Shown here in pieces: positions 1-64,000 of a DNA stretch of 64,000 nucleotides (the first letter of the stretch is position 1; the number at the start of each line of letters is the position of its first letter). The notes beneath the pieces were generated by a model. That model was not told the origin of the DNA, ran no database searches, and worked only from the letters and a program-made list of their open reading frames with translations. This stretch comes from Sphaerisporangium rufum (GTDB taxonomy: Bacteria > Actinomycetota > Actinomycetes > Streptosporangiales > Streptosporangiaceae). The stretch spans positions 1 through 64,000 of the forward strand of contig NZ_BOOU01000013.1 of the NCBI RefSeq assembly GCF_016863395.1. Direction: 5' to 3'. The position numbers and the translations under genes were made by a program.

Positions 1-1
1 G

Positions 2-415
2 GCGCCGAGCACGCAGTACCAGTTCTACGTGATCGCCCGGGACGCGGCCGGCAACAGCTCGCCGCCCTCCGGCGCGGTGACCTTCACCACCACCTCCGGC
101 GGCACCGGTGGCGGGTGCAGCGCCGCCTACAAGGTGACCAACTCCTGGCAGGGCAACTTCCAGGGTGAGGTGACGGTGCAGAACACCGGTACCAAGGCGA
201 CCGCCGGCTGGACGGTGAAGTGGACCTTCCCGAACGGCCAGAAGATCACCACCATGTGGAACGGCACCTACACCCAGAGCGGCGGTGACGTCACGGTGAA
301 GAACGCGGGCTACAACGGCACCCTGCAGCCGGGGGCCTCGGCGCTGCTCGGCTTCCAGGCCACCTGGACCGGGACCAACGGGCTGCCGACCGGGGTGACC
401 TGCACGGCGAGCTGA
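2..415 (+). CDS. C-terminal part of a secreted FnIII-CBM2 carbohydrate-binding protein (5' truncated by window)
   Basis: The frame is open to the left edge, so only the last 137 codons are present. They encode the end of a fibronectin type III domain (QYQFYVIARDAAG), a Thr/Gly-rich linker (TTTSGGTGGG) and a complete family 2 carbohydrate-binding module. The CBM2 has the usual Cys near each end (GGGCSAAY and VTCTAS) and several spaced Trp (NSWQGNF, GWTVKWTF, TMWNGTY, QATWTG) that in this family stack on cellulose or chitin. The catalytic domain, probably a glycoside hydrolase or LPMO, lies upstream and cannot be named. A strong hairpin pair follows the stop. Confidence 0.88.
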   Translation, partial: APSTQYQFYVIARDAAGNSSPPSGAVTFTTTSGGTGGGCSAAYKVTNSWQGNFQGEVTVQNTGTKATAGWTVKWTFPNGQKITTMWNGTYTQSGGDVTVKNAGYNGTLQPGASALLGFQATWTGTNGLPTGVTCTAS

Positions 416-423
416 TCAGCACT

Positions 424-461
424 CCGGTCCGGCGGGCCGCCGCCCCGGCCCGCCGGACCGG
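424..461. terminator. 16-bp perfect hairpin terminator
   Basis: Arms at 424-439 (CCGGTCCGGCGGGCCG) and 446-461 are perfectly complementary around a 6-nt loop, 8 nt after the CBM2 stop. There is no T-run, as is common for actinomycete terminators. It lies between convergent genes and could act in both directions. Confidence 0.7.
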
Positions 462-462
462 C

Positions 463-492
463 ACGGGCCCGGTACCACCGCACCGGGCCCGT
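463..492. terminator. Second tandem hairpin (10-bp arms)
   Basis: Arms 463-472 (ACGGGCCCGG) and 483-492 (CCGGGCCCGT) flank a 10-nt loop directly after the first hairpin. It is probably a back-up bidirectional terminator between the two convergent secreted-protein genes. Confidence 0.5.
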
Positions 493-562
493 CCCCGCCG
501 GCCACGCGCCCACTTCGGGCACGCGGCCGGCGGCCGCTCGGCGGCGGGATCAGTAGGCGAGA

Positions 563-1651
563 TCAGTAGGCGGAGGTGTAGGTGACCATCGAGGCCTGGT
601 CCACCCGGGTGACGCCGTTGTAGCAGACGACGTTGCGCACGATGACCTCCATCCCGTAGGTGGCCCAGGTGGTCACCAGGTTGCAGTACTCCGGTCCCGG
701 GCCGAACGCGGTGACCTGGACGTGGTCGGGCAGCACGCCGATCTTGTGGAAGGTCACCAGGCGCTGCCCGACCGCGGCGCTGCGGATCTCGTTGAACGAG
801 CCCACCGAGTTGTAGCTGACCCCGGCCGGCACCGGCGTGTACGGCCCGGGGTTGGCCGGCATGTTGTCGAAGACATAGCCGAAGTACTTCGGCGGGATCG
901 CCGCCCCGGTGACCGCCCGCTCCCGGTGGTAGGTGAGGTTCCAGCCGGTCTTGTAGGGGATGCTGGTCGCGTCGTGGCACCGCACCTGGATCTTCTGCCC
1001 GCCCAGCGACGGCGACCAGGCCGATACCTTGCACCGGGCCGGGGCCGAGCTGTCCACCGCGGTGACCTGGATGTCGCCCGCCTGGCCGCTGGAGCCGACG
1101 CCGGGCAGCCAGACCGTCCATACGCCGGTGGACGTCGGGGTGACCGTGTTCACGCCGAGCGACGAGTTGTACTCGGAGATGATGGAACCGCCGTCCCAGG
1201 CGATGGTGGCGAACGCCTCCGGCGCCGGCAGCGCGCCGCTGCTCTCCTCGAACACCACGGTGAAGCGGCTCCAGGCCGGGGTGCCGCCGTACAGGTAGCA
1301 CTGCACGACCACGATCTCGTCACTGCCGGAGGGGCCCCACTTCTGCACCTGGCACCACTGGCCGGTCTGGGAGATCGCGGTGACGTGCGCGACGCCTCTC
1401 TTCGAGGCGATCTTCGGGAACTTCACATAGGTCTGCCCGGGGCCGCCCGGAAAGACCGTCACCACGTCCGGCGCCGGCCAGCTGCCGGCCTGGTGGTTCG
1501 GATCCGGTACGCCGGAGGTGGTGTCGACCAGGGCGAAGCCCCAGTTGTCCGGCACGGCGGCACCGGCCGGGCCGGCCGTGGCGGCCAGGCCGGTGGCGAG
1601 CAGCGCGGCCGCGATGAGCAGCCGGCCCAGCACAGCGAGTAATCGTCGCAT
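563..1651 (-). CDS. Secreted protein of unknown function with three Cys-pair repeats
   Basis: The 362-aa product starts with an export signal (MRRLLAVLGRLLIAAALLAT, then an Ala-rich cleavage region) and has no later membrane segment, so it should be secreted. It carries three copies of a roughly 95-residue unit. Each has a VTA strand followed by a Cys-Trp-Cys core: CQVQKW...VVVQC, CKVSAW...IQVRC and CNLVTTW...NVVC. The Cys spacing of about 17-20 residues suggests one disulfide per repeat. I chose the ATG with GGAG 6 nt upstream over an ATG four codons earlier. No family was recognised and no catalytic motif was seen. Confidence 0.75.
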   Translation of the reverse strand: MRRLLAVLGRLLIAAALLATGLAATAGPAGAAVPDNWGFALVDTTSGVPDPNHQAGSWPAPDVVTVFPGGPGQTYVKFPKIASKRGVAHVTAISQTGQWCQVQKWGPSGSDEIVVVQCYLYGGTPAWSRFTVVFEESSGALPAPEAFATIAWDGGSIISEYNSSLGVNTVTPTSTGVWTVWLPGVGSSGQAGDIQVTAVDSSAPARCKVSAWSPSLGGQKIQVRCHDATSIPYKTGWNLTYHRERAVTGAAIPPKYFGYVFDNMPANPGPYTPVPAGVSYNSVGSFNEIRSAAVGQRLVTFHKIGVLPDHVQVTAFGPGPEYCNLVTTWATYGMEVIVRNVVCYNGVTRVDQASMVTYTSAY

Positions 1652-1978
1652 TTCGTGCTCCATCCAGGTCAGGTCGGGAGTGATACGTAATCGCGACGCC
1701 GGCGGGGCCGGCGGCCGGATCCATGGGATGGAGTGAGTGCTGGGCTCACAGGTCTTCCACGGCCATTGATAACCTGAGCGCACCCTCGCTGAGAAGACCC
1801 AAGCGGGCAGGTGGCCGGGACCGGACGCCGCACCGATCCGGGGTCCCGGCATTCGTGGCGATCCGCACTATTGTGGACAGGGTCGGCGGCGAGCAATGGG
1901 GGTGCATCGGTGGCCGTGACCGGAAGCGGGCGGGGTGGCCCCATCAACGACGCGGCGGGCGACGGCAGGGGCGACGTG

Positions 1979-2404
1979 ATGCCCGGTACCGAGAGCGCCG
2001 GCGGGCCCGAGGGCCGCCGGGCGGGCGGGAGCTGGCTGGACGGCGTGCGCGCCAGTCGGACCGGCCGGCTCACCTTGAAGATCGTGGTCGGCGTGCTGGG
2101 CGCGGCGCTGGTGATCGGCGGGCTGGTGCTGGTCCCGCTGCCCGGCCCGGGATGGCTGATCGTCTTCGCCGGCCTGGCGGTGCTGGCCGTCGAGTTCACC
2201 TGGGCGCACCGCCTGCTGGAGTTCGCCAAGCGGACGCTGGCCGCGTGGACCGAGTGGCTCAAACGGCAGAACTGGGCGGTGCGCATCCTGGTGGGCGCGG
2301 TGACGCTGGCCTGCGCCGCGGCGCTGGTCTATCTCATGCTCCGGCTGACGATGGGCGTCGACCTGGTCACCGAGGCCCGCCAGTTCCTGGCCCGGACGTC
2401 CTGA
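1979..2404 (+). CDS. PGPGW-type membrane protein (TIGR02611-like)
   Basis: A 141-aa inner-membrane protein. The first hydrophobic hairpin holds the family signature VLVPLPGPGWLIVFAGLAVL, followed by an amphipathic stretch rich in Trp/Lys (TLAAWTEWLKRQNW) and a third hydrophobic segment. The family is widespread in actinobacteria without a known function. The ATG used has AGGGG about 7 nt upstream. An in-frame GTG at 1910, also with a GGGGG box, would add 23 residues. The roughly 330 bp upstream contain a plausible -10 (TATTGT at 1869-1874) and no other gene that I can support. Confidence 0.72.
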   Translation: MPGTESAGGPEGRRAGGSWLDGVRASRTGRLTLKIVVGVLGAALVIGGLVLVPLPGPGWLIVFAGLAVLAVEFTWAHRLLEFAKRTLAAWTEWLKRQNWAVRILVGAVTLACAAALVYLMLRLTMGVDLVTEARQFLARTS

Positions 2405-2477
2405 CCGGCGGTCCGCCAGGGCCGGCCGAACCCCCGGTAAGCCCGGCCCGCGGCGCGGGAACGCCGGAGCCGGAACC

Positions 2478-2801
2478 TCAGAGGTAGAGCCCGGTGCCCT
2501 GCTCGGACTGCATCGGTGTGGCCACCGCGTGCAGATCACGTTCGCGCATGACCAGGTACACCTGGCCGTGCACCTCCACCTCGTACTGGTCCTCGGGGTT
2601 GAACAGCACCTTGTCCCCGACCTTGACCAGCCGGGTGCTCGCCCCGGTGCCGCACACCTGTCCCCAGACGAGCCGGTTGGCCATCGACACGGTGGCCGGG
2701 ATCACGATGCCGGCCGAGCTGCGGCGCTCCTCCCGGTCCGGCTCGACCTTGACCATGACTCGGTCGTGCAGCATCTGGATCTCGAACTTGGGGTCTGCCA
2801 C
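2478..2801 (-). CDS. GroES-family (co-chaperonin 10-like) protein
   Basis: A 107-aa protein with the Cpn10 fold pattern. An LHDRVMVKV opening matches the 'L.DRVLV' start of GroES. A shortened mobile-loop region (ERRSSAGIVIPATVSM) follows, then GDKVLFNPEDQYEVEVHGQVYLVMRERDL, which matches the C-terminal half. It stands alone without a groEL partner, and many actinomycetes carry such extra GroES-like proteins. The start is GTG. It is divergent from the DUF1349 gene, across a region with an operator-like palindrome. Confidence 0.75.
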   Translation of the reverse strand: MADPKFEIQMLHDRVMVKVEPDREERRSSAGIVIPATVSMANRLVWGQVCGTGASTRLVKVGDKVLFNPEDQYEVEVHGQVYLVMRERDLHAVATPMQSEQGTGLYL

Positions 2802-2857
2802 GTTCGAAGCTTATTCGGCCCGGGGACGGGGTGGAGACCTCTTCGCCGCCCCGCGGG

Positions 2858-2871
2858 TGAGAGCGCTCTCA
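2858..2871. promoter_or_regulatory. LacI-family operator-like 14-bp palindrome
   Basis: TGAGAGCGCTCTCA is a perfect palindrome with the central AGCGCT of LacI/GalR operators. It differs by one base per half from the cellulose-utilisation operator TGGGAGCGCTCCCA bound by CebR/CelR in actinomycetes. It covers the expected -35 zone of the leaderless promoter of the DUF1349 gene and lies between two divergent genes. Confidence 0.6.
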
Positions 2872-2884
2872 TCACCCGGCCGGT

Positions 2885-2890
2885 TAGGGT
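2885..2890 (+). promoter_or_regulatory. -10 element of a leaderless promoter
   Basis: TAGGGT fits TANNNT and ends 6 nt before the ATG of the DUF1349 gene. This places the transcription start on or next to the start codon, and no ribosome binding site is present. Confidence 0.5.
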
Positions 2891-2896
2891 GCCGCC

Positions 2897-3475
2897 ATGA
2901 TCGACGACTTCGGCGGGTGGCGGTGGGTCAACGAGCCGGCGGACTGGTCGGCGGACCGTTCGGCGGGCGGGGTGCTGCGGGTGACCGCCGGCCCGGGCAC
3001 CGACCTGTGGCAGGTGACGCACTACGGCTACTCCTTCGACACCGCGCACATGTACGGGCGGCCGGTAACCGGCGACGCGCGCGTGCGGGTGACGTTCGAG
3101 GCGGACTACGCCGAGCAGTACGACCAGGCGGGCGCGGTGTTGCGGGTGGACGCGCACCACTGGATCAAGGCGGGTGTGGAGTACGTGGACGGCGGCCACG
3201 CCCTCAGCACGGTGGTGACGCGCGACTTCTCCGACTGGTCGGTGCTGCCGCTGCCCGGCCCGCCCGGCGCGGTGACGCTGGAGCTGGACCGGACCGGCGG
3301 CGCGGTGACCGTCCGGTACGGCCTGGACGGCGCCGAGCCGCGGGAGATGGTCCGGCTGGCCTACTTCCCGCCCGGTGCCGAGGCGCTCGCCGGGGTCATG
3401 TGCGCCGCGCCCCGGGGTGGCGGGTTCCAGACCAGGTTCACCGCCGTCACCGTTGACGAGCGGCCAATTTCCTAG
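2897..3475 (+). CDS. DUF1349 (concanavalin-like) protein
   Basis: The 192-aa protein matches the DUF1349 pattern, a single beta-sandwich of the concanavalin/LamG type. Signature pieces are the opening WRWVNEPADW, DLWQVTHYGYSFDTAHMYG, YDQAGAVLRVDAHHWIKAGVEYVDG, and a final VMCAAPRGGGFQTRFTAVTV. There is no signal peptide, so it should be cytosolic. Some family members are attached to sugar-metabolism genes, and the LacI-type palindrome over its promoter agrees with sugar control. Substrate and activity are unknown. Confidence 0.8.
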   Translation: MIDDFGGWRWVNEPADWSADRSAGGVLRVTAGPGTDLWQVTHYGYSFDTAHMYGRPVTGDARVRVTFEADYAEQYDQAGAVLRVDAHHWIKAGVEYVDGGHALSTVVTRDFSDWSVLPLPGPPGAVTLELDRTGGAVTVRYGLDGAEPREMVRLAYFPPGAEALAGVMCAAPRGGGFQTRFTAVTVDERPIS

Positions 3476-3657
3476 AATTATGTGGTCCTTAATGACGTTA
3501 TGTCGGGAAATCTAGGACGGAACAGCGATATCCAGCGGCCCGCCGGGGCGACCGAAACCGTCGATACGTATATGTTGGGACGTGCGGTGGAATTTGGTTT
3601 CCCGGGGTCGCCGCCACGAGCCGCCCCGCCGCCGCCCGGACGGTGAGGAGGTCGAGC

Positions 3658-4473
3658 GTGAGCGAGGAACCCCGCCGACCTCGACGCGGGCTGGACACCA
3701 GCGTTCCGAACGCCGCGCGCATGCACGACTACCTGCTGGGCGGCAAGGACAACTTCGCCGCCGACCGGGAGGCCGCCGAGGCCGTGCTGGCCATCGCCCC
3801 CGAGGTGCGGGCGATGGCGGCCGAGACGCACGCCTTCCAGGGCCGCGTGCTGCGCTACCTGCTGGCCGAGGGGATGCGACAGTTCCTGGTGCTGGGTGTC
3901 GGGCTGCCGAGCCGGCACGACAGCTACGACGAGGTCCGGGCGGCCGACCCGGACGCCCGGCTGGTCTACGCCGCCCGGGACGCGGTGGTGCTGTCGCACG
4001 CCAGGGCGCTGCTGGCCGGGCATCCGGGCACCGCGGTGGTGGAGGGCGACGTGCTGCACCCCGCCGAGCTGATGGCCGACCACGAGCTGCGCCGGGTGCT
4101 CGACCCGGCCCGGCCGGTCGCCGTCCTGGTGCCCGGCGCCCTGAACTTCATCCCCGAGGAGGACGAGCCGGTCAAGCGGATCGCCGAGCTGCGTGACATG
4201 CTGCCGGCCGGCAGCCACCTGGTGCTCGTGCACGCGCTGTTCGACGTGCGCCCGGAGGTCTTCGCCCCGATCCTGGAGATCTACAAGCGGACCTTCAAGC
4301 ACACCGAGAGCGCCCGGCGGACCCGGGAGCAGGTGCTGCGGTTCTTCGACGGCTGGGAGCTGATCGAGCCCGGCCTGGTGTGGGTCCGCCAGTGGCGGCC
4401 GGACAGCCCCTGGGCGGTGCGGCACCCCGAGCAGGTGTGGATGGCGGGCGCGGTCGGCCGTAAGCGCGACTGA
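3658..4473 (+). CDS. SAM-dependent methyltransferase, DUF574/Methyltransf_19 type
   Basis: A 271-aa protein of the actinomycete-specific methyltransferase family. The N-terminal signature DTSVPNAARMHDYLLGGKDNFAADR is nearly invariant in the family, followed by the SAM-binding strand FLVLGVGLPS and the acidic DARLVYAARD strand. Here VLGVGLPSRHD replaces the more common LD.G.G motif. Targets are unknown; members are numerous in Streptomyces-type genomes. The GTG start has GAGGAGG 6 nt upstream; the GTG five codons earlier overlaps that box. The 180 bp upstream are AT-richer and hold no gene. Confidence 0.86.
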   Translation: MSEEPRRPRRGLDTSVPNAARMHDYLLGGKDNFAADREAAEAVLAIAPEVRAMAAETHAFQGRVLRYLLAEGMRQFLVLGVGLPSRHDSYDEVRAADPDARLVYAARDAVVLSHARALLAGHPGTAVVEGDVLHPAELMADHELRRVLDPARPVAVLVPGALNFIPEEDEPVKRIAELRDMLPAGSHLVLVHALFDVRPEVFAPILEIYKRTFKHTESARRTREQVLRFFDGWELIEPGLVWVRQWRPDSPWAVRHPEQVWMAGAVGRKRD

Positions 4474-4506
4474 TCTCAGCGCTGGCAGGCTATATGCCCG
4501 ACGGGT

Positions 4507-4512
4507 TATCAT
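4507..4512 (+). promoter_or_regulatory. -10 element of a leaderless promoter
   Basis: TATCAT ends 6 nt before the ATG of the ArsR-type regulator, and no Shine-Dalgarno sequence lies between. The gene is probably transcribed from its own start codon. Confidence 0.45.
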
Positions 4513-4518
4513 CGCGGT

Positions 4519-4863
4519 ATGTCCGCCGGCGTCCCGACCGGGCCGCCCGCCGGGGCGGCGGTCTTCGCTGTACTCGCCGAGCCGCACCGCCGCCGCATCC
4601 TGGACCTGCTGCGCGAGCGGCCCCGTACCGTCGGCGAGCTGGTCGCGGAGCTGGGGCTCACCCAGCCCGGCACCTCCAAGCACCTGCGGGTGCTGCGCGA
4701 GGCCGGCCTGGTCCGCACCCGGGCGGACGCGCAGCGCCGGGTGTACGAGCTGCGCCTGGAGCCGCTGGCCGAGGTGCACGCCTGGCTGGAGCCCTACCGC
4801 CGGATGTGGGCCGGCGGGCTGGACGCGCTGGAGCGGCATCTGGCCGCCCGCCCGGAGGGCTGA
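4519..4863 (+). CDS. ArsR-family winged-helix transcriptional regulator
   Basis: A 114-aa protein made almost entirely of an ArsR winged helix. FAVLAEPHRRRILDLLRERPRTVGELVAELGLTQPGTSKHLRVLREAGLVRTRADAQRRVYEL contains the helix-turn-helix and the wing. The tail (PLAEVHAWLEPYRRMWAGGLDALERHL) is the form found in metal-independent ArsR proteins that often sit beside SRPBCC/AHSA1 genes. No such partner is adjacent. No Cys-based metal site is present. The target is unknown, and a hairpin follows the stop. Confidence 0.88.
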   Translation: MSAGVPTGPPAGAAVFAVLAEPHRRRILDLLRERPRTVGELVAELGLTQPGTSKHLRVLREAGLVRTRADAQRRVYELRLEPLAEVHAWLEPYRRMWAGGLDALERHLAARPEG

Positions 4864-4867
4864 GCCG

Positions 4868-4890
4868 CCGGCCGGCACCTCGCCGGCCGG
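4868..4890. terminator. GC-rich hairpin after the ArsR gene
   Basis: Arms CCGGCCGGC (4868-4876) and GCCGGCCGG (4882-4890) pair around ACCTC, 4 nt past the stop. A second hairpin follows with arms GCCGCCCG (4913-4920) and CGGGCGGC (4926-4933). Together they insulate the acylase gene from upstream transcription. Confidence 0.55.
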
Positions 4891-4986
4891 TCGGACCCGT
4901 GGCCGAACGGTGGCCGCCCGGTGACCGGGCGGCGGAGCCCACGGACTACTGTGATGCGGCTGCGTGTCATGAAAGGTCCGTGAATC

Positions 4987-7761
4987 TTGAGGATTGCTCC
5001 TTACGCCCGGTTTCCCGCGCCCCTCCGGTGGGCGGCCCGGGTGCTCACCGTCCTGCTCGTCCTGGCCCTGCTGCTCGCCGGCCTGGTGACCTGGACGGTG
5101 CGGCGGTCGTTCCCGCAGACGGACGGAGAGCTGGCGCTGCCCGGACTGCGCGCGCCGGTGACCGTGCTGCGCGACCGGTACGGAATCCCGCAGATCTACG
5201 CGGACGATCCGCACGACCTGTTCATGGCCCAGGGCTACGTGCACGCCCAGGACCGGTTCTGGGAGATGGACTTCCGCCGCAAGACCACCGCGGGCCGGCT
5301 GTCGGAACTGTTCGGCCCGGCCACGCTGGAGGTGGACAAGGTGGTGCGCACCCTCGGCTGGCGGCGCACCGCCGAGCGGGAGGTCGCGCTGCTCGACGCG
5401 CCGACCCGGCAGGCGTTCACCGACTACGCCGCCGGAGTGAACGCCTGGCTGGCGGCCAACGACGGCTTCGCCGGGCGCGGCCTGGAGTACGCGGTGCTCG
5501 CGCTGACCGCCGGCGGCTACGAGCCCGAGCCGTGGACCCCGGCCGACTCGCTGGCCTGGCTGAAGGCGATGGCCTGGGACCTGCGGTCCAACATGGACAG
5601 CGAGCTGGAACGGGCCATCTCCGCCGCCGTGCTGCCCGCCGACCGGGTCGAGCAGCTGTTCCCGCCCTATCCCTACGACCGGCACCCGGCGATCGTCACC
5701 GGCGGCGCGGTGCGCGACGGCGCCTTCCGCCCCACCGCCCCGCCCGGCACCAAGCCCACCGCGACGCCCGCAGCGACCCCCGCCGCGACGCCTACCGCCA
5801 CGCCCGCCCTGACCCCTACCACGAGGCCCACCGCCACGTCCGCGGCGGCGACCGCCGCGACCGCGGCCCGGCCCGGCCCGGCGGCCGGGGCCGACCGCCC
5901 CGCCGCCGGGCCGGCCCGGGCCGAGGCGGCGGCGCCGGACCCCGCCGCCGCGCGGGCGCTGGCCGCCGCGGCCCGCACGCTGCGCGCGGCGCCCTCGCCG
6001 CTCGGCACCGGCGGCGACCGGGCCGGGATCGGCTCCAACTCCTGGGTCGTCGGCGGCGCGCACACGGCCACCGGCCGGCCGCTGCTGGCCAACGATCCGC
6101 ATCTCGGGCCGCGCATCCCGTCCATCTGGTACCAGGCCGGGCTGCACTGCCGGACCAGGTCGGCGGCCTGCCCCTACGACGTGGTCGGGTTCACCTTCTC
6201 CGGGCTGCCCGGCGTGGTGATCGGCCACAACGCCCGGATCGCCTGGGGGTTCACCAACCTCGGTCCGGACGTCACCGATCTCTACCTGGAGCGGACCTCC
6301 GGCGACACCTACGAGTACCAGGGGCGCCGGGTGCCGCTCGTCACCCGCACCGAGGAGATCAAGATCGCCGGGCGGCCCGCCGAGCGGCTGGTCGTCCGGT
6401 CGACCGGGCACGGCCCGATCATCTCCGGGGTGCTCGGCGACGCGGCAAGCGCGCTGCCCGGTGCCGCCGGGCACGCCGGGCAGACCCCGGCGCCCGCCGC
6501 CGGCCCCACGCCGGCGCCGGGCCGCGTCCGGGCCGGCGGCCAGGACCTGGAGATCGCGCTGCGCTGGACCGCGCTGGACCCCGGGCGCACCGCCAACTCC
6601 CTGCTGATGCTGGCCACGGCCCAGGACTTCGAGCAGTTCCGCCGGGCGGCGGCCGCCTTCGAGGCCCCGGCGCAGAACATGATCTACGCGGACGTGGCCG
6701 GCAACATCGGCTACCAGGCGCCCGGCCGGATCCCGGTCCGGGCGGGCGGCGACGGCGCCTGGCCGGCCCGGGGCTGGACCGGCGAGGAGGAGTGGACGGG
6801 ATTCATCCCGTTCGCCGAGCTGCCCATGTCCTACAACCCGCCGGAGGGGTTCATCGTCACCGCCAACAACGCGGCGATCGGACCCTCCTACGATCGGTTC
6901 CTCACCGGCGACTGGTCCTACGGCTACCGCGCGCGACGGATCGCCGACCGGCTCAACGGCGCCATCGCCGCCGGGAAGGTGTCGGCCGGCACCATGGGCG
7001 AGATCCAGCAGGATTCGGCCAGCGGCCTGGCGCCCGTGCTGGTCCCGCACCTGCTGCGGGCCGCCGCCCGCACGCCGGAGACCCGGCTGCTCTCCGGCTG
7101 GGACTTCGCCCAGGACCGGGACTCGGCGCCGGCCGCCTTCTTCAACGCCACCTGGCGGCACCTGCTCCAGCGCACCTTCCACGACGAGCTGCCCGAGGGC
7201 GCCCGCCCCGGCGGCGGCGACCGGTGGTTCGAGGTGGTCCGCGCCCTGCTGGACCGGCCGGACGACCCCTGGTGGGACGATGTGCGCACCGCGGGCGTAC
7301 GGGAGACCCGCGACCAGGTGCTGGCCGCGGCGGCCGCCGGCGCCGCCGCCGAGCTGCGCGACCGGCTGGGCGACTCGCCGCGGGAGTGGCGCTGGGGCGA
7401 CCTGCACACCCTGGAGCTCACCCACGAGACCTTCGGCACCTCGGGCATCGGCCCGATCGAGTGGCTGTTCAACCGCGGGCCGCTGCGCCTTTCCGGCGGC
7501 AAGGACGCGGTCGACGCCACCGGCTGGACCGCCACCGAGGGGTACGCGGTCGACTGGATCCCGTCCATGCGCATGGTGGTGGACCTGGCCGACCTCGACC
7601 GCTCCCGCTGGATCAACCTGACCGGCGCCTCCGGCCACCCCTTCCACCCCGCCTACCACGATCAGGCGGACCGGTGGGCCACCGGCGGCACCGTGCCGAT
7701 GCGGCAGACCGAGCGCGCGGTCCGCGCCGACGCCCGCGACACCCTCACGCTCACCCCGTGA
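4987..7761 (+). CDS. Membrane-anchored penicillin-acylase-family Ntn hydrolase with Thr-Pro-rich insert
   Basis: A 924-aa S45 family hydrolase (beta-lactam, quorum-lactone or other amide cleavage). An N-terminal hydrophobic segment (residues 16-36) anchors or exports it. The alpha-chain part has VTVLRDRYGIPQIYADDPHDLFMAQGYVHAQDRFWEMD. Autocleavage is expected before Ser350 in GSNSW, making Ser350 the N-terminal nucleophile of the beta chain. The oxyanion/active-site parts are represented by NMIYADVAGNIGYQAPGRIP and by TANNAAI. Residues 252-345, just ahead of the cleavage site, are an unusual Thr/Pro/Ala-rich insert. The start codon is TTG. It converges with the helicase-associated gene, 6 bp apart. 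Confidence 0.88.
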   Translation: MRIAPYARFPAPLRWAARVLTVLLVLALLLAGLVTWTVRRSFPQTDGELALPGLRAPVTVLRDRYGIPQIYADDPHDLFMAQGYVHAQDRFWEMDFRRKTTAGRLSELFGPATLEVDKVVRTLGWRRTAEREVALLDAPTRQAFTDYAAGVNAWLAANDGFAGRGLEYAVLALTAGGYEPEPWTPADSLAWLKAMAWDLRSNMDSELERAISAAVLPADRVEQLFPPYPYDRHPAIVTGGAVRDGAFRPTAPPGTKPTATPAATPAATPTATPALTPTTRPTATSAAATAATAARPGPAAGADRPAAGPARAEAAAPDPAAARALAAAARTLRAAPSPLGTGGDRAGIGSNSWVVGGAHTATGRPLLANDPHLGPRIPSIWYQAGLHCRTRSAACPYDVVGFTFSGLPGVVIGHNARIAWGFTNLGPDVTDLYLERTSGDTYEYQGRRVPLVTRTEEIKIAGRPAERLVVRSTGHGPIISGVLGDAASALPGAAGHAGQTPAPAAGPTPAPGRVRAGGQDLEIALRWTALDPGRTANSLLMLATAQDFEQFRRAAAAFEAPAQNMIYADVAGNIGYQAPGRIPVRAGGDGAWPARGWTGEEEWTGFIPFAELPMSYNPPEGFIVTANNAAIGPSYDRFLTGDWSYGYRARRIADRLNGAIAAGKVSAGTMGEIQQDSASGLAPVLVPHLLRAAARTPETRLLSGWDFAQDRDSAPAAFFNATWRHLLQRTFHDELPEGARPGGGDRWFEVVRALLDRPDDPWWDDVRTAGVRETRDQVLAAAAAGAAAELRDRLGDSPREWRWGDLHTLELTHETFGTSGIGPIEWLFNRGPLRLSGGKDAVDATGWTATEGYAVDWIPSMRMVVDLADLDRSRWINLTGASGHPFHPAYHDQADRWATGGTVPMRQTERAVRADARDTLTLTP

Positions 7762-7767
7762 GCGGGG

Positions 7768-10143
7768 TCAGCCGCTGGTGACCGAGGCGATCTCGGCGAG
7801 CGGGAACTCCAGGTAGTCGCCGGCCTCCTCGCACCAGGCGTCCAGCACGCCGCGGCGCAGCTCGCCGTGGCTGACCGTGGCGGTCAGGCCATCGGCCAGG
7901 GTGATCAGGGCGCGGACCCCGCGGTCGACGACGAAGCCGAGCAGGGACTGCTGGGCGGTGGGCAGCCGGGTGGCCAGCCGCCCGATCACCGCCCATGTCT
8001 GGCCGGGCTGCGGTTCCTCGCCCCGGGTGCGCACCAGCCGGCGGGCGTGCTCGCGGGGGTCGGGGGCCGTCTCGAACACCGGCGGCGGCTCCTCCAGCTC
8101 GGCGACCCGCCCGCCGGGCAGCACGATCAGCCGGCCGCCGGACGGCTCGCGGCGGACCGCGATCGCGCCGGTGTCGTCCACCGGCAGCGGCGCGTAGCCG
8201 GCGTCGCGCAGCGCGGCCAGCGTGCGGTCGGCCGGGGCGGTGGCGGCCAGCACGGTGGGGGCGAGCAGCCGCAGCCCCAGCCGGGACAGCCTGCGGTGCG
8301 CGGCGATCTCGGCGAGCAGCACCGGGTCGGAGCCCTGCACGATGCAGCCCACCGTGCTGACGGTGACCTCGCCGTGCCGCCGTGCCACGTCGCGCACCAG
8401 GTAGGCGAGGGCCTGCGGGACGCCGCCGGCGGCCCGCAGCTCGTCCAGCAGCCCGTCGGCGGTGTGGCCGGCGTCCAGCGCGCGGCGCACCGAGGCGGGG
8501 GTGAACCGCCACACCGAGGCGGTGCCCTCCGACTCCCGGTCGGCGGCCCGGTCCAGCAGGCCGGACAGCTCGGCGGCCGGCGGCCCGGTGACCACGGCGG
8601 TGAGGTCCGCGCCGAACAGCGCGGTCCGCCGCGCGCCGGCCAGCGCCCGCGCCGACGCCTCGACCAGGCCGGGATCGCGCTCGACCTCCGGCACGCTCTC
8701 GTCCTGCTCGTCACCGGCCGGCGCGCCGACGCCGGCCAGCGCCCGGCCGAGGTCGGTCAGCGCGTCGCCGCTGACCAGCGCGAGCAGCCGGGCCTCGGCC
8801 AGCACGGCCGGGCCGCAGTCGGCGACCAGACCGCCGTCCAGCAGCGGCGACCGCCAGCGCACCGCCTGCAGCAGCTCGGGGGTGCTGGCCACCGCGGTGC
8901 CGGCCGGCAGGGTGGCCAGGGTGGCCAGCACGGCGCGGCGCACCCGGGCCACCGTCTCGCCGGCCGGATCGTCCCCGAGCACGGTCGGGTAGCGGCCGGC
9001 GGCGCGGCGCAGCGAGGACCGCTCCATCCGCCACCACGCTGCCAGCAGCACGCGCAGCCGGGACGGGGCGTCCTCCAGCCGCCAGACGTCGAATCGCTTG
9101 GTGGGGATGAGGCCCTTGGCCGCCTCGTCGAAGGCGAGCAGCCTGGCGACGGCGCAGATCTCCAGCAGCAGCCGGGTCTCCTCCTCGGTGCAGGCCGTCT
9201 CCCGGACGATCCGCCGCACCTCGCGCACGCCGACACCGCCCCCCTTGAGCAGCGGCAGCGGCGTCTTGTCCAGGTTCTCCAGCAGCGCGGCCGCCCGGTC
9301 CAGGACCCGCGGGGCGGCCAGGCGCAGCGCGTGGCCGGTCGCCTCGTCGTCGACCGGCACCGCGCCCAGCCGGGGCGGCTCGGGGGTGAAGGCCGGGTGG
9401 TAGTCCGGGCCGCGCAGCGCCAGGGCCACCTCGCGCGGCATCTCGGCGATGTCCCACTGGGTGCGGTAGAGCAGGCCGCGGTCGGCCGCCCATCGCTCGG
9501 GCGTGCCGGCGGCCAGGAAGCGGTTGCCGTCCACGCCGCGCACCGGCCCGTCCCAGGCGAACTCGTCGAGCAGGCTGACGGTGCCCTCGGGCGCGTCGGC
9601 GAGCAGCGCGGCCAGGCGGTCGGCGTCGCCGAGCAGCCCGGCGAGCCGGCCGGCCAGCTGCCGGCGGCCGCCGTGCGCCGCCAGCCCCAGCGTGCGGCAC
9701 ATCCGGCGCAGCCCTTCGGTGTTCATGGTCCAGGAGTCCAGGTAGGCGCCGAGCGGCTCGCCCAGCCCGCAGGGCGCGGTCCACCAGCGGCTGACCGCGC
9801 CGGCCACCCGCAGGTGACCGTCCCGCCCCGGCCAGGCCAGCGCGTGGTCCTGCAGCCCGTCCAGCCAGGGCAGCAGCCCGGCCGGGGTGACGCCGAGGAA
9901 GCGGGCCAGCCCGTCGGCGGTGGCGCGGTCGCCGAGGACCAGCCGGGCCTGCAGGATCTCCAGCGAGGGCAGCGGGAGGCCGCGCATGACCTCCATGACG
10001 GCGAAGTCGTCGCCGAGGCGCCGGGCGAGCGTGTCGAGGCGGCGCGGCCAGGGCGCCGCGATGGCGTCCGGCCGGGTGGCCAGCACGCGGGCGAGGCGGT
10101 CTTCGTCGAGGGTCGTCAACCAGTCGAGCAGGTGATCGTCCAT
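7768..10143 (-). CDS. XPB/Ssl2-helicase-associated domain protein
   Basis: A 791-aa cytosolic protein of the actinobacterial 'helicase-associated (Helicase_C_3/XPB-like)' family. It begins MDDHLLDWLTTLDEDRLARVLATRPDA and ends with a domain like WYL/XPB regulatory regions (QTWAVIGRLATRLPTAQQSLLGFVVDRGVRALITLADG). It has no Walker motifs and so is not itself a helicase. In relatives it is usually encoded near an XPB-type DNA helicase and is presumed to act with it in DNA repair; no helicase lies in this window. Many upstream in-frame ATGs were rejected because only this start gives the conserved N-terminus. Confidence 0.8.
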   Translation of the reverse strand: MDDHLLDWLTTLDEDRLARVLATRPDAIAAPWPRRLDTLARRLGDDFAVMEVMRGLPLPSLEILQARLVLGDRATADGLARFLGVTPAGLLPWLDGLQDHALAWPGRDGHLRVAGAVSRWWTAPCGLGEPLGAYLDSWTMNTEGLRRMCRTLGLAAHGGRRQLAGRLAGLLGDADRLAALLADAPEGTVSLLDEFAWDGPVRGVDGNRFLAAGTPERWAADRGLLYRTQWDIAEMPREVALALRGPDYHPAFTPEPPRLGAVPVDDEATGHALRLAAPRVLDRAAALLENLDKTPLPLLKGGGVGVREVRRIVRETACTEEETRLLLEICAVARLLAFDEAAKGLIPTKRFDVWRLEDAPSRLRVLLAAWWRMERSSLRRAAGRYPTVLGDDPAGETVARVRRAVLATLATLPAGTAVASTPELLQAVRWRSPLLDGGLVADCGPAVLAEARLLALVSGDALTDLGRALAGVGAPAGDEQDESVPEVERDPGLVEASARALAGARRTALFGADLTAVVTGPPAAELSGLLDRAADRESEGTASVWRFTPASVRRALDAGHTADGLLDELRAAGGVPQALAYLVRDVARRHGEVTVSTVGCIVQGSDPVLLAEIAAHRRLSRLGLRLLAPTVLAATAPADRTLAALRDAGYAPLPVDDTGAIAVRREPSGGRLIVLPGGRVAELEEPPPVFETAPDPREHARRLVRTRGEEPQPGQTWAVIGRLATRLPTAQQSLLGFVVDRGVRALITLADGLTATVSHGELRRGVLDAWCEEAGDYLEFPLAEIASVTSG

Positions 10144-10545
10144 CACGGCTCTCTCGAAGGTCTCGCGGGAGTACCAGGAGGCCACCGTAGTGCAGCGGGG
10201 CCGTCCGGCGGGGGCGACGTTGCGGAATGGCGGCGAATCCATGCCCTCGCGATCACCGGTCGGTGGCGGCGGCACGGGTGGTGCCGGGGCCGCCGGTCGC
10301 CGGGACGTTCGGGCGCCGGACCGCAGCCGGTCGTCCGGCCGGTCAGGCGGCCGGGCATATGTGACGCGCGGACCCCTCGGTGCGCCGGCAGGAGGGCCGG
10401 GGACGGGTTCGGCGCCGTCGGCGATCAGGTCCCCGGAGATGCGCGACCGAGGTGTTCGGTTGGCGGGTGGTCGATTCGAGTATGGCAGCGGGTCGGCGGG
10501 AACATCGTGCACTTGGCGAACATCGCGGGCAACCCGGCGAGCGGC

Positions 10546-10617
10546 CTCGTGGCGGACCTTGTAGCGAACCTCGTGGCGGACCTTGTGGCGAACCTCGTGG
10601 CGGACCTTGTGGCGAAC
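10546..10617. repeat. Three tandem 24-bp repeats in a 520-bp gene-free stretch
   Basis: Units 10546-10569, 10570-10593 and 10594-10617 share CTCGTGGCGGACCTTGTGGC followed by GAAC; the first has one substitution (TTGTAGC). A degenerate fourth repeat trails off into ATCGCGGAC copies up to about 10636. The whole 10144-10663 interval lacks a gene that I can support. On the + strand the repeats would read as an alternating LVADLVAN peptide, but no start or ribosome binding site supports it. Confidence 0.75.
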
Positions 10618-10663
10618 ATCGCGGACATCGCGGACTCCGGCTGTCGGGGCGACGGCGGGCGGA

Positions 10664-11251
10664 TCAGCTCTTCAGTACCGCCCAGACGACCTTCCCGCAG
10701 GGCAGCAGCGGGTTCCACCCCCAGCGCAGGCTCATGGACGCGACGATGTGCAGGCCCATGCCGCCGGGTTCCAGCGGCGTGGGGTCCCGCAGCACGGGGG
10801 CGGCCGATCCGGGGTCGGCGAAGACGCAGGTGACCAGGGTGCCGCGGCGGATCATCGACATCCGGATGGGCTCGCGCCCCGCGCACCGCGCGCCGCCGGG
10901 CTCGGGCGTCAGGCCGTGCCGCAGGGCGTTGGTGGCGAGCTCGGAGACGACCAGCTCCATATCCTCGGCCAGATCCGCCATTCCCCAGCCGTGCAGGCTG
11001 CCGGAAGCGTAGCTTCTGGCCGAATGTACTGATTCGGGGTGTGGAGGTAAGACGAAGGTGGCACTGGAAGTGCCGGCGTCGAGGGGGGCCAGGTCGCGCG
11101 CGGGGTGGGGCCACCAGCCGAGCGGGGGCCACCAATCGAAGGCCGACCACTGGTCTCGCCCACGTGTCAGGTCCGTGGAGTGCACCAGATCATCATGCGT
11201 CAACTCATGTGCAGGTGCAAGGGCGAATGCACGTGCAGACACCTCGTGCAA
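10664..11251 (-). CDS. RsbW/AbaA-orfD-like ATP-binding protein (HATPase_c_2)
   Basis: A protein of up to 195 aa with a GHKL ATPase core of the anti-sigma-factor kind. The N-box region is DMELVVSELATNALRHG, followed by VFADPGSA and the G2 region LEPGGMGLHIVASMSLRWGW. Such proteins bind regulators or phosphorylate anti-sigma antagonists. It sits divergently from an Scr1 HTH/DUF397 pair, the layout of whiJ/bldB/abaA-type clusters. The true start is uncertain: the first 20-45 codons (TTG, then GTG at 11242 or 11185) overlap the GTGCA-rich intergenic region, and translation may begin downstream. Confidence 0.75.
   Translation of the reverse strand: MHEVSARAFALAPAHELTHDDLVHSTDLTRGRDQWSAFDWWPPLGWWPHPARDLAPLDAGTSSATFVLPPHPESVHSARSYASGSLHGWGMADLAEDMELVVSELATNALRHGLTPEPGGARCAGREPIRMSMIRRGTLVTCVFADPGSAAPVLRDPTPLEPGGMGLHIVASMSLRWGWNPLLPCGKVVWAVLKS
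11228..11237. promoter_or_regulatory. TGCACGTGCA palindrome within a GTGCA-rich control region
   Basis: The stretch 11208-11250 holds five GTGCA/TGCAC words, including this perfect 10-bp palindrome. It lies between the divergent ATPase and HTH genes. It is a candidate operator for the HTH protein, based on position only. Confidence 0.35.
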
Positions 11252-11340
11252 GCGCTACGGTTAGCCCGGAGGTAACGAAGGGGGACCAACCGCGCGATCT
11301 TTGACAGACTGTGAACCAGTCCACAACCGGAGGAAAGCAC

Positions 11341-12207
11341 GTGTCCATCGACCCGCCCGGTTCCGGCTCGACCGTCCGGCGCATCATGTTGGGCGCCAGC
11401 CTGCGCAGATTGCGGGAGGAACGCGGACTCACCCGCGAGGTCGCGGGGTTCCACATCCGCGCCTCGGAGTCCAAGATCAGCCGGATGGAGCTCGGGCGGG
11501 TGGGGTTCAAGACGCGGGACGTCGAGGATCTGCTCACGCTGTACGGCGTCAATGACGACGAAGAACGGCGCGCGCTGCTCGACATGGTCCGCGAGGCGAA
11601 CACCCCTGGGTGGTGGCACAAGTACAGTGACCTGCTTCCCAACTGGTTCTCCACGTACGTGGGGCTGGAAGAGGCGGCCTCGGTGATCCGCACCTATGAG
11701 GTGCAGTTCGTCCCCGGCCTGCTCCAGACCGCCGCGTACGCCCGGACCGTGATCAGGCTGGGCTTCCCGGACGTCCCGGATGAGGAGATCGAGCGCCGCG
11801 TGCATCTTCGCCTGCAGCGGCAGGAGCGCCTCACCCGGAACGACGGCCCCAGGCTCTGGGCGGTCATCGACGAGGCCGCGCTGCGGCGGCCCATCGGGGG
11901 CAAGGAGATCATGTTCGAGCAGCTGGAGCATCTGATGGCGGTATCCCGACTGCCCGCCATCACGCTGCAGGTGATGCCGTTCCAGTTCGGCATGCACGCC
12001 GCCGAGGGTGGAGCGTTCACCATCCTGCGTTTTCCGGAGTCCGATCTTTCGGACGTGGTCTATGTCGAGCAGCTGTGGGGTGCCCTTTACCTGGACAAGC
12101 GTGAGGACATCGATCCGTACCTCACCGCCATGGAACAACTGTGCATCGAGAGCACAACGCCCGGGGGCACCGCCGAGATACTCGGCGAAATACTCAGAGA
12201 GATCTAG
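11341..12207 (+). CDS. Scr1/WhiJ-type HTH regulator (XRE + DUF5753)
   Basis: A 288-aa regulator. Residues 15-70 form an XRE helix-turn-helix (MLGASLRRLREERGLTREVAG, with a recognition helix around SESKISRMELGR). The rest is the DUF5753 domain, with the family landmarks VPGLLQTAAYARTVI and LWAVIDEAALRRPIGG. Such proteins pair with DUF397 proteins in developmental regulation and are sometimes described as toxin-antitoxin-like. The GTG start has CGGAGG 8-10 nt upstream. It directly abuts the DUF397 gene. Confidence 0.9.
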   Translation: MSIDPPGSGSTVRRIMLGASLRRLREERGLTREVAGFHIRASESKISRMELGRVGFKTRDVEDLLTLYGVNDDEERRALLDMVREANTPGWWHKYSDLLPNWFSTYVGLEEAASVIRTYEVQFVPGLLQTAAYARTVIRLGFPDVPDEEIERRVHLRLQRQERLTRNDGPRLWAVIDEAALRRPIGGKEIMFEQLEHLMAVSRLPAITLQVMPFQFGMHAAEGGAFTILRFPESDLSDVVYVEQLWGALYLDKREDIDPYLTAMEQLCIESTTPGGTAEILGEILREI

Positions 12208-12444
12208 ATGAACGAGCCCTATAACGGAATGCCCGCCACGAGCCTTACCGGCGTCGCCTGGCGCAAGAGTGCGCACAGCAACTCGCAGGGCAACTGCGTC
12301 GAGCTCGCCAAGCTGCCCGACGGAGGCGTCGCCGTCCGCAACTCCCGTTTCCCGGACGGCCCGGCCCTCATCTACACCCGTGACGAGATCAAGGCACTGG
12401 TACTGGGCGTCAAGGACGGCGAGTTCGACAACCTCGTCGCTTAA
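12208..12444 (+). CDS. DUF397 protein (BldB-like small regulator)
   Basis: 78 aa with the full DUF397 signature: GVAWRKSAHSNSQGNCVELAKL, VAVRNSRFPDGPALIYTRDEIKALVLGVKDGEFDNLV. It begins immediately after the stop of the HTH gene, so the two are co-translated. DUF397 proteins are thought to modulate their partner HTH protein; the mechanism is not shown by sequence. Confidence 0.9.
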   Translation: MNEPYNGMPATSLTGVAWRKSAHSNSQGNCVELAKLPDGGVAVRNSRFPDGPALIYTRDEIKALVLGVKDGEFDNLVA

Positions 12445-12565
12445 CGTCCGGTTAACATACCCCGCCGCCGGTTAACCGGGGGAAGCCGAGCGCGTAACAG
12501 GCGGCATTCGTCCATCCGGCACACTGGTTCCGTCCGCTTCGTGTGAAGTTCGTGTGGGGGCCGTG

Positions 12566-12847
12566 ATGCTGGACCGGATGACTCTGTATCCCGTCGCCGA
12601 CGACGTGCTGTTCGCGCCGGGGGGCCGCGTCGTGATCCGCACCTACGGGGTCGCGTCCGCGGCCTCCACGGAGGATGACGGTGCCGGGCCGGTCTCCTAT
12701 CGCACGTGGGTGACCGGGGTCCGGGACCAGCCGCGCTACTGGCGCTGGCACCACTTCGAGGACGCCCGCCACGGGCACCGCAAGGTGCTGGAATGGCTGA
12801 CCGGCCGTGGCCCCCAGCCGCAGCCCCCCGCCGCCGTCGCCGGCTGA
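12566..12847 (+). CDS. Small conserved-looking hypothetical protein
   Basis: 93 aa, Trp/His-rich in the centre (YRTWVTGVRDQPRYWRWHHFEDARHGHRKVLEWL), with a Pro-rich tail. It looks like a single compact cytosolic domain. GGGGG 6 nt before the ATG supports the start. I did not recognise the family. It lies downstream of the DUF397 gene but is separated by 121 bp containing two CCGGTTAAC words, so it probably has its own promoter. Confidence 0.55.
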   Translation: MLDRMTLYPVADDVLFAPGGRVVIRTYGVASAASTEDDGAGPVSYRTWVTGVRDQPRYWRWHHFEDARHGHRKVLEWLTGRGPQPQPPAAVAG

Positions 12848-12910
12848 CCGCGCCGGCCGGCCGCTCACGCGCCGTGCCGTCGGCCGGGTCACACCGGCCG
12901 CGGCGCCGGA

Positions 12911-13519
12911 TCAGTGGCCGGAAGGAGGCCCGAATCCGCCGGCCGGCGCGTTCCAGCGGTGCACCACCCGCTCGTCGTGCTCGAAACCCAGCACCGAGAC
13001 CGTGCCGGTGTCCAGCCCGAACAGCCGCCCGTCCTGCGGCGCCAGTCCCAGCCAGCGGGCGGTCAGCACCCGCAACAGATGGCCGTGCGCCACCAGCGCC
13101 ACCGTCCCGGCCGCCTCCAGCGCCCGGCCGATCACCCGGTCGGCCCGCGCGCCGACCTGCGCGGCGGTCTCGCCCGGATGGGCGGCGTCCCCGGGCACCA
13201 CGCCGTCCCGCCACAGGTACCAGCCGGGGCGCTGCTCGCGGATGTCGGAGGTGCTGATCCCCTCGTAGCCGCCGTAGTCCCACTCCCACAGGTCGGGGTC
13301 CAGCTCGTAGTCCGCCAGCCCGGCCAGCTCGGCGGTGCGCCGCGCCCGGCGGGCCGGGCTCACCAGCACCAGCGACGGGTCGGCCCTGGCGACCACGGCG
13401 GCGAGGGCGCGCGCCTGCTCCTCGCCCCGCTCGGTGAGCGGGACGTCGGTACGGCCGGTGTGCCGGCGCGAGACGCTCCACTCGGTCGCGCCGTGCCGCA
13501 GCAGAATCAGTTCGTCCAT
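12911..13519 (-). CDS. Histidine phosphatase superfamily protein (phosphoglycerate-mutase-like)
   Basis: 202 aa. The catalytic RHG motif is at residues 8-10 in ELILLRHGATEWS, the second active-site Arg lies in VLVSPARRARRTAE, and the C-terminal catalytic His is in TVALVAHGHLLRVL. WEWDYGGYEG is typical of the small acid-phosphatase/cofactor-dependent mutase-like group in actinomycetes. The substrate is not determinable. It is followed on the same strand, upstream, by an RsbW-like ATPase. Confidence 0.88.
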   Translation of the reverse strand: MDELILLRHGATEWSVSRRHTGRTDVPLTERGEEQARALAAVVARADPSLVLVSPARRARRTAELAGLADYELDPDLWEWDYGGYEGISTSDIREQRPGWYLWRDGVVPGDAAHPGETAAQVGARADRVIGRALEAAGTVALVAHGHLLRVLTARWLGLAPQDGRLFGLDTGTVSVLGFEHDERVVHRWNAPAGGFGPPSGH

Positions 13520-13575
13520 GGGTCGGCCCCTTCCCCGCCCGGCCCGCGGGTCACGGCCTTTCCGGGGCGCGCGCG

Positions 13576-14013
13576 TCAGCGGACCGGCAGCGTCCAGCCG
13601 GCCGCGGCCGGGCAGCGCTTGCGGAACCAGACGGTCTTGGCGGTGCCGCCCGGACCGGGGGAGACCCCCCACTCGTCGGAGAGCACTTCCACGATCACCA
13701 GGCCGCGGCCGTGCTCGTCGTCCGCGCCGGTGCCTCCGTACACCGGCCGCCCCGCGCCGTGGTCGGTGACCTCCGCGCACAGCGTCTCCCCGGTCACCCG
13801 CAGGGTGAAGGTGATCGGGCCGAGACCGTACAGGACCGCGTTGCCGAGCACTTCGGTGGCGGCCAGCACGATGTCATCGGCCACGTCGGCCGGATCGCGC
13901 AGGCCCCAGTCCGCCAGCGTGCGGCGCATCATGTCCCGGAGGTCCCCGAGCACCGTGGGATCCTGCGGGACGTTCCAGCGGACGGCGTGCTGCCCGTCCG
14001 TACTGCCGCTCAT
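13576..14013 (-). CDS. RsbW-like ATP-binding protein (HATPase_c_2)
   Basis: 145 aa with a GHKL ATPase core: ADDIVLAATEVLGNAVLYG (N box), AEVTDHGAGRPVYGG (G1), DEHGRGLVIVEVLSDEWG (G2) and a final KTVWFRKRC strand. This is the anti-sigma-factor/SpoIIAB-like class that controls sigma-factor partners. The ATG with GAGGA 8 nt upstream was used rather than an ATG 14 codons further out. It lies 56 bp upstream of the histidine phosphatase gene and may be co-transcribed with it. Confidence 0.85.
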   Translation of the reverse strand: MSGSTDGQHAVRWNVPQDPTVLGDLRDMMRRTLADWGLRDPADVADDIVLAATEVLGNAVLYGLGPITFTLRVTGETLCAEVTDHGAGRPVYGGTGADDEHGRGLVIVEVLSDEWGVSPGPGGTAKTVWFRKRCPAAAGWTLPVR

Positions 14014-14202
14014 CGTCGTCCTCGATGTCTTGCCGTCTATAACCCCGAAGACCATAGTCTGTCCATCTCTGGGTCATTCAGTCGGGTTCGTTCATCAATT
14101 CTCGGCAAAGACGGTGGAGTCCCACTTGAGCGCCGATCGGAATCCCGTCGCGCGGATGGCTCTTCGTGATGACTCCATTACTTTATGATGCCGGAAGGAG
14201 AT

Positions 14203-14218
14203 GCTAGCCAGAGCTAGC
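14203..14218. promoter_or_regulatory. GCTAGC-CAGA-GCTAGC inverted repeat
   Basis: Two copies of the palindrome GCTAGC (14203-14208, 14213-14218) are spaced by CAGA, 8 nt before the RHH gene. Ribbon-helix-helix proteins usually repress themselves at tandem short palindromes, so this is a likely autoregulatory operator. The neighbouring AAGGAG box is too far upstream to serve the start. Confidence 0.5.
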
Positions 14219-14226
14219 TTGGGAGC

Positions 14227-14430
14227 GTGAGACAGTTGAACATCCGGGTCCCGGAGACGGTGCTGGAGCGGATGAAGATCCGTGCCGCCGAACGCCGGCA
14301 GACGGTTCAGGACTACGTCACGACTCTGATCGTCTGCGATCTCGACGCCGAACGGGCCGCCGCGGCGTCCTTCGTCGCCGGAGTTCTCGAACGGGACGGC
14401 GCGTGGCTGGACGAGCTCGAGGCCCGGTGA
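14227..14430 (+). CDS. Ribbon-helix-helix antitoxin/repressor-like protein (no toxin partner)
   Basis: 67 aa, GTG start with GGGAG just upstream. The opening RQLNIRVPETVLERMKIRAAERRQTVQDYVTTLIV is a classical RHH fold: one DNA-binding strand, then two helices. The tail (ASFVAGVLERDGAWLDELEAR) is what a VapB/ParD-like antitoxin would use to bind a toxin. No toxin gene follows; the next gene is a convergent conservon gene. It is an orphan antitoxin or a small autorepressor. Confidence 0.72.
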   Translation: MRQLNIRVPETVLERMKIRAAERRQTVQDYVTTLIVCDLDAERAAAASFVAGVLERDGAWLDELEAR

Positions 14431-14461
14431 GCCAAAGAGCCGGCCGGTTGGCTGGCGGAGA

Positions 14462-15076
14462 TCACCGGGTGACGGGCTGTTCGGGGCGGGTGCGCAGCCG
14501 GGCGGCCATGGCGTGCTCCACCAGCGTGACCAGGACGGTCTTGCTCGACTCCTTCACCCGGGCGTCGCACAGCACCACCGGGACGTCCGGTGGCAGGTCC
14601 AGGGCCATCCGGATCTCCGCCACCTCGTACCTCTTGGCGTCGTCGAAGCAGTTCACCGCGACGATGAAGGGCGTGCCGCGCCGCTCGAAGTAGTCGACCG
14701 AGGGGAAGCAGTCGGCCAGCCGCCGGGTGTCGGCGATCACCACCGCGCCCATCGCGCCCAGGGCCAGCTCGTCCCAGACGAACCAGAAGCGCTGCTGCCC
14801 CGGGGTGCCGAAGAGGTAGAGCACGTGGTCGGCGCCGATGGAGATGCGGCCGAAGTCCATCGCGACGGTGGTGGTCCGCTTGGCCTCCACCCCCGACAGG
14901 TCGTCCACGCCGACGCCGCGGTCGGTCAGCGTCTCCTCGGTGCGCAGCGGGCGGGTCTCGGAGACCGAGCCCACCATGGTGGTCTTCCCGGCCCCGAAAC
15001 CGCCGGCGATGAGGATCTTGATCGCGGTGGGCAGCTTCACCCGCCCGGCGTCGCGGTCAGAGCGTCCGGAGTCCAT
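14462..15076 (-). CDS. cvnD: Conservon GTPase CvnD
   Basis: 204 aa, small Ras-like GTPase of the conservon family. The P-loop is GGFGAGKTT (residues about 25-33) in KILIAGGFGAGKTTMVGSVSE, the switch II/G3 motif is LYLFGTPGQQRF, and the G4-like motif is VNCFDD. It is the last gene of cvnABCD, overlapping cvnC by 20 bp. In Streptomyces, conservons form membrane-associated complexes resembling a eukaryotic G-protein-coupled system and influence development and secondary metabolism. Confidence 0.93.
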   Translation of the reverse strand: MDSGRSDRDAGRVKLPTAIKILIAGGFGAGKTTMVGSVSETRPLRTEETLTDRGVGVDDLSGVEAKRTTTVAMDFGRISIGADHVLYLFGTPGQQRFWFVWDELALGAMGAVVIADTRRLADCFPSVDYFERRGTPFIVAVNCFDDAKRYEVAEIRMALDLPPDVPVVLCDARVKESSKTVLVTLVEHAMAARLRTRPEQPVTR

Positions 15077-15446
15077 TGAGCACCGCCTTGTAGGTTTCCA
15101 GGTCCAGCACGCCGGTCTCCTGGACCGGCTCCTGCAGGGCGACGAGCCCGCGGTCGACCAGGTCGCCGAGCAGGACGCGCACCGTCCCCGCGGGCAGGTC
15201 GAGGTGGGCGGAGATCTCGGCGACCGACAGCGGGCGCTCGCAGATCTTGACGATGACGTGGTGCTCGGGACCGAGGCCGGGCTCGGCCGCCGCGGCCGGG
15301 CCGGTGGACACCACCAGGGTGATGAGATCGATCTTCCCGCGGCTCGGCTGGGTGCGCCCGCGGGTCATGACGTACGGGCGGACGATGCGCCCGGCCTCGT
15401 CGTCGATCCACTGCTCGCCCGTGGGGTCACCGGAGAGGTTCGTCAT
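15057..15446 (-). CDS. cvnC: Conservon DUF742 protein CvnC
   Basis: 129 aa, DUF742. Characteristic parts are IVRPYVMTRGRTQ near the N-terminus and a winged-helix-like HVIVKICERPLSVAEISAHLDLPAGTVRVLLGDLVDRGLV. It is thought to bridge the roadblock protein and the GTPase. The start overlaps the cvnB stop (ATGA) and the end overlaps cvnD, giving full translational coupling. Confidence 0.93.
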   Translation of the reverse strand: MTNLSGDPTGEQWIDDEAGRIVRPYVMTRGRTQPSRGKIDLITLVVSTGPAAAAEPGLGPEHHVIVKICERPLSVAEISAHLDLPAGTVRVLLGDLVDRGLVALQEPVQETGVLDLETYKAVLNGLRTL

Positions 15447-15874
15447 AACACGCCCTCGTTCCTGGTCTCGGGGTGCTCGCCGCGGGCCGGGGAGGTGAGG
15501 TACTGCCCGACCCGCGCGACGAGCATGGTCATCTCGTAGCCGACCAGGCCGACGTCGGAGTCGTGCGCGCACAGGACGGCCAGGCAGGCTCCCTGGCCGG
15601 CCACGGTGACCACCAGGTACGCCGACTTCATCGCGATGATGGTCTGCCGGACCGCGCCGCCCTCGAACCGCTCACCGGCGCTCTGGGCGAGGCTCTGCAC
15701 GCCCGCCGCCACCGCGGACAGGTGCTCGGCGTCGGTCCGGCCGAGGCCGCGGGAGGCGGCCAGCAGGAGCCCGTCGGTGGACAGGACGATGCCGTGCTCG
15801 ACCTCCCGCACCCGTTCCACCAGGTCGTCCAGCAACCAGGTCAGATCGGCGGGGGAACTCGTGCGTTGCGTCAC
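15443..15874 (-). CDS. cvnB: Conservon roadblock/LC7 protein CvnB
   Basis: 143 aa, GTG start. A complete roadblock/LC7 domain: LTWLLDDLVERVREVEHGIVLSTDGLLLAAS, HLSAVAAGVQSLAQSAGERF and the terminal LVGYEMTMLVARVGQYL. The family acts as a regulator or GAP-like partner of small GTPases. It ends in an ATGA overlap with cvnC. Confidence 0.93.
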   Translation of the reverse strand: MTQRTSSPADLTWLLDDLVERVREVEHGIVLSTDGLLLAASRGLGRTDAEHLSAVAAGVQSLAQSAGERFEGGAVRQTIIAMKSAYLVVTVAGQGACLAVLCAHDSDVGLVGYEMTMLVARVGQYLTSPARGEHPETRNEGVL

Positions 15875-15924
15875 TTGCGGTCCTCTTTCACCGGCTCTCG
15901 TGGTCGGGTGGTCTGCGGCCGCCG

Positions 15925-18555
15925 TCACCTCGGGGCGATCGGGGGCTCCGGCTCGGCGGCCGGCCGGGGCCGGCCGGCCGCTTCGGAGCGGGCGCGCTCG
16001 GTGCCGCTCTGGAAGGAGGCCATCAGCCGGCGCAGGTCGTCGGGGGACAGTCCGTCGTCCTCCTGCGCCGTGGCCTCCGGCGGCGGTGGCGGATCCTCGC
16101 GCAGCCCGGGCGCCAGGTTGGCCTGGGCGACCCGGCGCGGCAGCCCGGAGGGGGTGAAGGCCGGTTCGGACGCGCCCGCCGGCGCCACCGGCCCGCCGTC
16201 GGCCACCGGGCCGGGCCCGGTGGCGGCGACCGGCCCGCCATCGGCGACCGGCCCGTGGCCGGCCATGGCCGGGGGAGCGGCTTCCCCGGCGTCCGGCGAG
16301 CCGGCCGGGGCAGGGGCGGGGGCGGGACGGGCGGCTCGCCGGCGGGGCAGGCCGCCGGCGGTCGCGCCGCCGGACCACTCCTGCGCCCACTCGGCCGGGA
16401 CGTGATCGCCGGCCTGGACGGTCTCGGGGACGTCGTGCGGCGTGCCGCCTCCGTTCACGCCGCCTCCGTTCACGCCGGCCCCGTTCACGCCGGCCCCGTT
16501 CACGCCGGCCCCGTTCACGCCGGCCCCGTTCACGCCGGCCCCGTTCACGCCGTCGCGCGGCGCCGGGGGGAGGGCCTGGCGTCCCTGGGACGGCACCACC
16601 GCGCCGCCCGGGCCCGGCTCTCCCGGCGCGCCCGCCCGCTCGGTCATGGCGTCCATGCCGGGCTCCGCCTCGCTGTCGCCATTGATCAACTCCCGCGGGA
16701 TGAGGACGATGACGGTGGTGCCGCCGTACGGGGAGGACTTCAAGGTCACCTGGATGTCGTGCCGGGCGGCCAGCCGGCTCACCACGAACAGGCCGAGGCG
16801 CGGGGTGTCGGTCAGCCGGAACTCCGGCGGCTCGGCGATCCGGGCGTTCGCCACCGCCAGGTCCGCCTCGCTCATCCCGAGCCCGCGGTCCTCGATCTCC
16901 ACGACGTAGCCCTTGCCGACCTCCTGGCCGCTGACCTGCACCGTGGCGTAGGGCGGGGAGAAGGAGACGGCGTTCTCGATCAGCTCGGCGAGCAGGTGGA
17001 TCACGTCGCCGATCGCCCGGCCGGCCAGCTCGGCCTCGCCCATCGGCATCAGGGTGACCTGGGTGTAGTCCTCGATCTCGGCGAGCGCGCCGCGCACCAC
17101 GTCCACCATGGGGACCGAGCGCCGCCAGGCGCGGCCGGGGGAGGCGCCGGAGAGCACGATGAGGTTCTCGGCGTTGCGCCGCATCCGGGTGGCGAGGTGG
17201 TCGACCCGGAACAGGTCGGCCAGCTCGGCCGGCTCGGTGGCCCGGCGCTCCATCGCGTCCAGGATGCCGAGCTGGCGGTGGACCAGCGACTGGGTGCGCC
17301 GGGCCAGGTTGAGCAGGATGGCGCGGTAGCCGCGGCGCAGCTCGGCCTGCTCGACCGCGACCCGCACCGCGGTCTCCTGCACGGTGTTGAACGCCTGGCC
17401 GACCTGGCCGATCGCGTCGTTGCCGACCGTCAGCGGGGGCGCCTCGGTGGCGACGTCCACGTCCTCGCCGCGACCGAGCCGGGCGACCACGCCGGGCAGC
17501 CGGCGGCCGGCCAGGTCGAGGGCGGCGCCGCGCAGCTGCTCCAGGCGCCGCACCAGGTCGCGGGCGGTGGTGATGGACAGGATGATGGAGAAGATGACGG
17601 CCAGCAGGCCGAGACCGCCGGCCAGCACCAGCCGGACGATGACGCCGAAGGCCAGCGGCGTGGCCCGATCGACCAGCGTGTCGCCGCCGGCCGTGATCAG
17701 TTTATCCAGGCGGGAGATGACGGCCTTGGTGGCGGTGTCCCAGCTCGCCGGATCGACCCTGATCCGCTCGCCGGCCCAGCTGTTCTGGATCAGCCGGTCC
17801 TCCAAGGTGCGCAGCCGCCGCATGGACTCGCCGTCGGCGAGCTGGCGGAACCCCGGGCGCACGTCTTCGGGCAGGTCGGCGCCGGCCCGGGCGAGGAGCA
17901 GCCGCTGGGCGCCGGCGGCCTGCGCGAAGCGTACGCCGTCCGTCACGTCGAATCCGCCGGTGGCCAGCGCGCCGGCGGCCTGGGCGTCTTCTCGGGACAG
18001 CAGCTCGCGGGCCCGGGCCAGGGCGAGCAGTGCCCGGGTGTCCTGCGCCAGCTGGTCATCGTCCAGCGCGGACAGGCCGTCGTGGATGTGATAGAGCCCT
18101 TCGATGACGCCGGCGAAGGCCTCCTCGGTGGCGTACCGGCCGGCCCGGTGTTCGTCGATCTCCGGCCGCAGGCCGACCAGGCGCCGGTAGGCCTGGTCGG
18201 TGGTGACAATGCGCTGCATGACGCCGGGACTGGCCGTATCCCGCACGCTGTCATCGGTCAGCACCTGCTGGAAGGCGGCGCCGGCGACGTCGGTCCGGGC
18301 GCGCTGGGCGCGCAGTGCGGTCCGGGAGCCCGTGCCGTCCGGGGTGCCGAGATGGACGAGGCTGAGCCGGCGCTCCTGCTGCAGCTCCGCCGTCAGCCGC
18401 TCGGCCGGCTGGGAGACCTTGGAGTACAGCGTGTTGACCGACAGCAGGTCGAGGCCCTCGCGGAGCGTGACGAGCGCCGCGAAGGCCCACAGTGCCACCA
18501 GCGACATCAGCAGGGCCGTCACCTTGGCCCGGACCCGCGAGTTGCGTGGGCGCAT
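15925..18555 (-). CDS. cvnA: Conservon sensor histidine-kinase-like protein CvnA
   Basis: 876 aa. Two membrane segments (about residues 10-30 and 305-330) enclose an extracytoplasmic nitrate-sensor-like helical domain. A HAMP-like stretch follows, then a DHp-like helix (LARRTQSLVHRQLGILDAMERR) and a GHKL ATPase (LAELIENAVSFSPP, EDRGLGMS, RLGLFVVSRLAARHDIQV). The last 260 residues are low-complexity, with seven GVNGA repeats and two GPVADGGPVA copies, probably an interaction tail. The start has GGGATGGAG 5-10 nt upstream. It begins the operon cvnABCD. Confidence 0.92.
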   Translation of the reverse strand: MRPRNSRVRAKVTALLMSLVALWAFAALVTLREGLDLLSVNTLYSKVSQPAERLTAELQQERRLSLVHLGTPDGTGSRTALRAQRARTDVAGAAFQQVLTDDSVRDTASPGVMQRIVTTDQAYRRLVGLRPEIDEHRAGRYATEEAFAGVIEGLYHIHDGLSALDDDQLAQDTRALLALARARELLSREDAQAAGALATGGFDVTDGVRFAQAAGAQRLLLARAGADLPEDVRPGFRQLADGESMRRLRTLEDRLIQNSWAGERIRVDPASWDTATKAVISRLDKLITAGGDTLVDRATPLAFGVIVRLVLAGGLGLLAVIFSIILSITTARDLVRRLEQLRGAALDLAGRRLPGVVARLGRGEDVDVATEAPPLTVGNDAIGQVGQAFNTVQETAVRVAVEQAELRRGYRAILLNLARRTQSLVHRQLGILDAMERRATEPAELADLFRVDHLATRMRRNAENLIVLSGASPGRAWRRSVPMVDVVRGALAEIEDYTQVTLMPMGEAELAGRAIGDVIHLLAELIENAVSFSPPYATVQVSGQEVGKGYVVEIEDRGLGMSEADLAVANARIAEPPEFRLTDTPRLGLFVVSRLAARHDIQVTLKSSPYGGTTVIVLIPRELINGDSEAEPGMDAMTERAGAPGEPGPGGAVVPSQGRQALPPAPRDGVNGAGVNGAGVNGAGVNGAGVNGAGVNGGGVNGGGTPHDVPETVQAGDHVPAEWAQEWSGGATAGGLPRRRAARPAPAPAPAGSPDAGEAAPPAMAGHGPVADGGPVAATGPGPVADGGPVAPAGASEPAFTPSGLPRRVAQANLAPGLREDPPPPPEATAQEDDGLSPDDLRRLMASFQSGTERARSEAAGRPRPAAEPEPPIAPR
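16451..16555 (-). repeat. Seven 15-bp in-frame repeats in cvnA
   Basis: Seven consecutive units of CCGTTCACGCCGGCC (+ strand) encode Gly-Val-Asn-Gly-Ala/Gly repeats in the cytoplasmic tail of CvnA. The first and last units carry substitutions. The multiple of three keeps the frame when copy number changes. Confidence 0.85.
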
Positions 18556-18596
18556 AACTCCATCCCTGCGAATGTCAGGCGTGCGGTTTGCAGCGG

Positions 18597-18626
18597 TTCC
18601 TAAGCGGATGCCAGAAATTATGTCAA
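18597..18626 (-). promoter_or_regulatory. Candidate promoter of the conservon operon
   Basis: On the minus strand, TTGACA (18626-18621) is followed after 18 bp by TAGGAA, about 45 bp upstream of the cvnA start. It lies in the AT-rich 190-bp gap after the terpenoid operon, supporting separate transcription of the conservon. Confidence 0.35.
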
Positions 18627-18691
18627 ATGCCGGGACACAACCGACTTGACCGGCAATTTGCGCATCTCACCCGCGAAACTCTAGCACGAGC

Positions 18692-18720
18692 AAAAAACCT
18701 CACCAGCGCCTCCGGCGGCT
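18692..18720 (-). terminator. Probable terminator of the terpenoid operon
   Basis: On the minus strand, AGCCGCC-GGA-GGCGCT forms a short bulged stem 26 nt after the class II cyclase stop and is followed within about 8 nt by six T. The perfect palindrome TTTTACGTAAAA (18720-18731) sits between the stop and the hairpin and may be a separate binding site. Confidence 0.4.
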
Positions 18721-18746
18721 TTTACGTAAAATGTCTAATTGTGGCG

Positions 18747-20420
18747 CTATGTCGGAATTCTCGAGGGCGGATGGCCGGCCGCCGCGGCATCGAGCCCAGC
18801 GGTCAGCGCCAGCGCACCGAGCACCGCGGCATGGATGATCGCTGACGGAGCGTACAGGTCCTTGTCCACCCACATCGGAGGATGGACGGCATGCTCGGCG
18901 GTCCGCAGCAGGAAATCGCGCCCTGCCGCGCACGCCCGCGGCCGCCCCGGATCCCGGCGGCCCGCCCGGGTCAGGGTCAGCACGTGCAGGGCGTACGCGG
19001 TCTCCTCGGCCGTGGAGCGCCACGCCCCCCAGCCGCCGTCGTCCCGCTGTGACTCGCGCACGAAGCGCACCGCCGCGGCCACCTCCGGTGCCGGCCCGCC
19101 CAGTTCGTCGAGCGCCAGCGCGCAGCTCATCGTGGCGTAGTAGGGAGAGACGTGCCACCGGTCGGTCCAGTCACCGTCCGGCCGCTGGGCCGCGCGCAGC
19201 CAGCCGGCCACCTCGGCGATCGCGGCGGCGTAGCGGGGGGAGGCGTCCGGGTACCGGGCGGCGTGCGCGCGGAAGGCGTCCAGCACGTGCGCGTTGACCG
19301 TCGTGGACGCACCGTCCTCGCCTCGCCAGGTCTGGAAGTGCGGGCCGGCCCGGAAGGGCCACAGGCCCTCCGGATCGGCCGGCCGGCCGAGCAGGGTGAG
19401 GGCGTAGAGGGCGACCGAGGTGGTGTCGGCGTCCGCCGGCAGCCCCGGTCCGGCCGCCACGCCGCCGGGAGCGAGCGCGCCGGCCAGGCTCTCGGTCAAC
19501 ACGGCGGGGACCGTGACCCGGATGCCGGCCCGGGCCAGCCAGCTCAGCACCCAGCCGCGCTCGAACACGGTGATCGGCAGCCCGCAGGGCACCGGCCCGC
19601 CGTGCGGGCGGGCCGCCTCCTCCAGATGCCGCACCGCCGCGGCATCGAGACCGGCCGTTCCGGGCACGCCGAGCCAGGCGGCGGTGGCGGCCGGGGAGGC
19701 GCCGACCGTCCCGGCGGCGGGCCGCACCCCGGGGGCCCGATGGGCGGCCGTACCGGTCACCTCCAGCGCGTGCAACAGCTTCTCGGGCGGGGTGGCACCG
19801 GCCCGCAGCGCCGCGCCCAGCGCCGCCACCCGGTCCGCGGCGGCGCCGGACGGAGGCGCCAGCGGTGCCGCACCGGGCAGCGCGCCGGCGCGCAGATGAC
19901 CGTTGATCGCGGTGACCAGGTACGGAACGATCAGCTCGATGGCCGGCAGGTCGGGCATCCCCTCGCCGGATGCCCGCCGCAGCGGCTCGCGCAGGGCGCG
20001 CAGCCCTCGGTCCGCCGCCGCGGCCGGCCGGTCGCGGGCGTGACCGGGTGACCGGCGCCGCGACTCGGCCAGCAACGCCTCGGTGGCGCTGAGCGTGGGA
20101 ACCAGGGCGTAGCCGTCGTGCACCCCCCAGTCGCCGCCGGTCCGCTGGGTGACCAGCAGGTGGCGCACCCGCTCGGCGTGCCCGGTGAGCCAGGGCGCGA
20201 GCGTCACCAGCCGCCCGGTCTCGTACACCGAAGGCGACACCTGGCCGAGCGGCCGCGTGCCCAGGCCGGCGACCAGTTCGCGGGCCGCCGCCGTGATCTC
20301 GTCCGGATGCGCGTCCAGGGCGGCCTGATCGCGCTGCGGGCCCGTCCCGCCCGCCTGGATGCCTCCGGCCGGGAGGGATGGCGCTGTGATGGTGGCCGGA
20401 CATGGGTTGAGGGCCGTCAC
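18747..20420 (-). CDS. Class II terpene cyclase (prenyltransferase/squalene-cyclase fold, DxDTT type)
   Basis: 557 aa with the double alpha-barrel repeats of class II cyclases, shown by QW-like motifs QRTGGDWGVHDG, QRPDGDWTDRW and QRDDGGWGAW. The catalytic acid motif is DADTT (residues 330-334), a variant of DxDD. By protonating a double bond, such enzymes convert FPP or GGPP into a bicyclic diphosphate (drimenyl, labdadienyl or similar). Known bacterial GGPP cyclases usually have DxDD; DxDTT forms have been associated with drimane-type sesquiterpene cyclases, so FPP is a possible substrate. GTG start in a GTGA overlap with the class I gene. The substrate assignment is inference. Confidence 0.88.
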   Translation of the reverse strand: MTALNPCPATITAPSLPAGGIQAGGTGPQRDQAALDAHPDEITAAARELVAGLGTRPLGQVSPSVYETGRLVTLAPWLTGHAERVRHLLVTQRTGGDWGVHDGYALVPTLSATEALLAESRRRSPGHARDRPAAAADRGLRALREPLRRASGEGMPDLPAIELIVPYLVTAINGHLRAGALPGAAPLAPPSGAAADRVAALGAALRAGATPPEKLLHALEVTGTAAHRAPGVRPAAGTVGASPAATAAWLGVPGTAGLDAAAVRHLEEAARPHGGPVPCGLPITVFERGWVLSWLARAGIRVTVPAVLTESLAGALAPGGVAAGPGLPADADTTSVALYALTLLGRPADPEGLWPFRAGPHFQTWRGEDGASTTVNAHVLDAFRAHAARYPDASPRYAAAIAEVAGWLRAAQRPDGDWTDRWHVSPYYATMSCALALDELGGPAPEVAAAVRFVRESQRDDGGWGAWRSTAEETAYALHVLTLTRAGRRDPGRPRACAAGRDFLLRTAEHAVHPPMWVDKDLYAPSAIIHAAVLGALALTAGLDAAAAGHPPSRIPT

Positions 20421-21295
20421 CGGGCACCCCAGTACTCGCCGGTCCGGTAGAACCCTGCGCAGAAGTCCAGCTGCCGCTCCAGGTAGTCGGCCAGCCTCGG
20501 CTGCGCCTGCCGCGCCTCGGCGAGCAGCGCGCGGGTACGCGCGCCGTGGTCGGTGATCCGCCGGGTGACCTCCTCGCGCGGGACGTCGAGCAGCAGCGCG
20601 TTCAGGTCCCCCCACTCCAGGTCGCGCCGGTAGGAACTCACGTCGTTGAGCAGGCGCATCACCAGCTGGACGGCCCGGCTCGCCGCGATCACCCGATCCC
20701 GCCCGGCCGCCGCCGGGCCGCCGGTGGCGATCCAGTGGCAGGCGAACACGAAGCAGAACCCGTGGTTGTCGGCGTTACCCAGATAGTCGTCCAGCGACGG
20801 CGTCAGGCCGGCGGCCTTCCACTCCCACTCGCGGAGCATCGCGGTAAGGGTGCGCCGCAGTTCCTCCCGCCACATCCCGCCCAGCTCGGCGAAGGCGGGC
20901 GCCGCGGCGAGCTCGTCGCGGATGTCGGCGAGCATGCGGGCGAGCTCGTCCCCGGCGGCCGGGGCGGCTCCGGCGGCCACCGCCAGGCAGCCGTCCACCA
21001 GGGCGCGCGCCTCGGCCGGCGAGCGGTGTTCGTGGTCGACAAGCCAGTCCAGCGCGAACGCCCACAGGGTCGCCTTGTTGGCCATCCGTAGCTCGTCGGC
21101 GGTGAGCCAGGGCCCGCTGAACGCCATGGCCATCGACACCGTGGCGTACAGCGCGGCATCGAAGGGCGGGGCGGCGAACAGCGAGGGGTAGGCGGCGGTC
21201 CACTCGGCCATCTGCCGCTGGGACCGGCCGGCGACGGCGCAGATCGCCCCCGAGGGTAACGCCGCCGGGTGCGCCTCCGCCTCGACGGCCGTCAC
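20417..21295 (-). CDS. Class I terpene synthase
   Basis: 292 aa, single alpha-domain terpene synthase. The first metal-binding site is an atypical D83-WLV-D87 in FALDWLVDHEH, where most family members have DDxxD/E. The second is an intact NSE triad N217-DVS-S221-YRR-D225. It would ionise the diphosphate made by the neighbouring class II enzyme, or act directly on a prenyl diphosphate. The GTG start overlaps the P450 stop (GTGA), and its own stop overlaps the class II start. A longer frame reaching into the P450 gene was rejected. No prenyl diphosphate synthase is nearby. Confidence 0.88.
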   Translation of the reverse strand: MTAVEAEAHPAALPSGAICAVAGRSQRQMAEWTAAYPSLFAAPPFDAALYATVSMAMAFSGPWLTADELRMANKATLWAFALDWLVDHEHRSPAEARALVDGCLAVAAGAAPAAGDELARMLADIRDELAAAPAFAELGGMWREELRRTLTAMLREWEWKAAGLTPSLDDYLGNADNHGFCFVFACHWIATGGPAAAGRDRVIAASRAVQLVMRLLNDVSSYRRDLEWGDLNALLLDVPREEVTRRITDHGARTRALLAEARQAQPRLADYLERQLDFCAGFYRTGEYWGAR

Positions 21296-22665
21296 CGGGC
21301 CACCGACAGCGCGCGCATCGAGGGGACCAGCATCAGCTCGACCTTCCGGCGCGGGCGCAGCGTGCCGGCCGGGGCGGCGACATACGGGCCGGGGTGGCGC
21401 AGCACCGGCTTGAACCGGCTCATGATCGCCGCGACGACGAGCGGCGCCGCGGTGTCGAAGAGGTGCCGGCCGATGCACTGGTGCGGTCCTCCGCCGAAGG
21501 GGTAATAGGCGTACCGGTGCCGGCGCTCCTCGCGCCCCGGGGCGAAGCGCTCAGGATCGAAGTCCAGCGGCCGCTCCCAGAACTCGTCCAGCCGGTGGGT
21601 GACGTACGGGCTGATCAGCACCTGGGCGCCGGCCTCGACGGCCACCTCGCGCACCGTCTCGGCACGGGCGGCCATCCGGGGGAACAGCCAACCGGCCGGG
21701 AACAGTCGCATGACCTCCTGGAGCACCATCCGGGTGTAGGTCAGGTCGGCCAGGTGCGCCGCGCGCAGCGGGCCGTCGCCGACCACTTCCTCCGCTTCGG
21801 CGCGCAGCCGCGCGGTGACCTCCGGATGGCGGTCCAGGAGGGGCCACATCCAGGTGATGGTGGTGACGGTGGTCTCCGCCGCGACCCCGTACAGGTCCGC
21901 CACGTCGTCGCGGAGTTGCCGGTCCAGATCCGGACGGCCCTCCTGCGCCCGCGCGCGGCACAGCGCCGAGAGCACGTCGGTGGCGTCCGCCGGCGCCCGG
22001 CGGGCGTCGGCGACCAGCGGGAGCACCACCTGATCGACGTCGGCGACGGCGCGGGCCATCGCGCGGTCGCCGGGCAGGCGCACGGTCTCGGGCATGTTGG
22101 GCAGCAGCAGCCGGCCGGTGATGGACCGGGCGGCCAGGTCGTAGGAGCCGGCCAGCCGCCGCCCGTCCTCGCGGGACAGCCTGCCGCCGAAGAGCAGGTT
22201 GATCACCGTGTCGTTGATCACGTCGGCCAGCTCGCGACCGGCGTCGAAGGGCAGGCCGGACCGGGCGTACGACTCCAGCTCGCCGGTCCGCTCGTAGATC
22301 ATCCGGGCCAGGCCATCGGTCATCGCGGTGACGGCGCGCGCGTTGAACAGCGGCTGCAGGATGGCGCGGGCCGACTCCCAGGCGGGCCCATCGCTCAAGA
22401 TCCCCTCACCGAGCAGGGGGCGCAGCGGGCGCCAGAACATGCCCTGGCGCGGGTACCGCTCCCATGCGTCGCGCAGGACATGCTGCACGTCGTCGGGGTG
22501 GCTGAACAGGTAGACGGGGGTGGACCCGCCGATGAGGCGGACGATGCGCCCGGAGTTGTGCCGCGCGTGTCTGACCAGGGTGCCGAGTGGATCCCGGACG
22601 AGCCCGGGGGCGAGGCGCAGGTAAGGGATGGTTGTGGCCTGGCGGGGGCCGGTGACGACCGACAT
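21292..22665 (-). CDS. Cytochrome P450 of the terpenoid operon
   Basis: 457 aa with all P450 landmarks: the I-helix oxygen-activation segment YGVAAETTVTT (around 259-269), ExxR at E317-R320 (QEVMRLF), and the heme loop FGGGPHQCIGRH with Cys397 as thiolate ligand. There is no membrane anchor. It is first in the operon and presumably oxidises the terpene made by the two downstream cyclases. ATG with GGAG 9-10 nt upstream; an extended in-frame start 86 codons earlier crosses the regulatory region and was rejected. No ferredoxin gene is adjacent. Confidence 0.93.
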   Translation of the reverse strand: MSVVTGPRQATTIPYLRLAPGLVRDPLGTLVRHARHNSGRIVRLIGGSTPVYLFSHPDDVQHVLRDAWERYPRQGMFWRPLRPLLGEGILSDGPAWESARAILQPLFNARAVTAMTDGLARMIYERTGELESYARSGLPFDAGRELADVINDTVINLLFGGRLSREDGRRLAGSYDLAARSITGRLLLPNMPETVRLPGDRAMARAVADVDQVVLPLVADARRAPADATDVLSALCRARAQEGRPDLDRQLRDDVADLYGVAAETTVTTITWMWPLLDRHPEVTARLRAEAEEVVGDGPLRAAHLADLTYTRMVLQEVMRLFPAGWLFPRMAARAETVREVAVEAGAQVLISPYVTHRLDEFWERPLDFDPERFAPGREERRHRYAYYPFGGGPHQCIGRHLFDTAAPLVVAAIMSRFKPVLRHPGPYVAAPAGTLRPRRKVELMLVPSMRALSVAR

Positions 22666-22691
22666 CGGGTGTTTTCTCCAACCGTCAGGAA

Positions 22692-22718
22692 GGGGAACCG
22701 CCGGTCGGGCGGTTCCCC
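22692..22718 (-). promoter_or_regulatory. 11-bp hairpin in the 5' leader of the P450-terpene operon
   Basis: GGGGAACCGCC (22692-22702) and GGCGGTTCCCC (22708-22718) pair perfectly around a 5-nt loop, 26 nt upstream of the P450 start codon. As RNA it would be a stable leader stem just before the ribosome binding site. It lacks the T-run of a terminator. Confidence 0.5.
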
Positions 22719-22856
22719 GGATGGTCCCGGATGTGGCGGGCGGAACGGCCGCGCGGTGTCGCGACCGTCCTCCCGGGCCGCGCGGCACCGATCCGATCCG
22801 GAACCGATCGCGCGGAGTGGATCCCCGGGCTCGCCGGCGCGCCCGTGCGGCAAGCG

Positions 22857-22888
22857 GCCACAAGAGTCGCAAAGGTAACTCTTGTGGC
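22857..22888. promoter_or_regulatory. 11-bp inverted repeat GCCACAAGAGT...ACTCTTGTGGC, candidate operator
   Basis: The arms are perfect and spaced by 10 bp. The right arm also starts a second inverted repeat, TGTGGC-AAACC-GCCACA (22883-22899). Three GCCACA/TGTGGC half-sites in about 43 bp lie in the divergent control region of the terpenoid operon and the oxidoreductase. The spacing suggests a dimeric regulator; the regulator itself is not identified. Confidence 0.5.
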
Positions 22889-22914
22889 AAACCGCCACAT
22901 CCTCCATGAATTAT

Positions 22915-22940
22915 CACGATCATTGACCACGATCAAGACT
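22915..22940. repeat. 13-bp tandem direct repeat (CACGATCA...)
   Basis: CACGATCATTGAC is followed directly by CACGATCAAGACT, 8/8 identical in the core, in the AT-rich centre of the 478-bp region between the P450 and the oxidoreductase. It could be an activator-type site or part of a promoter. The remaining part of that region, up to 23143, shows no further gene. Confidence 0.4.
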
Positions 22941-23143
22941 TGACTGTCAGATCGCGCGTGACAGGGGTACCCCAGAGTGACGGCCCGTCGATCGGGCGGA
23001 GAGGGAGAAGCGCAGGTGGGCCCGGTGTCCGCCGTCGCACCGTGACCGGCTGTCAAAAAGCGGCACATCGCCGGATGAGCTCAGCTAGTCTCGCCGAAGC
23101 AGCCATCACAAAGCGTGACAAAGCAGGGAGGGCCCAGCCAATC

Positions 23144-23995
23144 ATGGAGCCGGTCGCGGTGGGACTCGTCGGAGCCGGCCCCTGGGCGGAGGCCGTACAC
23201 GCGCCCACGCTCGCCGCGGGACCGCACACCCGGCTGGCCGGCGTGTGGGCGCGCCGCCCGCGCGCCGCGGCCCGGCTCGGCGCGCCGGTCTACGAGCGGA
23301 TCGAGGAGCTCTTCGACCACTGCGAGGCCGTCGCGTTCTGCGTGCCGCCCGGCGTGCAGGCCGAGATCGCGCCGCGCGCCGCCCGCGCCGGCAAGGCCCT
23401 GCTGCTGGAGAAGCCGCTGGCCGCCGACCTGGACGGCGCCCGCCGGCTGGCCGACGCGGTCGCCGAGGCGGGCGTCGCCTCCCAGATGGTGCTCACCTTC
23501 CGCTACTCGTCGGCCACCCGGGCCTTCCTGGAACGGGTGCGCGCCATCGAGCCGTTCGGCGGGTACGCGCTGAACATCTCCGGCGCGCTGCACAGCATCG
23601 AGTCCCCGTGGCGCCAGGAGCGCGGCGCCGTCCTGGACGTCGGCCCGCACATGATCGACATGCTGGGCGCCGCGCTCGGCCCGGTCGCCTCGGTGCGCGC
23701 GCACGGCCACCCGCTCGGCTGGACCGGCCTGCTGCTGGAGCACGAGACCGGCGCGGTCAGCGAGGCGTCGCTGTCCATGGCCGCCCGGGTCGAGCGCGGG
23801 CATTCGCAGGTCGCCGTCTTCGGCCGGCACGGCAGCGAGGTGCTCGACGGCGGCGACCTCGGCTACGACGTCTTCCCCGCCATGGTCGCCGAGTTCGCCG
23901 CCACCGTGCGCCGGGGCGGCGGCCACCCGCTGGACGCGCGGCACGGGCTCCGGCTGCAGGAGATCATCACCGCCGCGGAGGCGCAGCTGCGCTGA
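23144..23995 (+). CDS. Gfo/Idh/MocA-family oxidoreductase
   Basis: 283 aa. The N-terminal Rossmann motif VGLVGAGPWAEAVHAPTLA binds NAD(P). EAVAFCVPPGVQAEIAPRAARAGKALLLEKPLA contains the family's conserved EKP motif, and the C-terminal part is the Gfo/Idh/MocA substrate domain (ILDVGPHMIDML-like VLDVGPHMIDMLG). It probably oxidises a sugar or inositol-type compound. The ATG has an AGGGAGG box about 13 nt upstream. It ends just before the cobalamin riboswitch and need not be functionally linked to either neighbour. Confidence 0.88.
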   Translation: MEPVAVGLVGAGPWAEAVHAPTLAAGPHTRLAGVWARRPRAAARLGAPVYERIEELFDHCEAVAFCVPPGVQAEIAPRAARAGKALLLEKPLAADLDGARRLADAVAEAGVASQMVLTFRYSSATRAFLERVRAIEPFGGYALNISGALHSIESPWRQERGAVLDVGPHMIDMLGAALGPVASVRAHGHPLGWTGLLLEHETGAVSEASLSMAARVERGHSQVAVFGRHGSEVLDGGDLGYDVFPAMVAEFAATVRRGGGHPLDARHGLRLQEIITAAEAQLR

Positions 23996-24061
23996 CCGGC
24001 GGGCCGGTGCCCCGTTCCACCCCCGACGCCGGGAACCGCCGGGCATTGGTACCGTTTGCCT

Positions 24062-24166
24062 GACGCGTGGCGTGCAGCGAAGTCCGGTGTGATTCCGGCG
24101 CTGTCCCGCAACTGTGATGCCCTCCCCGGGCCGAGCCAGGTCGCCTGCCGCCGCGCCGACGCCATC
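24062..24166 (+). ncRNA. Cobalamin riboswitch
   Basis: The aptamer hallmarks occur in order. GCGAAGTCCGGTGTGATTCC is followed by GGCGCTGTCCCGCAACTGTGA, which is the conserved CCCGCAACTGTGA block. AGCCAGGTCGCCTGCC closes it and corresponds to the B12 box (AGCCAGGAGACCTGCC-type). GGCGT and ACGCC at the ends can close the outer stem. The element lies about 70 nt ahead of btuF and should shut off the btuFCD-cbiZ operon when adenosylcobalamin is abundant. The stretch after it (CCCT...AGGG) may form the expression platform. Confidence 0.93.
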
Positions 24167-24234
24167 GACCCTCGTGGAAAAGGGTGATCCGTCAGCCAAC
24201 GGGTCTCTCCGTTTCCCGGCGACAAGGAGACCTC

Positions 24235-25194
24235 GTGAGGCCCGTACGCACGGCCGTCGCGGGCGCGTTGCTGGGCGTGCTGGTGCTGGCCGGATGCGGC
24301 CAGTCCACCGGTACGACCGGTGCCGCCCCCGCCGCTTCCCCCGCAGCGTCCACCCCCGCATCCGCCCCCGCCGCCGGCTTCCCGGTCACCGTGCGCGCGG
24401 ACAACGGCGACGTCACCATCACCCGCCGACCGGAGCGCATCATCTCGCTGTCGGCGACCGCCACCGAGGGCCTGTTCGCCGTGGGCGCCGGGCCGCAGGT
24501 CGCCGCGGTGGACGACCAGTCGAACTTCCCGGCCGAGGCGCCCCGCGGCAAGCTGTCCGGCTTCAAGCCCAACGCCGAGGCGATCATCGCCGAGAAGCCC
24601 GACCTGGTGATCGTGTCCAACGACCTCGGCGGCATCGTCGCCGCGCTGACCAAGGTCGGCGTCCCGGTGCTGCTGGAGCAGGCGGCCACCAAGCTGGACG
24701 GCGCCTACGACCAGATCGCCGACCTCGGGCAGGCCACCGGCAACACGGCCAAGGCCGACGAGGTCGTCGCGGGCATGAAGCGGCGGATCGGCGAGCTGGT
24801 CGACGCCGCGCCCAAGGGGAAGAAGCTCACCTACTATCACGAACTCGACCAGACGCCGTACTCGGTGACCTCCGACACCTTCCTCGGCCAGGTCTACGGA
24901 CTGTTCGGCCTGGTCAACATCGCCGACAAGGCCCCGGACCTGGCCGGCGGCTACCCCAAGCTGTCCACCGAGTTCGTCGCCAAGGCCGACCCGGACCTGA
25001 TCTTCCTCGGCGACACCAAGTGCTGCGGCCAGTCGGCCGCGACCCTGGCCAAGCGCCCCGGCTGGTCCGGCCTGACCGCGATCCGGAAGGACCGCGTGGT
25101 GAACCTGGACGACGACATCGCCTCCCGCTGGGGGCCGCGTGTGGTCGATCTCATCGAGACGGTGAGCGGGGCCGTAGGCAAGGTCGCGAGCTGA
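24235..25194 (+). CDS. btuF: Cobalamin/corrinoid ABC transporter substrate-binding lipoprotein
   Basis: 319 aa. The signal peptide ends in a lipobox (VLVLAGC), so the mature protein is a lipid-anchored binding protein. After an Ala/Pro linker comes the class III binding-protein fold of BtuF/FhuD (RRPERIISLSATATEGLFAVGAG, KPDLVIVSNDLGGIVAAL, WGPRVVDLIETV). A Cys pair, TKCCGQS, is unusual but occurs in actinobacterial relatives. The riboswitch and the cbiZ gene downstream make a corrinoid the likely ligand rather than a siderophore. The GTG start has AAGGAGA 5 nt upstream. Confidence 0.88.
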   Translation: MRPVRTAVAGALLGVLVLAGCGQSTGTTGAAPAASPAASTPASAPAAGFPVTVRADNGDVTITRRPERIISLSATATEGLFAVGAGPQVAAVDDQSNFPAEAPRGKLSGFKPNAEAIIAEKPDLVIVSNDLGGIVAALTKVGVPVLLEQAATKLDGAYDQIADLGQATGNTAKADEVVAGMKRRIGELVDAAPKGKKLTYYHELDQTPYSVTSDTFLGQVYGLFGLVNIADKAPDLAGGYPKLSTEFVAKADPDLIFLGDTKCCGQSAATLAKRPGWSGLTAIRKDRVVNLDDDIASRWGPRVVDLIETVSGAVGKVAS

Positions 25195-25292
25195 GCACCG
25201 CCATCGACACCGGCACCGAACCCACCACCGGGCACCCCGCCGAGAACCGCGCCGGGGGCCCCGCCCGGCGCCGCGCGGCGCCGCGGCCGGTC

Positions 25293-26288
25293 ATGCTGGC
25301 CGCGGCGCTCGCCGTGCCGGCGATCTGCGCGCTGGCCGGCCTGCTGGCCGGCGCGGCGGGCATCCCGGTCAAGGGCGCGGTGCTGGAACTGCTCGACCAC
25401 CTGCCCCTGGTGTCCGTCGACTCCGGGCTGTCCCCGGTCGAGCGCGGTCTGATCATGGAACTGCGGTTGCCCCGGGTGGTGCTGGCCGGGATCGTCGGCG
25501 GGCTGCTGGCGATGGCCGGCGCCGGCTACCAGGGCGTCTTCCGCAACCCGCTGGCCGACCCCTACCTGCTCGGCGCCGCCGCGGGCGCCGGCCTCGGCGC
25601 CACCCTGGTGATCGTGCTCGGCCAGGTCGACGCCCTGGTGCCGCCCGCCGCCTTCACCGGCGCGGTCGGCGGCGTGCTGCTCGCCTACGCGCTCGGCAAC
25701 GCCACCCGGCGCGGCGGCGGGGGCACCGCCACCCTGGTGCTGGCCGGGGTGGCGGTGGCCTCGTTCCTGTCCGCGGTGCAGACGCTGGTGCAGCAGCTCG
25801 GTGCCGAGCAGCTGCAGCGCATCTACGCCTGGATCCTCGGCGGCGTCGGCGCCGACTGGTCGCAGGTACGGCTGGTCGCCCCGTACGCCGTGCTGTCGGC
25901 GGGCGTCCTGCTGGCCCACGGGCGGCTGCTGGACGTGCTGTCGGTCGGCGACGACGAGGCGGTCAGCCTCGGCGTCAGCGCAACCCGGGTCCGGCTGGTC
26001 GTGCTGTGCGCGGCCTCGCTGGCCACCGCCGCCGCGGTCGCGGTCAGCGGGCTGATCGGCTTCGTCGGCATCGTGATCCCGCACGTGGTGCGCCGGCTGG
26101 CCGGCGGCTCCTACCGGGTGGTGCTGCCGCTGTCGCTGCTGGCCGGCGCGGCCTTCCTGGTGCTGGCCGACCTGGCCGCCCGCACGGTGATCGCCCCGGC
26201 CGAGCTGCCGATCGGTGTGATCACCGCGTTCGTCGGCGGGCCGTTCTTCGTCGCCGTGCTGCGCGCCACCCGGTCGGTCGCCACGTGA
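25293..26288 (+). CDS. btuC: Cobalamin ABC transporter permease (FecCD family)
   Basis: 331 aa from the first ATG, with about ten membrane helices. Conserved landmarks are LRLPRVVLAGIVGGLLAMAGAGYQGVFRNPLADPYLLG and the cytoplasmic loop EAVSLGVSATRVRL that contacts the ATPase. The frame is open upstream to a CTG overlapping the btuF stop (CTGA). Because that gives coupling and an N-terminal extension of 34 residues, translation from the CTG is possible. It ends in a GTGA overlap with btuD. Confidence 0.9.
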   Translation: MLAAALAVPAICALAGLLAGAAGIPVKGAVLELLDHLPLVSVDSGLSPVERGLIMELRLPRVVLAGIVGGLLAMAGAGYQGVFRNPLADPYLLGAAAGAGLGATLVIVLGQVDALVPPAAFTGAVGGVLLAYALGNATRRGGGGTATLVLAGVAVASFLSAVQTLVQQLGAEQLQRIYAWILGGVGADWSQVRLVAPYAVLSAGVLLAHGRLLDVLSVGDDEAVSLGVSATRVRLVVLCAASLATAAAVAVSGLIGFVGIVIPHVVRRLAGGSYRVVLPLSLLAGAAFLVLADLAARTVIAPAELPIGVITAFVGGPFFVAVLRATRSVAT

Positions 26289-27106
26289 GCGGGCCGGCGA
26301 GCGCCATCGAGGTGCGCGACCTGCACGTCGAGCTGGACGGCCGCCCGGTGCTGTCCGGCGTGGACCTCGCGGTGCCCGCCGGCGCCTGGCTGGCGGTGAT
26401 CGGCCCGAACGGCGCCGGCAAGTCCACCCTGCTGCGCGCGCTGGCGGGGCTGCCCGCCGCCCGCGGCGAGGTGCTGGCCGGCGGCGTCACCGTGCGCGGG
26501 CTGCCGCCCCGGCGGCGCGCCCGGCTGCTCGCCTACGCCCCGCAGGACCCGGTGCTGCCGCCGGACCTCACCGTCTTCCAGTACGCCCTGCTCGGCCGCA
26601 CCCCCTACATCCCCTACCTGGGCCGGGAGACCCGCCAGGACGCCGAGATCACCGCCTCGGTGCTGGAGCGGCTGGACCTCACCGGCTTCGCCGGCCGGCC
26701 GCTCGGCCACCTGTCCGGCGGCGAGCGCCAGCGCGTCGTGCTGGCCCGCGCCCTGGTGCAGCGGGCCCCGGTGCTGCTGCTGGACGAGCCGACCACCGCG
26801 CTCGACCTCGGCCACCAGCAGCAGGTGCTGGAGCTGGTGGACCGGCTGCGGCTCGCCGACGGCCTCACGGTGGTGACCACCATCCACGACCTCGGCCTGG
26901 CCGGGCAGTACGCCGACTCCATGCTGCTGCTCGCCGCCGGCCGCCGGGTCGCCGCCGGGCCGCCGGCGGAGGTGCTCACCGAGCCGCTGATCGCCCGGCA
27001 CTTCGGCGCCCGCGTCCAGGTCACCCCCGGCCCCGGCGGCCGCGCCCTGGTCACCCTGTGCCGGCCCGGCCGTCCCGCCCCCCAGGAGGACCCGTGCCGT
27101 CCCTGA
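26285..27106 (+). CDS. btuD: Cobalamin ABC transporter ATPase
   Basis: 273 aa, all ABC motifs intact: Walker A GPNGAGKST, Q-loop APQDPVLP, signature LSGGERQR, Walker B VLLLDEPTTALD and H-loop TTIHDLGLA. It powers BtuCF uptake. GTG start in a GTGA overlap with btuC; the 3' end overlaps cbiZ by 13 bp. Confidence 0.93.
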   Translation: MSGPASAIEVRDLHVELDGRPVLSGVDLAVPAGAWLAVIGPNGAGKSTLLRALAGLPAARGEVLAGGVTVRGLPPRRRARLLAYAPQDPVLPPDLTVFQYALLGRTPYIPYLGRETRQDAEITASVLERLDLTGFAGRPLGHLSGGERQRVVLARALVQRAPVLLLDEPTTALDLGHQQQVLELVDRLRLADGLTVVTTIHDLGLAGQYADSMLLLAAGRRVAAGPPAEVLTEPLIARHFGARVQVTPGPGGRALVTLCRPGRPAPQEDPCRP

Positions 27107-27771
27107 GTCATCGCCACGAGGACGGCGCCCGGCTGGCGTCGCTGCTGTGGGAGTTCGGCCCCGGCCGCCGAGCGATCTCCTCGGCGATCGTCGGCGGCGG
27201 CATCGGCCCGGTCGCCTGGGTGCTCAACGCCCAGGTGGTCGGCGGGTACGCCCGGATGGACCCGGCCGAGCACCTGCTGGAACTCGCGCCGGCGGGCCCC
27301 GGCGTCGGGATGATGACCGCCGCCTCGGTGGCCCGGTTCACCCGGGCGCGCGACGGCGGGGCGGACGCCGTCGCCACCGTCGGCCTGCGGGTGCCCACCT
27401 GGGCCGCCGCCCCCGAAGGCGTCGCCGACCCCGAACTCCGTCCCGTCCGGCTGGACCGGCCCGCCGTCCCGCCGGGGACGATCAACATCGTCGTCACCCT
27501 CCCGGTGGCGATGTCCGACGCCGCGCTGGTCAACACGGTGATCACCGTGACCGAGGCCAAGGCGCAGGCCCTGGCCGAGGCGGGCTTCGCCTGCACCGGC
27601 ACCGCCTCCGACGCGGTCTGCGTGGTCGTGGCCGAGGCGGGCGAGCCGGAGCAGTTCGGCGGTCCGCGCTCCCGGTGGGGCGCCCGCGTCGCACGCGCCG
27701 TGCACCGCGCCGTCCTGGACGGCGCCCGCGACTGGTCGGGCCTGGCCGGTGCGGCCGGCGTCAGGACGTGA
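27094..27771 (+). CDS. cbiZ: Adenosylcobinamide amidohydrolase CbiZ
   Basis: 225 aa, CbiZ family. Typical parts are RAISSAIVGGGIGPVAWVLNAQV, GVGMMTAASV, GTINIVVTLPVAMSDAALVNTVITVTEAKAQALAEAGFACTGTASDAVCVV. The enzyme removes the aminopropanol side chain from adenosylcobinamide (or pseudocobalamin), giving adenosylcobyric acid for re-entry into B12 synthesis. Its place in a riboswitch-controlled btuFCD operon shows a corrinoid salvage role. The GTG start has AGGAGGA 5 nt upstream. The end overlaps the convergent kinase gene by 11 bp. Confidence 0.9.
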   Translation: MPSLSHRHEDGARLASLLWEFGPGRRAISSAIVGGGIGPVAWVLNAQVVGGYARMDPAEHLLELAPAGPGVGMMTAASVARFTRARDGGADAVATVGLRVPTWAAAPEGVADPELRPVRLDRPAVPPGTINIVVTLPVAMSDAALVNTVITVTEAKAQALAEAGFACTGTASDAVCVVVAEAGEPEQFGGPRSRWGARVARAVHRAVLDGARDWSGLAGAAGVRT

Positions 27772-29617
27772 AGCGCATGCCGGTGAGGATGCGGTCGGCC
27801 ACCGCCGGGTCCCAGTGGCCGGGCGCGCAGAAGAACACGATCAGCGCCACCGGCTGCCCCGCCCCGCGGCCGACCACGTAGACCACCAGGTCCAGCCGGC
27901 CCTGCTGCGCCGGGTCGTTCACCACCCCGGCCAGCCGGAACGCCGGCCGCCCGGCCACCGTGGCGGTGGTGGGCGCCGCCGCGAAGTCGGCCGGCCCCGG
28001 CAGCACGAAGCCCAGGCTGCGTTTCAGGGTCTCCGGCGGGTCGGCGATGGAGATCGTGTCGCTGACCTCGATCAGCACCCCGGTCGCCCGGTCCGGCTGC
28101 GCGCGCAGCAGCGCGTCGACCGCGGTCCAGTCCGCGGCGATCGGCACCGAGAACAGCGCGTCGAACTCGGCCGCCGCCGGGGACACCACGGCGTACTCGT
28201 CGGCGTGCGTGCGCGCCTGCCAGCCGCCGGGATGGTCGAAGGCCACCGGGGCCGCGGTGCTCCCCGGATAGCGCCCGTCCTTCGAGGCCACCGGCCCGCC
28301 GCCCGGCCACAGCACCACGGCGGCGACGGCCACCGCGGCCACCGCCGCCAGCGCCGCCGCCACCACGGCCGGCCTGCCGACCCGCCGGCCGCGCCGCCCG
28401 GCGGCCGCCGGCGGCGCGCCCGCGCCCCGCCCTGCCGATCCCCGCGGGGCGGGTACGCGCAGCGACGTGGTGAGCTGCGGATCCGGCGGCCAGGACCCGC
28501 GCGGCCCGTCTGGAGGGTCCGCGCCGGGGGGCGGCCAGGACCCGCCCCGGCCCGCCGGATCGCCGGCCGGCGGCCAGGAGCCGCGCGGCCCGTCCGGGGT
28601 GCCCCTACCGGCGGGCGGCCAGGACCCCGGATGGGGCTCCGGCACCACCGCCGCGCCGCCGGGCGGCCAGGAGCCCGGCGGGGCGGCCGGCGCCCCGCCG
28701 GGCCGGGCCCCGGGGGACCGGGCACCGGACGGGCCCGTGCCGGCCGGCGCGTCCTCGCCGCTGATGGCGTCGCGCAGCGCGGCGACGAACCGCCCGCAGG
28801 AGGTGAACCGCTCCACCGGGGACTTGGCCAGCGCCCGGGCCAGCACCGGGTTGACGGCGTGCGGCAGGTCCGGCCGGTACGGCGTGAGCGGCGGCGGATC
28901 GTGGGACACGTGCGCGTACAGCAGGGCGAGTTCGGTGTCCCGCTGGAACGGCGGCAGCCCGGCCAGCACCTCGTAGACCACGCAGGCGAACGCGTACAGG
29001 TCGCTGCGCCCGTCCACCGGCAGGCCGCGGATCTGCTCGGGCGCCACGTACCGGGGGGTGCCCATGAAGTGGCCGTGGCTGGTCAGCCCGGCCTCGGAGA
29101 AGGTGCTCTTGGTCAGCCCGAAGTCGGTCAGGTAGACGTGCTCGGCGTCCCGGCCGGCCCCGCCGGCGACCATGATGTTCGCCGGCTTGACGTCCCGGTG
29201 CACCATGCCGTGCTCGTGCGCGGCGTCCAGCGCCGCGGCGATCTGGGCGAACAGCGCGTACGCCCGGGTCAGCGGCATCGGCCCGCCCTCGGCCAGCAGC
29301 GTGCGCAGGTCGGCGCCGTCCACGTACCGCATCGCGATGAACAGCAGGTCGCCGCCGGCGCCCGCCTCGTAGATCGGGATGATGTTGGGGTGGTCGATGC
29401 TGGCCACCAGCCGCGACTCCCGGACGAACCGCTCGCGGAACCGCTGGTCGCGGGTCAGCTGCGGAGCCAGCACCTTGAGCGCGACCACCCGGTCCAGGCG
29501 GCGGTCCCTGGCCCGGTACACGGTGGCCATCCCGCCGCGCCCGACGACCGCCTCGACCAGGTAGTCGCCGACCTGGGCGCCGACCAGCGGCGGCATGGAG
29601 AATCCCGGGTCGCTCAT
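27761..29617 (-). CDS. PknB-type Ser/Thr protein kinase with single TM segment
   Basis: 618 aa. Residues 18-285 form a complete kinase: glycine loop GRGGMATVY, Lys48 in VALKVL, catalytic loop HRDVKPAN (140-147), DFG at 165-167, APE in YVAPEQ. A juxtamembrane linker (300-385) has five SWPP copies. One TM helix spans about 416-437, followed by an extracytoplasmic domain of about 180 residues of unknown fold, with no PASTA repeats. The ATG overlaps the stop of the upstream pseudo-protease gene (ATGA), so the pair is co-translated and the membrane protein is the obvious partner or substrate. Confidence 0.92.
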   Translation of the reverse strand: MSDPGFSMPPLVGAQVGDYLVEAVVGRGGMATVYRARDRRLDRVVALKVLAPQLTRDQRFRERFVRESRLVASIDHPNIIPIYEAGAGGDLLFIAMRYVDGADLRTLLAEGGPMPLTRAYALFAQIAAALDAAHEHGMVHRDVKPANIMVAGGAGRDAEHVYLTDFGLTKSTFSEAGLTSHGHFMGTPRYVAPEQIRGLPVDGRSDLYAFACVVYEVLAGLPPFQRDTELALLYAHVSHDPPPLTPYRPDLPHAVNPVLARALAKSPVERFTSCGRFVAALRDAISGEDAPAGTGPSGARSPGARPGGAPAAPPGSWPPGGAAVVPEPHPGSWPPAGRGTPDGPRGSWPPAGDPAGRGGSWPPPGADPPDGPRGSWPPDPQLTTSLRVPAPRGSAGRGAGAPPAAAGRRGRRVGRPAVVAAALAAVAAVAVAAVVLWPGGGPVASKDGRYPGSTAAPVAFDHPGGWQARTHADEYAVVSPAAAEFDALFSVPIAADWTAVDALLRAQPDRATGVLIEVSDTISIADPPETLKRSLGFVLPGPADFAAAPTTATVAGRPAFRLAGVVNDPAQQGRLDLVVYVVGRGAGQPVALIVFFCAPGHWDPAVADRILTGMRFTS

Positions 29618-31053
29618 GGCGCCGCCGGATGCCCGCAGAAGCCGCAGAACCGGTGCGCCCGGCCCAGCCGCATGCCGCACTGGGTGCAGAACAGCACCTG
29701 CCCGCCCGGCCCCGCCGGCGGTTCCGCCCCCGGCGGATCCGGCGGGACGGACCGCGCCTGCTGGACGTCGGCGCCCGGCGCCGTCATGACCTGGGTGCCG
29801 GGCGGCGGCCAGGTCGCGGCGCCGGCCACCGCCTCGGGCGGCCCGGTGCCCGGTGCCGCGGTCCGCCGGCGCAGCAGCAGCACGCCGGCCACCGCCGCCG
29901 CCAGCACGGCCGCCGCCGCCACCAGGGCGACCGGCAGCGGCGACCGGCCGCCCGCGGACGCCCCGGCGGTGCTCGGCGCCGGGGCCGGGGACCGGGGGCG
30001 CGCGGAGGCGGCCTGTTTGCGGGCCAGGCGCAGGTGGTCCTGGGCCACCGCGTGGTCGGGGCGCAGCCGCAGCACCTGCTCCAGCACCGGCACCGCCGCC
30101 GCGAACGACCTGTTGTGGAACGGCGCGAGCGCCTGCTCGTACACCACGTCCACCGGGCCGCGGCGCGGGGTGACCCCGGCGGCGACCAGCGCGGCCCGCA
30201 CGTCGTCCACCGGCGTCACGGTGCGGGACGCGCCGCCGGCCATCAGCCCGATCACCTCGCTGCGGGCATCGTCGATCACCGCCGCTCCGGCGCCGTCCGC
30301 GGTGACGAACGCGGCGAGCTTGGCGCGCTCGGCGCTCTTGAACGTGCGCCCGCCCGGCGGGTCCAGGTGGGCGGTCACCACCTTGGGCGGCGCGGCGGCG
30401 CTCGGCCGGGCCGGGGTGCCCACCACGTCGACCGACTCCAGGCCGCCGGGCAGCGCGGTGCCGAGCGGTACCGTCGGCAGCGTCGCCTCCTCGCCGCCCG
30501 AGGTCAGCCGCAGCACCGCCGGGGAGTCGGGTGCCGCGCCCAGGCGCAGCACCTCCGCCGGGTGGCCGCCGGGCGCGGGCGGGTCGGCGTAAGGGAACAC
30601 CGTGATCTTCGTGGTCGTGGTGGCGATGCAGGTGGAGTCGGACCGCTGCGGCGGGTAGCAGGCGCGCAGCCGCGCGTTCAGGTCGGGGTCCTTGAGCCGG
30701 TGCCGGGCGAAATCGGCGGGGATCTTCACCTTGAAATGCTCGGCGAACACCCGGTTGGCCGCGTGCACCGCCGGATCGGACCGGCCGCGGACGACGCCGG
30801 TGGCGGTGACCACCACCCCCTCCGGGGTGACGGTGAAGCCGCTGCCCTCACCGATCGGGGTCTCGTACTCGCGGACGATCTGGCGGATCGTCGCGCGGTC
30901 GTCGAGCAGCGTGATGCTCACGTGTGCGCGGGCCTCGATCCGGACCGTTCCAGGAGTGACCCGGTCGGTCGAGCCGCTGGGATGGGGGTGTGAGGGGAGC
31001 GCGAGCGGCCCGAGGACGCTCAGCGCCGCGACAAGGTGGTACAGGCGGTGCAT
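29614..31053 (-). CDS. Trypsin-like pseudo-protease membrane protein with cytosolic zinc ribbon
   Basis: 479 aa. A signal peptide is followed by an S1C/HtrA-like domain. GEGSGFTVTPEGVVVTATGVV (68-88) corresponds to the 'GSGFVIs.dGyilTNaHVV' strand of HtrA but lacks the catalytic His. GAGAAVIDDARSEVIGL (254-270) corresponds to 'GNSGGPvfn..G.ViG' but lacks the Ser, so it is predicted to be inactive. A TPR-like helix pair (about 303-345) and one TM helix (about 372-395) follow. The C-terminal zinc ribbon has Cys456/459 and Cys470/473 (CTQC...CGFC). Coupled by ATGA to the kinase gene. Confidence 0.75.
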   Translation of the reverse strand: MHRLYHLVAALSVLGPLALPSHPHPSGSTDRVTPGTVRIEARAHVSITLLDDRATIRQIVREYETPIGEGSGFTVTPEGVVVTATGVVRGRSDPAVHAANRVFAEHFKVKIPADFARHRLKDPDLNARLRACYPPQRSDSTCIATTTTKITVFPYADPPAPGGHPAEVLRLGAAPDSPAVLRLTSGGEEATLPTVPLGTALPGGLESVDVVGTPARPSAAAPPKVVTAHLDPPGGRTFKSAERAKLAAFVTADGAGAAVIDDARSEVIGLMAGGASRTVTPVDDVRAALVAAGVTPRRGPVDVVYEQALAPFHNRSFAAAVPVLEQVLRLRPDHAVAQDHLRLARKQAASARPRSPAPAPSTAGASAGGRSPLPVALVAAAAVLAAAVAGVLLLRRRTAAPGTGPPEAVAGAATWPPPGTQVMTAPGADVQQARSVPPDPPGAEPPAGPGGQVLFCTQCGMRLGRAHRFCGFCGHPAAP

Positions 31054-31291
31054 CTCCGCCACCTCTCTGCGGACCCGACGGAGCCGATCGCTTCCAGAGT
31101 CGCAGCGCGAGGGGACCTCATCAAGAGCGGGCGCGGCCCCGGCAACGCCGGTGCAATCGCCCGTTGACCCTCCTGCGACCGGCGGGCCGGCCCGGGAGGG
31201 GTTTGGCAGAGGTTTGGCCCGCCGCGGCCTTCGAGCCGGGCCCGGCCAGGGTACGGACAGGGCGTCCGCGCGAGGATCATCGGGGGCGACC

Positions 31292-31720
31292 ATGGTAGGG
31301 CTGCACGACTTCCTCGGCCGGTTCCGCCGGGTGGCGGTGCCGGGCGGGGCCGCGCCGGCCGGCGTGCCCGCCGACCCGGAGGCCGAGCGCGCCGCCGAGC
31401 TGGCACCGGTGTTCGCCGCGCTGGCGGATGCGCACGGCCGGTGCGCCCGGATCCGCGCGGACGCCGAGCGGGAGGCCGGCGAGCTGGTCGAGCGGGCCCG
31501 GGCGCGGGCCGCGTCCGTCGTGGCGGCGGCGCGCACCGAGGCCGCCGCCGAGCGGGCGCGGCTCGCCGCCCGCGCCCGCGAGGACCGCGGCCGGGAGGGC
31601 GCCGCGGCGGCGGAGGCGGCCCGCCGCGAGGTGGCGGCGGTCCGCAAGCGCGCCGGGCGCCGCATGCCCGGCGAGGTCGCCCGGGTGGTCGGCATGATCC
31701 GCGCACTGGCGGACGCCTGA
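31292..31720 (+). CDS. V/A-type ATPase subunit G/H-like coiled-coil protein
   Basis: 142 aa, nearly all Ala/Arg/Glu-rich coiled coil from about residue 30 (IRADAEREAGELVERARARAASVVAAARTEAAAERAR). This is the pattern of V/A-ATPase peripheral-stalk subunit G (AhaH/NtpF), which pairs with subunit E. It is first in the operon. Sequence similarity is weak because of composition; the assignment rests on the fold pattern and position. Confidence 0.72.
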   Translation: MVGLHDFLGRFRRVAVPGGAAPAGVPADPEAERAAELAPVFAALADAHGRCARIRADAEREAGELVERARARAASVVAAARTEAAAERARLAARAREDRGREGAAAAEAARREVAAVRKRAGRRMPGEVARVVGMIRALADA

Positions 31721-31814
31721 TGGGCCCGGCGGGGGCTGGGCTGCCGGCGGTCCGCCGGCCGCCGGCAGGACGGCGGGGCACCACGGGCATGATCCGCGGA
31801 CCGGCGGGCGTCCG

Positions 31815-32855
31815 GTGAGCGCCGCCTGGGTGGCCGGGACGACGCGGGCCCGGGCGCTGGCGCGGCGCCGCCTCGGGCCCGGCGGCGCCCGGCGGGTGGC
31901 GGCGGCCGGCTCGGCGGCGCGGGCGGCGGCCGTGCTGGCGGAGACCCCCTACGGGCACGACGTGCGCATGGGGCAGGACCTGGCCGAGATCCAGCACGCC
32001 GTGCAGGCCTGCCTGCTGTGGCACCTGCGGGTCCTGGCGGGCTGGCTGCCGGCCGAAGGGCAGGTGATGGTCCGGCTGCTGGCCCGGTGGTTCGAGATCG
32101 CCAACGTGGACGAGGTGCTGGGCGGCGGGCCGGCCCGGTTCCGGCTCGGTGCGCTCGGCACCGCCGCGCCCCGGCCGGCGGCGGTCACCGGCCCGGCCGG
32201 CGAGCGCGCCGTACGCGCCGCGCCCTTCGATGGCGAGCCCGGCGGCGCGCCGCCCCGGCGGATCCAGCTCGGCATGCGCCTGTCCTGGGCGCACGAGGTG
32301 TACGGGCGGATCCGTCCGGCGGCCGCCTGGGCGGCCGGGGCGGCCGCGCTGCTGGTGGCCCGCGAGCGGCTGCTGGACGGCCGCCCCATCGAGGGGGCGG
32401 ACCGGCGCCGGGCCGAGGCCATGCTCGGGGTCGCGGCACCGCGCGCCGGCACGCTGCCCGGCATGGCGGCGGCGCTGCCATCCGCCGCCCGCTGGGCCCT
32501 GGCCGGCCTGGACCGGCCGCAGGACCTGTGGCGGGCCGAGGGCCGCTGGTGGGAACGCGTCGAACGGGACGGCACCGCGCTGCTGGCCGGTCCGGGGTTC
32601 GGCGCCTCCCCGGTGCTCGGCGCGGTGGCGGTGCTCGCCGCCGACGCCCGGCGGGTGTGCCTGGCCGGCGCGGTCGCCGCGTACGGAGGAGACCCCGACG
32701 AGGCCGCCTACGAAGGGGATCCCGGTGAGCCACCGGCCGGCGGGAATCCGGCTTCCTACGGCGGGGATCCGGCTCCGTACCGCGGGGACCCGGCTCCGTA
32801 CGGCGGGGGTTCCGGCGACGCCGGGCACGGAGGAGGCCACGATGAGCCGGCGTGA
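31815..32855 (+). CDS. V/A-type ATPase subunit C (d/Ac39-like)
   Basis: 346 aa, helical. TPYGHDVRMGQDLAEIQHAVQACLLWHLRVLAGWLP and LARWFEIANVDEVLGG fit the central-axle socket subunit C/d that links the D-F rotor to the c-ring. The last 45 residues are a low-complexity GDPAPY-type tail not expected in the family. GTG start; the end overlaps the subunit I gene by 14 bp. The assignment leans on position between G and I. Confidence 0.68.
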   Translation: MSAAWVAGTTRARALARRRLGPGGARRVAAAGSAARAAAVLAETPYGHDVRMGQDLAEIQHAVQACLLWHLRVLAGWLPAEGQVMVRLLARWFEIANVDEVLGGGPARFRLGALGTAAPRPAAVTGPAGERAVRAAPFDGEPGGAPPRRIQLGMRLSWAHEVYGRIRPAAAWAAGAAALLVARERLLDGRPIEGADRRRAEAMLGVAAPRAGTLPGMAAALPSAARWALAGLDRPQDLWRAEGRWWERVERDGTALLAGPGFGASPVLGAVAVLAADARRVCLAGAVAAYGGDPDEAAYEGDPGEPPAGGNPASYGGDPAPYRGDPAPYGGGSGDAGHGGGHDEPA

Positions 32856-34062
32856 GGCGCTGGCGCCCGTCCGGATGCGGCGGATCGCCCTGGCGGCGCC
32901 GCAGGACGCCATCGGCGCGGTGCTGGCCCTGGCGGCGGGAGCCGGCCGGGTGGACATGGACGGCGTGACCGGCGTCGAGGAGTGCGCCGGGCGCGCGCTC
33001 ACCCGGGACGGGGTGGCCGCCGTCGCCGGGTGGACCCCGGCGCGCGAGGTCGAGGCGCTGGCCCGCGCGCTCGCGCCGGCCGGCGGCGCGGTGGTGCCGC
33101 TCCCGCGCCCGCCGGGGCTGCAGGCGCCCACCCTGCTGCGCGGCCAGGGGCTGCGCGGGTCGGCCCGCCCGCTGGTGGAGATGTACGGGACGGTGCCGTA
33201 CGCGGACGTCGACCCGGTGCCGGCGGCCGCGGTCGCCTACGTGCTGATGTTCGGGATGATGTTCGGCGACGCCGGGCACGGCCTGCTGCTGCTCGCCGCG
33301 GCGGTGTCGCTGCGCGCCGGGCGGCCGGCCCGGCTCGCCCGGTGGCGCGGCGGGTGGCCGTTCGTGGCCGGCGCCGGCCTGGCGAGCGTCCTGTTCGGCC
33401 TGCTGTACGGGGAGTTCTTCGGCCCGACCGGCGTGCTGCCGGTGCTGTGGCTGGCCCCGATGGCCCACCCGGTCGCCCTGCTGCTGGCCGGCCTCAGCGC
33501 GGGCACCGTCCTGCTCGGCGGCGCCTACCTGCTGGGCGCGGTCAACCGGTGGCGCGAGGGCGGGCCGCCGCTGGCCCTGTACTCGCCGGCCGGGATCGCC
33601 GGCGGGCTGGCGTTCGCCGGCCTGGGCCTGGCCGCCGCCGGCTGGTACCTGGGCCGGGGGTGGCCCGCGGCGGCCGGGGCGGCGATGGCGGCGGCCGGTC
33701 TCGCCCTGGCGTTCGCCGGCTTCCTGGCCGAGGGCGGCGGCGTGACCCAGGCCGCCGTCCGGTCCTTCGACGTCGTCGTGCGCATCGGCGCCAACGTGGC
33801 GTCCTTCGCCCGGCTCGCGGCCTTCGGCCTCACCCACGCCGCGGTGGGCGGGATCGTCTGGCGGGCCGCCCGCGGGCTGTGGCCGGCGGCGCCCGCCGTC
33901 GCGGTCCTGGTCTTCATCGCGGGCAACCTGCTCGCCTTCACCCTGGCCGCCCTGGTGGCGGCGGTCCAGGCGCTGCGGCTGGAGTACTACGAGCTGTTCT
34001 CCCGGATCTTCCTGGCCGAGGGGCGCCCGTTCCGGCCGCTGCACGTCCCGCCGGCCGGCTGA
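32842..34062 (+). CDS. V/A-type ATPase subunit I (a-subunit), short form
   Basis: 406 aa versus about 600-700 in archaea and Thermus. The cytosolic N-terminal arm is cut down to about 120 residues. The membrane half is complete: EMYGTVPYADVDPVP, YVLMFGMMFGDAGHG (a strong family signature), LYGEFFGPTG, VVRIGANVASFARLAAFGLTHAAVGG, and the end ALRLEYYELFSRIFLAEGRPFRPL. It forms the ion half-channels facing the K ring. The start has AGGAGG 6 nt upstream. Confidence 0.9.
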   Translation: MSRREALAPVRMRRIALAAPQDAIGAVLALAAGAGRVDMDGVTGVEECAGRALTRDGVAAVAGWTPAREVEALARALAPAGGAVVPLPRPPGLQAPTLLRGQGLRGSARPLVEMYGTVPYADVDPVPAAAVAYVLMFGMMFGDAGHGLLLLAAAVSLRAGRPARLARWRGGWPFVAGAGLASVLFGLLYGEFFGPTGVLPVLWLAPMAHPVALLLAGLSAGTVLLGGAYLLGAVNRWREGGPPLALYSPAGIAGGLAFAGLGLAAAGWYLGRGWPAAAGAAMAAAGLALAFAGFLAEGGGVTQAAVRSFDVVVRIGANVASFARLAAFGLTHAAVGGIVWRAARGLWPAAPAVAVLVFIAGNLLAFTLAALVAAVQALRLEYYELFSRIFLAEGRPFRPLHVPPAG

Positions 34063-34750
<688 letters not shown>

Positions 34751-34754
<4 letters not shown>

Positions 34755-35284
34755 GCGGGGAAGCGGTGAGCCGGAGCCCGGTGGAGCGGGCGCTCGCCCC
34801 GCTCGCGGCCGAACTGCTGCGCCGGGCCGGGCGGGAGGCGGCCGGGACGGCCGCGCGGGCGCGGGCCGAGGCGGCGTCCATCGACGCCGCCGCCCGGCGG
34901 GAGGCGGCGCGGGTGCTCGCCGCCGCCCGGGAGTCGGGTCGCGCCGAGCACGCCGCCGAGGCGGCCCGGGCCCTGGCCGAGGCCCGGCGCGAGGGACGGC
35001 GGGCCGTACTGGCCGCGCAGCGCCAGGCGCTGGAGGAGTTCCGCCGCCGGGCCCGGGAGGCGGCCGGCGGCCTGCGCGCCGACCCCGGCTACCCCGCGCT
35101 GCTGCGCGCCCTGACCGAGGCGGCCCGGCGGCGCGGCGGCACCGAACTGGCGATCCGCGAGCACCCCGACGGCGGCGTCGTCGGCGAGGGCCCGGGCCGC
35201 CGGGTGGACGCCACCCTGCCCGTGCTGGCCGACCGGATGGTGGACTCCCTGGCCGGGGAGGTGTGCCGGCTGTGGCTGCCGTGA
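34751..35284 (+). CDS. V/A-type ATPase subunit E (peripheral stalk)
   Basis: 177 aa. The N-terminal two thirds are Ala/Arg/Glu coiled coil. The C-terminal head has the subunit E pattern: LTEAARRRGGTELAIREHPD and a closing VDATLPVLADRMVDSLAGEVCRLWL, matching the 'DNTL..RL......EIR..LF' end. GTG start in a GTGA overlap with F; an in-frame GTG 5 codons later is an alternative. The stop overlaps the A start. Confidence 0.82.
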
Positions 35285-36897
35285 CCCGGGTCAACGGCCC
35301 GCTCGTCGAGGTGGACCGGCTCGGCGGCGCCGCCATGTACGACCTGGTGCGGATCGGCGGGCTGCCCGGCGAGATCGTCGCGCTGCGCGGCGAGCGGGCG
35401 ACCGTCCAGATGTACGAGTACACCGGCGGCCTGCGCCCGGGGCTGGAGGTCGAGGCCACCGGGGCGCCGCTGTCGGCGCCGCTCGGCCCGCACCTGCTCG
35501 GCGGGGTGTTCGACGGCCTGCTGCGGCCGCTGGACCGGGCCCCCGCCTGGCTGGACCCCCGGTCCCGGCCGGGCGCCGGGCCGGGGGCGTGGCGGTTCAC
35601 GCCGCTGGTGGCCGCGGGACGGCCGGTGGCGCCCGGCACGCCGGTCGGCTCGGTCGCCGCGGCGGGCCGGGTGCCCTACCTGGTGCTCGCCCCCGGCGGC
35701 GTCGTCGGGGACGTCCGGCCCGAGGGGGAGTACCCGGCCACCGCCACGGTCGCCACCGTCGGCGGCACCGCGGTGACCATGACCCGGCGGTGGCCGGTCC
35801 GCCGGGCGCTGCCCTGCCGGGAACGGCTGGCCGAGCCGGTGCCGCTGGTCACCGGGCAGCGGGTCCTGGACCTGCTGCTGCCGGTCCGGCGCGGCGGCGC
35901 GGCGGCGGTCCCCGGCGGGTTCGGCACCGGCAAGACCGTGCTGCTCCAGCAGATCGCCCGATGGTGCGACGCCGACGTCGTGGTGTACGTCGGCTGCGGC
36001 GAGCGCGGCAACGAGCTGGCCGACGTGCTCGCCGGCCTGGCCGGGATCACCGACCCGCGGACCGGCGGCCGGCTGGCCGACCGCACGGTGGTGGTCGCCA
36101 ACACCTCCAACATGCCCATGATGGCGCGGGAGGCGAGCGTCTACACCGGGATGACCGTGGCCGAGCACTTCCGCGACATGGGGTACGACGTCGTGCTGAT
36201 CGCCGACTCCACGTCCCGGTGGGCCGAGGCCCGCCGCGAGTTCGCCGCCCGCGCCGGCGAGCCGCCGGCCGAGGAGGGGCACCCCGCCGACCTCGCCTCG
36301 GCGATCGCCGCCTTCTACGAGCGCGCCGGCCGGGTCACCACGCTCGGCGGCCGGACCGGCTCGGTGACGGTGCTCGGCGCGGTCTCCCCGCCGGGCGGCG
36401 ACCTGACCGAGCCGGTCACCGCGCACACCGAACGGTTCGTCCGGACGCTGTGGACCCTGGACCGCGACCTGGCCTACGCGCGCCACTACCCCGCGGTGTC
36501 GGTCGAGGCCTCGTTCAGCCGGGACGGCGGCGCGCTGTCCGCCTGGCACGACCGCGAGGGGCGGCCCGGCTGGGCGGCGGCCGGCGCCCGGGTCGCCGCG
36601 CTGCTCGCCGAGGCCGGCCGGCTGGCCGGGACGGCGGAACTCGTCGGCGCCTCGGCGCTGCCCGACCGCGAGCGCGTCGTGCTGCTCGGCGGGCGGCTGC
36701 TGCGCGAAGGACTGCTGCGGCAGAGCGCGCTCAGCCCGGCGGACGCCTACTGCTCGCCCGGGCGGACCCTCGCCCTGGCCGGCACCGTGCTCGCGGCGAT
36801 CGACGACTGCCTGGCCCTGGCCGCCACCGGGGTGCCGGCCGAGGACATCGAGTCCCGGGACTTCACCGCGGTGCTGCGCGCGAAGGAAACCGGGTGA
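35281..36897 (+). CDS. atpA: V/A-type ATPase catalytic subunit A
   Basis: 538 aa. The P-loop is GGFGTGKT (212-219) where GPFGSGKT is usual. GERGNELADVL and EASVYTGMTVAEHFRDMGYDVVLIADSTSRWAEA are near-identical to the family. The A-specific non-homologous region (about 85-175) is present. Overall a little shorter than the usual 575-590 aa. It hydrolyses or makes ATP in the A3B3 head. GTG start overlapping the E stop (GTGA); the GTG six codons earlier was rejected for that reason. Confidence 0.93.
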   Translation: MTRVNGPLVEVDRLGGAAMYDLVRIGGLPGEIVALRGERATVQMYEYTGGLRPGLEVEATGAPLSAPLGPHLLGGVFDGLLRPLDRAPAWLDPRSRPGAGPGAWRFTPLVAAGRPVAPGTPVGSVAAAGRVPYLVLAPGGVVGDVRPEGEYPATATVATVGGTAVTMTRRWPVRRALPCRERLAEPVPLVTGQRVLDLLLPVRRGGAAAVPGGFGTGKTVLLQQIARWCDADVVVYVGCGERGNELADVLAGLAGITDPRTGGRLADRTVVVANTSNMPMMAREASVYTGMTVAEHFRDMGYDVVLIADSTSRWAEARREFAARAGEPPAEEGHPADLASAIAAFYERAGRVTTLGGRTGSVTVLGAVSPPGGDLTEPVTAHTERFVRTLWTLDRDLAYARHYPAVSVEASFSRDGGALSAWHDREGRPGWAAAGARVAALLAEAGRLAGTAELVGASALPDRERVVLLGGRLLREGLLRQSALSPADAYCSPGRTLALAGTVLAAIDDCLALAATGVPAEDIESRDFTAVLRAKETG

Positions 36898-36906
36898 GGC
36901 GGGGCA

Positions 36907-38328
36907 GTGATCGAGCTGGAGTACACCGACGTGGCCGAGCTGCGCGGGCCGCTCGCCGTCGTGCGCGGCGTCGCCGGTGTCGGCTGGGACGAGTTCGCGG
37001 TCATCCGGCTGCCCGGCGGCGGGACGCGGCACGGGCTGGTGCTGGAGGTGGACCGGGACCTGGCGCTGGTCCAGGTGCTGGAGGGCACCGCCGGCCTGGC
37101 GCCCGGCCGGATCGGCGTCACCTTCTCCGGGGCGCCGTTCCGGGTGCCGGTCGGCCCGGGCTGGCTGGGACGGGTGTGCGACGGGCTGGGCGACCCGCTG
37201 GACGGCGGACCGCCGGTCTTCGGCACCGCGACCGCGCCGGCCGGCGGGCTCCCGCTCAACCCCGCGTGGCGGCTCCCGCCCGCCGACCCGATCATCACCG
37301 GGGTGTCGGTGATCGACGCGCTGACCACGCTGGTCCGCGGCCAGAAGATCGCGATCTTCGCCGCGCCCGGCCTGCCGCACCTCGACCTCGCCGCCCAGAT
37401 CGCCGCGCAGGCGCACGCCGCCGGGGAGCCGTTCGGCGTGGTCTTCGCCGCCATGGGGCTCACCCACGCGGACGCCTCCGGGGTGCGCGACGCGCTGGAG
37501 GCACGGACCGCGGCCGGCGAGCTGGTGCTGCTGCTCAACCTGGCCGGCGACCCCGTCATCGAGCGCGTCCTCACCCCGCGGATCGCGCTCACCGTGGCCG
37601 AGCACCTCGCCTTCGGCCTGGGCCGGCACGTCCTGGTCGTGCTGGCCGACATGACCGGCTACTGCGAGGCGCTGCGGGAGGTGTCGGCCGCGCGCAGCGA
37701 GGTCCCGGCCCGGCGCGCCTACCCCGGGTACCTGTACAGCGACCTCGCCTCGATCTACGAGCGCTGCGGCCGGGTGCGCGGCCGGCCGGGCTCGGTCACC
37801 CTGCTGCCCGTGCTCACCATGCCGGGCGGTGACATCACCCATCCCGTGCCGGATCTCACCGGCTACATCACCGAAGGACAGATCGTGCTTTCATCAGAAA
37901 TCTCGGTGTACCCACCGGTGGATCCGCTGGCGTCGCTCTCCCGGTTGATGCGCGGTGGCGTGGGGGCCGGCCGTACCCGGCCGGAGCACGCCGACCTGGC
38001 GGCCCAGCTGATCGCCGCCCTGGCCCGGGCCGCGCGGGCCCGCGAGCTCGCCGAATTCGTGGGCGCCGACGCGCTCGGGCCGGCCGACCGCCGCCACCTC
38101 GACCTCGCGGACGCGTTCGCCCGCGACCTGGTGGCCCAGCGCCGCGACGAGTCCCGCTCGCTGGAGGAGACCTTCACCCGCGCCTGGCGGGTGCTGTCGG
38201 TCCTGCCGCGCGCCGACCTGGCCATGCTCGGCGCCGCCGCCCTCGACGCCCACCACCGGCCCGCCGCCCCCGAGCCCGGCCCTCAGGAGCCCGACGGCAT
38301 CGGCACCGGCCACCGGGAGCCGCGATGA
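36907..38328 (+). CDS. atpB: V/A-type ATPase regulatory subunit B
   Basis: 473 aa. Non-catalytic B subunit: LPLNPAWRLPPADPIITGVSVID, RGQKIAIFAAPGLPHLDLAAQIAAQA (degenerate P-loop, as in all B subunits), NLAGDPVIERVLTPRIALTVAEHLAF, YPGYLYSDLASIYERCGR, MPGGDITHPVPDLTGYITEGQI. GTG start with an AGGCGG box. It ends with ATGA overlapping a 30-codon micro-ORF rather than subunit D itself. The V-type symbol should not be confused with F-type atpB. Confidence 0.93.
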   Translation: MIELEYTDVAELRGPLAVVRGVAGVGWDEFAVIRLPGGGTRHGLVLEVDRDLALVQVLEGTAGLAPGRIGVTFSGAPFRVPVGPGWLGRVCDGLGDPLDGGPPVFGTATAPAGGLPLNPAWRLPPADPIITGVSVIDALTTLVRGQKIAIFAAPGLPHLDLAAQIAAQAHAAGEPFGVVFAAMGLTHADASGVRDALEARTAAGELVLLLNLAGDPVIERVLTPRIALTVAEHLAFGLGRHVLVVLADMTGYCEALREVSAARSEVPARRAYPGYLYSDLASIYERCGRVRGRPGSVTLLPVLTMPGGDITHPVPDLTGYITEGQIVLSSEISVYPPVDPLASLSRLMRGGVGAGRTRPEHADLAAQLIAALARAARARELAEFVGADALGPADRRHLDLADAFARDLVAQRRDESRSLEETFTRAWRVLSVLPRADLAMLGAAALDAHHRPAAPEPGPQEPDGIGTGHREPR

Positions 38329-38417
38329 AGGCGCTCCGCCGGCCGCGCCCCGCTCGGCCGGCGCCCGTGCCGGTGCGGCACCGCATGACGAGCATCCGCC
38401 GGGAGGAGCCGAGATGA
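38325..38417 (+). CDS. Possible 30-aa Arg/Pro-rich micro-ORF bridging subunits B and D
   Basis: ATG overlaps the B stop (ATGA at 38325-38328) and its TGA overlaps the D start (ATGA at 38414-38417). The product is basic: MKALRRPRPARPAPVPVRHR followed by ten residues ending REEPR. It includes the GGGAGGAG box of subunit D in its last codons. It may be a translational relay that keeps ribosomes on the message between B and D, or simply a spacer that happens to be open. No homologue is known to me. Confidence 0.4.
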   Translation: MKALRRPRPARPAPVPVRHRMTSIRREEPR

Positions 38418-39004
38418 GGGTGCACGCGCCCCCGGGACGCGCCGGTCACCTGTGGCTGCGCCGCCGGCTGGCCACCGCCGAGCACGCCCTCGACCTGCTG
38501 GACCGCCGGCTGGCGCTGCTCCAGCAGGAGCACGACCGGCTGGTTCGCCCGGCCGCGCGGACCGGCCGCGACTGGGCGGCCGCGCTGGCGGACTCAGAGA
38601 CCTGGACGCGCCGGGTGGCCCGGCTCGGCGGGGAGCGGGCGCTGCGCCTGGGCGCCCCGGCCGGCCGGGCGGAGGTCGACATCGAGCCGGCCGGCGTGCT
38701 GGGCGTCCGCTGTCCCGGCCGGGTGACTTGCCGCTTCCCCGCCGCCCCGGACCTGCTGCCGCTCACCGCCGCTCTCGGCCCGGCCCGGGCGGCCGCCCAG
38801 GCCGCGCTGGCGGCGGCCGTCCGGCACGCCGCCGCCCAGGAGGCCGTCCGGCTGGTGGCGGCCGAGGTCCATCGGACCCGGCGCCGGGTCCGCGCGCTGC
38901 GCGAGCGGTGGATCCCGGCGCTGACCGCCGCCCTGGCCGACCGCGCCCTCACCCTGGAGGAGCAAGACCGAGCCGACCGCCTCCGCCGCCCCTCGGACCG
39001 GTGA
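38414..39004 (+). CDS. atpD: V/A-type ATPase subunit D (central rotor shaft)
   Basis: 196 aa, two long antiparallel helices. The start GHLWLRRRLATAEHALDLLDRRLALLQQEHDRL matches the conserved 'L..L...L..A..G..LL..K...L' opening. The end REEQ-like RVRALRERWIPALTAALADRALTLEEQDRADRLRR matches the family C-terminus. It couples ATP hydrolysis in A3B3 to rotation of C and the K ring. GGGAGGAG 5 nt upstream. Last gene of the operon. Confidence 0.9.
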   Translation: MRVHAPPGRAGHLWLRRRLATAEHALDLLDRRLALLQQEHDRLVRPAARTGRDWAAALADSETWTRRVARLGGERALRLGAPAGRAEVDIEPAGVLGVRCPGRVTCRFPAAPDLLPLTAALGPARAAAQAALAAAVRHAAAQEAVRLVAAEVHRTRRRVRALRERWIPALTAALADRALTLEEQDRADRLRRPSDR

Positions 39005-39073
39005 ACCCCGCCCGGCATGTCCCCGGAGTGGTGAACCAGCCCTCCGGGCTTGCCCGCCGCGTGTTCCCCGGAG

Positions 39074-39175
39074 GTGGAGCCTGCGGTCCGGCGGGCATCG
39101 GAGATCCTCAGCATCCTCGGCCGCCAGGGCGAGCGCATCCACGTCCGCGGCCGCCTACGTCCCGGTGATTCCTGA
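39074..39175 (+). CDS. Possible 33-aa small ORF downstream of the V-ATPase operon
   Basis: GTG, with GGAG immediately upstream and therefore too close for a normal start, then a codon-biased helical-looking peptide containing VRRASEILSILGRQGERIHV. It may be a small protein or the remnant of a larger gene. The remainder of the 235-bp gap to the next gene has no other feature. Confidence 0.2.
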   Translation: MEPAVRRASEILSILGRQGERIHVRGRLRPGDS

Positions 39176-39239
39176 TTCCTGGCGTTCGTACCGATCCCAA
39201 CCGATCATCGGTATCCCGCCGCGAATGAGGTGAACGGCG

Positions 39240-39656
39240 TCAGGAATCCTGAGCGCGGACTTCGAACCAGATCGTGCGGCCCTTGGGGTTCTGTCGCCAT
39301 CCCCATGACGAGGACAGCTCCTGCACCAGCCACAAGCCTCGCCCGCCTTCGCTGAGCGGGTCGATCGGGGCCTGAACCGCCGGAAAGTCATTCGGCGAGC
39401 CCGCGTCGGTCACCTCGATGCGAACGGTCTCGCCGTCGTCGTACACGCGCACGGTGACCACGCCGTCCCGCACGCGTCCCGACTCCGAATGGCGAACCGC
39501 GTTCGCGAAGACCTCACTGACCATCAACTCGATGTCGTCCACATCGCGGTGTCCGTTCCGGCACAGCAACGAGCGTACGTACGCCCGGGCGAGCTTCGTT
39601 GATCCGTCATCGGCCAGTAGGTCGACCCGGCCGAGAAGCGTGCCGACGGTCGTCAT
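39240..39656 (-). CDS. RsbW/AbaA-orfD-like ATP-binding protein (second copy of the module)
   Basis: 138 aa, GHKL ATPase of the anti-sigma type: DDIELMVSEVFANAVRHSESGR (N box), IEVTDAGSPNDFP (G1), EGGRGLWLVQELSSSWGWRQ (G2). Divergent from an Scr1 HTH/DUF397 pair, repeating the arrangement at 10.7-12.4 kb. An ATG 51 codons earlier was rejected, because that extension is not domain-like and runs into the control region. Confidence 0.87.
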   Translation of the reverse strand: MTTVGTLLGRVDLLADDGSTKLARAYVRSLLCRNGHRDVDDIELMVSEVFANAVRHSESGRVRDGVVTVRVYDDGETVRIEVTDAGSPNDFPAVQAPIDPLSEGGRGLWLVQELSSSWGWRQNPKGRTIWFEVRAQDS

Positions 39657-40013
39657 GCCGCGACTTCCATTTCGGGCCCGGTGACCGAGGTGTGCCGTCT
39701 GAAGTCCATCGTCTCTCCGGCGTTGGAACATCCGGTCCCTGGGACGCTGTGCTCTGGGCGATCCCGGCACTCGTCGGGGCGCCGTGTCATTTCCGGGTGC
39801 AACGTTCACCCTCCATCTCTCACGTTTACGCGCCGGAGTCGCCTGTCAGGTTGGAGCAGGTTCAATGGCGCCTTGTCGGTGGCTGTCACATCGCTGTGCA
39901 AAAAGCTGCTGGATGACTGGCTGGGCCTCCAACATTGGCGCGTAATCGCTTGAGGCGAAGGTAAGTTCGACGGACAATCCGGTGACGGTACCTTCGGGTC
40001 GGCGTACCAGAAC

Positions 40014-40042
40014 GTCAGTTCGTGTCAGTTCAGTGTCACTGA
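40014..40042 (+). promoter_or_regulatory. Three GTCAGTTC/GTCACTGA direct repeats before the HTH gene
   Basis: GTCAGTTC at 40014 and 40024, and GTCACTGA at 40035, have helical-turn spacing (10-11 bp) and end about 25 bp before the start of the Scr1 regulator. Candidate operator. The 410-bp gene-free stretch 39657-40066 is AT-richer than the window and holds both divergent promoters. Confidence 0.4.
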
Positions 40043-40066
40043 GGGGCGATTCGGGAGGTGATCGGG

Positions 40067-40894
40067 ATGGGCGATCTAGATCCACGTCTGACACCGGCAC
40101 AGCGAGTGGGCAGGGAATTGGCCCGCTTCCGCAATCAGGCCGGCCTCACGCAGGCCCGGCTGGCTGCGCGCCTGGACGTCTCGCCGTCACTCGTCGCTCA
40201 TGTGGAGCGTGGTGCACGCACCCTGAAATGCGACGTAGCTGGCAAATGCGATGAGCTTTTCAAAACAGATGGGCGTTTTACCCGACTCTGTCGAGGACTC
40301 TCCGCTTCTGTGCTCTTGCCTACCTGGTTCGCTGGTTGGCTGGACGAGATCGAACCTCGGGCGCGCGTGTTTCGAAGCTGGGATCCACTGCTCATTCCCG
40401 GCTTCTTGCAGACGGAGGAGTATGCCAGGGCCGTCTTCCGGGGTCACCGAAAGCTGTCCGAGGAAGCAGTGGATAAAAGGGTGCAAGCCCGCATGATGCG
40501 CAATACGCTGGTGACTCGCGACGATCCACCAGAAATCTGGATTCCGATTGACGAAGGGGTCCTTTATCGAAATATCGGCGGTAGGGAGGTGATGGCAGCG
40601 CAGCTCGCTCATCTATTGCTCGTGGCCGAGTGGCGCAACGTCACTCTTCAGGTGGTTCCGTCCGACACCCCTTGCACCGACGGCCTGTTGAGCGCCTTCA
40701 CGATCGCGGAGTTGGACGACGCGCCGACCGCCGTCTATGTGGATTCGGCCGGGAACGGCGAGGTGTCTACTGATCATGAACTCGTCTCGCTGATCTGGGG
40801 CCGGTATGACACACTCCGGGCAGAGGCATACCGCCCGATCGACTCGCTCGCGAAGATCAGGGAAGCCAGGAGAAAATGGACCGAGGACACGTGA
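40067..40894 (+). CDS. Scr1/WhiJ-type HTH regulator (XRE + DUF5753), lower GC
   Basis: 275 aa. XRE domain about 14-65 (QRVGRELARFRNQAGLTQARLAARLDVSPSLVAHVERGAR), then DUF5753 (LPTWFAGWLDEIEPRARVF, LLIPGFLQTEEYARAVF, IWIPIDEGVLYRNIGG). ATG with GGGAGG 8 nt upstream; a GTG three codons earlier overlaps that box. Several codons are AT-ending (AAATGCGATGAG, AATATC), unlike neighbouring genes, which suggests recent acquisition. Overlaps the DUF397 gene by 19 bp. Confidence 0.9.
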   Translation: MGDLDPRLTPAQRVGRELARFRNQAGLTQARLAARLDVSPSLVAHVERGARTLKCDVAGKCDELFKTDGRFTRLCRGLSASVLLPTWFAGWLDEIEPRARVFRSWDPLLIPGFLQTEEYARAVFRGHRKLSEEAVDKRVQARMMRNTLVTRDDPPEIWIPIDEGVLYRNIGGREVMAAQLAHLLLVAEWRNVTLQVVPSDTPCTDGLLSAFTIAELDDAPTAVYVDSAGNGEVSTDHELVSLIWGRYDTLRAEAYRPIDSLAKIREARRKWTEDT

Positions 40895-41106
40895 CGGCCG
40901 CTGACCTCTCAACGGCCGTATGGCGGAAGTCGGTGCGTTCCGGCAATAACGGTGCGCAGTGTGTCGAGGTCGCGACCGGCCTGCCAAGGGTCGTCGCCGT
41001 CCGGGACAGCAAGCGTCCCGGTGGACCGGTCGTGCTGACCACGCGTGACCGGTGGCGATCGTTTCTCGACGGTGTGCGGAGTGACACGCTGGAGGACCTG
41101 GTCTGA
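40876..41106 (+). CDS. DUF397 protein (BldB-like), partner of the Scr1 regulator
   Basis: 76 aa: TAVWRKSVRSGNNGAQCVEVATGLPRVVAVRDSKRPGGPVVLTTRDRWRSFLDGVRS, a full DUF397 domain. Its start lies inside the 3' end of the HTH gene, so translation is coupled. Second HTH/DUF397 pair in the window. Confidence 0.9.
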   Translation: MDRGHVTAADLSTAVWRKSVRSGNNGAQCVEVATGLPRVVAVRDSKRPGGPVVLTTRDRWRSFLDGVRSDTLEDLV

Positions 41107-41169
41107 CGCTTCCGGCGTTCGGGTAGTGCCATCACCCGGCGATGTGCGGCGGTCCGCCCGGCCGACCCG

Positions 41170-42258
41170 TTAGGGCGGCTCGGTGCCGGTGCGGGCTTCG
41201 GACGTGCGGGATGCGCGGTCGATGCGGGACTGGAGGCCGTCCAGGAGGATGGCCAGGCCCTCGGTGAAGGCGGCCTCGGCCTGCTGCTCCCAGGCGTTCG
41301 AGCCGCCGCCGGGGCCGGGATCCTCGTCCGAGGTCGGCCGCCGGGTCCGCGCAGGCGGGCAGGGGGCCGGTGACTCCAGGGCCGCGGGCGGGGGAGCGGC
41401 GGCGGGCGGGGGAGCGGGGGCGGCGCCGGCGAGTGCGGCGGAGTGCGGGTAGCGGCGGGCGAAGTCCGGGACGAGTTCCTGGAGCACGCCGGCGCGCAGC
41501 GTCCACCACTCGGCGTCGGAGGTGCCGGTCGTGCCGGCGGCCGCGGCCGACTCGGCCGTCGAGCGGGCGGCCCCGCGGACCAGGGCGAACAGCGCGGCGA
41601 CCACCGCGCGCACGGTGGCCGGGGGCAGGCCGGTGCCGTGCAGGGCACCCAGGACCGACTCCAGCACCTGCTGCTCGTGCGGCCCGAGCACCGGCCGGGC
41701 GTGGGACACCTGGAGCAGCCACGGGTGCCGGACGTAGCGCGCCCGCAGCCAGGCCGCCCATGCCTCCACCGCGACCCGCCAGCCACCGTCCCCGGGTGCA
41801 CCCCCTTCCCGGCCGGCGGTCCCGGCCTGACCGCCGGCCGGTGACCGGTGCGCCGCATGCCGACCTGCCGGCTCTCCGGTTTCCTGGTCTCCCTTGGCGC
41901 CGGCCGGCTCTCCGGGTTCCGGGGACGCTTTCTCACCGGTCCGGGTTCCGGAGGTCGTGCTTCCGCCGGGGGGCGGGGCGGCGTGGGCGCGGTCGTACAT
42001 CAGGTCGATCAGTTCCCGCTTGGTGGGCACGTAGGTGTAGAGCGACATGGCGGTGCGGCCGAGCCGCTCGCCGACCGCGCGCATGGACAGCCCGTCCAGC
42101 GTGCCGGCGTCGGCCACCGCGATGGCCGCGTCCACGATCTCGTCCACCGTCAGAGCGGGTTTCGGCCCGGGGGCGCGCCGCGGCTCGCCCGGGGTCGCGT
42201 CCCGCCACAGCAGGGCCAGGGTCCTGCGCGGGTCGCCCTGGCCGGCGTAGACCACCAT
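41170..42258 (-). CDS. TetR-family regulator with long low-complexity insert
   Basis: 362 aa, well above the usual 200-240. HTH: LTVDEIVDAAIAVADAGTLDGLSMRAVGERLGRTAMSLYTYVPTKRELIDLMYDRAH. The C-terminal ligand domain is of the TetR_C_1 kind (ARYVRHPWLLQVSHARPVLGPHEQQVLESVLGAL). Between them lies a Gly/Glu/Pro-rich insert of about 60 residues, with a second one near the C-terminus. ATG with AAGGAG 8 nt upstream. Divergent from an alpha/beta hydrolase gene, which is the likely target. Confidence 0.87.
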   Translation of the reverse strand: MVVYAGQGDPRRTLALLWRDATPGEPRRAPGPKPALTVDEIVDAAIAVADAGTLDGLSMRAVGERLGRTAMSLYTYVPTKRELIDLMYDRAHAAPPPGGSTTSGTRTGEKASPEPGEPAGAKGDQETGEPAGRHAAHRSPAGGQAGTAGREGGAPGDGGWRVAVEAWAAWLRARYVRHPWLLQVSHARPVLGPHEQQVLESVLGALHGTGLPPATVRAVVAALFALVRGAARSTAESAAAAGTTGTSDAEWWTLRAGVLQELVPDFARRYPHSAALAGAAPAPPPAAAPPPAALESPAPCPPARTRRPTSDEDPGPGGGSNAWEQQAEAAFTEGLAILLDGLQSRIDRASRTSEARTGTEPP

Positions 42259-42268
42259 GACAGATCTC

Positions 42269-42327
42269 CTTACGGCATATAGAGTTCCTGCCGGCACAGC
42301 ATCAGCTTACGCCATAAAGAGATCTTG
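42269..42327. promoter_or_regulatory. Two 22-bp direct repeats between tetR and hydrolase
   Basis: 42269-42290 (CTTACGGCATATAGAGTTCC + TG) and 42306-42327 match at 18 of 22 positions, 37 bp apart. The first abuts the tetR ribosome binding site and the second lies 35 bp before the hydrolase start. They are probably the paired operators of the TetR protein. Confidence 0.55.
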
Positions 42328-42361
42328 CCCGGGCTGGACCCGGCCGCTGGAGGGAGAGATC

Positions 42362-43213
42362 ATGCCGACCGCGATCCTGCACGACGGGGCCGCCATCGAG
42401 TTCGAGGCGCACGGCGACGGCCCGGCCGTGCTGCTGCCGGTGAACCCGGCGCCCGCCGCCGACGACGAGCGGGCCGCGACGATGCGCGCCTGGGGTGCCG
42501 ACCCGGACCTGGGGCACCGGCTGGCCACCGGGCTGGCGGCGGACTTCCGGGTCGTCGCCTTCGACTACGAGGGGCACGTGCTCGCCGCCCCCAAGCCGGC
42601 CACGCTGACCCCGGACAACGTGGCCGCCGACTTCCTGGCCGTGGCGGACGCGGCGGGCGCGGACCGCTTCGCCTGGTACGGGTATTCGTGGCTGGCCATG
42701 CTCGGCCTGCAGCTCGCCATCCGCACCCGCCGCCTCACCGCGCTGGTCATGGGCGGGTACCCGCCGCTGGACGGCCCGTACGAGGCGATGCTCACCGTCA
42801 CCGCCGCCACCCACCGGCAGGCGGTCCAGGCCCGGGACGCGCCGCCGGCGCCGGCCGGGGAGGCGGTGCCCGGCGACTGGGAGAGCGCCCAGGTCACCAT
42901 GGCGCCGGAGCAGGCCGCCCAATTCCTCACCCTCTACCAGGCGCTGCGCGGCTTCGACGACCGCGAGGCGCAGCAGGAGGTGAGCTGCCCGCGGCTGTGC
43001 TTCGCCGGCTCGGCGGACGTGATCCGGTACGGCGCGAGCGGGGACGGCGCCACCGTCGACATCGCCGGGCCGCTGCTGCGGCGGCGCGCCGACATCGAGG
43101 AATCCGGCTGGGACGTGCACGTGCTGGACGGGCTGGATCACCTGGGGGCGATGCAGGCCTGCCAGGTGCTGCCGATCATCCACCCCTGGCTGCGCGCCCG
43201 GCTCGCCGGCTGA
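42362..43213 (+). CDS. Alpha/beta hydrolase
   Basis: 283 aa. Core strand VVAFDYEGHVLA, nucleophile elbow GYSWLA (Ser in RFAWYGYSWLAMLGL) and a C-terminal His in GLDHLGAM. The elbow lacks the second Gly of GxSxG (Leu instead), which is atypical. No signal peptide. ATG with GGAGGGAGAG upstream. Likely controlled by the adjacent TetR protein; substrate unknown. Confidence 0.85.
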   Translation: MPTAILHDGAAIEFEAHGDGPAVLLPVNPAPAADDERAATMRAWGADPDLGHRLATGLAADFRVVAFDYEGHVLAAPKPATLTPDNVAADFLAVADAAGADRFAWYGYSWLAMLGLQLAIRTRRLTALVMGGYPPLDGPYEAMLTVTAATHRQAVQARDAPPAPAGEAVPGDWESAQVTMAPEQAAQFLTLYQALRGFDDREAQQEVSCPRLCFAGSADVIRYGASGDGATVDIAGPLLRRRADIEESGWDVHVLDGLDHLGAMQACQVLPIIHPWLRARLAG

Positions 43214-43248
43214 CCCCGGCCGCGCGCTCGCCGCCCGCGGCCGCCGGG

Positions 43249-43284
43249 GTCCTACCGATCATCGGGCCCTGGCTCCGCGGCCGG
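43249..43284 (+). pseudogene. Remnant of a second alpha/beta hydrolase 3' end
   Basis: 36 bp encode VLPIIGPWLRGR, nearly repeating the last residues of the hydrolase just upstream (VLPIIHPWLRAR at 43166-43201), but in another frame and after its stop. This looks like what is left of a tandem duplicate after deletion. Confidence 0.5.
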
Positions 43285-43329
43285 CGCCCCGCGCCGCGCC
43301 CGCGCCCGCCGGACCCGGCGGCCGGGCGG

Positions 43330-44304
43330 TCACCGGTCGCCGGGGCGGGCGGCGAGCAGGGCGTCGGCGGCCGGTGTCCGGACGTACAGCACCGAGCGGC
43401 CGGTCCGGTGCCCGATGACCAGGCCGGCCGCCCGCAGCAGGGCCAGGTGCTCGGACACGCTGGCCGGGGCGTACGGCAGCCGCCGGGCCAGCTCGGTGGT
43501 GGACAGCGGGGACGACAGCTCGGCCAGGATCAGCGCCCGCGGCCGGCCCAGCACCGCGGCGAGCGCGTCCGAGGACGGCGTCGCGCCGGTCTCCCACAGG
43601 GTGGCGACGCCGCGCGCCGGATAGGTGATGGTCGGCTGGCCGGGCGAGGCGAGCCGGGAGAACATGCCGGGCCAGACGAACACCGACGGGATGAGCAGCA
43701 GGCCCTCGCCCGCCAGCGTCCGGTCGGCGCCGTGGCCGGAGCGGTGCACCATGACCCGGTCCCCGGTCCAGCGCACCACGGGGTGCAGGTCGGCGAACAG
43801 GCGGTCCAGGCCGCCGGCGGCCAGCCGCCGGGCCCGGTAGAGGACGTCGCCCTCCAGCAGGTCGCGCATCCGCGGCCAGTAGGGCGCGAAGGCCGCGTCC
43901 CAGAACTCCTGCACCGCGGCGGCCAGCCGGTCCAGCCCGCCGGCCGGGTCGTCGCGCAGCGCCGCCGTGGTGGCGGCGGGCGGGCAGGTCATCCGGTCGA
44001 GGTCCGCGCGCACCACCCGATGCGGGGTGGCCCGCAGCGTGGCGAGCTCCAGGGCGAGGTCGGGCACTGGCGTGGCCGGCGGCGGGGTGAGGAAGTCGGG
44101 GATGTACCTGCCGCGGCAGAGGTCGCCGAGGGGGGCGAGGTCCAGCCCGGCCAGCCGCGGGCGGACCTGCTTGACCCACGGCAGGTGCAGGCTGCGGCCG
44201 GCCGGGTCGCGCAGCACGCCGACGGCGGCCACGACCTCCTTCAGCGGGGAGAACGCGAACCGGATCGAGACGGCGTCGTGCAGCGAGAACGTCAGGGAGG
44301 ACAT
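43330..44304 (-). CDS. ArsR-family regulator with large N-terminal domain (DUF5937-like)
   Basis: 324 aa. The N-terminal 240 residues (FSLHDAVSIRFAFSPLKEVVAAVGVL..., WPRMRDLLEGDVLYRARRLAAGGLDRLFADLHP) are the sensor-like region of the large ArsR type. The C-terminus is a winged helix (LGRPRALILAELSSPLSTTELARRLPYAPASVSEHLALLRAAGLV, wing HRTGRSVLYVRT). ATG with AGGAAG 5 nt upstream. Divergent from an MFS gene, with an inverted repeat just upstream of its start, so it is probably autoregulated and controls the exporter. Confidence 0.87.
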   Translation of the reverse strand: MSSLTFSLHDAVSIRFAFSPLKEVVAAVGVLRDPAGRSLHLPWVKQVRPRLAGLDLAPLGDLCRGRYIPDFLTPPPATPVPDLALELATLRATPHRVVRADLDRMTCPPAATTAALRDDPAGGLDRLAAAVQEFWDAAFAPYWPRMRDLLEGDVLYRARRLAAGGLDRLFADLHPVVRWTGDRVMVHRSGHGADRTLAGEGLLLIPSVFVWPGMFSRLASPGQPTITYPARGVATLWETGATPSSDALAAVLGRPRALILAELSSPLSTTELARRLPYAPASVSEHLALLRAAGLVIGHRTGRSVLYVRTPAADALLAARPGDR

Positions 44305-44315
44305 CGGCTTCCTGA

Positions 44316-44337
44316 AGATTCGGATGCAGCCGAATCT
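44316..44337. promoter_or_regulatory. AGATTCGG-N6-CCGAATCT inverted repeat (ArsR operator candidate)
   Basis: Perfect 8-bp arms with a 6-bp spacer, 11 bp upstream of the ArsR start and about 37 bp before the MFS start, in the only intergenic space between the divergent pair. Confidence 0.65.
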
Positions 44338-44374
44338 ATCGCGCCGGCCGGCACCGCGCCGGATCGTGGCCCGC

Positions 44375-45547
44375 ATGTCGATGACGCTCACCCGGCGGCC
44401 GCTGTTCGGCGGGCTGCCCCGGGTCTTCTGGGTCCTGTTCGGCGGCCAGCTGGTCAACCGGTTCGGTGCCATGGTGCTGCCGTTCCTGGCCACCACCCTG
44501 GTGGCCCGGGGGTTCTCCGCCGCCCAGATCGGCCTGGTGATGTCCGCGTGCGGGCTGGGCCGGCTGGCCGGCCAGCCGGTGGGCGGCCTGCTCGCCGACC
44601 GGGTTGGCCGCCGGGCCACGCTGATCGGCGGGCTGGTCGCCACCTCGGCGTGCCTGGTGGCGCTCGGGGCCGCCCGCGGCCTGCCCGCGCTGGCGGTGAC
44701 CGCCGGCGCGCTCGGCGCGGCCGGCGGGATCTACCATCCGGCCGCCGCCGCGCTGGTCGCCGACACGGTGCCCGCCGAGGCGCGGCCCCGGGCGTTCGGC
44801 ATGCTGCACTGGGCGTTCAACATCGGCGCGGCGCTGTCCGGGGTGGCGGCCGGGCTGCTGCTCGCGCACGGATACTGGCTGCTGGTGGCGGTGGACGCCG
44901 CCGCGAACCTGGCCTTCGCCGTGATCGTCGCGGCCGGGGTGCGTCCGGACCGCCCGGTGGCCCGCGATCGCCGGCGCCCGGCGGGCTACCGCCGCGCGCT
45001 GCGCGACCGGGTGGTGGTGGCGGTGCTGGCCCTCTCGCTGCTCGGCAAGCTCGTCTACGAGCAGCAGCGGTTCGGCCTGCCGCTCGCCATGGCGGCCGAC
45101 GGGCTGCCCGGTTCGGCCTACGGCCTGCTGATCACGCTGAACGCCGGGCTGATCGTGCTGGTCCAGCCGGTGCTGGTGGCGTGGACGTCCCGCTTCCCCC
45201 GGCTCGCGATGCTCGGGGTGTCCTGGGTGCTCATCGGCGCCGGCTTCGCGCTGAGCGGCCCGGCGGCCGCGGCGTGGCAGTACGCGCTGGCGGCGGTGGT
45301 CTGGACGGCCGGCGAGATCGGCATGGCCGGCTTCGGCGCGGCGCTGGTCGCCGACCTGACCCCGGAGGGCGCGCACGGCACCTACCAGGCCCTGTACGGC
45401 TGGACCGGGGCGCTGGCCGCGCTGGTCGCGCCGTCGGCCGGTGCCGCGCTGTACGACGGCGGCGCGCTGTGGTGGGCGTGCGCGGTGGCGGGCGCGCTGG
45501 GCGGCCTGTCGGCCGTGCTGCTGGCGCCGGCGGTCCGGCGGCGGTGA
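44375..45547 (+). CDS. Major facilitator superfamily transporter
   Basis: 390 aa, twelve predicted helices. The inter-helix 2-3 motif GGLLADRVGRRATLIGG and the MFS N-terminal pattern PLFGGLPRVFWVLFGGQLVNRFGAMVLPFLA mark a drug/H+ antiporter-type exporter. The ATG used has no clear ribosome site; a second ATG two codons on is an alternative. Probably repressed by the divergent ArsR protein. Confidence 0.87.
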   Translation: MSMTLTRRPLFGGLPRVFWVLFGGQLVNRFGAMVLPFLATTLVARGFSAAQIGLVMSACGLGRLAGQPVGGLLADRVGRRATLIGGLVATSACLVALGAARGLPALAVTAGALGAAGGIYHPAAAALVADTVPAEARPRAFGMLHWAFNIGAALSGVAAGLLLAHGYWLLVAVDAAANLAFAVIVAAGVRPDRPVARDRRRPAGYRRALRDRVVVAVLALSLLGKLVYEQQRFGLPLAMAADGLPGSAYGLLITLNAGLIVLVQPVLVAWTSRFPRLAMLGVSWVLIGAGFALSGPAAAAWQYALAAVVWTAGEIGMAGFGAALVADLTPEGAHGTYQALYGWTGALAALVAPSAGAALYDGGALWWACAVAGALGGLSAVLLAPAVRRR

Positions 45548-45569
45548 GCCGGCGGGCGCGCGCGGGGGG

Positions 45570-45607
45570 TTTTCCGTAGCAGGGGCGGTGGCGTGTATAT
45601 TTTCCGT
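45570..45607 (+). promoter_or_regulatory. Promoter with TTTTCCGT direct repeats flanking -10
   Basis: TATATT (45596-45601) is a good -10 about 58 bp before the DUF6421 start. TTTTCCGT occurs at 45570-45577 (over the -35 zone) and again at 45600-45607 (start-site zone), 30 bp apart. This suggests a regulator that binds both sides of the promoter. Confidence 0.4.
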
Positions 45608-45658
45608 GCATTGGGGGACATGGCCGTAGATATTTCGCAAAACGGAGGGACGCCCGGC

Positions 45659-47719
45659 ATGAGAGCCTTTCCGCGCGTGCTGTTCGACGAGGCGCACAAC
45701 GAGTCCTGGACGATCCGCCGCGAGGTCGCCGAGACGATGAACCCCGCGCACCCCGACGACAACAGTTACGCGCGGGCCGCCGCGGTGCTGCGCCGGCTCG
45801 GGCACGACGTCGCCGCGCACACCGGCGGCCCGCTGGACGCCGCCGCGCTCGCCGGGCAGGACGTGCTGGTGATCGCGCACCCGTCCGCCGACCGCTGGGA
45901 GCGCACCACCGGCCAGGGCGGCCCGGTGCTGGCACCCGAGGAGATCGACGCCGTCGAGCGGCACGTCACCGAGGGCGGTGGCCTGATCGTGCTGGCCGAG
46001 CACGAGCACGAGAAGTACGGCAACAACCTCGCCGAGCTGCTCGCCCGGTTCGGCGTCGGGATCGAGCACACCACCGTGCAGGACCCCGGCTCCTGCTACA
46101 ACAAGGTGGTCACCTGGGTGCGCGGCCGGGCCGTGCCGGCCGCCGGCGAGGACCTGACCGCCGGGGCCCGCGAGGCCTGCTTCTACCGGTCAGGGGTACT
46201 CACCGCGCCGCCCGGCGCCACCGTGCTGTTCACCACCTCCGCCTCCGCCGATCCGGCCGGCCGGCCGCTCGCGCTGGCGCTGCGGCACGGCGCCGGACGG
46301 GTCGTGGCGTTCGCCGACTCCGACCTGTTCGGCGACGACTCCATCGACGACCTGCGGCACGCCCGGCTGTGGGAGAACGTGGTCACCTGGGCCGCCCGGG
46401 TGCCGGAGGCCGCCGCCGCGGCCGGCCGGGCCGACGCCGGCTTCGCCGAGCTGAAGGCCGCGGTGGAGGAGCTGCGCCCGCTGCTCGCCAAGGACGGCTC
46501 CGCGCAGGACGCCGCCGCGGCCGGCCCGATCGTCGAGCGGATCATCGCCGGTGTCGAGCGGCTGGCCCCGGACTTCCCGCACGATCGCGACTACCTGGCG
46601 GCGGTCCGCGCCGACCTGGGCAAATGGCGGGACGGCGGCTTCGGCGTGCCGGACTTCCTGGACTCGCTTTCCGCGTTCCATCCCGACGCCCAGCGGGTCG
46701 ACGGGCTGGAGCACCTGGTCGTCTTCCCGATGTACACCCAGAACGGCAACCCCTCCCGCCACCTGGAGGCGGTGTGGATCCGCACCGTGTGGCCGGACTG
46801 GCTCGCCGAGCTGGAGCGCGAGCGCTACGACAACCCGATGTTCGTGCCGATCGCGTTCGTGGACTTCACCGCGGGCTACGACACCAACAGCGCGGTGCTG
46901 TTCCCCGAGACGGTGGCGGTCCGGGAGACCCCGCCGAGGTTCACCTGGGGCGGCATCTTCTGCGACCGCGAGGCCGCCCGCTTCCGGGTGGTCAGCGCCG
47001 CCGCGGCCGAGACGCTCAAGCTGGCCCTGCCACCGGACGCCGCCCGCCTGCTGGCCGGCCAGGAGCTGGCCCAGGACACCTTCGTGCTGTGGGACCTGGT
47101 GCACGACCGCACCCACAGCCACGGCGACCTGCCGTTCGACCCGTTCATGATCAAGCAGCGGATGCCGTACTGGCTGTACTCGCTGGAGGAGCTGCGCTGC
47201 GACCTGACCGCGTTCGGCGAGGCGGTCAAGCTGGAGGCCGAGGGCGAGCCGCACGCCCGGTACGTGCAGTACGCCATCCTGTTCGACCGGCTGTTCCGCT
47301 TCCCGATCACCGGTGAGCGGGTGCGCAACTACGACGGCCTGGGCGGGCAGCTGCTCTTCGCCTACCTGCACCGCAACGACATCGTCCGGTGGACCGACAA
47401 CCGGCTCAGCGTCGACTGGGACCGGGTGGCCGGCGGGGTGGCCGACCTGCGCGCCGAGGTGGAGAAGCTCTACCGCGACGGCATCGACCGGTCCAAGCTG
47501 GCGCACTGGCTGTCGGCGCACCGGCTGGTCGCCGCCTACGTCGCCCCGCACCCCGCCTCGGTGTGGCAGCGCGGCGCCGACGCGCTGCCGGTCGAGGGCT
47601 TCCCCAAGGCCGTGGTGGACGCGGTGCTGCCCGACGAGTTCCCGCTGAGCATGTTCTACGAGGCGCTGCGCCGTAAGCTGTCCGGCGTGATCGAGTCGAC
47701 GAAGGGCATCCGCGCATGA
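45659..47719 (+). CDS. DUF6421 family protein
   Basis: 686 aa, cytosolic. N-terminal third is like a ThuA/DUF4350-type amidotransferase fold (RVLFDEAHNESWTIR, LRRLGHDVAAHTGG, QDVLVIAHPS, GRVVAFADSDLFGDDSI). The remainder is a large conserved region (HLVVFPMYTQNGNPSRHLEAVWIRTVWPDWL, DLVHDRTHSHGDLPFDPFMIKQRMPYWLYSLEELRCDL), where the HDRTHSHGDLPFDPF stretch could hold a metal or catalytic site. I recall this as DUF6421; no activity is known. ATG with GGAGGGA 8 nt upstream. ATGA-coupled to the SDR gene. Confidence 0.75.
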   Translation: MRAFPRVLFDEAHNESWTIRREVAETMNPAHPDDNSYARAAAVLRRLGHDVAAHTGGPLDAAALAGQDVLVIAHPSADRWERTTGQGGPVLAPEEIDAVERHVTEGGGLIVLAEHEHEKYGNNLAELLARFGVGIEHTTVQDPGSCYNKVVTWVRGRAVPAAGEDLTAGAREACFYRSGVLTAPPGATVLFTTSASADPAGRPLALALRHGAGRVVAFADSDLFGDDSIDDLRHARLWENVVTWAARVPEAAAAAGRADAGFAELKAAVEELRPLLAKDGSAQDAAAAGPIVERIIAGVERLAPDFPHDRDYLAAVRADLGKWRDGGFGVPDFLDSLSAFHPDAQRVDGLEHLVVFPMYTQNGNPSRHLEAVWIRTVWPDWLAELERERYDNPMFVPIAFVDFTAGYDTNSAVLFPETVAVRETPPRFTWGGIFCDREAARFRVVSAAAAETLKLALPPDAARLLAGQELAQDTFVLWDLVHDRTHSHGDLPFDPFMIKQRMPYWLYSLEELRCDLTAFGEAVKLEAEGEPHARYVQYAILFDRLFRFPITGERVRNYDGLGGQLLFAYLHRNDIVRWTDNRLSVDWDRVAGGVADLRAEVEKLYRDGIDRSKLAHWLSAHRLVAAYVAPHPASVWQRGADALPVEGFPKAVVDAVLPDEFPLSMFYEALRRKLSGVIESTKGIRA

Positions 47720-48378
47720 GCACCCCGGGCCGAGTGGTCGTGGTGACCGGAGCGGGCGGGCCGAGCGGCCGGGCCGTGATCGAGCGGCTGGCGGCGCGCG
47801 GCGACACCGTGGTCGCGGCCGGCCGGAGCGCCGGAGAGGGCCAGGTGGCCGTCGACCTGGCCGACACCGCCGCGGTCACCGAGTTCGCGCGCCGCACGGT
47901 GGCCGGGCACGGGCACGTGGACGGCGTGATCCACCTGGTCGGCGGCTGGCGGGGGTCGAAGACGTTCGCCGACACCGACCTGGCCGACTGGGACTTCCTG
48001 CACGAGCGGCTGATCCGCACCCTGCAGAACGTCACGCTCGCCTTCGAGCCGGCGCTGCGCGCGAGCGAGCGGGGCCGGTTCGCGATCGTCTCGGCCACCG
48101 GCGCCCGGCGGCCCACCCAGGGCAACGCCGCCTACGCCACCGCCAAGGCGGCGGCCGAGGCGTGGACGCTGGCCCTGGCCGACGCGCTGCGCGACACCCC
48201 GGCCGCGGCCACCATCCTGGTGGTCAAGGCCCTGGTGAACGACGAGATGCGCGCCGCGGCCCCCGAGCGCCGGTTCCCCGGCTTCACCGACGTGGCCGAC
48301 CTGGCCACCGCGGTGGCCGGGCTGTGGGACCGCCCGGCCGAGGAGGTCAACGGGGCCCGGCTGGACCTGACGGCATGA
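47716..48378 (+). CDS. Short-chain dehydrogenase/reductase
   Basis: 220 aa. Cofactor motif TGAGGPSGRA (TGxxxGxG-like), VIHLVGG in place of NNAG, catalytic Tyr-Lys in NAAYATAKAAAEAW. No strong signal for NADH versus NADPH. Middle gene of a tightly coupled three-gene operon (ATGA on both sides), so it very likely acts in one pathway with DUF6421 and the aldolase-like enzyme. Confidence 0.88.
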   Translation: MSTPGRVVVVTGAGGPSGRAVIERLAARGDTVVAAGRSAGEGQVAVDLADTAAVTEFARRTVAGHGHVDGVIHLVGGWRGSKTFADTDLADWDFLHERLIRTLQNVTLAFEPALRASERGRFAIVSATGARRPTQGNAAYATAKAAAEAWTLALADALRDTPAAATILVVKALVNDEMRAAAPERRFPGFTDVADLATAVAGLWDRPAEEVNGARLDLTA

Positions 48379-49436
48379 CGGCGGCCCGGCTCCGGCACGA
48401 CCCGGCGGCGCGGTGGTTCGCCAGCGACAACTACGCCGGGGTGCACCCGGAGGTCATGGCGGCGCTGGCGCTGGCCAACGGCGGCCACCAGCCCGCCTAC
48501 GGCGAGGACGTCTACACCCAGGCGCTGCAGGACGTGTTCCAGGCCCACTTCGGGCCGCAGGCGGAGGCCTGGCCGATGTTCAACGGCACCGGGGCCAACG
48601 TTGTCGCGCTGCGGTCGATGACCGCGCCGTGGGAGGCCGTCGTCTGCCCGGCCAGCGCGCACATCAACACCGACGAGGGCGGCGCGCCCGAGCAGAGCGC
48701 CGGGCTGAAACTGCGCGCGGTGCCCACCCCGGACGGCAAGCTCACCCCCGAGCTGGCCGACCTGGAGGCGTGGGGCTTCGGCGACGAGCACCGGGCACAG
48801 CCCCGGGTGCTGTCGATCTCGCAGAGCACCGAGCTAGGCACCCTCTACACCGCCGAGGAGATCGCCGCGCTGGCCCGGCACGCGCACGGGCTCGGCATGC
48901 TGGTGCACCTGGACGGTGCCCGCCTGGTCAACGCCGCGGCGGCGCTGGAGGTGCCGCTGCGGGCGCTGACCACCGACGCCGGGGTGGACGTGCTGACGTT
49001 CGGCGGCACCAAGCACGGGCTGATGTTCGGCGAGGTCGTCGTGGTGCTGAACCCCGACGCGGTGCGCGGCATGATCTACCTGCGCAAGAGCTCCATGCAG
49101 CTCGCCTCCAAGATGCGGTTCGTCTCGGTGCAGTTCGAGGCGCTGCTCGGCGGCGACCTGTGGCTGCGCAACGCCCGGCACGCCAACGCGATGGCGGCCC
49201 GGCTGGCCGCGGCCGTCCGGCAGGTCCCCGGCGTCACGCTGACCCGGGAGCCGCAGGCCAACGCGGTGTTCGCCGTGCTGCCCGCGGGGACGGCCGACCG
49301 GCTGCGCAAGCGCTACCGCTTCTACACCTGGGACGAGACCACCGGCGAGGTGCGCTGGATGACCTCGTTCGACACCACCGAGGAGGACGTCGACGCCTTC
49401 GCCGTCGCGGTGGCGGCCGAGGCGTCCGGCGGCTGA
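48375..49436 (+). CDS. Threonine-aldolase/beta-eliminating-lyase-type PLP enzyme
   Basis: 353 aa, fold type I. FASDNYAGVHPEVMAAL (the 'SDN..G' opening of L-threonine aldolases), PMFNGTGANVVAL, HLDGARLVNAA, and the PLP lysine in TFGGTKHGL. Family members cleave beta-hydroxy amino acids to glycine and an aldehyde, but the operon context suggests a specialised substrate. ATGA start overlap with the SDR gene. Confidence 0.88.
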   Translation: MTAARLRHDPAARWFASDNYAGVHPEVMAALALANGGHQPAYGEDVYTQALQDVFQAHFGPQAEAWPMFNGTGANVVALRSMTAPWEAVVCPASAHINTDEGGAPEQSAGLKLRAVPTPDGKLTPELADLEAWGFGDEHRAQPRVLSISQSTELGTLYTAEEIAALARHAHGLGMLVHLDGARLVNAAAALEVPLRALTTDAGVDVLTFGGTKHGLMFGEVVVVLNPDAVRGMIYLRKSSMQLASKMRFVSVQFEALLGGDLWLRNARHANAMAARLAAAVRQVPGVTLTREPQANAVFAVLPAGTADRLRKRYRFYTWDETTGEVRWMTSFDTTEEDVDAFAVAVAAEASGG

Positions 49437-49464
49437 GCCGGCCGGCCCGTTCGGCGCCGGTCGC

Positions 49465-50091
49465 TCAGGCGAGCGCGGGGTAGGGCCGGGCGTCCCGCTC
49501 GGCGAGCAGCCGGGTCATGTACTCGATCTCGCCGTCCTGGGTGTCGACGATGTGCCGTGCCATGGTGCGCACCTCGTCCCGGTCGCTGAGGTCGAGCAGC
49601 GCCTGGGCCATCTTCACGCCGCCCTGGTGGTGGCGGATCATCAGCTGGAGGAACAGCACCTCCGCGTCCCGCCCCTTCGCCGCCACCAGCCGGCGCATCT
49701 CCTCCTGGCTCGCCATGCCCGGCATCGCGGCGGGCGCCGCCGGGGTGCCGTGCGAGGCGTGCGCGGCCATCCAGGCCATCGACGGCCGGCTGCCGGACTG
49801 GTTCAGGCCCCACTGCTGCAGCCAGCCCATGAAGACGCCGCGCTGGGCGGTCTGGGTGGTGATGATGTCGTAGGACAGCCCGCGGAGGGCCCGGTCATCG
49901 CTCACGTCACGCACCGCGAAGCTCATCTCGACCGCCTGGGCGTGGTGCACGGCCATGTCGCGGGCGAACCCCGCCTCCGGCGAGCCGTCGCCGGGCGGAC
50001 CGGCCCGGCCGATCACGAAGAAGGTCACCGCCGCGGCCAGCAGGCCGGAGAGCAGCGCGACAAGGATCAGGCGAGTCCGGGAAGTCATCAT
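49465..50091 (-). CDS. DUF305 membrane-anchored protein
   Basis: 208 aa. N-terminal TM/signal anchor (LILVALLSGLLAAAVTFFVI), then the DUF305 four-helix ferritin-like fold with its two His motifs, FARDMAVHHAQAVEMS and FLQLMIRHHQGGVKMAQ. The family is often next to copper-related or DUF3105 genes and is suspected to bind metal. ATG; the codon before it is TTG. Divergent from DUF3105. Confidence 0.88.
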   Translation of the reverse strand: MMTSRTRLILVALLSGLLAAAVTFFVIGRAGPPGDGSPEAGFARDMAVHHAQAVEMSFAVRDVSDDRALRGLSYDIITTQTAQRGVFMGWLQQWGLNQSGSRPSMAWMAAHASHGTPAAPAAMPGMASQEEMRRLVAAKGRDAEVLFLQLMIRHHQGGVKMAQALLDLSDRDEVRTMARHIVDTQDGEIEYMTRLLAERDARPYPALA

Positions 50092-50211
50092 CAATCACCA
50101 GGTTAGTGGCGGTACGCGGCAACGTACGCAGACATTATTTCTTACCCACTATCCTCCACATAAGTAACCGGAACTTGACATTCAACGGTCATACGCAGCC
50201 GTGGAGGACTG

Positions 50212-50916
50212 ATGGCCAAGGACAGGACGCAGGCGCGGCGGGAACACCTCGCGCAGATGCGTGCCGCGCAGCAGCGCAAGGAGCGCCGTAGCGCGATGAT
50301 CATGTGGGGCGCGGGCGCGTTCGTCATCGTCCTGATCGTGGGCCTCGTCGGCTTCTACGTCGTCCGCGAGCGCGCCGCCACCTCGCTGGACGGGGTGGCG
50401 CAGTTCTCCTATAAGGCCGGCTCGCACACCCCGATCAAGGTGAACTACAAGGAGAGCCCGCCGGTCGGCGGTGAGCACAACGACCGCTGGCAGCAGTGCG
50501 GCCCCTACGAACAGCCGATCAACAACGAGAACGCCGTGCACTCGATGGAGCACGGCGCGGTGTGGATCACCTACCGGCCCGACCTGCCCAAGGCGCAGGT
50601 CGACAAGCTCAAGGGCCTGATCACCTCCGACTACCTGCTGCTCAGCCCTTACCCGGGCCTGAAGGCGCCGGTGGTGGCCAGCTCGTGGAACCACCAGATC
50701 ACCCTCAAGGGCGCCGACGACCCGCGGCTGGCCCGCTACATCCAGAAGTACAAGCAGAACCCCAGCACCACGCCCGAGTACGGCGCCACCTGCAGCGGCG
50801 ACGGCGCGGTCACCACCACCACCGCGCAGGCGCCGATCCCCGCCACCCCGCCGACCGGGGCGCCGCCGAGCTCCGCCCCTGAGTCGCCGGCACCGTCCGC
50901 CACGCCGGGCTCCTGA
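50212..50916 (+). CDS. DUF3105 membrane-anchored protein
   Basis: 234 aa. Basic cytosolic N-terminus, one TM helix (about 29-49) and an extracytoplasmic DUF3105 domain with the signature PPVGGEHNDRWQQCGPYEQPINNENAVHSMEHGAVWITYRP. The His/Cys residues could bind metal. A Pro/Thr/Ala tail ends it. Start with GGAGG. DUF305 and DUF3105 are frequently neighbours, as here. Confidence 0.88.
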   Translation: MAKDRTQARREHLAQMRAAQQRKERRSAMIMWGAGAFVIVLIVGLVGFYVVRERAATSLDGVAQFSYKAGSHTPIKVNYKESPPVGGEHNDRWQQCGPYEQPINNENAVHSMEHGAVWITYRPDLPKAQVDKLKGLITSDYLLLSPYPGLKAPVVASSWNHQITLKGADDPRLARYIQKYKQNPSTTPEYGATCSGDGAVTTTTAQAPIPATPPTGAPPSSAPESPAPSATPGS

Positions 50917-50921
50917 CCGGG

Positions 50922-50961
50922 CCGCCGGCGCCCGCGGACGGCTCCCGCGGGCGCCCGGCGG
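50922..50961. terminator. Strong GC hairpin between convergent genes
   Basis: Arms 50922-50937 (CCGCCGGCGCCCGCGG) and 50945-50961 pair with a single bulged C, immediately before the alanine dehydrogenase stop and 6 nt after the DUF3105 stop. Probable bidirectional terminator. Confidence 0.65.
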
Positions 50962-52077
50962 TCAGCCCAGCGCGGTCGCCGGGTCGGTGGCCGAGATCCC
51001 GTGCGCCTCGCCGACCGGCGGGCTGGTGAGCGTGCCCGCGTGCGTGTTCAGCCCCGGCACCAGCGCCGGGTCCTCCCGCAGCGCGTCCCGCCACCCCTTG
51101 CCGGCGATGGCCAGCGCGTACGGCAGCGTCACGTTGGTCAGCGCGTAGGTGGAGGTGTGCGGCACCGCGCCCGGCATGTTGGCCACGCAGTAGAAGACCG
51201 AGTCGTGCACCCGATAGGTCGGATGCGCGTGCGTGGTCGGCCGGGAGTCCTCGAACGCCCCGCCCTGGTCGATGGAGATGTCCACCAGCACCGAGCCCTT
51301 CTTCATCCGGGCCACCAGGTCGTTCGAGATCAGTTTGGGCGCCTTGGCCCCGGGGACCAGCACCGCGCCGATCACCAGGTCGGCGTCCAGCACCGCCCGC
51401 TCGATCTCGTAGGCGTTGGAGGCGATCGTCTGCAGGTGACCCCGGTAGATCGTGTCGGCCTGCCGCAGCCGCTCGATGTTCTTGTCCAGCAGCAGTACCT
51501 CGGCCTGCATGCCGAGGGCGATCACCGCGGCGTTCATGCCCGACACCCCGGCGCCGAGCACGACCACCTTGGCCGGGTAGACGCCGGAGACCCCGCCCAT
51601 CAGCACGCCCCGGCCGCCGCCCTGCCGCATCAGGTGGTAGGCGCCCACCTGCGGCGCGAGCCGGCCGGCCACCTCCGACATGGGGGCGAGCAGCGGCAGC
51701 GCGCCCCCGGCCGTCTGCACGGTCTCGTAGGCGATGCCGGTGACGCCGGACTCCAGCATGGCCAGGGTCAGCTTCCGGGACGCGGCCAGGTGCAGGTAGG
51801 TGAACAGCACCTGCCCCTCGCGCAGCAGCGGGTACTCCGACGCGATGGGCTCCTTGACCTTCAGGATCAGATCGCCCTCCGCCCACACCTCCTCGGCGGA
51901 GGGGAGGATGACCGCGCCCGCCGCGGCGAAGTCCTCGTCGGGGATGGACGACCCCTCACCCGCACCGGCCTCCACGAACACCTGGTGGCCGTCCCGGGAC
52001 AGCTCGTGCGCACCGGCGGGGGTGAGGGCCACCCGGTACTCGTGGTCCTTCACCTCTCGGGGTATTCCGACCTTCAT
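50962..52077 (-). CDS. ald: Alanine dehydrogenase
   Basis: 371 aa, full length. [26 protein letters not shown] at the start, catalytic His in [13 protein letters not shown] fold [14 protein letters not shown], and [18 protein letters not shown] all match Ald. It interconverts L-alanine and pyruvate/NH3 with NAD. ATG with AGGAGGA 5 nt upstream. Stands alone; promoter upstream in the 300-bp gap 52078-52382, where I see no other gene. Confidence 0.95.
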
Positions 52078-52382
52078 GAGTCCTCCTCCCGGCCGGGCTC
52101 CGTCGCCCGTGCCCTGCCGCGCCGTGCTGCGCGGGCCCGCCGCCGCGCCTGCCTGCCGCGTCCGCCTGCCGCGCCCGCCTGCCATGGCGGCCGGCGAACC
52201 CTTCCCGGTCCGGCCTCTATCCACTCTGCGTTCCCGCAAAAGCGTCGACCATGGAGCAAAATTGAAGGATTTACCTCGGCTCCCTGGCACATTGTCAGAA
52301 CATCTTCAGCCTAGGGGCACCTCGGGATGAAACATTCCGCGGTTAGCCCGATCTCGCGCGCGTCGGTAGGCTCGCCGGTGCG

Positions 52383-53738
52383 ATGTCAGTCTCAGAGGTG
52401 AGGATGCGAAACCTGCCGCCGGAGGGGCCGGCCGGACCGGCCGGGCCCGCGGACCGGCCGGACGATCTCCTGGCGGAGGAGCCGCCGCCGCCCGGCGTGC
52501 CCGGAGACCCGCCGGGTCCCGGCGGGCCGGACGGCCCGCAGGAGCCGCCCGGCGGCGAGCCCGGCCCGCCCCGGGCCACCCGGGCGACCACCGCCGTCCT
52601 GATCGCCGGGCTGATCGTGGTGGTCGTCGTCACCGGCGTGCTCGGCACCGTCGCCGTGCTCATGACCAGCCGGCCCGGAGTGCCGCTCGGCTCGGCGCCG
52701 CCGCGCCGCCTGGCCACCCCGGTGTTCTTCGCCCCGGTCACCGGCACCCGGGCCGCGCCGTGCCCCGGCGCCGAGGCCGTGCTGGACGACACCGGCACCA
52801 CCTGCTACCAGCTGGACAAGGGCGTCACCGTGGCGTCGGTCATCAAGGTGGAGTCCGTCGCGGAGAAGGACGGGGGCTACTCGGTGCGCCTGGTGCCCGC
52901 CCCCGACAGCCGCGACCGGCTGGCCGATCTGACCAAGGACGCCGTCGGCAAGCTGCTGGCCGTCGTGGTGGACGACAAGGTCGTCACCGCGCCCCGGGTC
53001 GACCAGCCGATCACGCAGGACAGCCTGAGCATCGCCGGGCTGGACCAGGCCCGGGCCGACGCCCTGGTGGCCCGGCTGCTCGGCACCGCCGGCCCGTCGG
53101 CCGGTCCCACCGCGCCCGGCGCCACCCCGCCGGCCGCCGCGACGACCTGCCCGCCCGGCACCGGCCAGGGCGCGCAGGGCACGGGCCAGCAGGGCACGGG
53201 CCAGCAGGGCGTCGGCCAGCAGGGCACGGGTCAGGGCCAGTCCGGCACCGGTCAGCCGGGCGTGGGCCAGCCGGGCATCGGCCAGCAGGGGACCGGGCCG
53301 CAGGTCGGTACCGGAGTGCCGGACGCCGCCTCGACCTGCCCGCCGGGCGGCACCGGTCAGGGACAGCCGGATCCAGGCCAAGGGCCACCGGGCACCGGCA
53401 CCGGTCAGCCCCAGCAGGGCGGCACCGGCACCGACCAGAACCAGCAGGGCGGCACGGGTCAGAACCAGCAGGGCGGCACCGGGCCGGGGGCGACGCCGCC
53501 CGCCGGCTCGCTGGGGCCCCGCACCACCGGGCCGTCCGCCGGAGGCACCCCGGCGGCCCGGTCCACCGCCGCCGCCTCGCCCCGGGCCGGCCGCACCCCG
53601 GACCGGCGGTTCGCGAGCTGCCGGGAGGCCAACGCCGCCGGTTACGGGCCCTACACCAAGGGGCTGCACCCCGAGTACGCCTGGTACGTCGACGGCGACC
53701 ACGACGGGGTGGCCTGCGAGCGCGGCGACATCACCTGA
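52383..53738 (+). CDS. Membrane-anchored SecD-head-like/Gln-Gly-repeat/Excalibur surface protein
   Basis: 451 aa. A Pro/Gly-rich cytosolic start, TM helix (about 70-93), then a domain resembling the SecD P1-head (GKLLAVVVDDKVVTAPRVDQPITQDSLSIAGLDQARADAL). A 150-residue linker of GTGQQG-type repeats follows. An Excalibur Ca2+-binding domain closes it (FASCREANAAGYGPYTKGLH, DGDHDGVACE with the DxDxDGxxCE loop). No SecD transmembrane body is present. The start may be leaderless (TAGGCT 10 nt upstream), and an ATG 7 codons later has a GAGGTGAGG box. Its end overlaps the convergent xdh gene by 8 bp. Confidence 0.8.
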   Translation: MSVSEVRMRNLPPEGPAGPAGPADRPDDLLAEEPPPPGVPGDPPGPGGPDGPQEPPGGEPGPPRATRATTAVLIAGLIVVVVVTGVLGTVAVLMTSRPGVPLGSAPPRRLATPVFFAPVTGTRAAPCPGAEAVLDDTGTTCYQLDKGVTVASVIKVESVAEKDGGYSVRLVPAPDSRDRLADLTKDAVGKLLAVVVDDKVVTAPRVDQPITQDSLSIAGLDQARADALVARLLGTAGPSAGPTAPGATPPAAATTCPPGTGQGAQGTGQQGTGQQGVGQQGTGQGQSGTGQPGVGQPGIGQQGTGPQVGTGVPDAASTCPPGGTGQGQPDPGQGPPGTGTGQPQQGGTGTDQNQQGGTGQNQQGGTGPGATPPAGSLGPRTTGPSAGGTPAARSTAAASPRAGRTPDRRFASCREANAAGYGPYTKGLHPEYAWYVDGDHDGVACERGDIT

Positions 53739-55998
53739 TCCGCCCCGGGACAAGGTCCAGCGCGATGTCCTGCGGGCGGATCGGTACCCGGGGCAGCGGC
53801 AGCCCGGTCGCCGCCCGCACCGCGGCGGCGACCGCCGGGGTGGAGGACAGCGTCGGCGGCTCGCCCGCGCCGCGCAGCCCGTACGGGGCGGCCGGGTCCG
53901 GGTGCTCGACGACGACCACCCGCATCGGCGGCATGTCGAGGATGGTGGGGATCAAGTAGTCGGTGAACGACGGGTTGAGCACCCGGCCGTCCCGCACCTG
54001 GATCTCCTCCATCAGCGCCAGCCCGAGGCCCTGCGCGGTGCCGCCGTGGATCTGCCCCTCCAGTGCCGGCGGGTTCAGCACCCGGCCGACGTCCTGTACC
54101 GCGGCGAGCTCGACCACCTTGACCAGGCCGAGCTCCACGTCCACGTCCACCACCGCTCGGTGCACGCACAGCGCGAGCTGGACGTGCGAGTCGCCCTGGC
54201 CGGTGACCGGGTCCATCGGCCGCGTAGGCCGGTGCCGGTACTCCCGGGTCTCCTCCACCGGGCCGGCGGCGGCCAGCACCTCGGCGAGCGGCGCGCCGGG
54301 ACGCTCGGCGCGCAGCCGGTCCAGCCGCTCGCGCACCGCCTCGCAGGCGGCCTTGACCGCGCCGCCGGTGACGTACGACTGCCGGGAGGCCGAGCTGGAC
54401 CCGGCCGAGCCGACCGAGGTGTCGGCGGGCGCCACGGTCACCCGGTCGACGCCCAGCTCGGTACGGGCGATCTGCTCCTGCACCATGATCAGGCCCTGGC
54501 CGACCTCGGCCGCCGCGGTGTGCACCAGGACGTGCGGCTCCTCGCCGAGCAGTTCCACCCGCACCCGGGCCGTGGAGTAGTCGTCGAAGCCCTCGGAGAA
54601 GCAGATGTTCTTGATCCCGACGCCGTAGCCGACGCCGCGCCGCACCCCCTCGCCGTGGGTGGTCTGCGCCACCCCGCCGGGCAGGTGGCGAAGGTCGCCG
54701 TCCGGGGCCGGCCCGGGCATCGGCAGCGCGGCCAGCTCGCCGAGCAGCCCGGCCAGCGGCGCGGTGGAGTCGATCACCTGGCCGTTCGCCAGCCGCGAGC
54801 CCTCGGCGACGGCGTTGCGGGTCCGGATCTCCAGCGGGTCCAGGCCGCAGGCCGCGGCGAGCCGGTCCATCTGCGACTCGTAGGCGAAGCAGGCCTGCAC
54901 CGCGCCGAAGCCGCGCATCGCGCCGCACGGCGGGTTGTTGGTGTAGGCGCCGTAGGCGTCGATCTCGATGTTGGGCACCTCGTACGGCCCGGCGCCCAGC
55001 GAGGCGGCGTTGCCCACGACGGCGGGGGTGGAGGAGCAGTAGGCGCCGCCGTCCAGGACGATCTCCGCCTTGACGTAGACCAGCCGGCCGTCCCGGGTGG
55101 CGCCGTGCTCGTAACGCATCCGGGCCGGGTGGCGGTGCACGTGGCCGAAGAACGACTCCTCCCGGCCGTACACCATCTTGACCGGGCGGCCGGTGCGCAG
55201 CGCCAGCATGGCGGCGTGCACCTGCATGGACAGGTCCTCCCGGGCGCCGAACGCGCCGCCGACCCCGGCCAGCGACAGCCGCACCTTGTCCTTGGGCAGG
55301 CCCAGGCAGGGGGCCACCTGGTCCTGGTCCACGTGCAGCCACTGGGTGGCGACGAACAGGTCCACCCCGCCGTCCTCGGCGGGCACCGCCAGCCCGGATT
55401 CCGGGCCGAGGAACGCCTGGTCCTGCATGCCGACCTCGTACTCGCCGGTCACCACCACCTCGGCCATCCCCGGGTGCGGCGGGTGCCCGACCCGGACCGG
55501 CTGGTGGCGGACCACGTTCCCGGCCGGGTGCACCGCCGGGCAGCCGGGGTCGAAGAGCGCCCGGCGCGCGTCGGTGACCGGCTCGCGCGTCTCGTAGGAG
55601 ACCACGATCGCCGCCGCGGCCCGGCGGGCGGTCTCCGGGTGGTCGGCGGCGACGACGGCCACCGGTTCGCCCTGGTAGCGGACCTGGTCGATGGCGAGGA
55701 CCGGCTGGTCGCGGTGCTCCAGGCCGTAGAACCGCTCGCCGGGCACGTCCTGGTGGGTCAGCACCGCGCGCACGCCGGGCAGGGCGAGGGCGGGGCCGAC
55801 GTCGATCGACCGGATCCACGCCGAGGGGTGCGGGCTGCGCAGCGTGGCGCCCCACAGCATGCCGTCCAGGTACAGGTCGGAGGAGTAGGCGAACTCGCCG
55901 GTGACCTTCAGGGTGCCGTCCGGCCGCGGCAGGCTCGCGCCGACCCCCAGCCCGTCCTGTCCCTGGCTCCGGCTCCGGTCGCCGGCGGTGCGCGTCAC
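53731..55998 (-). CDS. Xanthine dehydrogenase-type molybdenum-binding subunit
   Basis: 755 aa. The large molybdopterin subunit of the xanthine oxidase family: GVGASLPRPDGTLKVTGEFAYSSDL start, GAFGAREDLSMQVHAAMLA, CGAMRGFGAVQACFAYESQMD, VGQGLIMVQEQIARTEL, and the catalytic Glu in LRGAGEPPTLSSTPAVAAAV. The FAD and 2Fe-2S subunits are not adjacent. The divergent pucR gene points to purine (hypoxanthine/xanthine) oxidation. GTG start without a clear ribosome site. Confidence 0.9.
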   Translation of the reverse strand: MTRTAGDRSRSQGQDGLGVGASLPRPDGTLKVTGEFAYSSDLYLDGMLWGATLRSPHPSAWIRSIDVGPALALPGVRAVLTHQDVPGERFYGLEHRDQPVLAIDQVRYQGEPVAVVAADHPETARRAAAAIVVSYETREPVTDARRALFDPGCPAVHPAGNVVRHQPVRVGHPPHPGMAEVVVTGEYEVGMQDQAFLGPESGLAVPAEDGGVDLFVATQWLHVDQDQVAPCLGLPKDKVRLSLAGVGGAFGAREDLSMQVHAAMLALRTGRPVKMVYGREESFFGHVHRHPARMRYEHGATRDGRLVYVKAEIVLDGGAYCSSTPAVVGNAASLGAGPYEVPNIEIDAYGAYTNNPPCGAMRGFGAVQACFAYESQMDRLAAACGLDPLEIRTRNAVAEGSRLANGQVIDSTAPLAGLLGELAALPMPGPAPDGDLRHLPGGVAQTTHGEGVRRGVGYGVGIKNICFSEGFDDYSTARVRVELLGEEPHVLVHTAAAEVGQGLIMVQEQIARTELGVDRVTVAPADTSVGSAGSSSASRQSYVTGGAVKAACEAVRERLDRLRAERPGAPLAEVLAAAGPVEETREYRHRPTRPMDPVTGQGDSHVQLALCVHRAVVDVDVELGLVKVVELAAVQDVGRVLNPPALEGQIHGGTAQGLGLALMEEIQVRDGRVLNPSFTDYLIPTILDMPPMRVVVVEHPDPAAPYGLRGAGEPPTLSSTPAVAAAVRAATGLPLPRVPIRPQDIALDLVPGRIR

Positions 55999-56102
55999 AC
56001 CGGCAGTACATCAGCCGGTCCGGGCGCCGCCTATGGCCGCGCCCGCGAAACGCCGGGACCGGCCGGGCCGCGTGCTTGTAGATTCGTCCAAACGGCCGGG
56101 GT

Positions 56103-56108
56103 TAGCCT
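56103..56108 (+). promoter_or_regulatory. -10 element of the leaderless pucR promoter
   Basis: TAGCCT ends exactly 6 nt before the GTG start of pucR and there is no Shine-Dalgarno sequence, the same layout as at 2885 and 4507. The 116-bp gap to xdh must also hold the xdh promoter. Confidence 0.5.
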
Positions 56109-56114
56109 GGGACG

Positions 56115-57761
56115 GTGCGGATACGAGACCTGCTCGCCATCGGCGGGCTCCCGGTCAGGCTGCTGTCGGACGCCGCCCATCTGGACCGGTCCTTCACCGG
56201 CGTGCACATCACCGACCTGCCCGACCCGGGCCGCTACCTGACCGGCGGCGAGCTGGTGCTCACCGGGCTCACCTGGCGGCGGACCCCCGGCGACTCGGCG
56301 CGCTTCGTCGCGGCGCTGGCCGGTGCGCGGGTCGCGGCGCTCGGCGCCGGACGGGCGCTGCTCGGTCACGTCCCGGACGATCTGGCGGACGCCTGCCGCG
56401 AGTACGACCTGCCGCTGATCGACGTGCCGACCGAGGTCTCCTTCCGCGCGCTGGCCGGGCTGGTGGAGACCCGGCTGGCCTCGGCGGGCGCGGCCGGGCT
56501 GCGCGGCGCGCTCGGCCGGCAGCGGCGCATCGTGGCCGCCGTGGCCGAGGGCGGCGGGCTGCCCGCGCTGGTCGAGCTGACCTCCGGGGAGCTGGGCGTG
56601 CCCGCCGCGGTCATCTCCGCGTCCGGCACGGTGGTTGCGGGCCGGCTGCCCGCCGCGACGGCCCGCCGGCTGGCCGGGGAGTGGCTGGCGGCGCCCCGGC
56701 TGCCGCACCTGGTGGCCACCGAGGAGCGGGCCTACACCCTGTTCGCGGTGGACCGGTCGCATCGGGCCGCGGGCTGGGCCCTGGCCCTCGGCGCGGATGT
56801 GCTGGACCGGGCGGACGCCGGATTCGAGGCCGCGGCCTGCGCGGCGATGGAACGCGCCCGGCTGGAGGAGGGCCGCCGGGTGGAGCGCCGGCTGGCGGCG
56901 GAGCTGGTGGAGCTGGCCGGTTCCGGCATGGCGGATCCCGCCGAGCTGGCAGCCCGGCTGCGTACCTGCGGTGTCGGCCCCGACGAGCCGTACGTGGTGC
57001 TCGCCGCGACGGCGGATGACCCGGGCGCGGGCGTGGCCGGGTCGGCGGCGCTCGGCGGGCAGGTGCTGGAGGAGGTGCTCGACCGGAGGGTGGTCGCCGC
57101 GGTGAGTCCGGACGTCGCCCTGGCGCTGGTGCCGCTTCGCCCCCCGGCGGGGTCCCCGGAAGACGATCACGCGGCGGAAGTGGCGAAACGGCATCGAAAT
57201 CGTATTGACCCCTGGTCCCGACCCGCCGTGCGGAGTACCGTGCAAATGCAAGCACAACCGCAAGTGCAACGTAGCGTGCGGGCGCTACTTGACCTGCTTG
57301 GAGATCGCGTGCCGGGCCTGCAGACCGCCCTTCCGGGACTCCGGTTGTCGGTCGGGGTGAGCGGCGCGGCGACCGGATCGGGCGGCATCCGCGGCGGGGC
57401 CGAGGAGGCGGGGCACGCCCGGCGGCTCGCCGAGGCGCGCGGGGGAGGAGTGGTGACCAGCGATGAGATCTACACGCACGACCTGCTGCTGGCCACCGTT
57501 CCCGATACGGTGCGCCGGTCGTTCACCGAGCGGATCTTGAATCCGCTCGTCGAGTACGACCGGCGCCACCGGTCCGAGCTGGTCCGTACCCTCGGAACGT
57601 TCCTCGATTGCTCGGGATCCTGGAACCTGTGTGCCGAACGTCTGCACGTGCATGTGAACACCGTGCGTTACCGCATCAGCCGAATAGAGGAGTTGACCGG
57701 GAAGAGGCTGGGGTCGATGGCGGACAGAGTCGATCTATACCTCGCGCTGCGTGCAGGATGA
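56115..57761 (+). CDS. pucR: PucR-family purine catabolism regulator
   Basis: 548 aa. N-terminal PucR domain (VRIRDLLAIGGLPVRLLSDAAHLDRSFTGVHITDLPDPGRYLTGGELVLTG), a central region and the C-terminal PucR/CdaR HTH (LVRTLGTFLDCSGSWNLCAERLHVHVNTVRYRISRIEELTG). An insert around residues 350-390 (basic, then Gln-rich QMQAQPQVQ) is encoded with lower GC than the rest. It likely activates the divergent xdh gene in response to a purine or nucleotide signal. Confidence 0.9.
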   Translation: MRIRDLLAIGGLPVRLLSDAAHLDRSFTGVHITDLPDPGRYLTGGELVLTGLTWRRTPGDSARFVAALAGARVAALGAGRALLGHVPDDLADACREYDLPLIDVPTEVSFRALAGLVETRLASAGAAGLRGALGRQRRIVAAVAEGGGLPALVELTSGELGVPAAVISASGTVVAGRLPAATARRLAGEWLAAPRLPHLVATEERAYTLFAVDRSHRAAGWALALGADVLDRADAGFEAAACAAMERARLEEGRRVERRLAAELVELAGSGMADPAELAARLRTCGVGPDEPYVVLAATADDPGAGVAGSAALGGQVLEEVLDRRVVAAVSPDVALALVPLRPPAGSPEDDHAAEVAKRHRNRIDPWSRPAVRSTVQMQAQPQVQRSVRALLDLLGDRVPGLQTALPGLRLSVGVSGAATGSGGIRGGAEEAGHARRLAEARGGGVVTSDEIYTHDLLLATVPDTVRRSFTERILNPLVEYDRRHRSELVRTLGTFLDCSGSWNLCAERLHVHVNTVRYRISRIEELTGKRLGSMADRVDLYLALRAG

Positions 57762-57769
57762 GATCGCCG

Positions 57770-57910
57770 TCAGCAGCAGAGAACATTGGTGACGATGGCG
57801 GCCTCCGCCGCAGGAGCGGCCGTCGTACCGGTGACAGTACTCGCCGTCCCTCCGAGGGCGGCGCTCACCGCGATGGCCAGCAAGGTCGAGGCGAGGCGGA
57901 CGCGTCGCAT
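57770..57910 (-). CDS. Small secreted peptide precursor (46 aa), candidate signal peptide for the adjacent HTH-TPR regulator
   Basis: Too short for routine gene calling. It begins MRRVRLASTLLAIAVSAALG (a basic start and hydrophobic core), continues with a Thr/Ala-rich region holding an AEA/AxA cleavage site and ends ...AAIVTNVLCC, so export should release an octapeptide-sized tail with a terminal Cys-Cys. GGGAG lies 8 nt before the ATG, and about 80% of third positions are G/C, as in real genes here. It is divergent from and only 53 bp away from an HTH-TPR regulator. This is the layout of RRNPP peptide-receptor systems. Function is inference. Confidence 0.6.
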   Translation of the reverse strand: MRRVRLASTLLAIAVSAALGGTASTVTGTTAAPAAEAAIVTNVLCC

Positions 57911-57963
57911 GGCTTACTCCCGTCGTATCCATTGGTGGGGCTTACATCTTTAGAGGGGTGTCA

Positions 57964-59244
57964 GTGACCAGTCAAGATCTTATAGGTCAGCGGATAAAGA
58001 CCATCCGCCGTCAGCGAGGTCTATCACAAGCTCAGCTGGCGCATCCGGAGTTGTCGGATAGTTATGTATCACTCATCGAGAGCGGCAAACGCACTCCTAC
58101 GGCAGCGGTCCTGGAATTGCTGGCCACGAAGCTGGACTGCTCGCTGACCTATCTGGTCAACGGGGTGACCGCCGACCAGATGGAGGAACTGGATTTCAGC
58201 CTGCGCTACGCCGCTCTCGCCCTGGAGAACGGCGAGGTGGCGGAGGCCCGGCGGCGGTACGCCGAATTGCTGGCGAACGACAACATCGCCGGGCTCGTCA
58301 CTCTGCGTCAGCAGGCCGAGTACGGCTACGCACTGGCCACCGAGGCCTGCGGGGAGCTGGACGAGGCGATCGAGACGCTGTCCCGGCTGCGGGTCGCCGA
58401 CCCCCCGCCCACCCCGGAGCGGCGGGTCGCGATCGTGCTCGCCCTCTGCCGGTGCTACCGCGACCGTGGACAGCTGTTCCACGCGGTCGAAGTGGCCGAG
58501 GACGTGCTGGCCGGCCCTGAGCGGCCGGTCTGGACCGACGGCCTGGTGGAGCTGGGGGCCACCCTCCTCGGAGCGTACTTCGTGCGTGGAGACCTCCTGC
58601 GCGCCCGGCAGTTCTCGGCCGAGTTGCTCGCCGCCGCGGAGAGCCTCGGCTCGCCGCGGGCGAACGTCGCGGCCTGCTGGAACGCCGCTGTCGTCGCCCA
58701 GTGCACGGGGCACGTCGAGGAGTCGCTGCAACTGATCGACCGGGCACTCGCCGTCCAGTCCGAGTACGGCGAGCCGCGCAATCTCGCCCGGCTGCGGATC
58801 CAGGCGGCGGCGCTGCGCCTTCCGCATGACCCCGCCGAGGCCCGCGACATGCTACGGCGGGCGCGCCGGCAGCTTTCGGAGACCTCGGCGAGCACTGTCG
58901 ACTTCGCCTGGGTCACCTATTACCTGGCGCAGGCGGAGTATCTACTGGGCAACGCCGCGACGGCCGCCGAACTCGCGCGAGAGGCGACCGACGCTCTGGA
59001 CGACCGCACCGGCGCCGTCCGGGTGGAGACGCGGCTGATGCTCGCCAACGCCCTGATGGCTCAAGGCCGGGGGCAGGAGGCCCGCAAGGAGCTGGCACTG
59101 GCCGAAGAGCTTCTGGAGAAGGTGCCCGTGCGCAGCGCCACGGCCGCCGGCGGATGGATGAACGTCGCCACCGCGATGGAACGGGTGGACGTTGAGGCAG
59201 GAGTGGCGGCCTACCAGCGGGCGCTCGCCTGCGCGGGGCTCTGA
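57964..59244 (+). CDS. XRE-HTH regulator with C-terminal TPR domain (RRNPP-like)
   Basis: 426 aa. Residues 5-65 form an XRE HTH (QDLIGQRIKTIRRQRGLSQAQLAHPELSDSYVSLIESGKRTP). The remainder, about 350 residues, is a helical array of TPR-like pairs (ALALENGEVAEARRRYAELLANDN, ECCGEL-like EACGELDEAIETLSRL, AELAREATDALDDRTG, GRGQEARKELALAEELLE). This is the design of peptide-binding regulators such as PlcR/NprR/Rgg. GTG with AGAGGGG 6 nt upstream; the GTG two codons earlier overlaps the box. A terminator follows. Confidence 0.9.
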   Translation: MTSQDLIGQRIKTIRRQRGLSQAQLAHPELSDSYVSLIESGKRTPTAAVLELLATKLDCSLTYLVNGVTADQMEELDFSLRYAALALENGEVAEARRRYAELLANDNIAGLVTLRQQAEYGYALATEACGELDEAIETLSRLRVADPPPTPERRVAIVLALCRCYRDRGQLFHAVEVAEDVLAGPERPVWTDGLVELGATLLGAYFVRGDLLRARQFSAELLAAAESLGSPRANVAACWNAAVVAQCTGHVEESLQLIDRALAVQSEYGEPRNLARLRIQAAALRLPHDPAEARDMLRRARRQLSETSASTVDFAWVTYYLAQAEYLLGNAATAAELAREATDALDDRTGAVRVETRLMLANALMAQGRGQEARKELALAEELLEKVPVRSATAAGGWMNVATAMERVDVEAGVAAYQRALACAGL

Positions 59245-59246
59245 GC

Positions 59247-59274
59247 GGCGGCGGGAGAGCTTCGTCCCGCCGCC
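59247..59274 (+). terminator. Terminator of the HTH-TPR gene
   Basis: GGCGGCGGGA (59247-59256) and TCCCGCCGCC (59265-59274) form a perfect 10-bp stem with an 8-nt loop, starting 3 nt after the stop. Confidence 0.65.
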
Positions 59275-59391
59275 ATCCGCCACCTGGCCCGCACCGGCGC
59301 GGGCGGTGGTGGCGCGAGATCGTCCGCCGTCCCGGAGGAAGGACGACGCGCAGTGGGGGCCGGCGCCGGTCGTGAGTAGCCTTAGGGGGTT

Positions 59392-59988
59392 ATGAAGACT
59401 TCCCCGCTCGCCGTCATGCTGGCCTTCCTCGCGGCCATCGTACTCGGCACCGCCGTGGCGTCTCCGGCGCTCGCGCACACCTCGCTGAAGAGCAGTGATC
59501 CCAAGAAGGGCGCCACGGTCGAGTCGATCGACGAGATCAGGCTCACCTTCACCGAGAGCGTGAAACTTCCATCTGTCGTGCTGAACGACGCGGACGGCAA
59601 GGCACACCAGGACGGCAGGCCGGAGGTCGACGGCGCGGTGGTGACCCAGCGGGTCGCCGGCACGCTGCCGGCGGGCAAGTACACGATCGCCTGGCGGGTG
59701 GTCTCCGCGGACGGGCACCCGGTCGTGGGCGAGATCCCCTTCACCGTGCGGGCGGCCGAGCCGGAGCCGTCGGCCACCACGCCCTCGGCGATCGAGGCGA
59801 CCCCGGTCGCGCCCGCGGTGCCCGCCACGCCCGCGCCCGACACCCCGGTGGCGACGCCGGCGGCCGGGGCGGAGCAGGACGCGGCGCAGGAAGGCGGATC
59901 CGGCGTGCCGGGCTGGGTGTGGATCGTCGTGCTCGGCCTGGCCGGTGTCGGCATCGGCATGGTGATCAGCCTGCGGAAGCAGCCGTGA
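59392..59988 (+). CDS. copC: CopC-domain copper-binding secreted protein
   Basis: 198 aa. Signal peptide cleaved near SPALA-HTSL, leaving the N-terminal His that ligates Cu(II) in CopC/YobA proteins. HTSLKSSDPKKGATV and a second His in SADGHPVVGEIPFTV are the canonical site. A Pro/Ala linker and C-terminal TM helix (WVWIVVLGLAGVGIGMVISL) tether it to the membrane. AGGGGG precedes the ATG. The stop overlaps the copD-ctaG start (GTGA). Confidence 0.93.
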   Translation: MKTSPLAVMLAFLAAIVLGTAVASPALAHTSLKSSDPKKGATVESIDEIRLTFTESVKLPSVVLNDADGKAHQDGRPEVDGAVVTQRVAGTLPAGKYTIAWRVVSADGHPVVGEIPFTVRAAEPEPSATTPSAIEATPVAPAVPATPAPDTPVATPAAGAEQDAAQEGGSGVPGWVWIVVLGLAGVGIGMVISLRKQP

Positions 59989-61970
59989 GCCGCACGGCGC
60001 GCCTGGCGATCGCCGGGGCATGCGCCGCCCTGGTCGGCCTGGCCGTCGCCATGCTGGTCGGCGGGGCCGCCACCCCCCGGGTGATCCCCGGGCTGCCCGA
60101 CGAGGGCACCCTGACCCGCTGGGGCCTGCCGATATCGAAGATGGCGATGGACGTGGCCGGCGTGGTCGCCGTCGGCCTGCTGCTGGCGGCCGTCCTGCTG
60201 CCCAGCGACAAGGGCCTGCTCGGGGGGCCGGCGCGCGGCTACGTCCGGGCCGCCTCCTGGGCCGGCCTGGTGTGGGCGGTCGCCGCCGCGGCGACCATGA
60301 TCTTCAGCCTGTCGGAGACGCTCGGGGCCCCCGTCTTCGAGGTGCTCGACGGCGACGAGCTGACCAGCTACGCCAGCCAGGTGCAGCAGGGCATCGCCCT
60401 CACCCTGGTCGTGCTGTTCGGCACGGCCATCGCGCTGTTCGCCCACGGCGCTATCACCGCCGGGGCGGCCGGCGGTCTCCTGGTGCTCGCCCTGGTGACC
60501 CTGCTGCCGCCCGCCCTCACCGGCCACTCGTCCTCGGCGCCCAACCACGGGCTGGCCACGACCAGCGTCGCGCTCCACCTGCTGGTGCTGGCGCCGTGGG
60601 TCGGCGGCCTGCTGCTGCTGAGCGTGCACGCCATGCGCGGCGCGCCGAGCCTTGACCTGGCCGCGCGGCGGTTCTCCCGCATGGCGCTGTGGTGCTTCGC
60701 CGGGGTGGGGCTGTCCGGCCTGTTCAGCGCGCTCGCCCGGCTCACCACGGTGGGCGACCTGTTCGCCACCGACTACGGCCTGATCCTGCTGGCCAAGGTC
60801 GCCGCGTTCGCCGGGCTCGGCCTCGTCGGCAACTGGCACCGCAAGACGACGCTGCCCGAGCTGGCGGCCGGGCGTCCCGGCGCGTTCGCCCGGCTGGCCG
60901 GTGTCGAGGGTCTGATCATGATGCTGACGTTCGGCCTGGCCGTCGCGCTGTCCCGCACGCCGCCGCCTCCGCTGGACCTGCCGGTGGATCCGGTGTTCGA
61001 GCTGCTCGGCTACGTCATGCCGCCGCCGCTGACGCTCGCGAACCTGGCCTCGCTGTGGTGGTTCGACCTGTTCTTCGCGACCGTGGCCGCGGTGCTGGCG
61101 CTGTGTTACGGGGCCGGCGTGCTGCGGCTGGCCCGCCGCGGCGACCGCTGGCCGGTGGGCCGCACGGTCAGCTGGGGGATCGGCGTCCTGCTGCTGGTGC
61201 TGGCCACCCAGAGCGGCGTGGCCCGCTACGCGCCGGTGCTGTTCAGCGTGCACATGGCCGAGCACATGGTGCTGTCTATGCTGGTGCCGATCTTCCTGGT
61301 GCTCGGCGCGCCGGTCACCCTGGCGCTGCGGGCGCTGAAGCCGGCCGCCCGGCGCGGCGACCGCGGGCCGCGCGAATGGCTCACCGCGGTCCTGCACAGC
61401 CGGGCGGCCAAGGTCATCACCCATCCGGCGGTGGTGACGATCCTGTTCGTCGTCTCCACCTACGCCCTGTACTTCACCCCGATCTTCGGCGCCGCGATGG
61501 AGGAGCATCTCGGCCACATCGCGATGACGCTGCACTTCCTGCTGAGCGGGTGCCTGTTCTTCTGGGTGATCGTCGGGGTCGACCCGGCGCCCACCCGGCT
61601 GCCGCACGTGGCCCGGCTGCTGCTGCTGTTCGTGACCATGCCCTTCCACGCCTTCTTCGGCGTCGCGCTGATGAACATGGGCACGGTGATCGCGCCGGAC
61701 TGGTACGAGCGGCTCGGCCGCACCTGGGGTGATCCGCCGCTCGCCGACCAGCGCACCGGCGGCGGGATCGCCTGGGCGTTCGGTGAGATCCCCACGCTGA
61801 TCGTGCTGATCGCGCTGGCCGTCCAGTGGTACCGGGACGACGACCGGGCGGCCCGGCGCGCGGACCGGCGGGCCGACGCACGCGCGGCGAAGACCGGCGG
61901 CACCGGGGACGCCGAGCTGGACGCCTACAACGACTACCTGGCGCGGCTCGACCGGTCCGACCCCACGTGA
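59985..61970 (+). CDS. CopD-CtaG fusion membrane protein
   Basis: 661 aa, many membrane helices. The first half is a CopD copper-import domain (SSSAPNHGLATTSVALHLLVLAPWVGGLLLL, FSRMALWCFAGVGLSGLF). The second half is the caa3-type cytochrome c oxidase assembly factor CtaG (VHMAEHMVLSMLVPIFLVLGAPVTLALRAL, MEEHLGHIAMTLHFLLSGCLFFWVIVGVDP). It probably supplies copper to cytochrome oxidase together with CopC, to which it is translationally coupled. Such fusions are common in actinobacteria. Confidence 0.93.
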   Translation: MSRTARLAIAGACAALVGLAVAMLVGGAATPRVIPGLPDEGTLTRWGLPISKMAMDVAGVVAVGLLLAAVLLPSDKGLLGGPARGYVRAASWAGLVWAVAAAATMIFSLSETLGAPVFEVLDGDELTSYASQVQQGIALTLVVLFGTAIALFAHGAITAGAAGGLLVLALVTLLPPALTGHSSSAPNHGLATTSVALHLLVLAPWVGGLLLLSVHAMRGAPSLDLAARRFSRMALWCFAGVGLSGLFSALARLTTVGDLFATDYGLILLAKVAAFAGLGLVGNWHRKTTLPELAAGRPGAFARLAGVEGLIMMLTFGLAVALSRTPPPPLDLPVDPVFELLGYVMPPPLTLANLASLWWFDLFFATVAAVLALCYGAGVLRLARRGDRWPVGRTVSWGIGVLLLVLATQSGVARYAPVLFSVHMAEHMVLSMLVPIFLVLGAPVTLALRALKPAARRGDRGPREWLTAVLHSRAAKVITHPAVVTILFVVSTYALYFTPIFGAAMEEHLGHIAMTLHFLLSGCLFFWVIVGVDPAPTRLPHVARLLLLFVTMPFHAFFGVALMNMGTVIAPDWYERLGRTWGDPPLADQRTGGGIAWAFGEIPTLIVLIALAVQWYRDDDRAARRADRRADARAAKTGGTGDAELDAYNDYLARLDRSDPT

Positions 61971-62179
61971 CCGCCCGTCGCTGAGCGCGACGGTCTCCGG
62001 CGGCGGGTAGCGTTACAGCAGGGAGTTCATGCCTGGACACCCCCGGGCTCCTCGCCCGCCGCCGGTGGCGGCCGGGCGGAGGCCGCCACGATTTCCAACC
62101 GCTCGACAGCACTCGCCGGTGGCGTCACCCGCGGTCGTCGCCGCGGCGGGCGCGGTGCGGCTGAGGAGGGTTGGAAAGA

Positions 62180-62644
62180 TTGCATGAAGAGTTGCGCATG
62201 CGCGGTAACCAGGGCCTGACCCGGGCGGTCGAGGAGTACCTGACCGAGTGGTCGGAACGGACGGGTGTCACCGTCGAGGTCTGGGCCATGCCCGGCGCCC
62301 CCGCCGGTGACGTGCACACCGCCGCGTCCGGCGCGGTGCCCGATGTCGCGCCCGGCGCGGTGCCCGACGTCGTGCCCGCCGCCGTCGCCGAGGCGGTCTA
62401 CGCCGTGCTGGTGGAGGCGCTCGGCAACGTCGAGCGCCACAGCCGCGCGCAGGCCGTGTCGATCGCGCTGACCGTCGGCCGCTCCGGCCTGCGCCTGACG
62501 ATCAGTGACAACGGCGCCGGCTTCCGGCCGGGCCGTACCGGCCGCGGGCTGGACATGATGAAGCGCCGCTTCCGCGAGGTGGGCGGCACCCTGACGATCA
62601 ACAGCGTGGTCGGCGAGGGCACCACGATCAGCGGCACCATCTGA
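62180..62644 (+). CDS. Histidine-kinase-like ATPase fragment (NarL-type), no DHp or sensor
   Basis: 154 aa from a TTG with AGGAGGG 9 nt upstream (a later ATG at 62198 is possible). It resembles only the end of NarL-class kinases: GLTRAVEEYLTEWSERTGVTVEV, N box YAVLVEALGNVERHS, DNGAGF, GRGLDMMKRRFREVGG. There is no phospho-acceptor His region, TM or sensor domain. A GAVPDV repeat sits between the two parts. It could be an orphan ATPase that acts on another kinase or regulator, or a decayed kinase. No response regulator is adjacent. Confidence 0.75.
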   Translation: MHEELRMRGNQGLTRAVEEYLTEWSERTGVTVEVWAMPGAPAGDVHTAASGAVPDVAPGAVPDVVPAAVAEAVYAVLVEALGNVERHSRAQAVSIALTVGRSGLRLTISDNGAGFRPGRTGRGLDMMKRRFREVGGTLTINSVVGEGTTISGTI

Positions 62645-62693
62645 GGTCCCGGCCGTGGCCGGGTGCCGGCCCGGCGCCACCGGGCCGGCCGGA

Positions 62694-64000
62694 TCAGCAC
62701 GTGGAGCCGGTGGCCTGGTCGGCGTACAGCCGGCCGCACTGGCGCACGACGACCGGCTCGCCGCGCTCGTCCACGGTGACCAGCATGATCGGCCGGTCCA
62801 GGGCGTGCAGCCCGTCGGTGGCGCCGTGCAGCTTGACCAGCCCGCTGTCGCCGTTGCTGGCCGGCAGGTTCGCCAGCGCCAGCAGCACGCCGCCGCGGTC
62901 CACCATGCCCGGCCGGCCGGGATCGGCGGACCGGGCTCCCTGGTCGGCGAACGCCGCCTGGGCCGCCCGCATCAGCGCGTCGGCCGCGTCCTGCGCCTGC
63001 ACCGCGTAGTCGCGGGACGGCAGCTCGACCGCCGGCAGCCGGCGCATGTCGAGGGAGCCGAGAAGATCGTCGAGCTGCCCGTAGAAGTCGGTGCGATGCT
63101 GCGCGGGGACGTCGTGCCAGGCCGCGGGGGACGACAGCGCCACGTAGGTCACCCGGACCCGGGCGTTGCGGCCGAGCTCGGTGGCGTGGTCGTTGACGTA
63201 CTGCGTGACATCGTCGTTGGCCATGATCGTCACGTGGTCGCACTGCGATTTGCCGAGCGCGGCGACGAAGGCGCCGAACTGCGGGCTGCGGCCGGTGTAG
63301 TAGACGAGATCGGGTCGCACCCGCCGGCCGCACACCTCGGTCACCTTCTCGCCCAGCGCGGCGCCTCCGCTGAACTCGACGAAGTCGGCGGTGACGCCGG
63401 GGCCGGCGCCGGCGTTGAACGCCTTGACGAACCGGGCACCGAGATCCCGGCCCAGCAGATCGCCCGGCCGGGTGTCGGTGAAGACCATCGCGTTCCGGGC
63501 CGGCCGGATCCCGCGGTCTGGCCGGCCCTCCTTCGCCCAGCGCGCCGCGGTCGCGGCCAGCTCGCTGTTGGGCGGCGCCAGCGGGAAGAACGAGCGGATG
63601 ACGGCGCGGTTCTCGTGCCGGCCGAGATCGTCGTAGGTCGAGGTGGTGGTGATCACCGGTACCGCCCGGCGGGCCAGCACGCGGATCGCCTGCCGGACCT
63701 TCTCCTTGCTCTCGCCGAGCCCGACCACGCCGATCACCGTCGGGTCCGTGGCGATCATGGCCAGCACGTCCTCGGCGACCTCCGGCGCGTACTGGAAGTC
63801 GTTGCCGGCGTTGGCGACCAGCACGCGCATCTGCAACTGGCTGCCGTCGGCGATGCCGAGCAGCCGGCGCTGCTCGACGGCCAGTCCGGCCAGCTCCCCG
63901 TGGATGTCGGTCATCGCGTCGTTGTCGGCGGCGCCGGCCGGCCTGGTCAGCTTCCCAAGGTAGACCACCGTGACGTAGGGGTGGCCGCCGTCCAGGATGC
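62694..64000 (-). CDS. Periplasmic-binding-protein-like (LivK/type I PBP) protein, 5' end outside window
   Basis: The frame stays open to the right edge, where it reads ILDGGHPYVTVVYLGKL, so at least 434 residues are present. Type I binding-protein features are: LQMRVLVANAGNDFQYAPEVAEDVLAMIATDPTVIGVVGLGES, RRAVPVITTTSTYDDLG, DLVYYTGRSPQFGAFVAALG and VTIMANDDVTQYV. This matches branched-chain-amino-acid/receptor ligand-binding domains. There is no transporter gene here. In actinomycetes such domains also occur fused to other modules, and the missing N-terminus could hold one. Confidence 0.8.
   Translation of the reverse strand, partial: ILDGGHPYVTVVYLGKLTRPAGAADNDAMTDIHGELAGLAVEQRRLLGIADGSQLQMRVLVANAGNDFQYAPEVAEDVLAMIATDPTVIGVVGLGESKEKVRQAIRVLARRAVPVITTTSTYDDLGRHENRAVIRSFFPLAPPNSELAATAARWAKEGRPDRGIRPARNAMVFTDTRPGDLLGRDLGARFVKAFNAGAGPGVTADFVEFSGGAALGEKVTEVCGRRVRPDLVYYTGRSPQFGAFVAALGKSQCDHVTIMANDDVTQYVNDHATELGRNARVRVTYVALSSPAAWHDVPAQHRTDFYGQLDDLLGSLDMRRLPAVELPSRDYAVQAQDAADALMRAAQAAFADQGARSADPGRPGMVDRGGVLLALANLPASNGDSGLVKLHGATDGLHALDRPIMLVTVDERGEPVVVRQCGRLYADQATGSTC

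Follow-up and report, generated by a model that had tools for sequence, protein, structure and literature searches.

The locus analysed here raises the question of whether a short open reading frame (ORF) that diverges from an HTH-TPR regulator encodes a peptide signal for that regulator, that is, whether the two genes form an RRNPP-like signalling pair, as a preliminary description had proposed. Both genes lie in the window, which is the whole stretch of 64,000 nucleotides of Sphaerisporangium rufum DNA that was analysed, and all positions below refer to it.

The precursor peptide gene (57770–57910, minus strand, stop included) was assigned from its translation and its retention in relatives. 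It has 46 codons and encodes the 46-aa product MRRVRLASTLLAIAVSAALGGTASTVTGTTAAPAAEAAIVTNVLCC. A ribosome-binding site, GGGAG (57917–57921, minus strand), can be read directly 6 nt ahead of the ATG, and the GC3 of the ORF is 0.80, compared to 0.63 for GC1 and 0.67 for GC2. The first 28 codons (57827–57910, minus strand) form a signal-peptide-like part, in which a basic MRRVR is followed by a hydrophobic stretch; this assignment rests only on a hydropathy filter, where the best 10-residue mean was 2.6. The final AxA of the precursor is AEA, and the residues after it, AIVTNVLCC (57773–57799, minus strand), constitute the variable tail and the candidate mature peptide, the real length of which is undetermined, the octapeptide of the preliminary description being a guess. 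The tail ends in two Cys codons (57773–57778, minus strand) that are invariant in 11/11 genus genomes. A profile of the close-family precursors matched one precursor in the organism's own genome, the next match (E 0.076) being noise.

The regulator, the candidate receptor (57964–59244, plus strand), was assigned from Pfam, AlphaFold and its orthologues. It is 428 aa long from the first in-frame GTG at 57958, from which residues are numbered, and 426 aa long from the GTG at 57964, which is preferred because it is in better accord with the ribosome site AGAGGGG and yields a gap of exactly 53 bp. An XRE-type HTH occupies residues 8–70 (57979–58167, plus strand; Pfam HTH_3, HTH_19 and HTH_31), followed by a TPR helical array at residues 72–425 (58171–59232, plus strand; Pfam TPR_12 and TPR_19, and AlphaFold). 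The AlphaFold model, predicted as a single chain from an input alignment of 65 sequences, exhibited a mean pLDDT of 94 and a pTM of 0.87, with the HTH followed by helices up to residue 425. No NCBIfam family matched the regulator above a cut-off. The NsdA family (NCBIfam NF053720) also consists of TPR-like regulators and matches residues 213–419, with a score of 32.7 against a cut-off of 75, and membership of this family was thus rejected. The sequence between the divergent genes is the 53-bp shared control region (57911–57963), and the corresponding gap is about 42–58 bp in most close orthologues. No sigma-70 consensus was found in a promoter scan of 57650–58150. These results bear out the individual elements of the preliminary description, namely a 46-codon gene with a ribosome site, high GC3 and a signal-peptide-like start, a short tail with Cys-Cys after an AxA site, and a regulator made of an XRE HTH and TPR-like helices; the 53-bp control region that it had given is exact if the regulator starts at GTG 57964.

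The pair is retained throughout the genus. The regulator was found in 11/11 genus genomes, including its own, the ten others being 61–71% identical, and in all 11 a divergent ORF of 43–46 codons ending in Cys-Cys (CC) lies about 50 bp away, two of the 11 precursors being identical. Among the best 80 of 119 relatives in a collection of named genomes, a divergent signal-peptide-like ORF was present at 80/80 loci, 70 of them with a CC end. A family search returned a regulator match in 197 of the 297 genomes drawn (E<=1e-30), a count that includes a peptide-less paralogue type; a spread of loci was fetched, and 70 loci were examined. For 197 distinct regulators, we labelled 133 as having a CC-ended precursor, 9 a precursor with CC near the end, 16 another signal-peptide-like ORF, and 39 none. 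One of the 16 other ORFs (L223) carries a CC with five residues behind it and would more properly be assigned to the CC type. The 39 regulators without a peptide by the filter comprise 16 of the paralogue type, three weak matches and 20 others, and the peptide-less receptors outside the paralogue type include the second copies in the tandems L052 and L053.

Because this first labelling favours CC, the choice of ORF was redone by position and start alone for the 98 closest distinct regulators (over 600 bits). An ORF was present next to 98/98 of these close orthologues, with a CC end in 83 and without it in 15, the 15 all belonging to one Streptosporangium-type clade. In a later set of 20 loci, 7 of which were already among the earlier loci, a candidate was seen at all 11 new loci that belong to the window's family or to family f19 (10 CC and one ending NWNYPD) and at neither of the two weak phylum-level matches (0/2), which account for the remainder of the 13 new loci. 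The species in these sets, and in the searches of other families described below, overlap and are related by descent. One of the two outcomes that the preliminary description had named as contradicting its proposal, the absence of a conserved small ORF beside orthologous regulators, is not borne out, an ORF being present at all 98 distinct close orthologues, and the Cys-Cys end that it had noted in the single window peptide turns out to be the most frequent signature in the precursor family.

The paralogue type is an HTH-TPR regulator that is 32–34% identical and occurs in the 11 genus genomes (L002, G000:C73:28883-30163; L015–L024; L232–L236). Its upstream region is strongly conserved and no precursor was found nearby, making it a candidate solo receptor. 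Neither a CC-ended nor a divergent signal-peptide-like ORF was seen beside 11 paralogue-type regulators in the 11 genus genomes.

The association with the regulator is specific. With a control filter requiring a CC end, 30–80 codons and a hydrophobic start, 135 CC-ended signal-peptide-like ORFs were found in the 239 kb lying within 700 bp of 181 regulators, whereas only 2 were found in 464 kb of other flanks; the 54 kb surrounding 16 regulators of the paralogue type contained none. The enrichment near regulators is about 130-fold, with the reservation that related loci are not independent, and the two outliers in the other flanks (L213 and L027) look like genuine precursors.

These counts bear on the possibility that the ORF is no gene at all, but a reading frame arisen by chance, or else a conserved DNA element with a promoter or regulatory role. 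The control region is indeed partly conserved as DNA, the start of the regulator gene included. However, in 33 sister pairs out of the 83 CC-ended precursors, pN/pS was 0.59 for the first 28 codons, the signal part, compared to 0.88 for the tail and 0.34 for the receptor, and the two Cys codons change synonymously, with a pS of 0.227 and a pN of 0.000. The latter value is 0.000 by construction, because the precursors were preselected for CC; the synonymous changes are unaffected. Sister pairs among the 98, where no selection for CC was applied, comprised 33 CC–CC pairs, 7 pairs in which neither member was CC, and 0 mixed pairs. Furthermore, the same architecture recurs in other families with different DNA and at other positions, and two similar ORFs on Streptomyces plasmids are annotated genes. 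A chance ORF is ruled out by the codon pattern together with the linkage to the regulator, and the absence of a gene in any of these forms is practically excluded. The small ORF is conserved and under coding constraint.

The tails differ widely ahead of their common end. Among 127 distinct CC precursors, the last eight residues take 122 different forms, Cys accounts for 0.1% of the eight positions ahead of the CC pair, and the residue directly before CC is mostly W, L, G, Y or F. Such a pattern is what would be expected if the peptide were a specific signal whose end is held constant. At L054 and L055, two tandem receptors have a precursor apiece, with tails unlike each other. The Streptosporangium-type precursors (L115, L120, L135, L063, L087, L090 and others) mostly exhibit aromatic-proline ends, such as GWNHPD, GWGWPG and SWSYPD. 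At L074, L075 and L083, a precursor between tandem receptors ends in LCCYE or KCCYE, with CC just short of the very end.

The neighbours of the pair in the window lie at 53731–57761 and 59392–61970. On the upstream side are a PucR-type regulator and, by eye, a xanthine-dehydrogenase-like ORF; downstream are CopC and, also by eye, a CopD-like ORF.

Metal binding is conceivable for adjacent conserved cysteines, and immediately downstream of the pair there is a CopC-type gene, not only in the window but also, by eye, at the seven further loci from congeners for which the flanking sequence was covered that far. The Cys-Cys peptide might be an effector itself, metal-binding, redox-active or antimicrobial, the HTH-TPR protein merely controlling its production. 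In 15 loci of Streptomyces and other families, by contrast, the flanking ORFs differ, as judged by eye from their translations and not by a family scan, suggesting that the pair travels as a unit and that the copper neighbour is local. In addition, a whole clade keeps both precursor and receptor without the CC end, the tails are near-freely variable with Cys as rare ahead of the pair as described above, and the tandem copies at L054 and L055 bear different tails. A metal or copper peptide was rejected in view of the different neighbours at the 15 loci, and an effector role in any form is, in our assessment, quite unlikely. A peptide signal read by the neighbouring regulator remains the preferred reading.

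The linkage extends beyond the family of the window. When 394 genomes of the class were searched, less similar regulators appeared in other families, and 24 of these in one alignment were 24–39% identical to the window regulator. For 45 distant regulators from eight other family codes, a CC-ended precursor was present at 34, one with CC near the end at 4, and none at 7; the seven include two close to the end of a contig and one whose CC precursor lies past 700 bp. The precursor in these families is divergent in 27 cases, convergent downstream in 10 and co-directional in 1. These results indicate that precursor and receptor are linked over many families. When 396 genomes from across the phylum were searched with a diverse profile, 29 loci were obtained and read; a short hydrophobic CC ORF was seen at 3 of them and no precursor at the other 26.

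At L240, L241, L297 and L298, the receptor has a CC precursor on either side; the tail of the divergent one reads, e.g., SPGDFCC and that of the downstream, convergent one GGSDFCC, and the residue before CC is the same in both at 3/4 loci. Beside distant receptor relatives at L266, L275 and L278, hydrophobic ORFs of 30–33 aa end in PWPPCC, PWPHCC and PFPGCCG.

On plasmid pSMg1-1 of Streptomyces sp. Mg1, a gap of 166 bp separates the regulator WP_008741298.1 from the gene that follows it, whose 71-aa product, WP_008741297.1, ends in KDIPLCC and is annotated as a 'hypothetical protein'. In Streptomyces sp. NBC_01707, WP_331750220.1, ending in GDLPLCC, lies 1.9 kb from the regulator. Sixteen records matched, and seven were examined (five from Streptomyces, one from Nonomuraea and one from Streptosporangium); a CC gene is near the regulator in the records of Nonomuraea gerenzanensis and Streptomyces sp. 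Mg1, and none was seen in four of the seven. These four misses are weak evidence, because the filter also missed the Mg1 gene, which is known only by its annotation. The Mg1 pair at L292 (NZ_CP011665.1:280000-312000) is neighboured by genes for ABC transport, for several enzymes and for a BTAD-domain regulator, and the region may be biosynthetic.

A further possibility is that the micropeptide acts in the producing cell, as membrane-bound or cytosolic feedback on the regulator, without exchange between cells. A short divergent gene in an autoregulatory layout would suit such feedback, as would three precursors by distant relatives, of 30–33 aa, in which a single hydrophobic stretch adjoins the CC end. 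The typical precursors, however, are built like those of exported peptides, in the order basic–hydrophobic–AxA, and their hypervariable tail would be superfluous for private feedback. We therefore regard feedback confined to the producing cell as unlikely, though not negligible, and keep to a signal exchanged between cells in what follows.

If the CC end is recognized by the receptor, receptors of CC precursors may differ from the others at particular residues. The codon of Thr202 lies at 58561–58563 and that of Asn242 at 58681–58683 (both plus strand). Thr202 is present in 132/145 CC receptors, 2/16 non-CC receptors, 12/23 receptors without a peptide and 0/16 paralogues, and Asn242 in 130/145, 0/16, 13/23 and 0/16, respectively. 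Among 43 distant CC receptors, Thr202 is kept in 37 and Asn242 in 39. Positions 202, 238 and 242 are presumably groove-facing, on helices 4 and 5, as judged from the TPR consensus and from the anchor glycines located in the receptor. A quick tree of 91 receptors placed the non-CC receptors (the Streptosporangium, Planomonospora and Planobispora type) as nested within the CC receptors. This non-CC clade is altered at columns 180, 202, 238, 242 and 275, which are at least 90% conserved elsewhere, whereas CC clades of like size have scattered altered columns, such as 6, 120, 166, 171 and 330. A looser comparison flagged 15 columns, ten of which lie elsewhere in the array, outside the proposed pocket.

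For the tandem loci L074, L075 and L083, the receptor divergent from the CCYE precursor has Thr202 and Asn242, and the second receptor, which lacks both, falls in the non-CC clade. As a counterexample, the CC-type receptors of family f25 (L221–L224) have neither residue. Coevolution of the tail with the predicted groove residues found no support in a partial Mantel test (r 0.05; 172/300 random position sets gave an equal or higher value), and an independent-contrast test of Thr202 and Asn242 offered only 2–3 pairs, too few for significance. These results suggest that the region around 202, 238 and 242 on helices 4–5 is likely the seat of Cys-Cys recognition, and no more than likely, because the link between residues and tail, inferred from alignments in the absence of binding data, reflects mainly one evolutionary event in one clade and cannot reach significance.

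Comparison with known systems supports the receptor assignment. When the diverse profile was compared with the PDB, the best match over both HTH and TPR was PlcR, one of the founding RRNPP receptors (E 3.9e-14; profile residues 2–235, PlcR residues 6–239); the close-family profile matched PlcR at 3.4e-10 and NprR (5dbk) at 1e-7 over profile residues 121–358. In a Foldseek search, PlcR–PapR7–DNA ranked third (E 6.9e-7, TM 0.39/0.56) and NprR 47th (TM 0.55/0.64). Unrelated TPR proteins, including non-signalling, eukaryotic and designed ones, are no poorer matches to the receptor than RRNPP proteins, and the fold thus agrees with RRNPP without being proof of descent. The receptor has the HTH-TPR architecture and is similar to PlcR.

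PlcR/PapR of the Bacillus cereus group likewise relies on an HTH and TPR receptor. The PapR precursor is of similar size and carries the signal at its C-terminus, and papR lies downstream of plcR in the same direction. The receptor here is longer (428 aa) and comes from another phylum, and PapR7, ADLPFEF (PMC6568020), has no Cys-Cys end, unlike the peptide here. For Rgg/SHP and ComR/ComS of streptococci, a short precursor lies beside an HTH-TPR regulator, as here. SHP genes are often divergent from rgg. SHP and ComS peptides are not known to end in Cys-Cys. SHP is exported by PptAB and not by Sec (PMC10075063). The ComR matches in the PDB profile search were HTH-only chains, and no Rgg was among the best 60 matches. 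NprR/NprX has an HTH-TPR receptor of a length similar to that here; it differs in belonging to Firmicutes and in its peptide. NprR has a dual function as phosphatase and regulator.

The RRNPP signature, as given in a survey (PMC10075063), consists of a receptor of 250–500 aa with TPRs and an adjacent precursor of 10–100 aa with a Sec signal and a ribosome site, the validated receptors spanning 285–473 aa and the propeptides 21–50 aa. The receptor here fits this signature (428 aa, Pfam HTH and TPR, pLDDT 94), as does the propeptide (46 aa, 53 bp away, GGGAG at 6 nt, kept beside orthologues). The precursor order of a short basic part, a hydrophobic part and a C-terminal signal is also met, by the hydropathy filter alone and with the location of the mature signal undetermined.

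With regard to the Arbitrium system (AimR/AimP), which is carried by temperate phages, no phage relatives were found in viral contigs scanned with two short peptide patterns, and 50,697 phage records contained one partial, unannotated matching record. Among the best 50 matches in a viral structure library, none carried the name AimR, and most were repeat proteins, either generic TPR or of another sort. The pair is present in 11/11 genus genomes; the locus itself was not assessed as a prophage.

One survey (PMC10075063) analysed Firmicutes and viruses, a survey of structural evolution (PMC9765709) was aimed at Firmicutes, and the word cysteine is absent from the main text of both. A literature search, limited to titles and abstract openings among the matches listed, with bioRxiv and most subscription papers outside its scope, found no RRNPP pair in actinomycetes. 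Because the signature is met in size and layout, and the surveys cover Firmicutes and viruses without mention of cysteine, the actinomycete pair appears to be a new form of RRNPP-kind system; shared descent with the Firmicutes receptors is not claimed.

Taken together, it is probable that the pair is an RRNPP-like, autoregulated peptide pheromone with its cytosolic receptor and a C-terminal Cys-Cys signature. The signalling pair put forward at the outset is supported by the linkage at 98/98 loci and by PlcR as the best HTH and TPR match in the PDB, with export, re-import and TPR binding remaining inference. In the proposed mechanism, the precursor would leave the cell by the general secretion route and be cut at an AxA-type site, releasing from its C-terminus a short peptide with a Cys-Cys end. 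This peptide would re-enter cells, probably via an oligopeptide-type ABC importer; the organism's own genome contains 12 matches to SBP_bac_5 (PF00496), the importer family expected for this step. It may then dock on the concave face of the TPR array, around helices 4–6 (Thr202 and Asn242), with the Cys-Cys end as the shared recognized feature and the variable residues ahead of it conferring strain or species specificity. Binding would alter the action of the HTH on the short shared promoter region, so that the pair would be autoregulated and further genes possibly controlled. In the absence of expression, binding or export data, the export, processing and re-import of the peptide, its binding and binding site, the sign of regulation and the targets are all inferred.

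As for targets, the inter-gene block CTGTAGTNCAATANTGTC of family f19 occurs once per genome in 5/5 f19 genomes, at the pair only, and a scan tolerating <=2 mismatches found no second site in these five genomes that would point to a regulon; one genome of the window's own family contained no match to the block. The confinement of the block to the pair locus favours autoregulation. At L221–L224, a TTTAC(N)GTAAA inverted repeat, noticed by eye, lies between regulator and precursor and is a possible operator.

Actinobacterial signals are typically small molecules according to PMC10075063, and a 2016 review describes cyclic or modified peptides and gamma-butyrolactones (PMC4748050). A broader reading, for and against which we see the balance as even, is that Actinomycetota own a widespread, hitherto unrecognized pheromone family of hypervariable exported peptides, typically Cys-Cys-ended and read by a pocket on TPR helices 4–6, in which the variable residues provide many private channels and the Cys-Cys end, as free thiols or a vicinal disulfide, serves as a common chemical handle. 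If true, RRNPP-type signalling, so far studied mainly in Firmicutes, would reach past that group, and the reason for two terminal cysteines in a signal would become a chemical question. Communication in the bacteria behind many antibiotics would also gain a direct point of access that is genetically encoded, and synthetic peptides derived from genomes could be added to cultures to test the control of development and of silent biosynthetic clusters.
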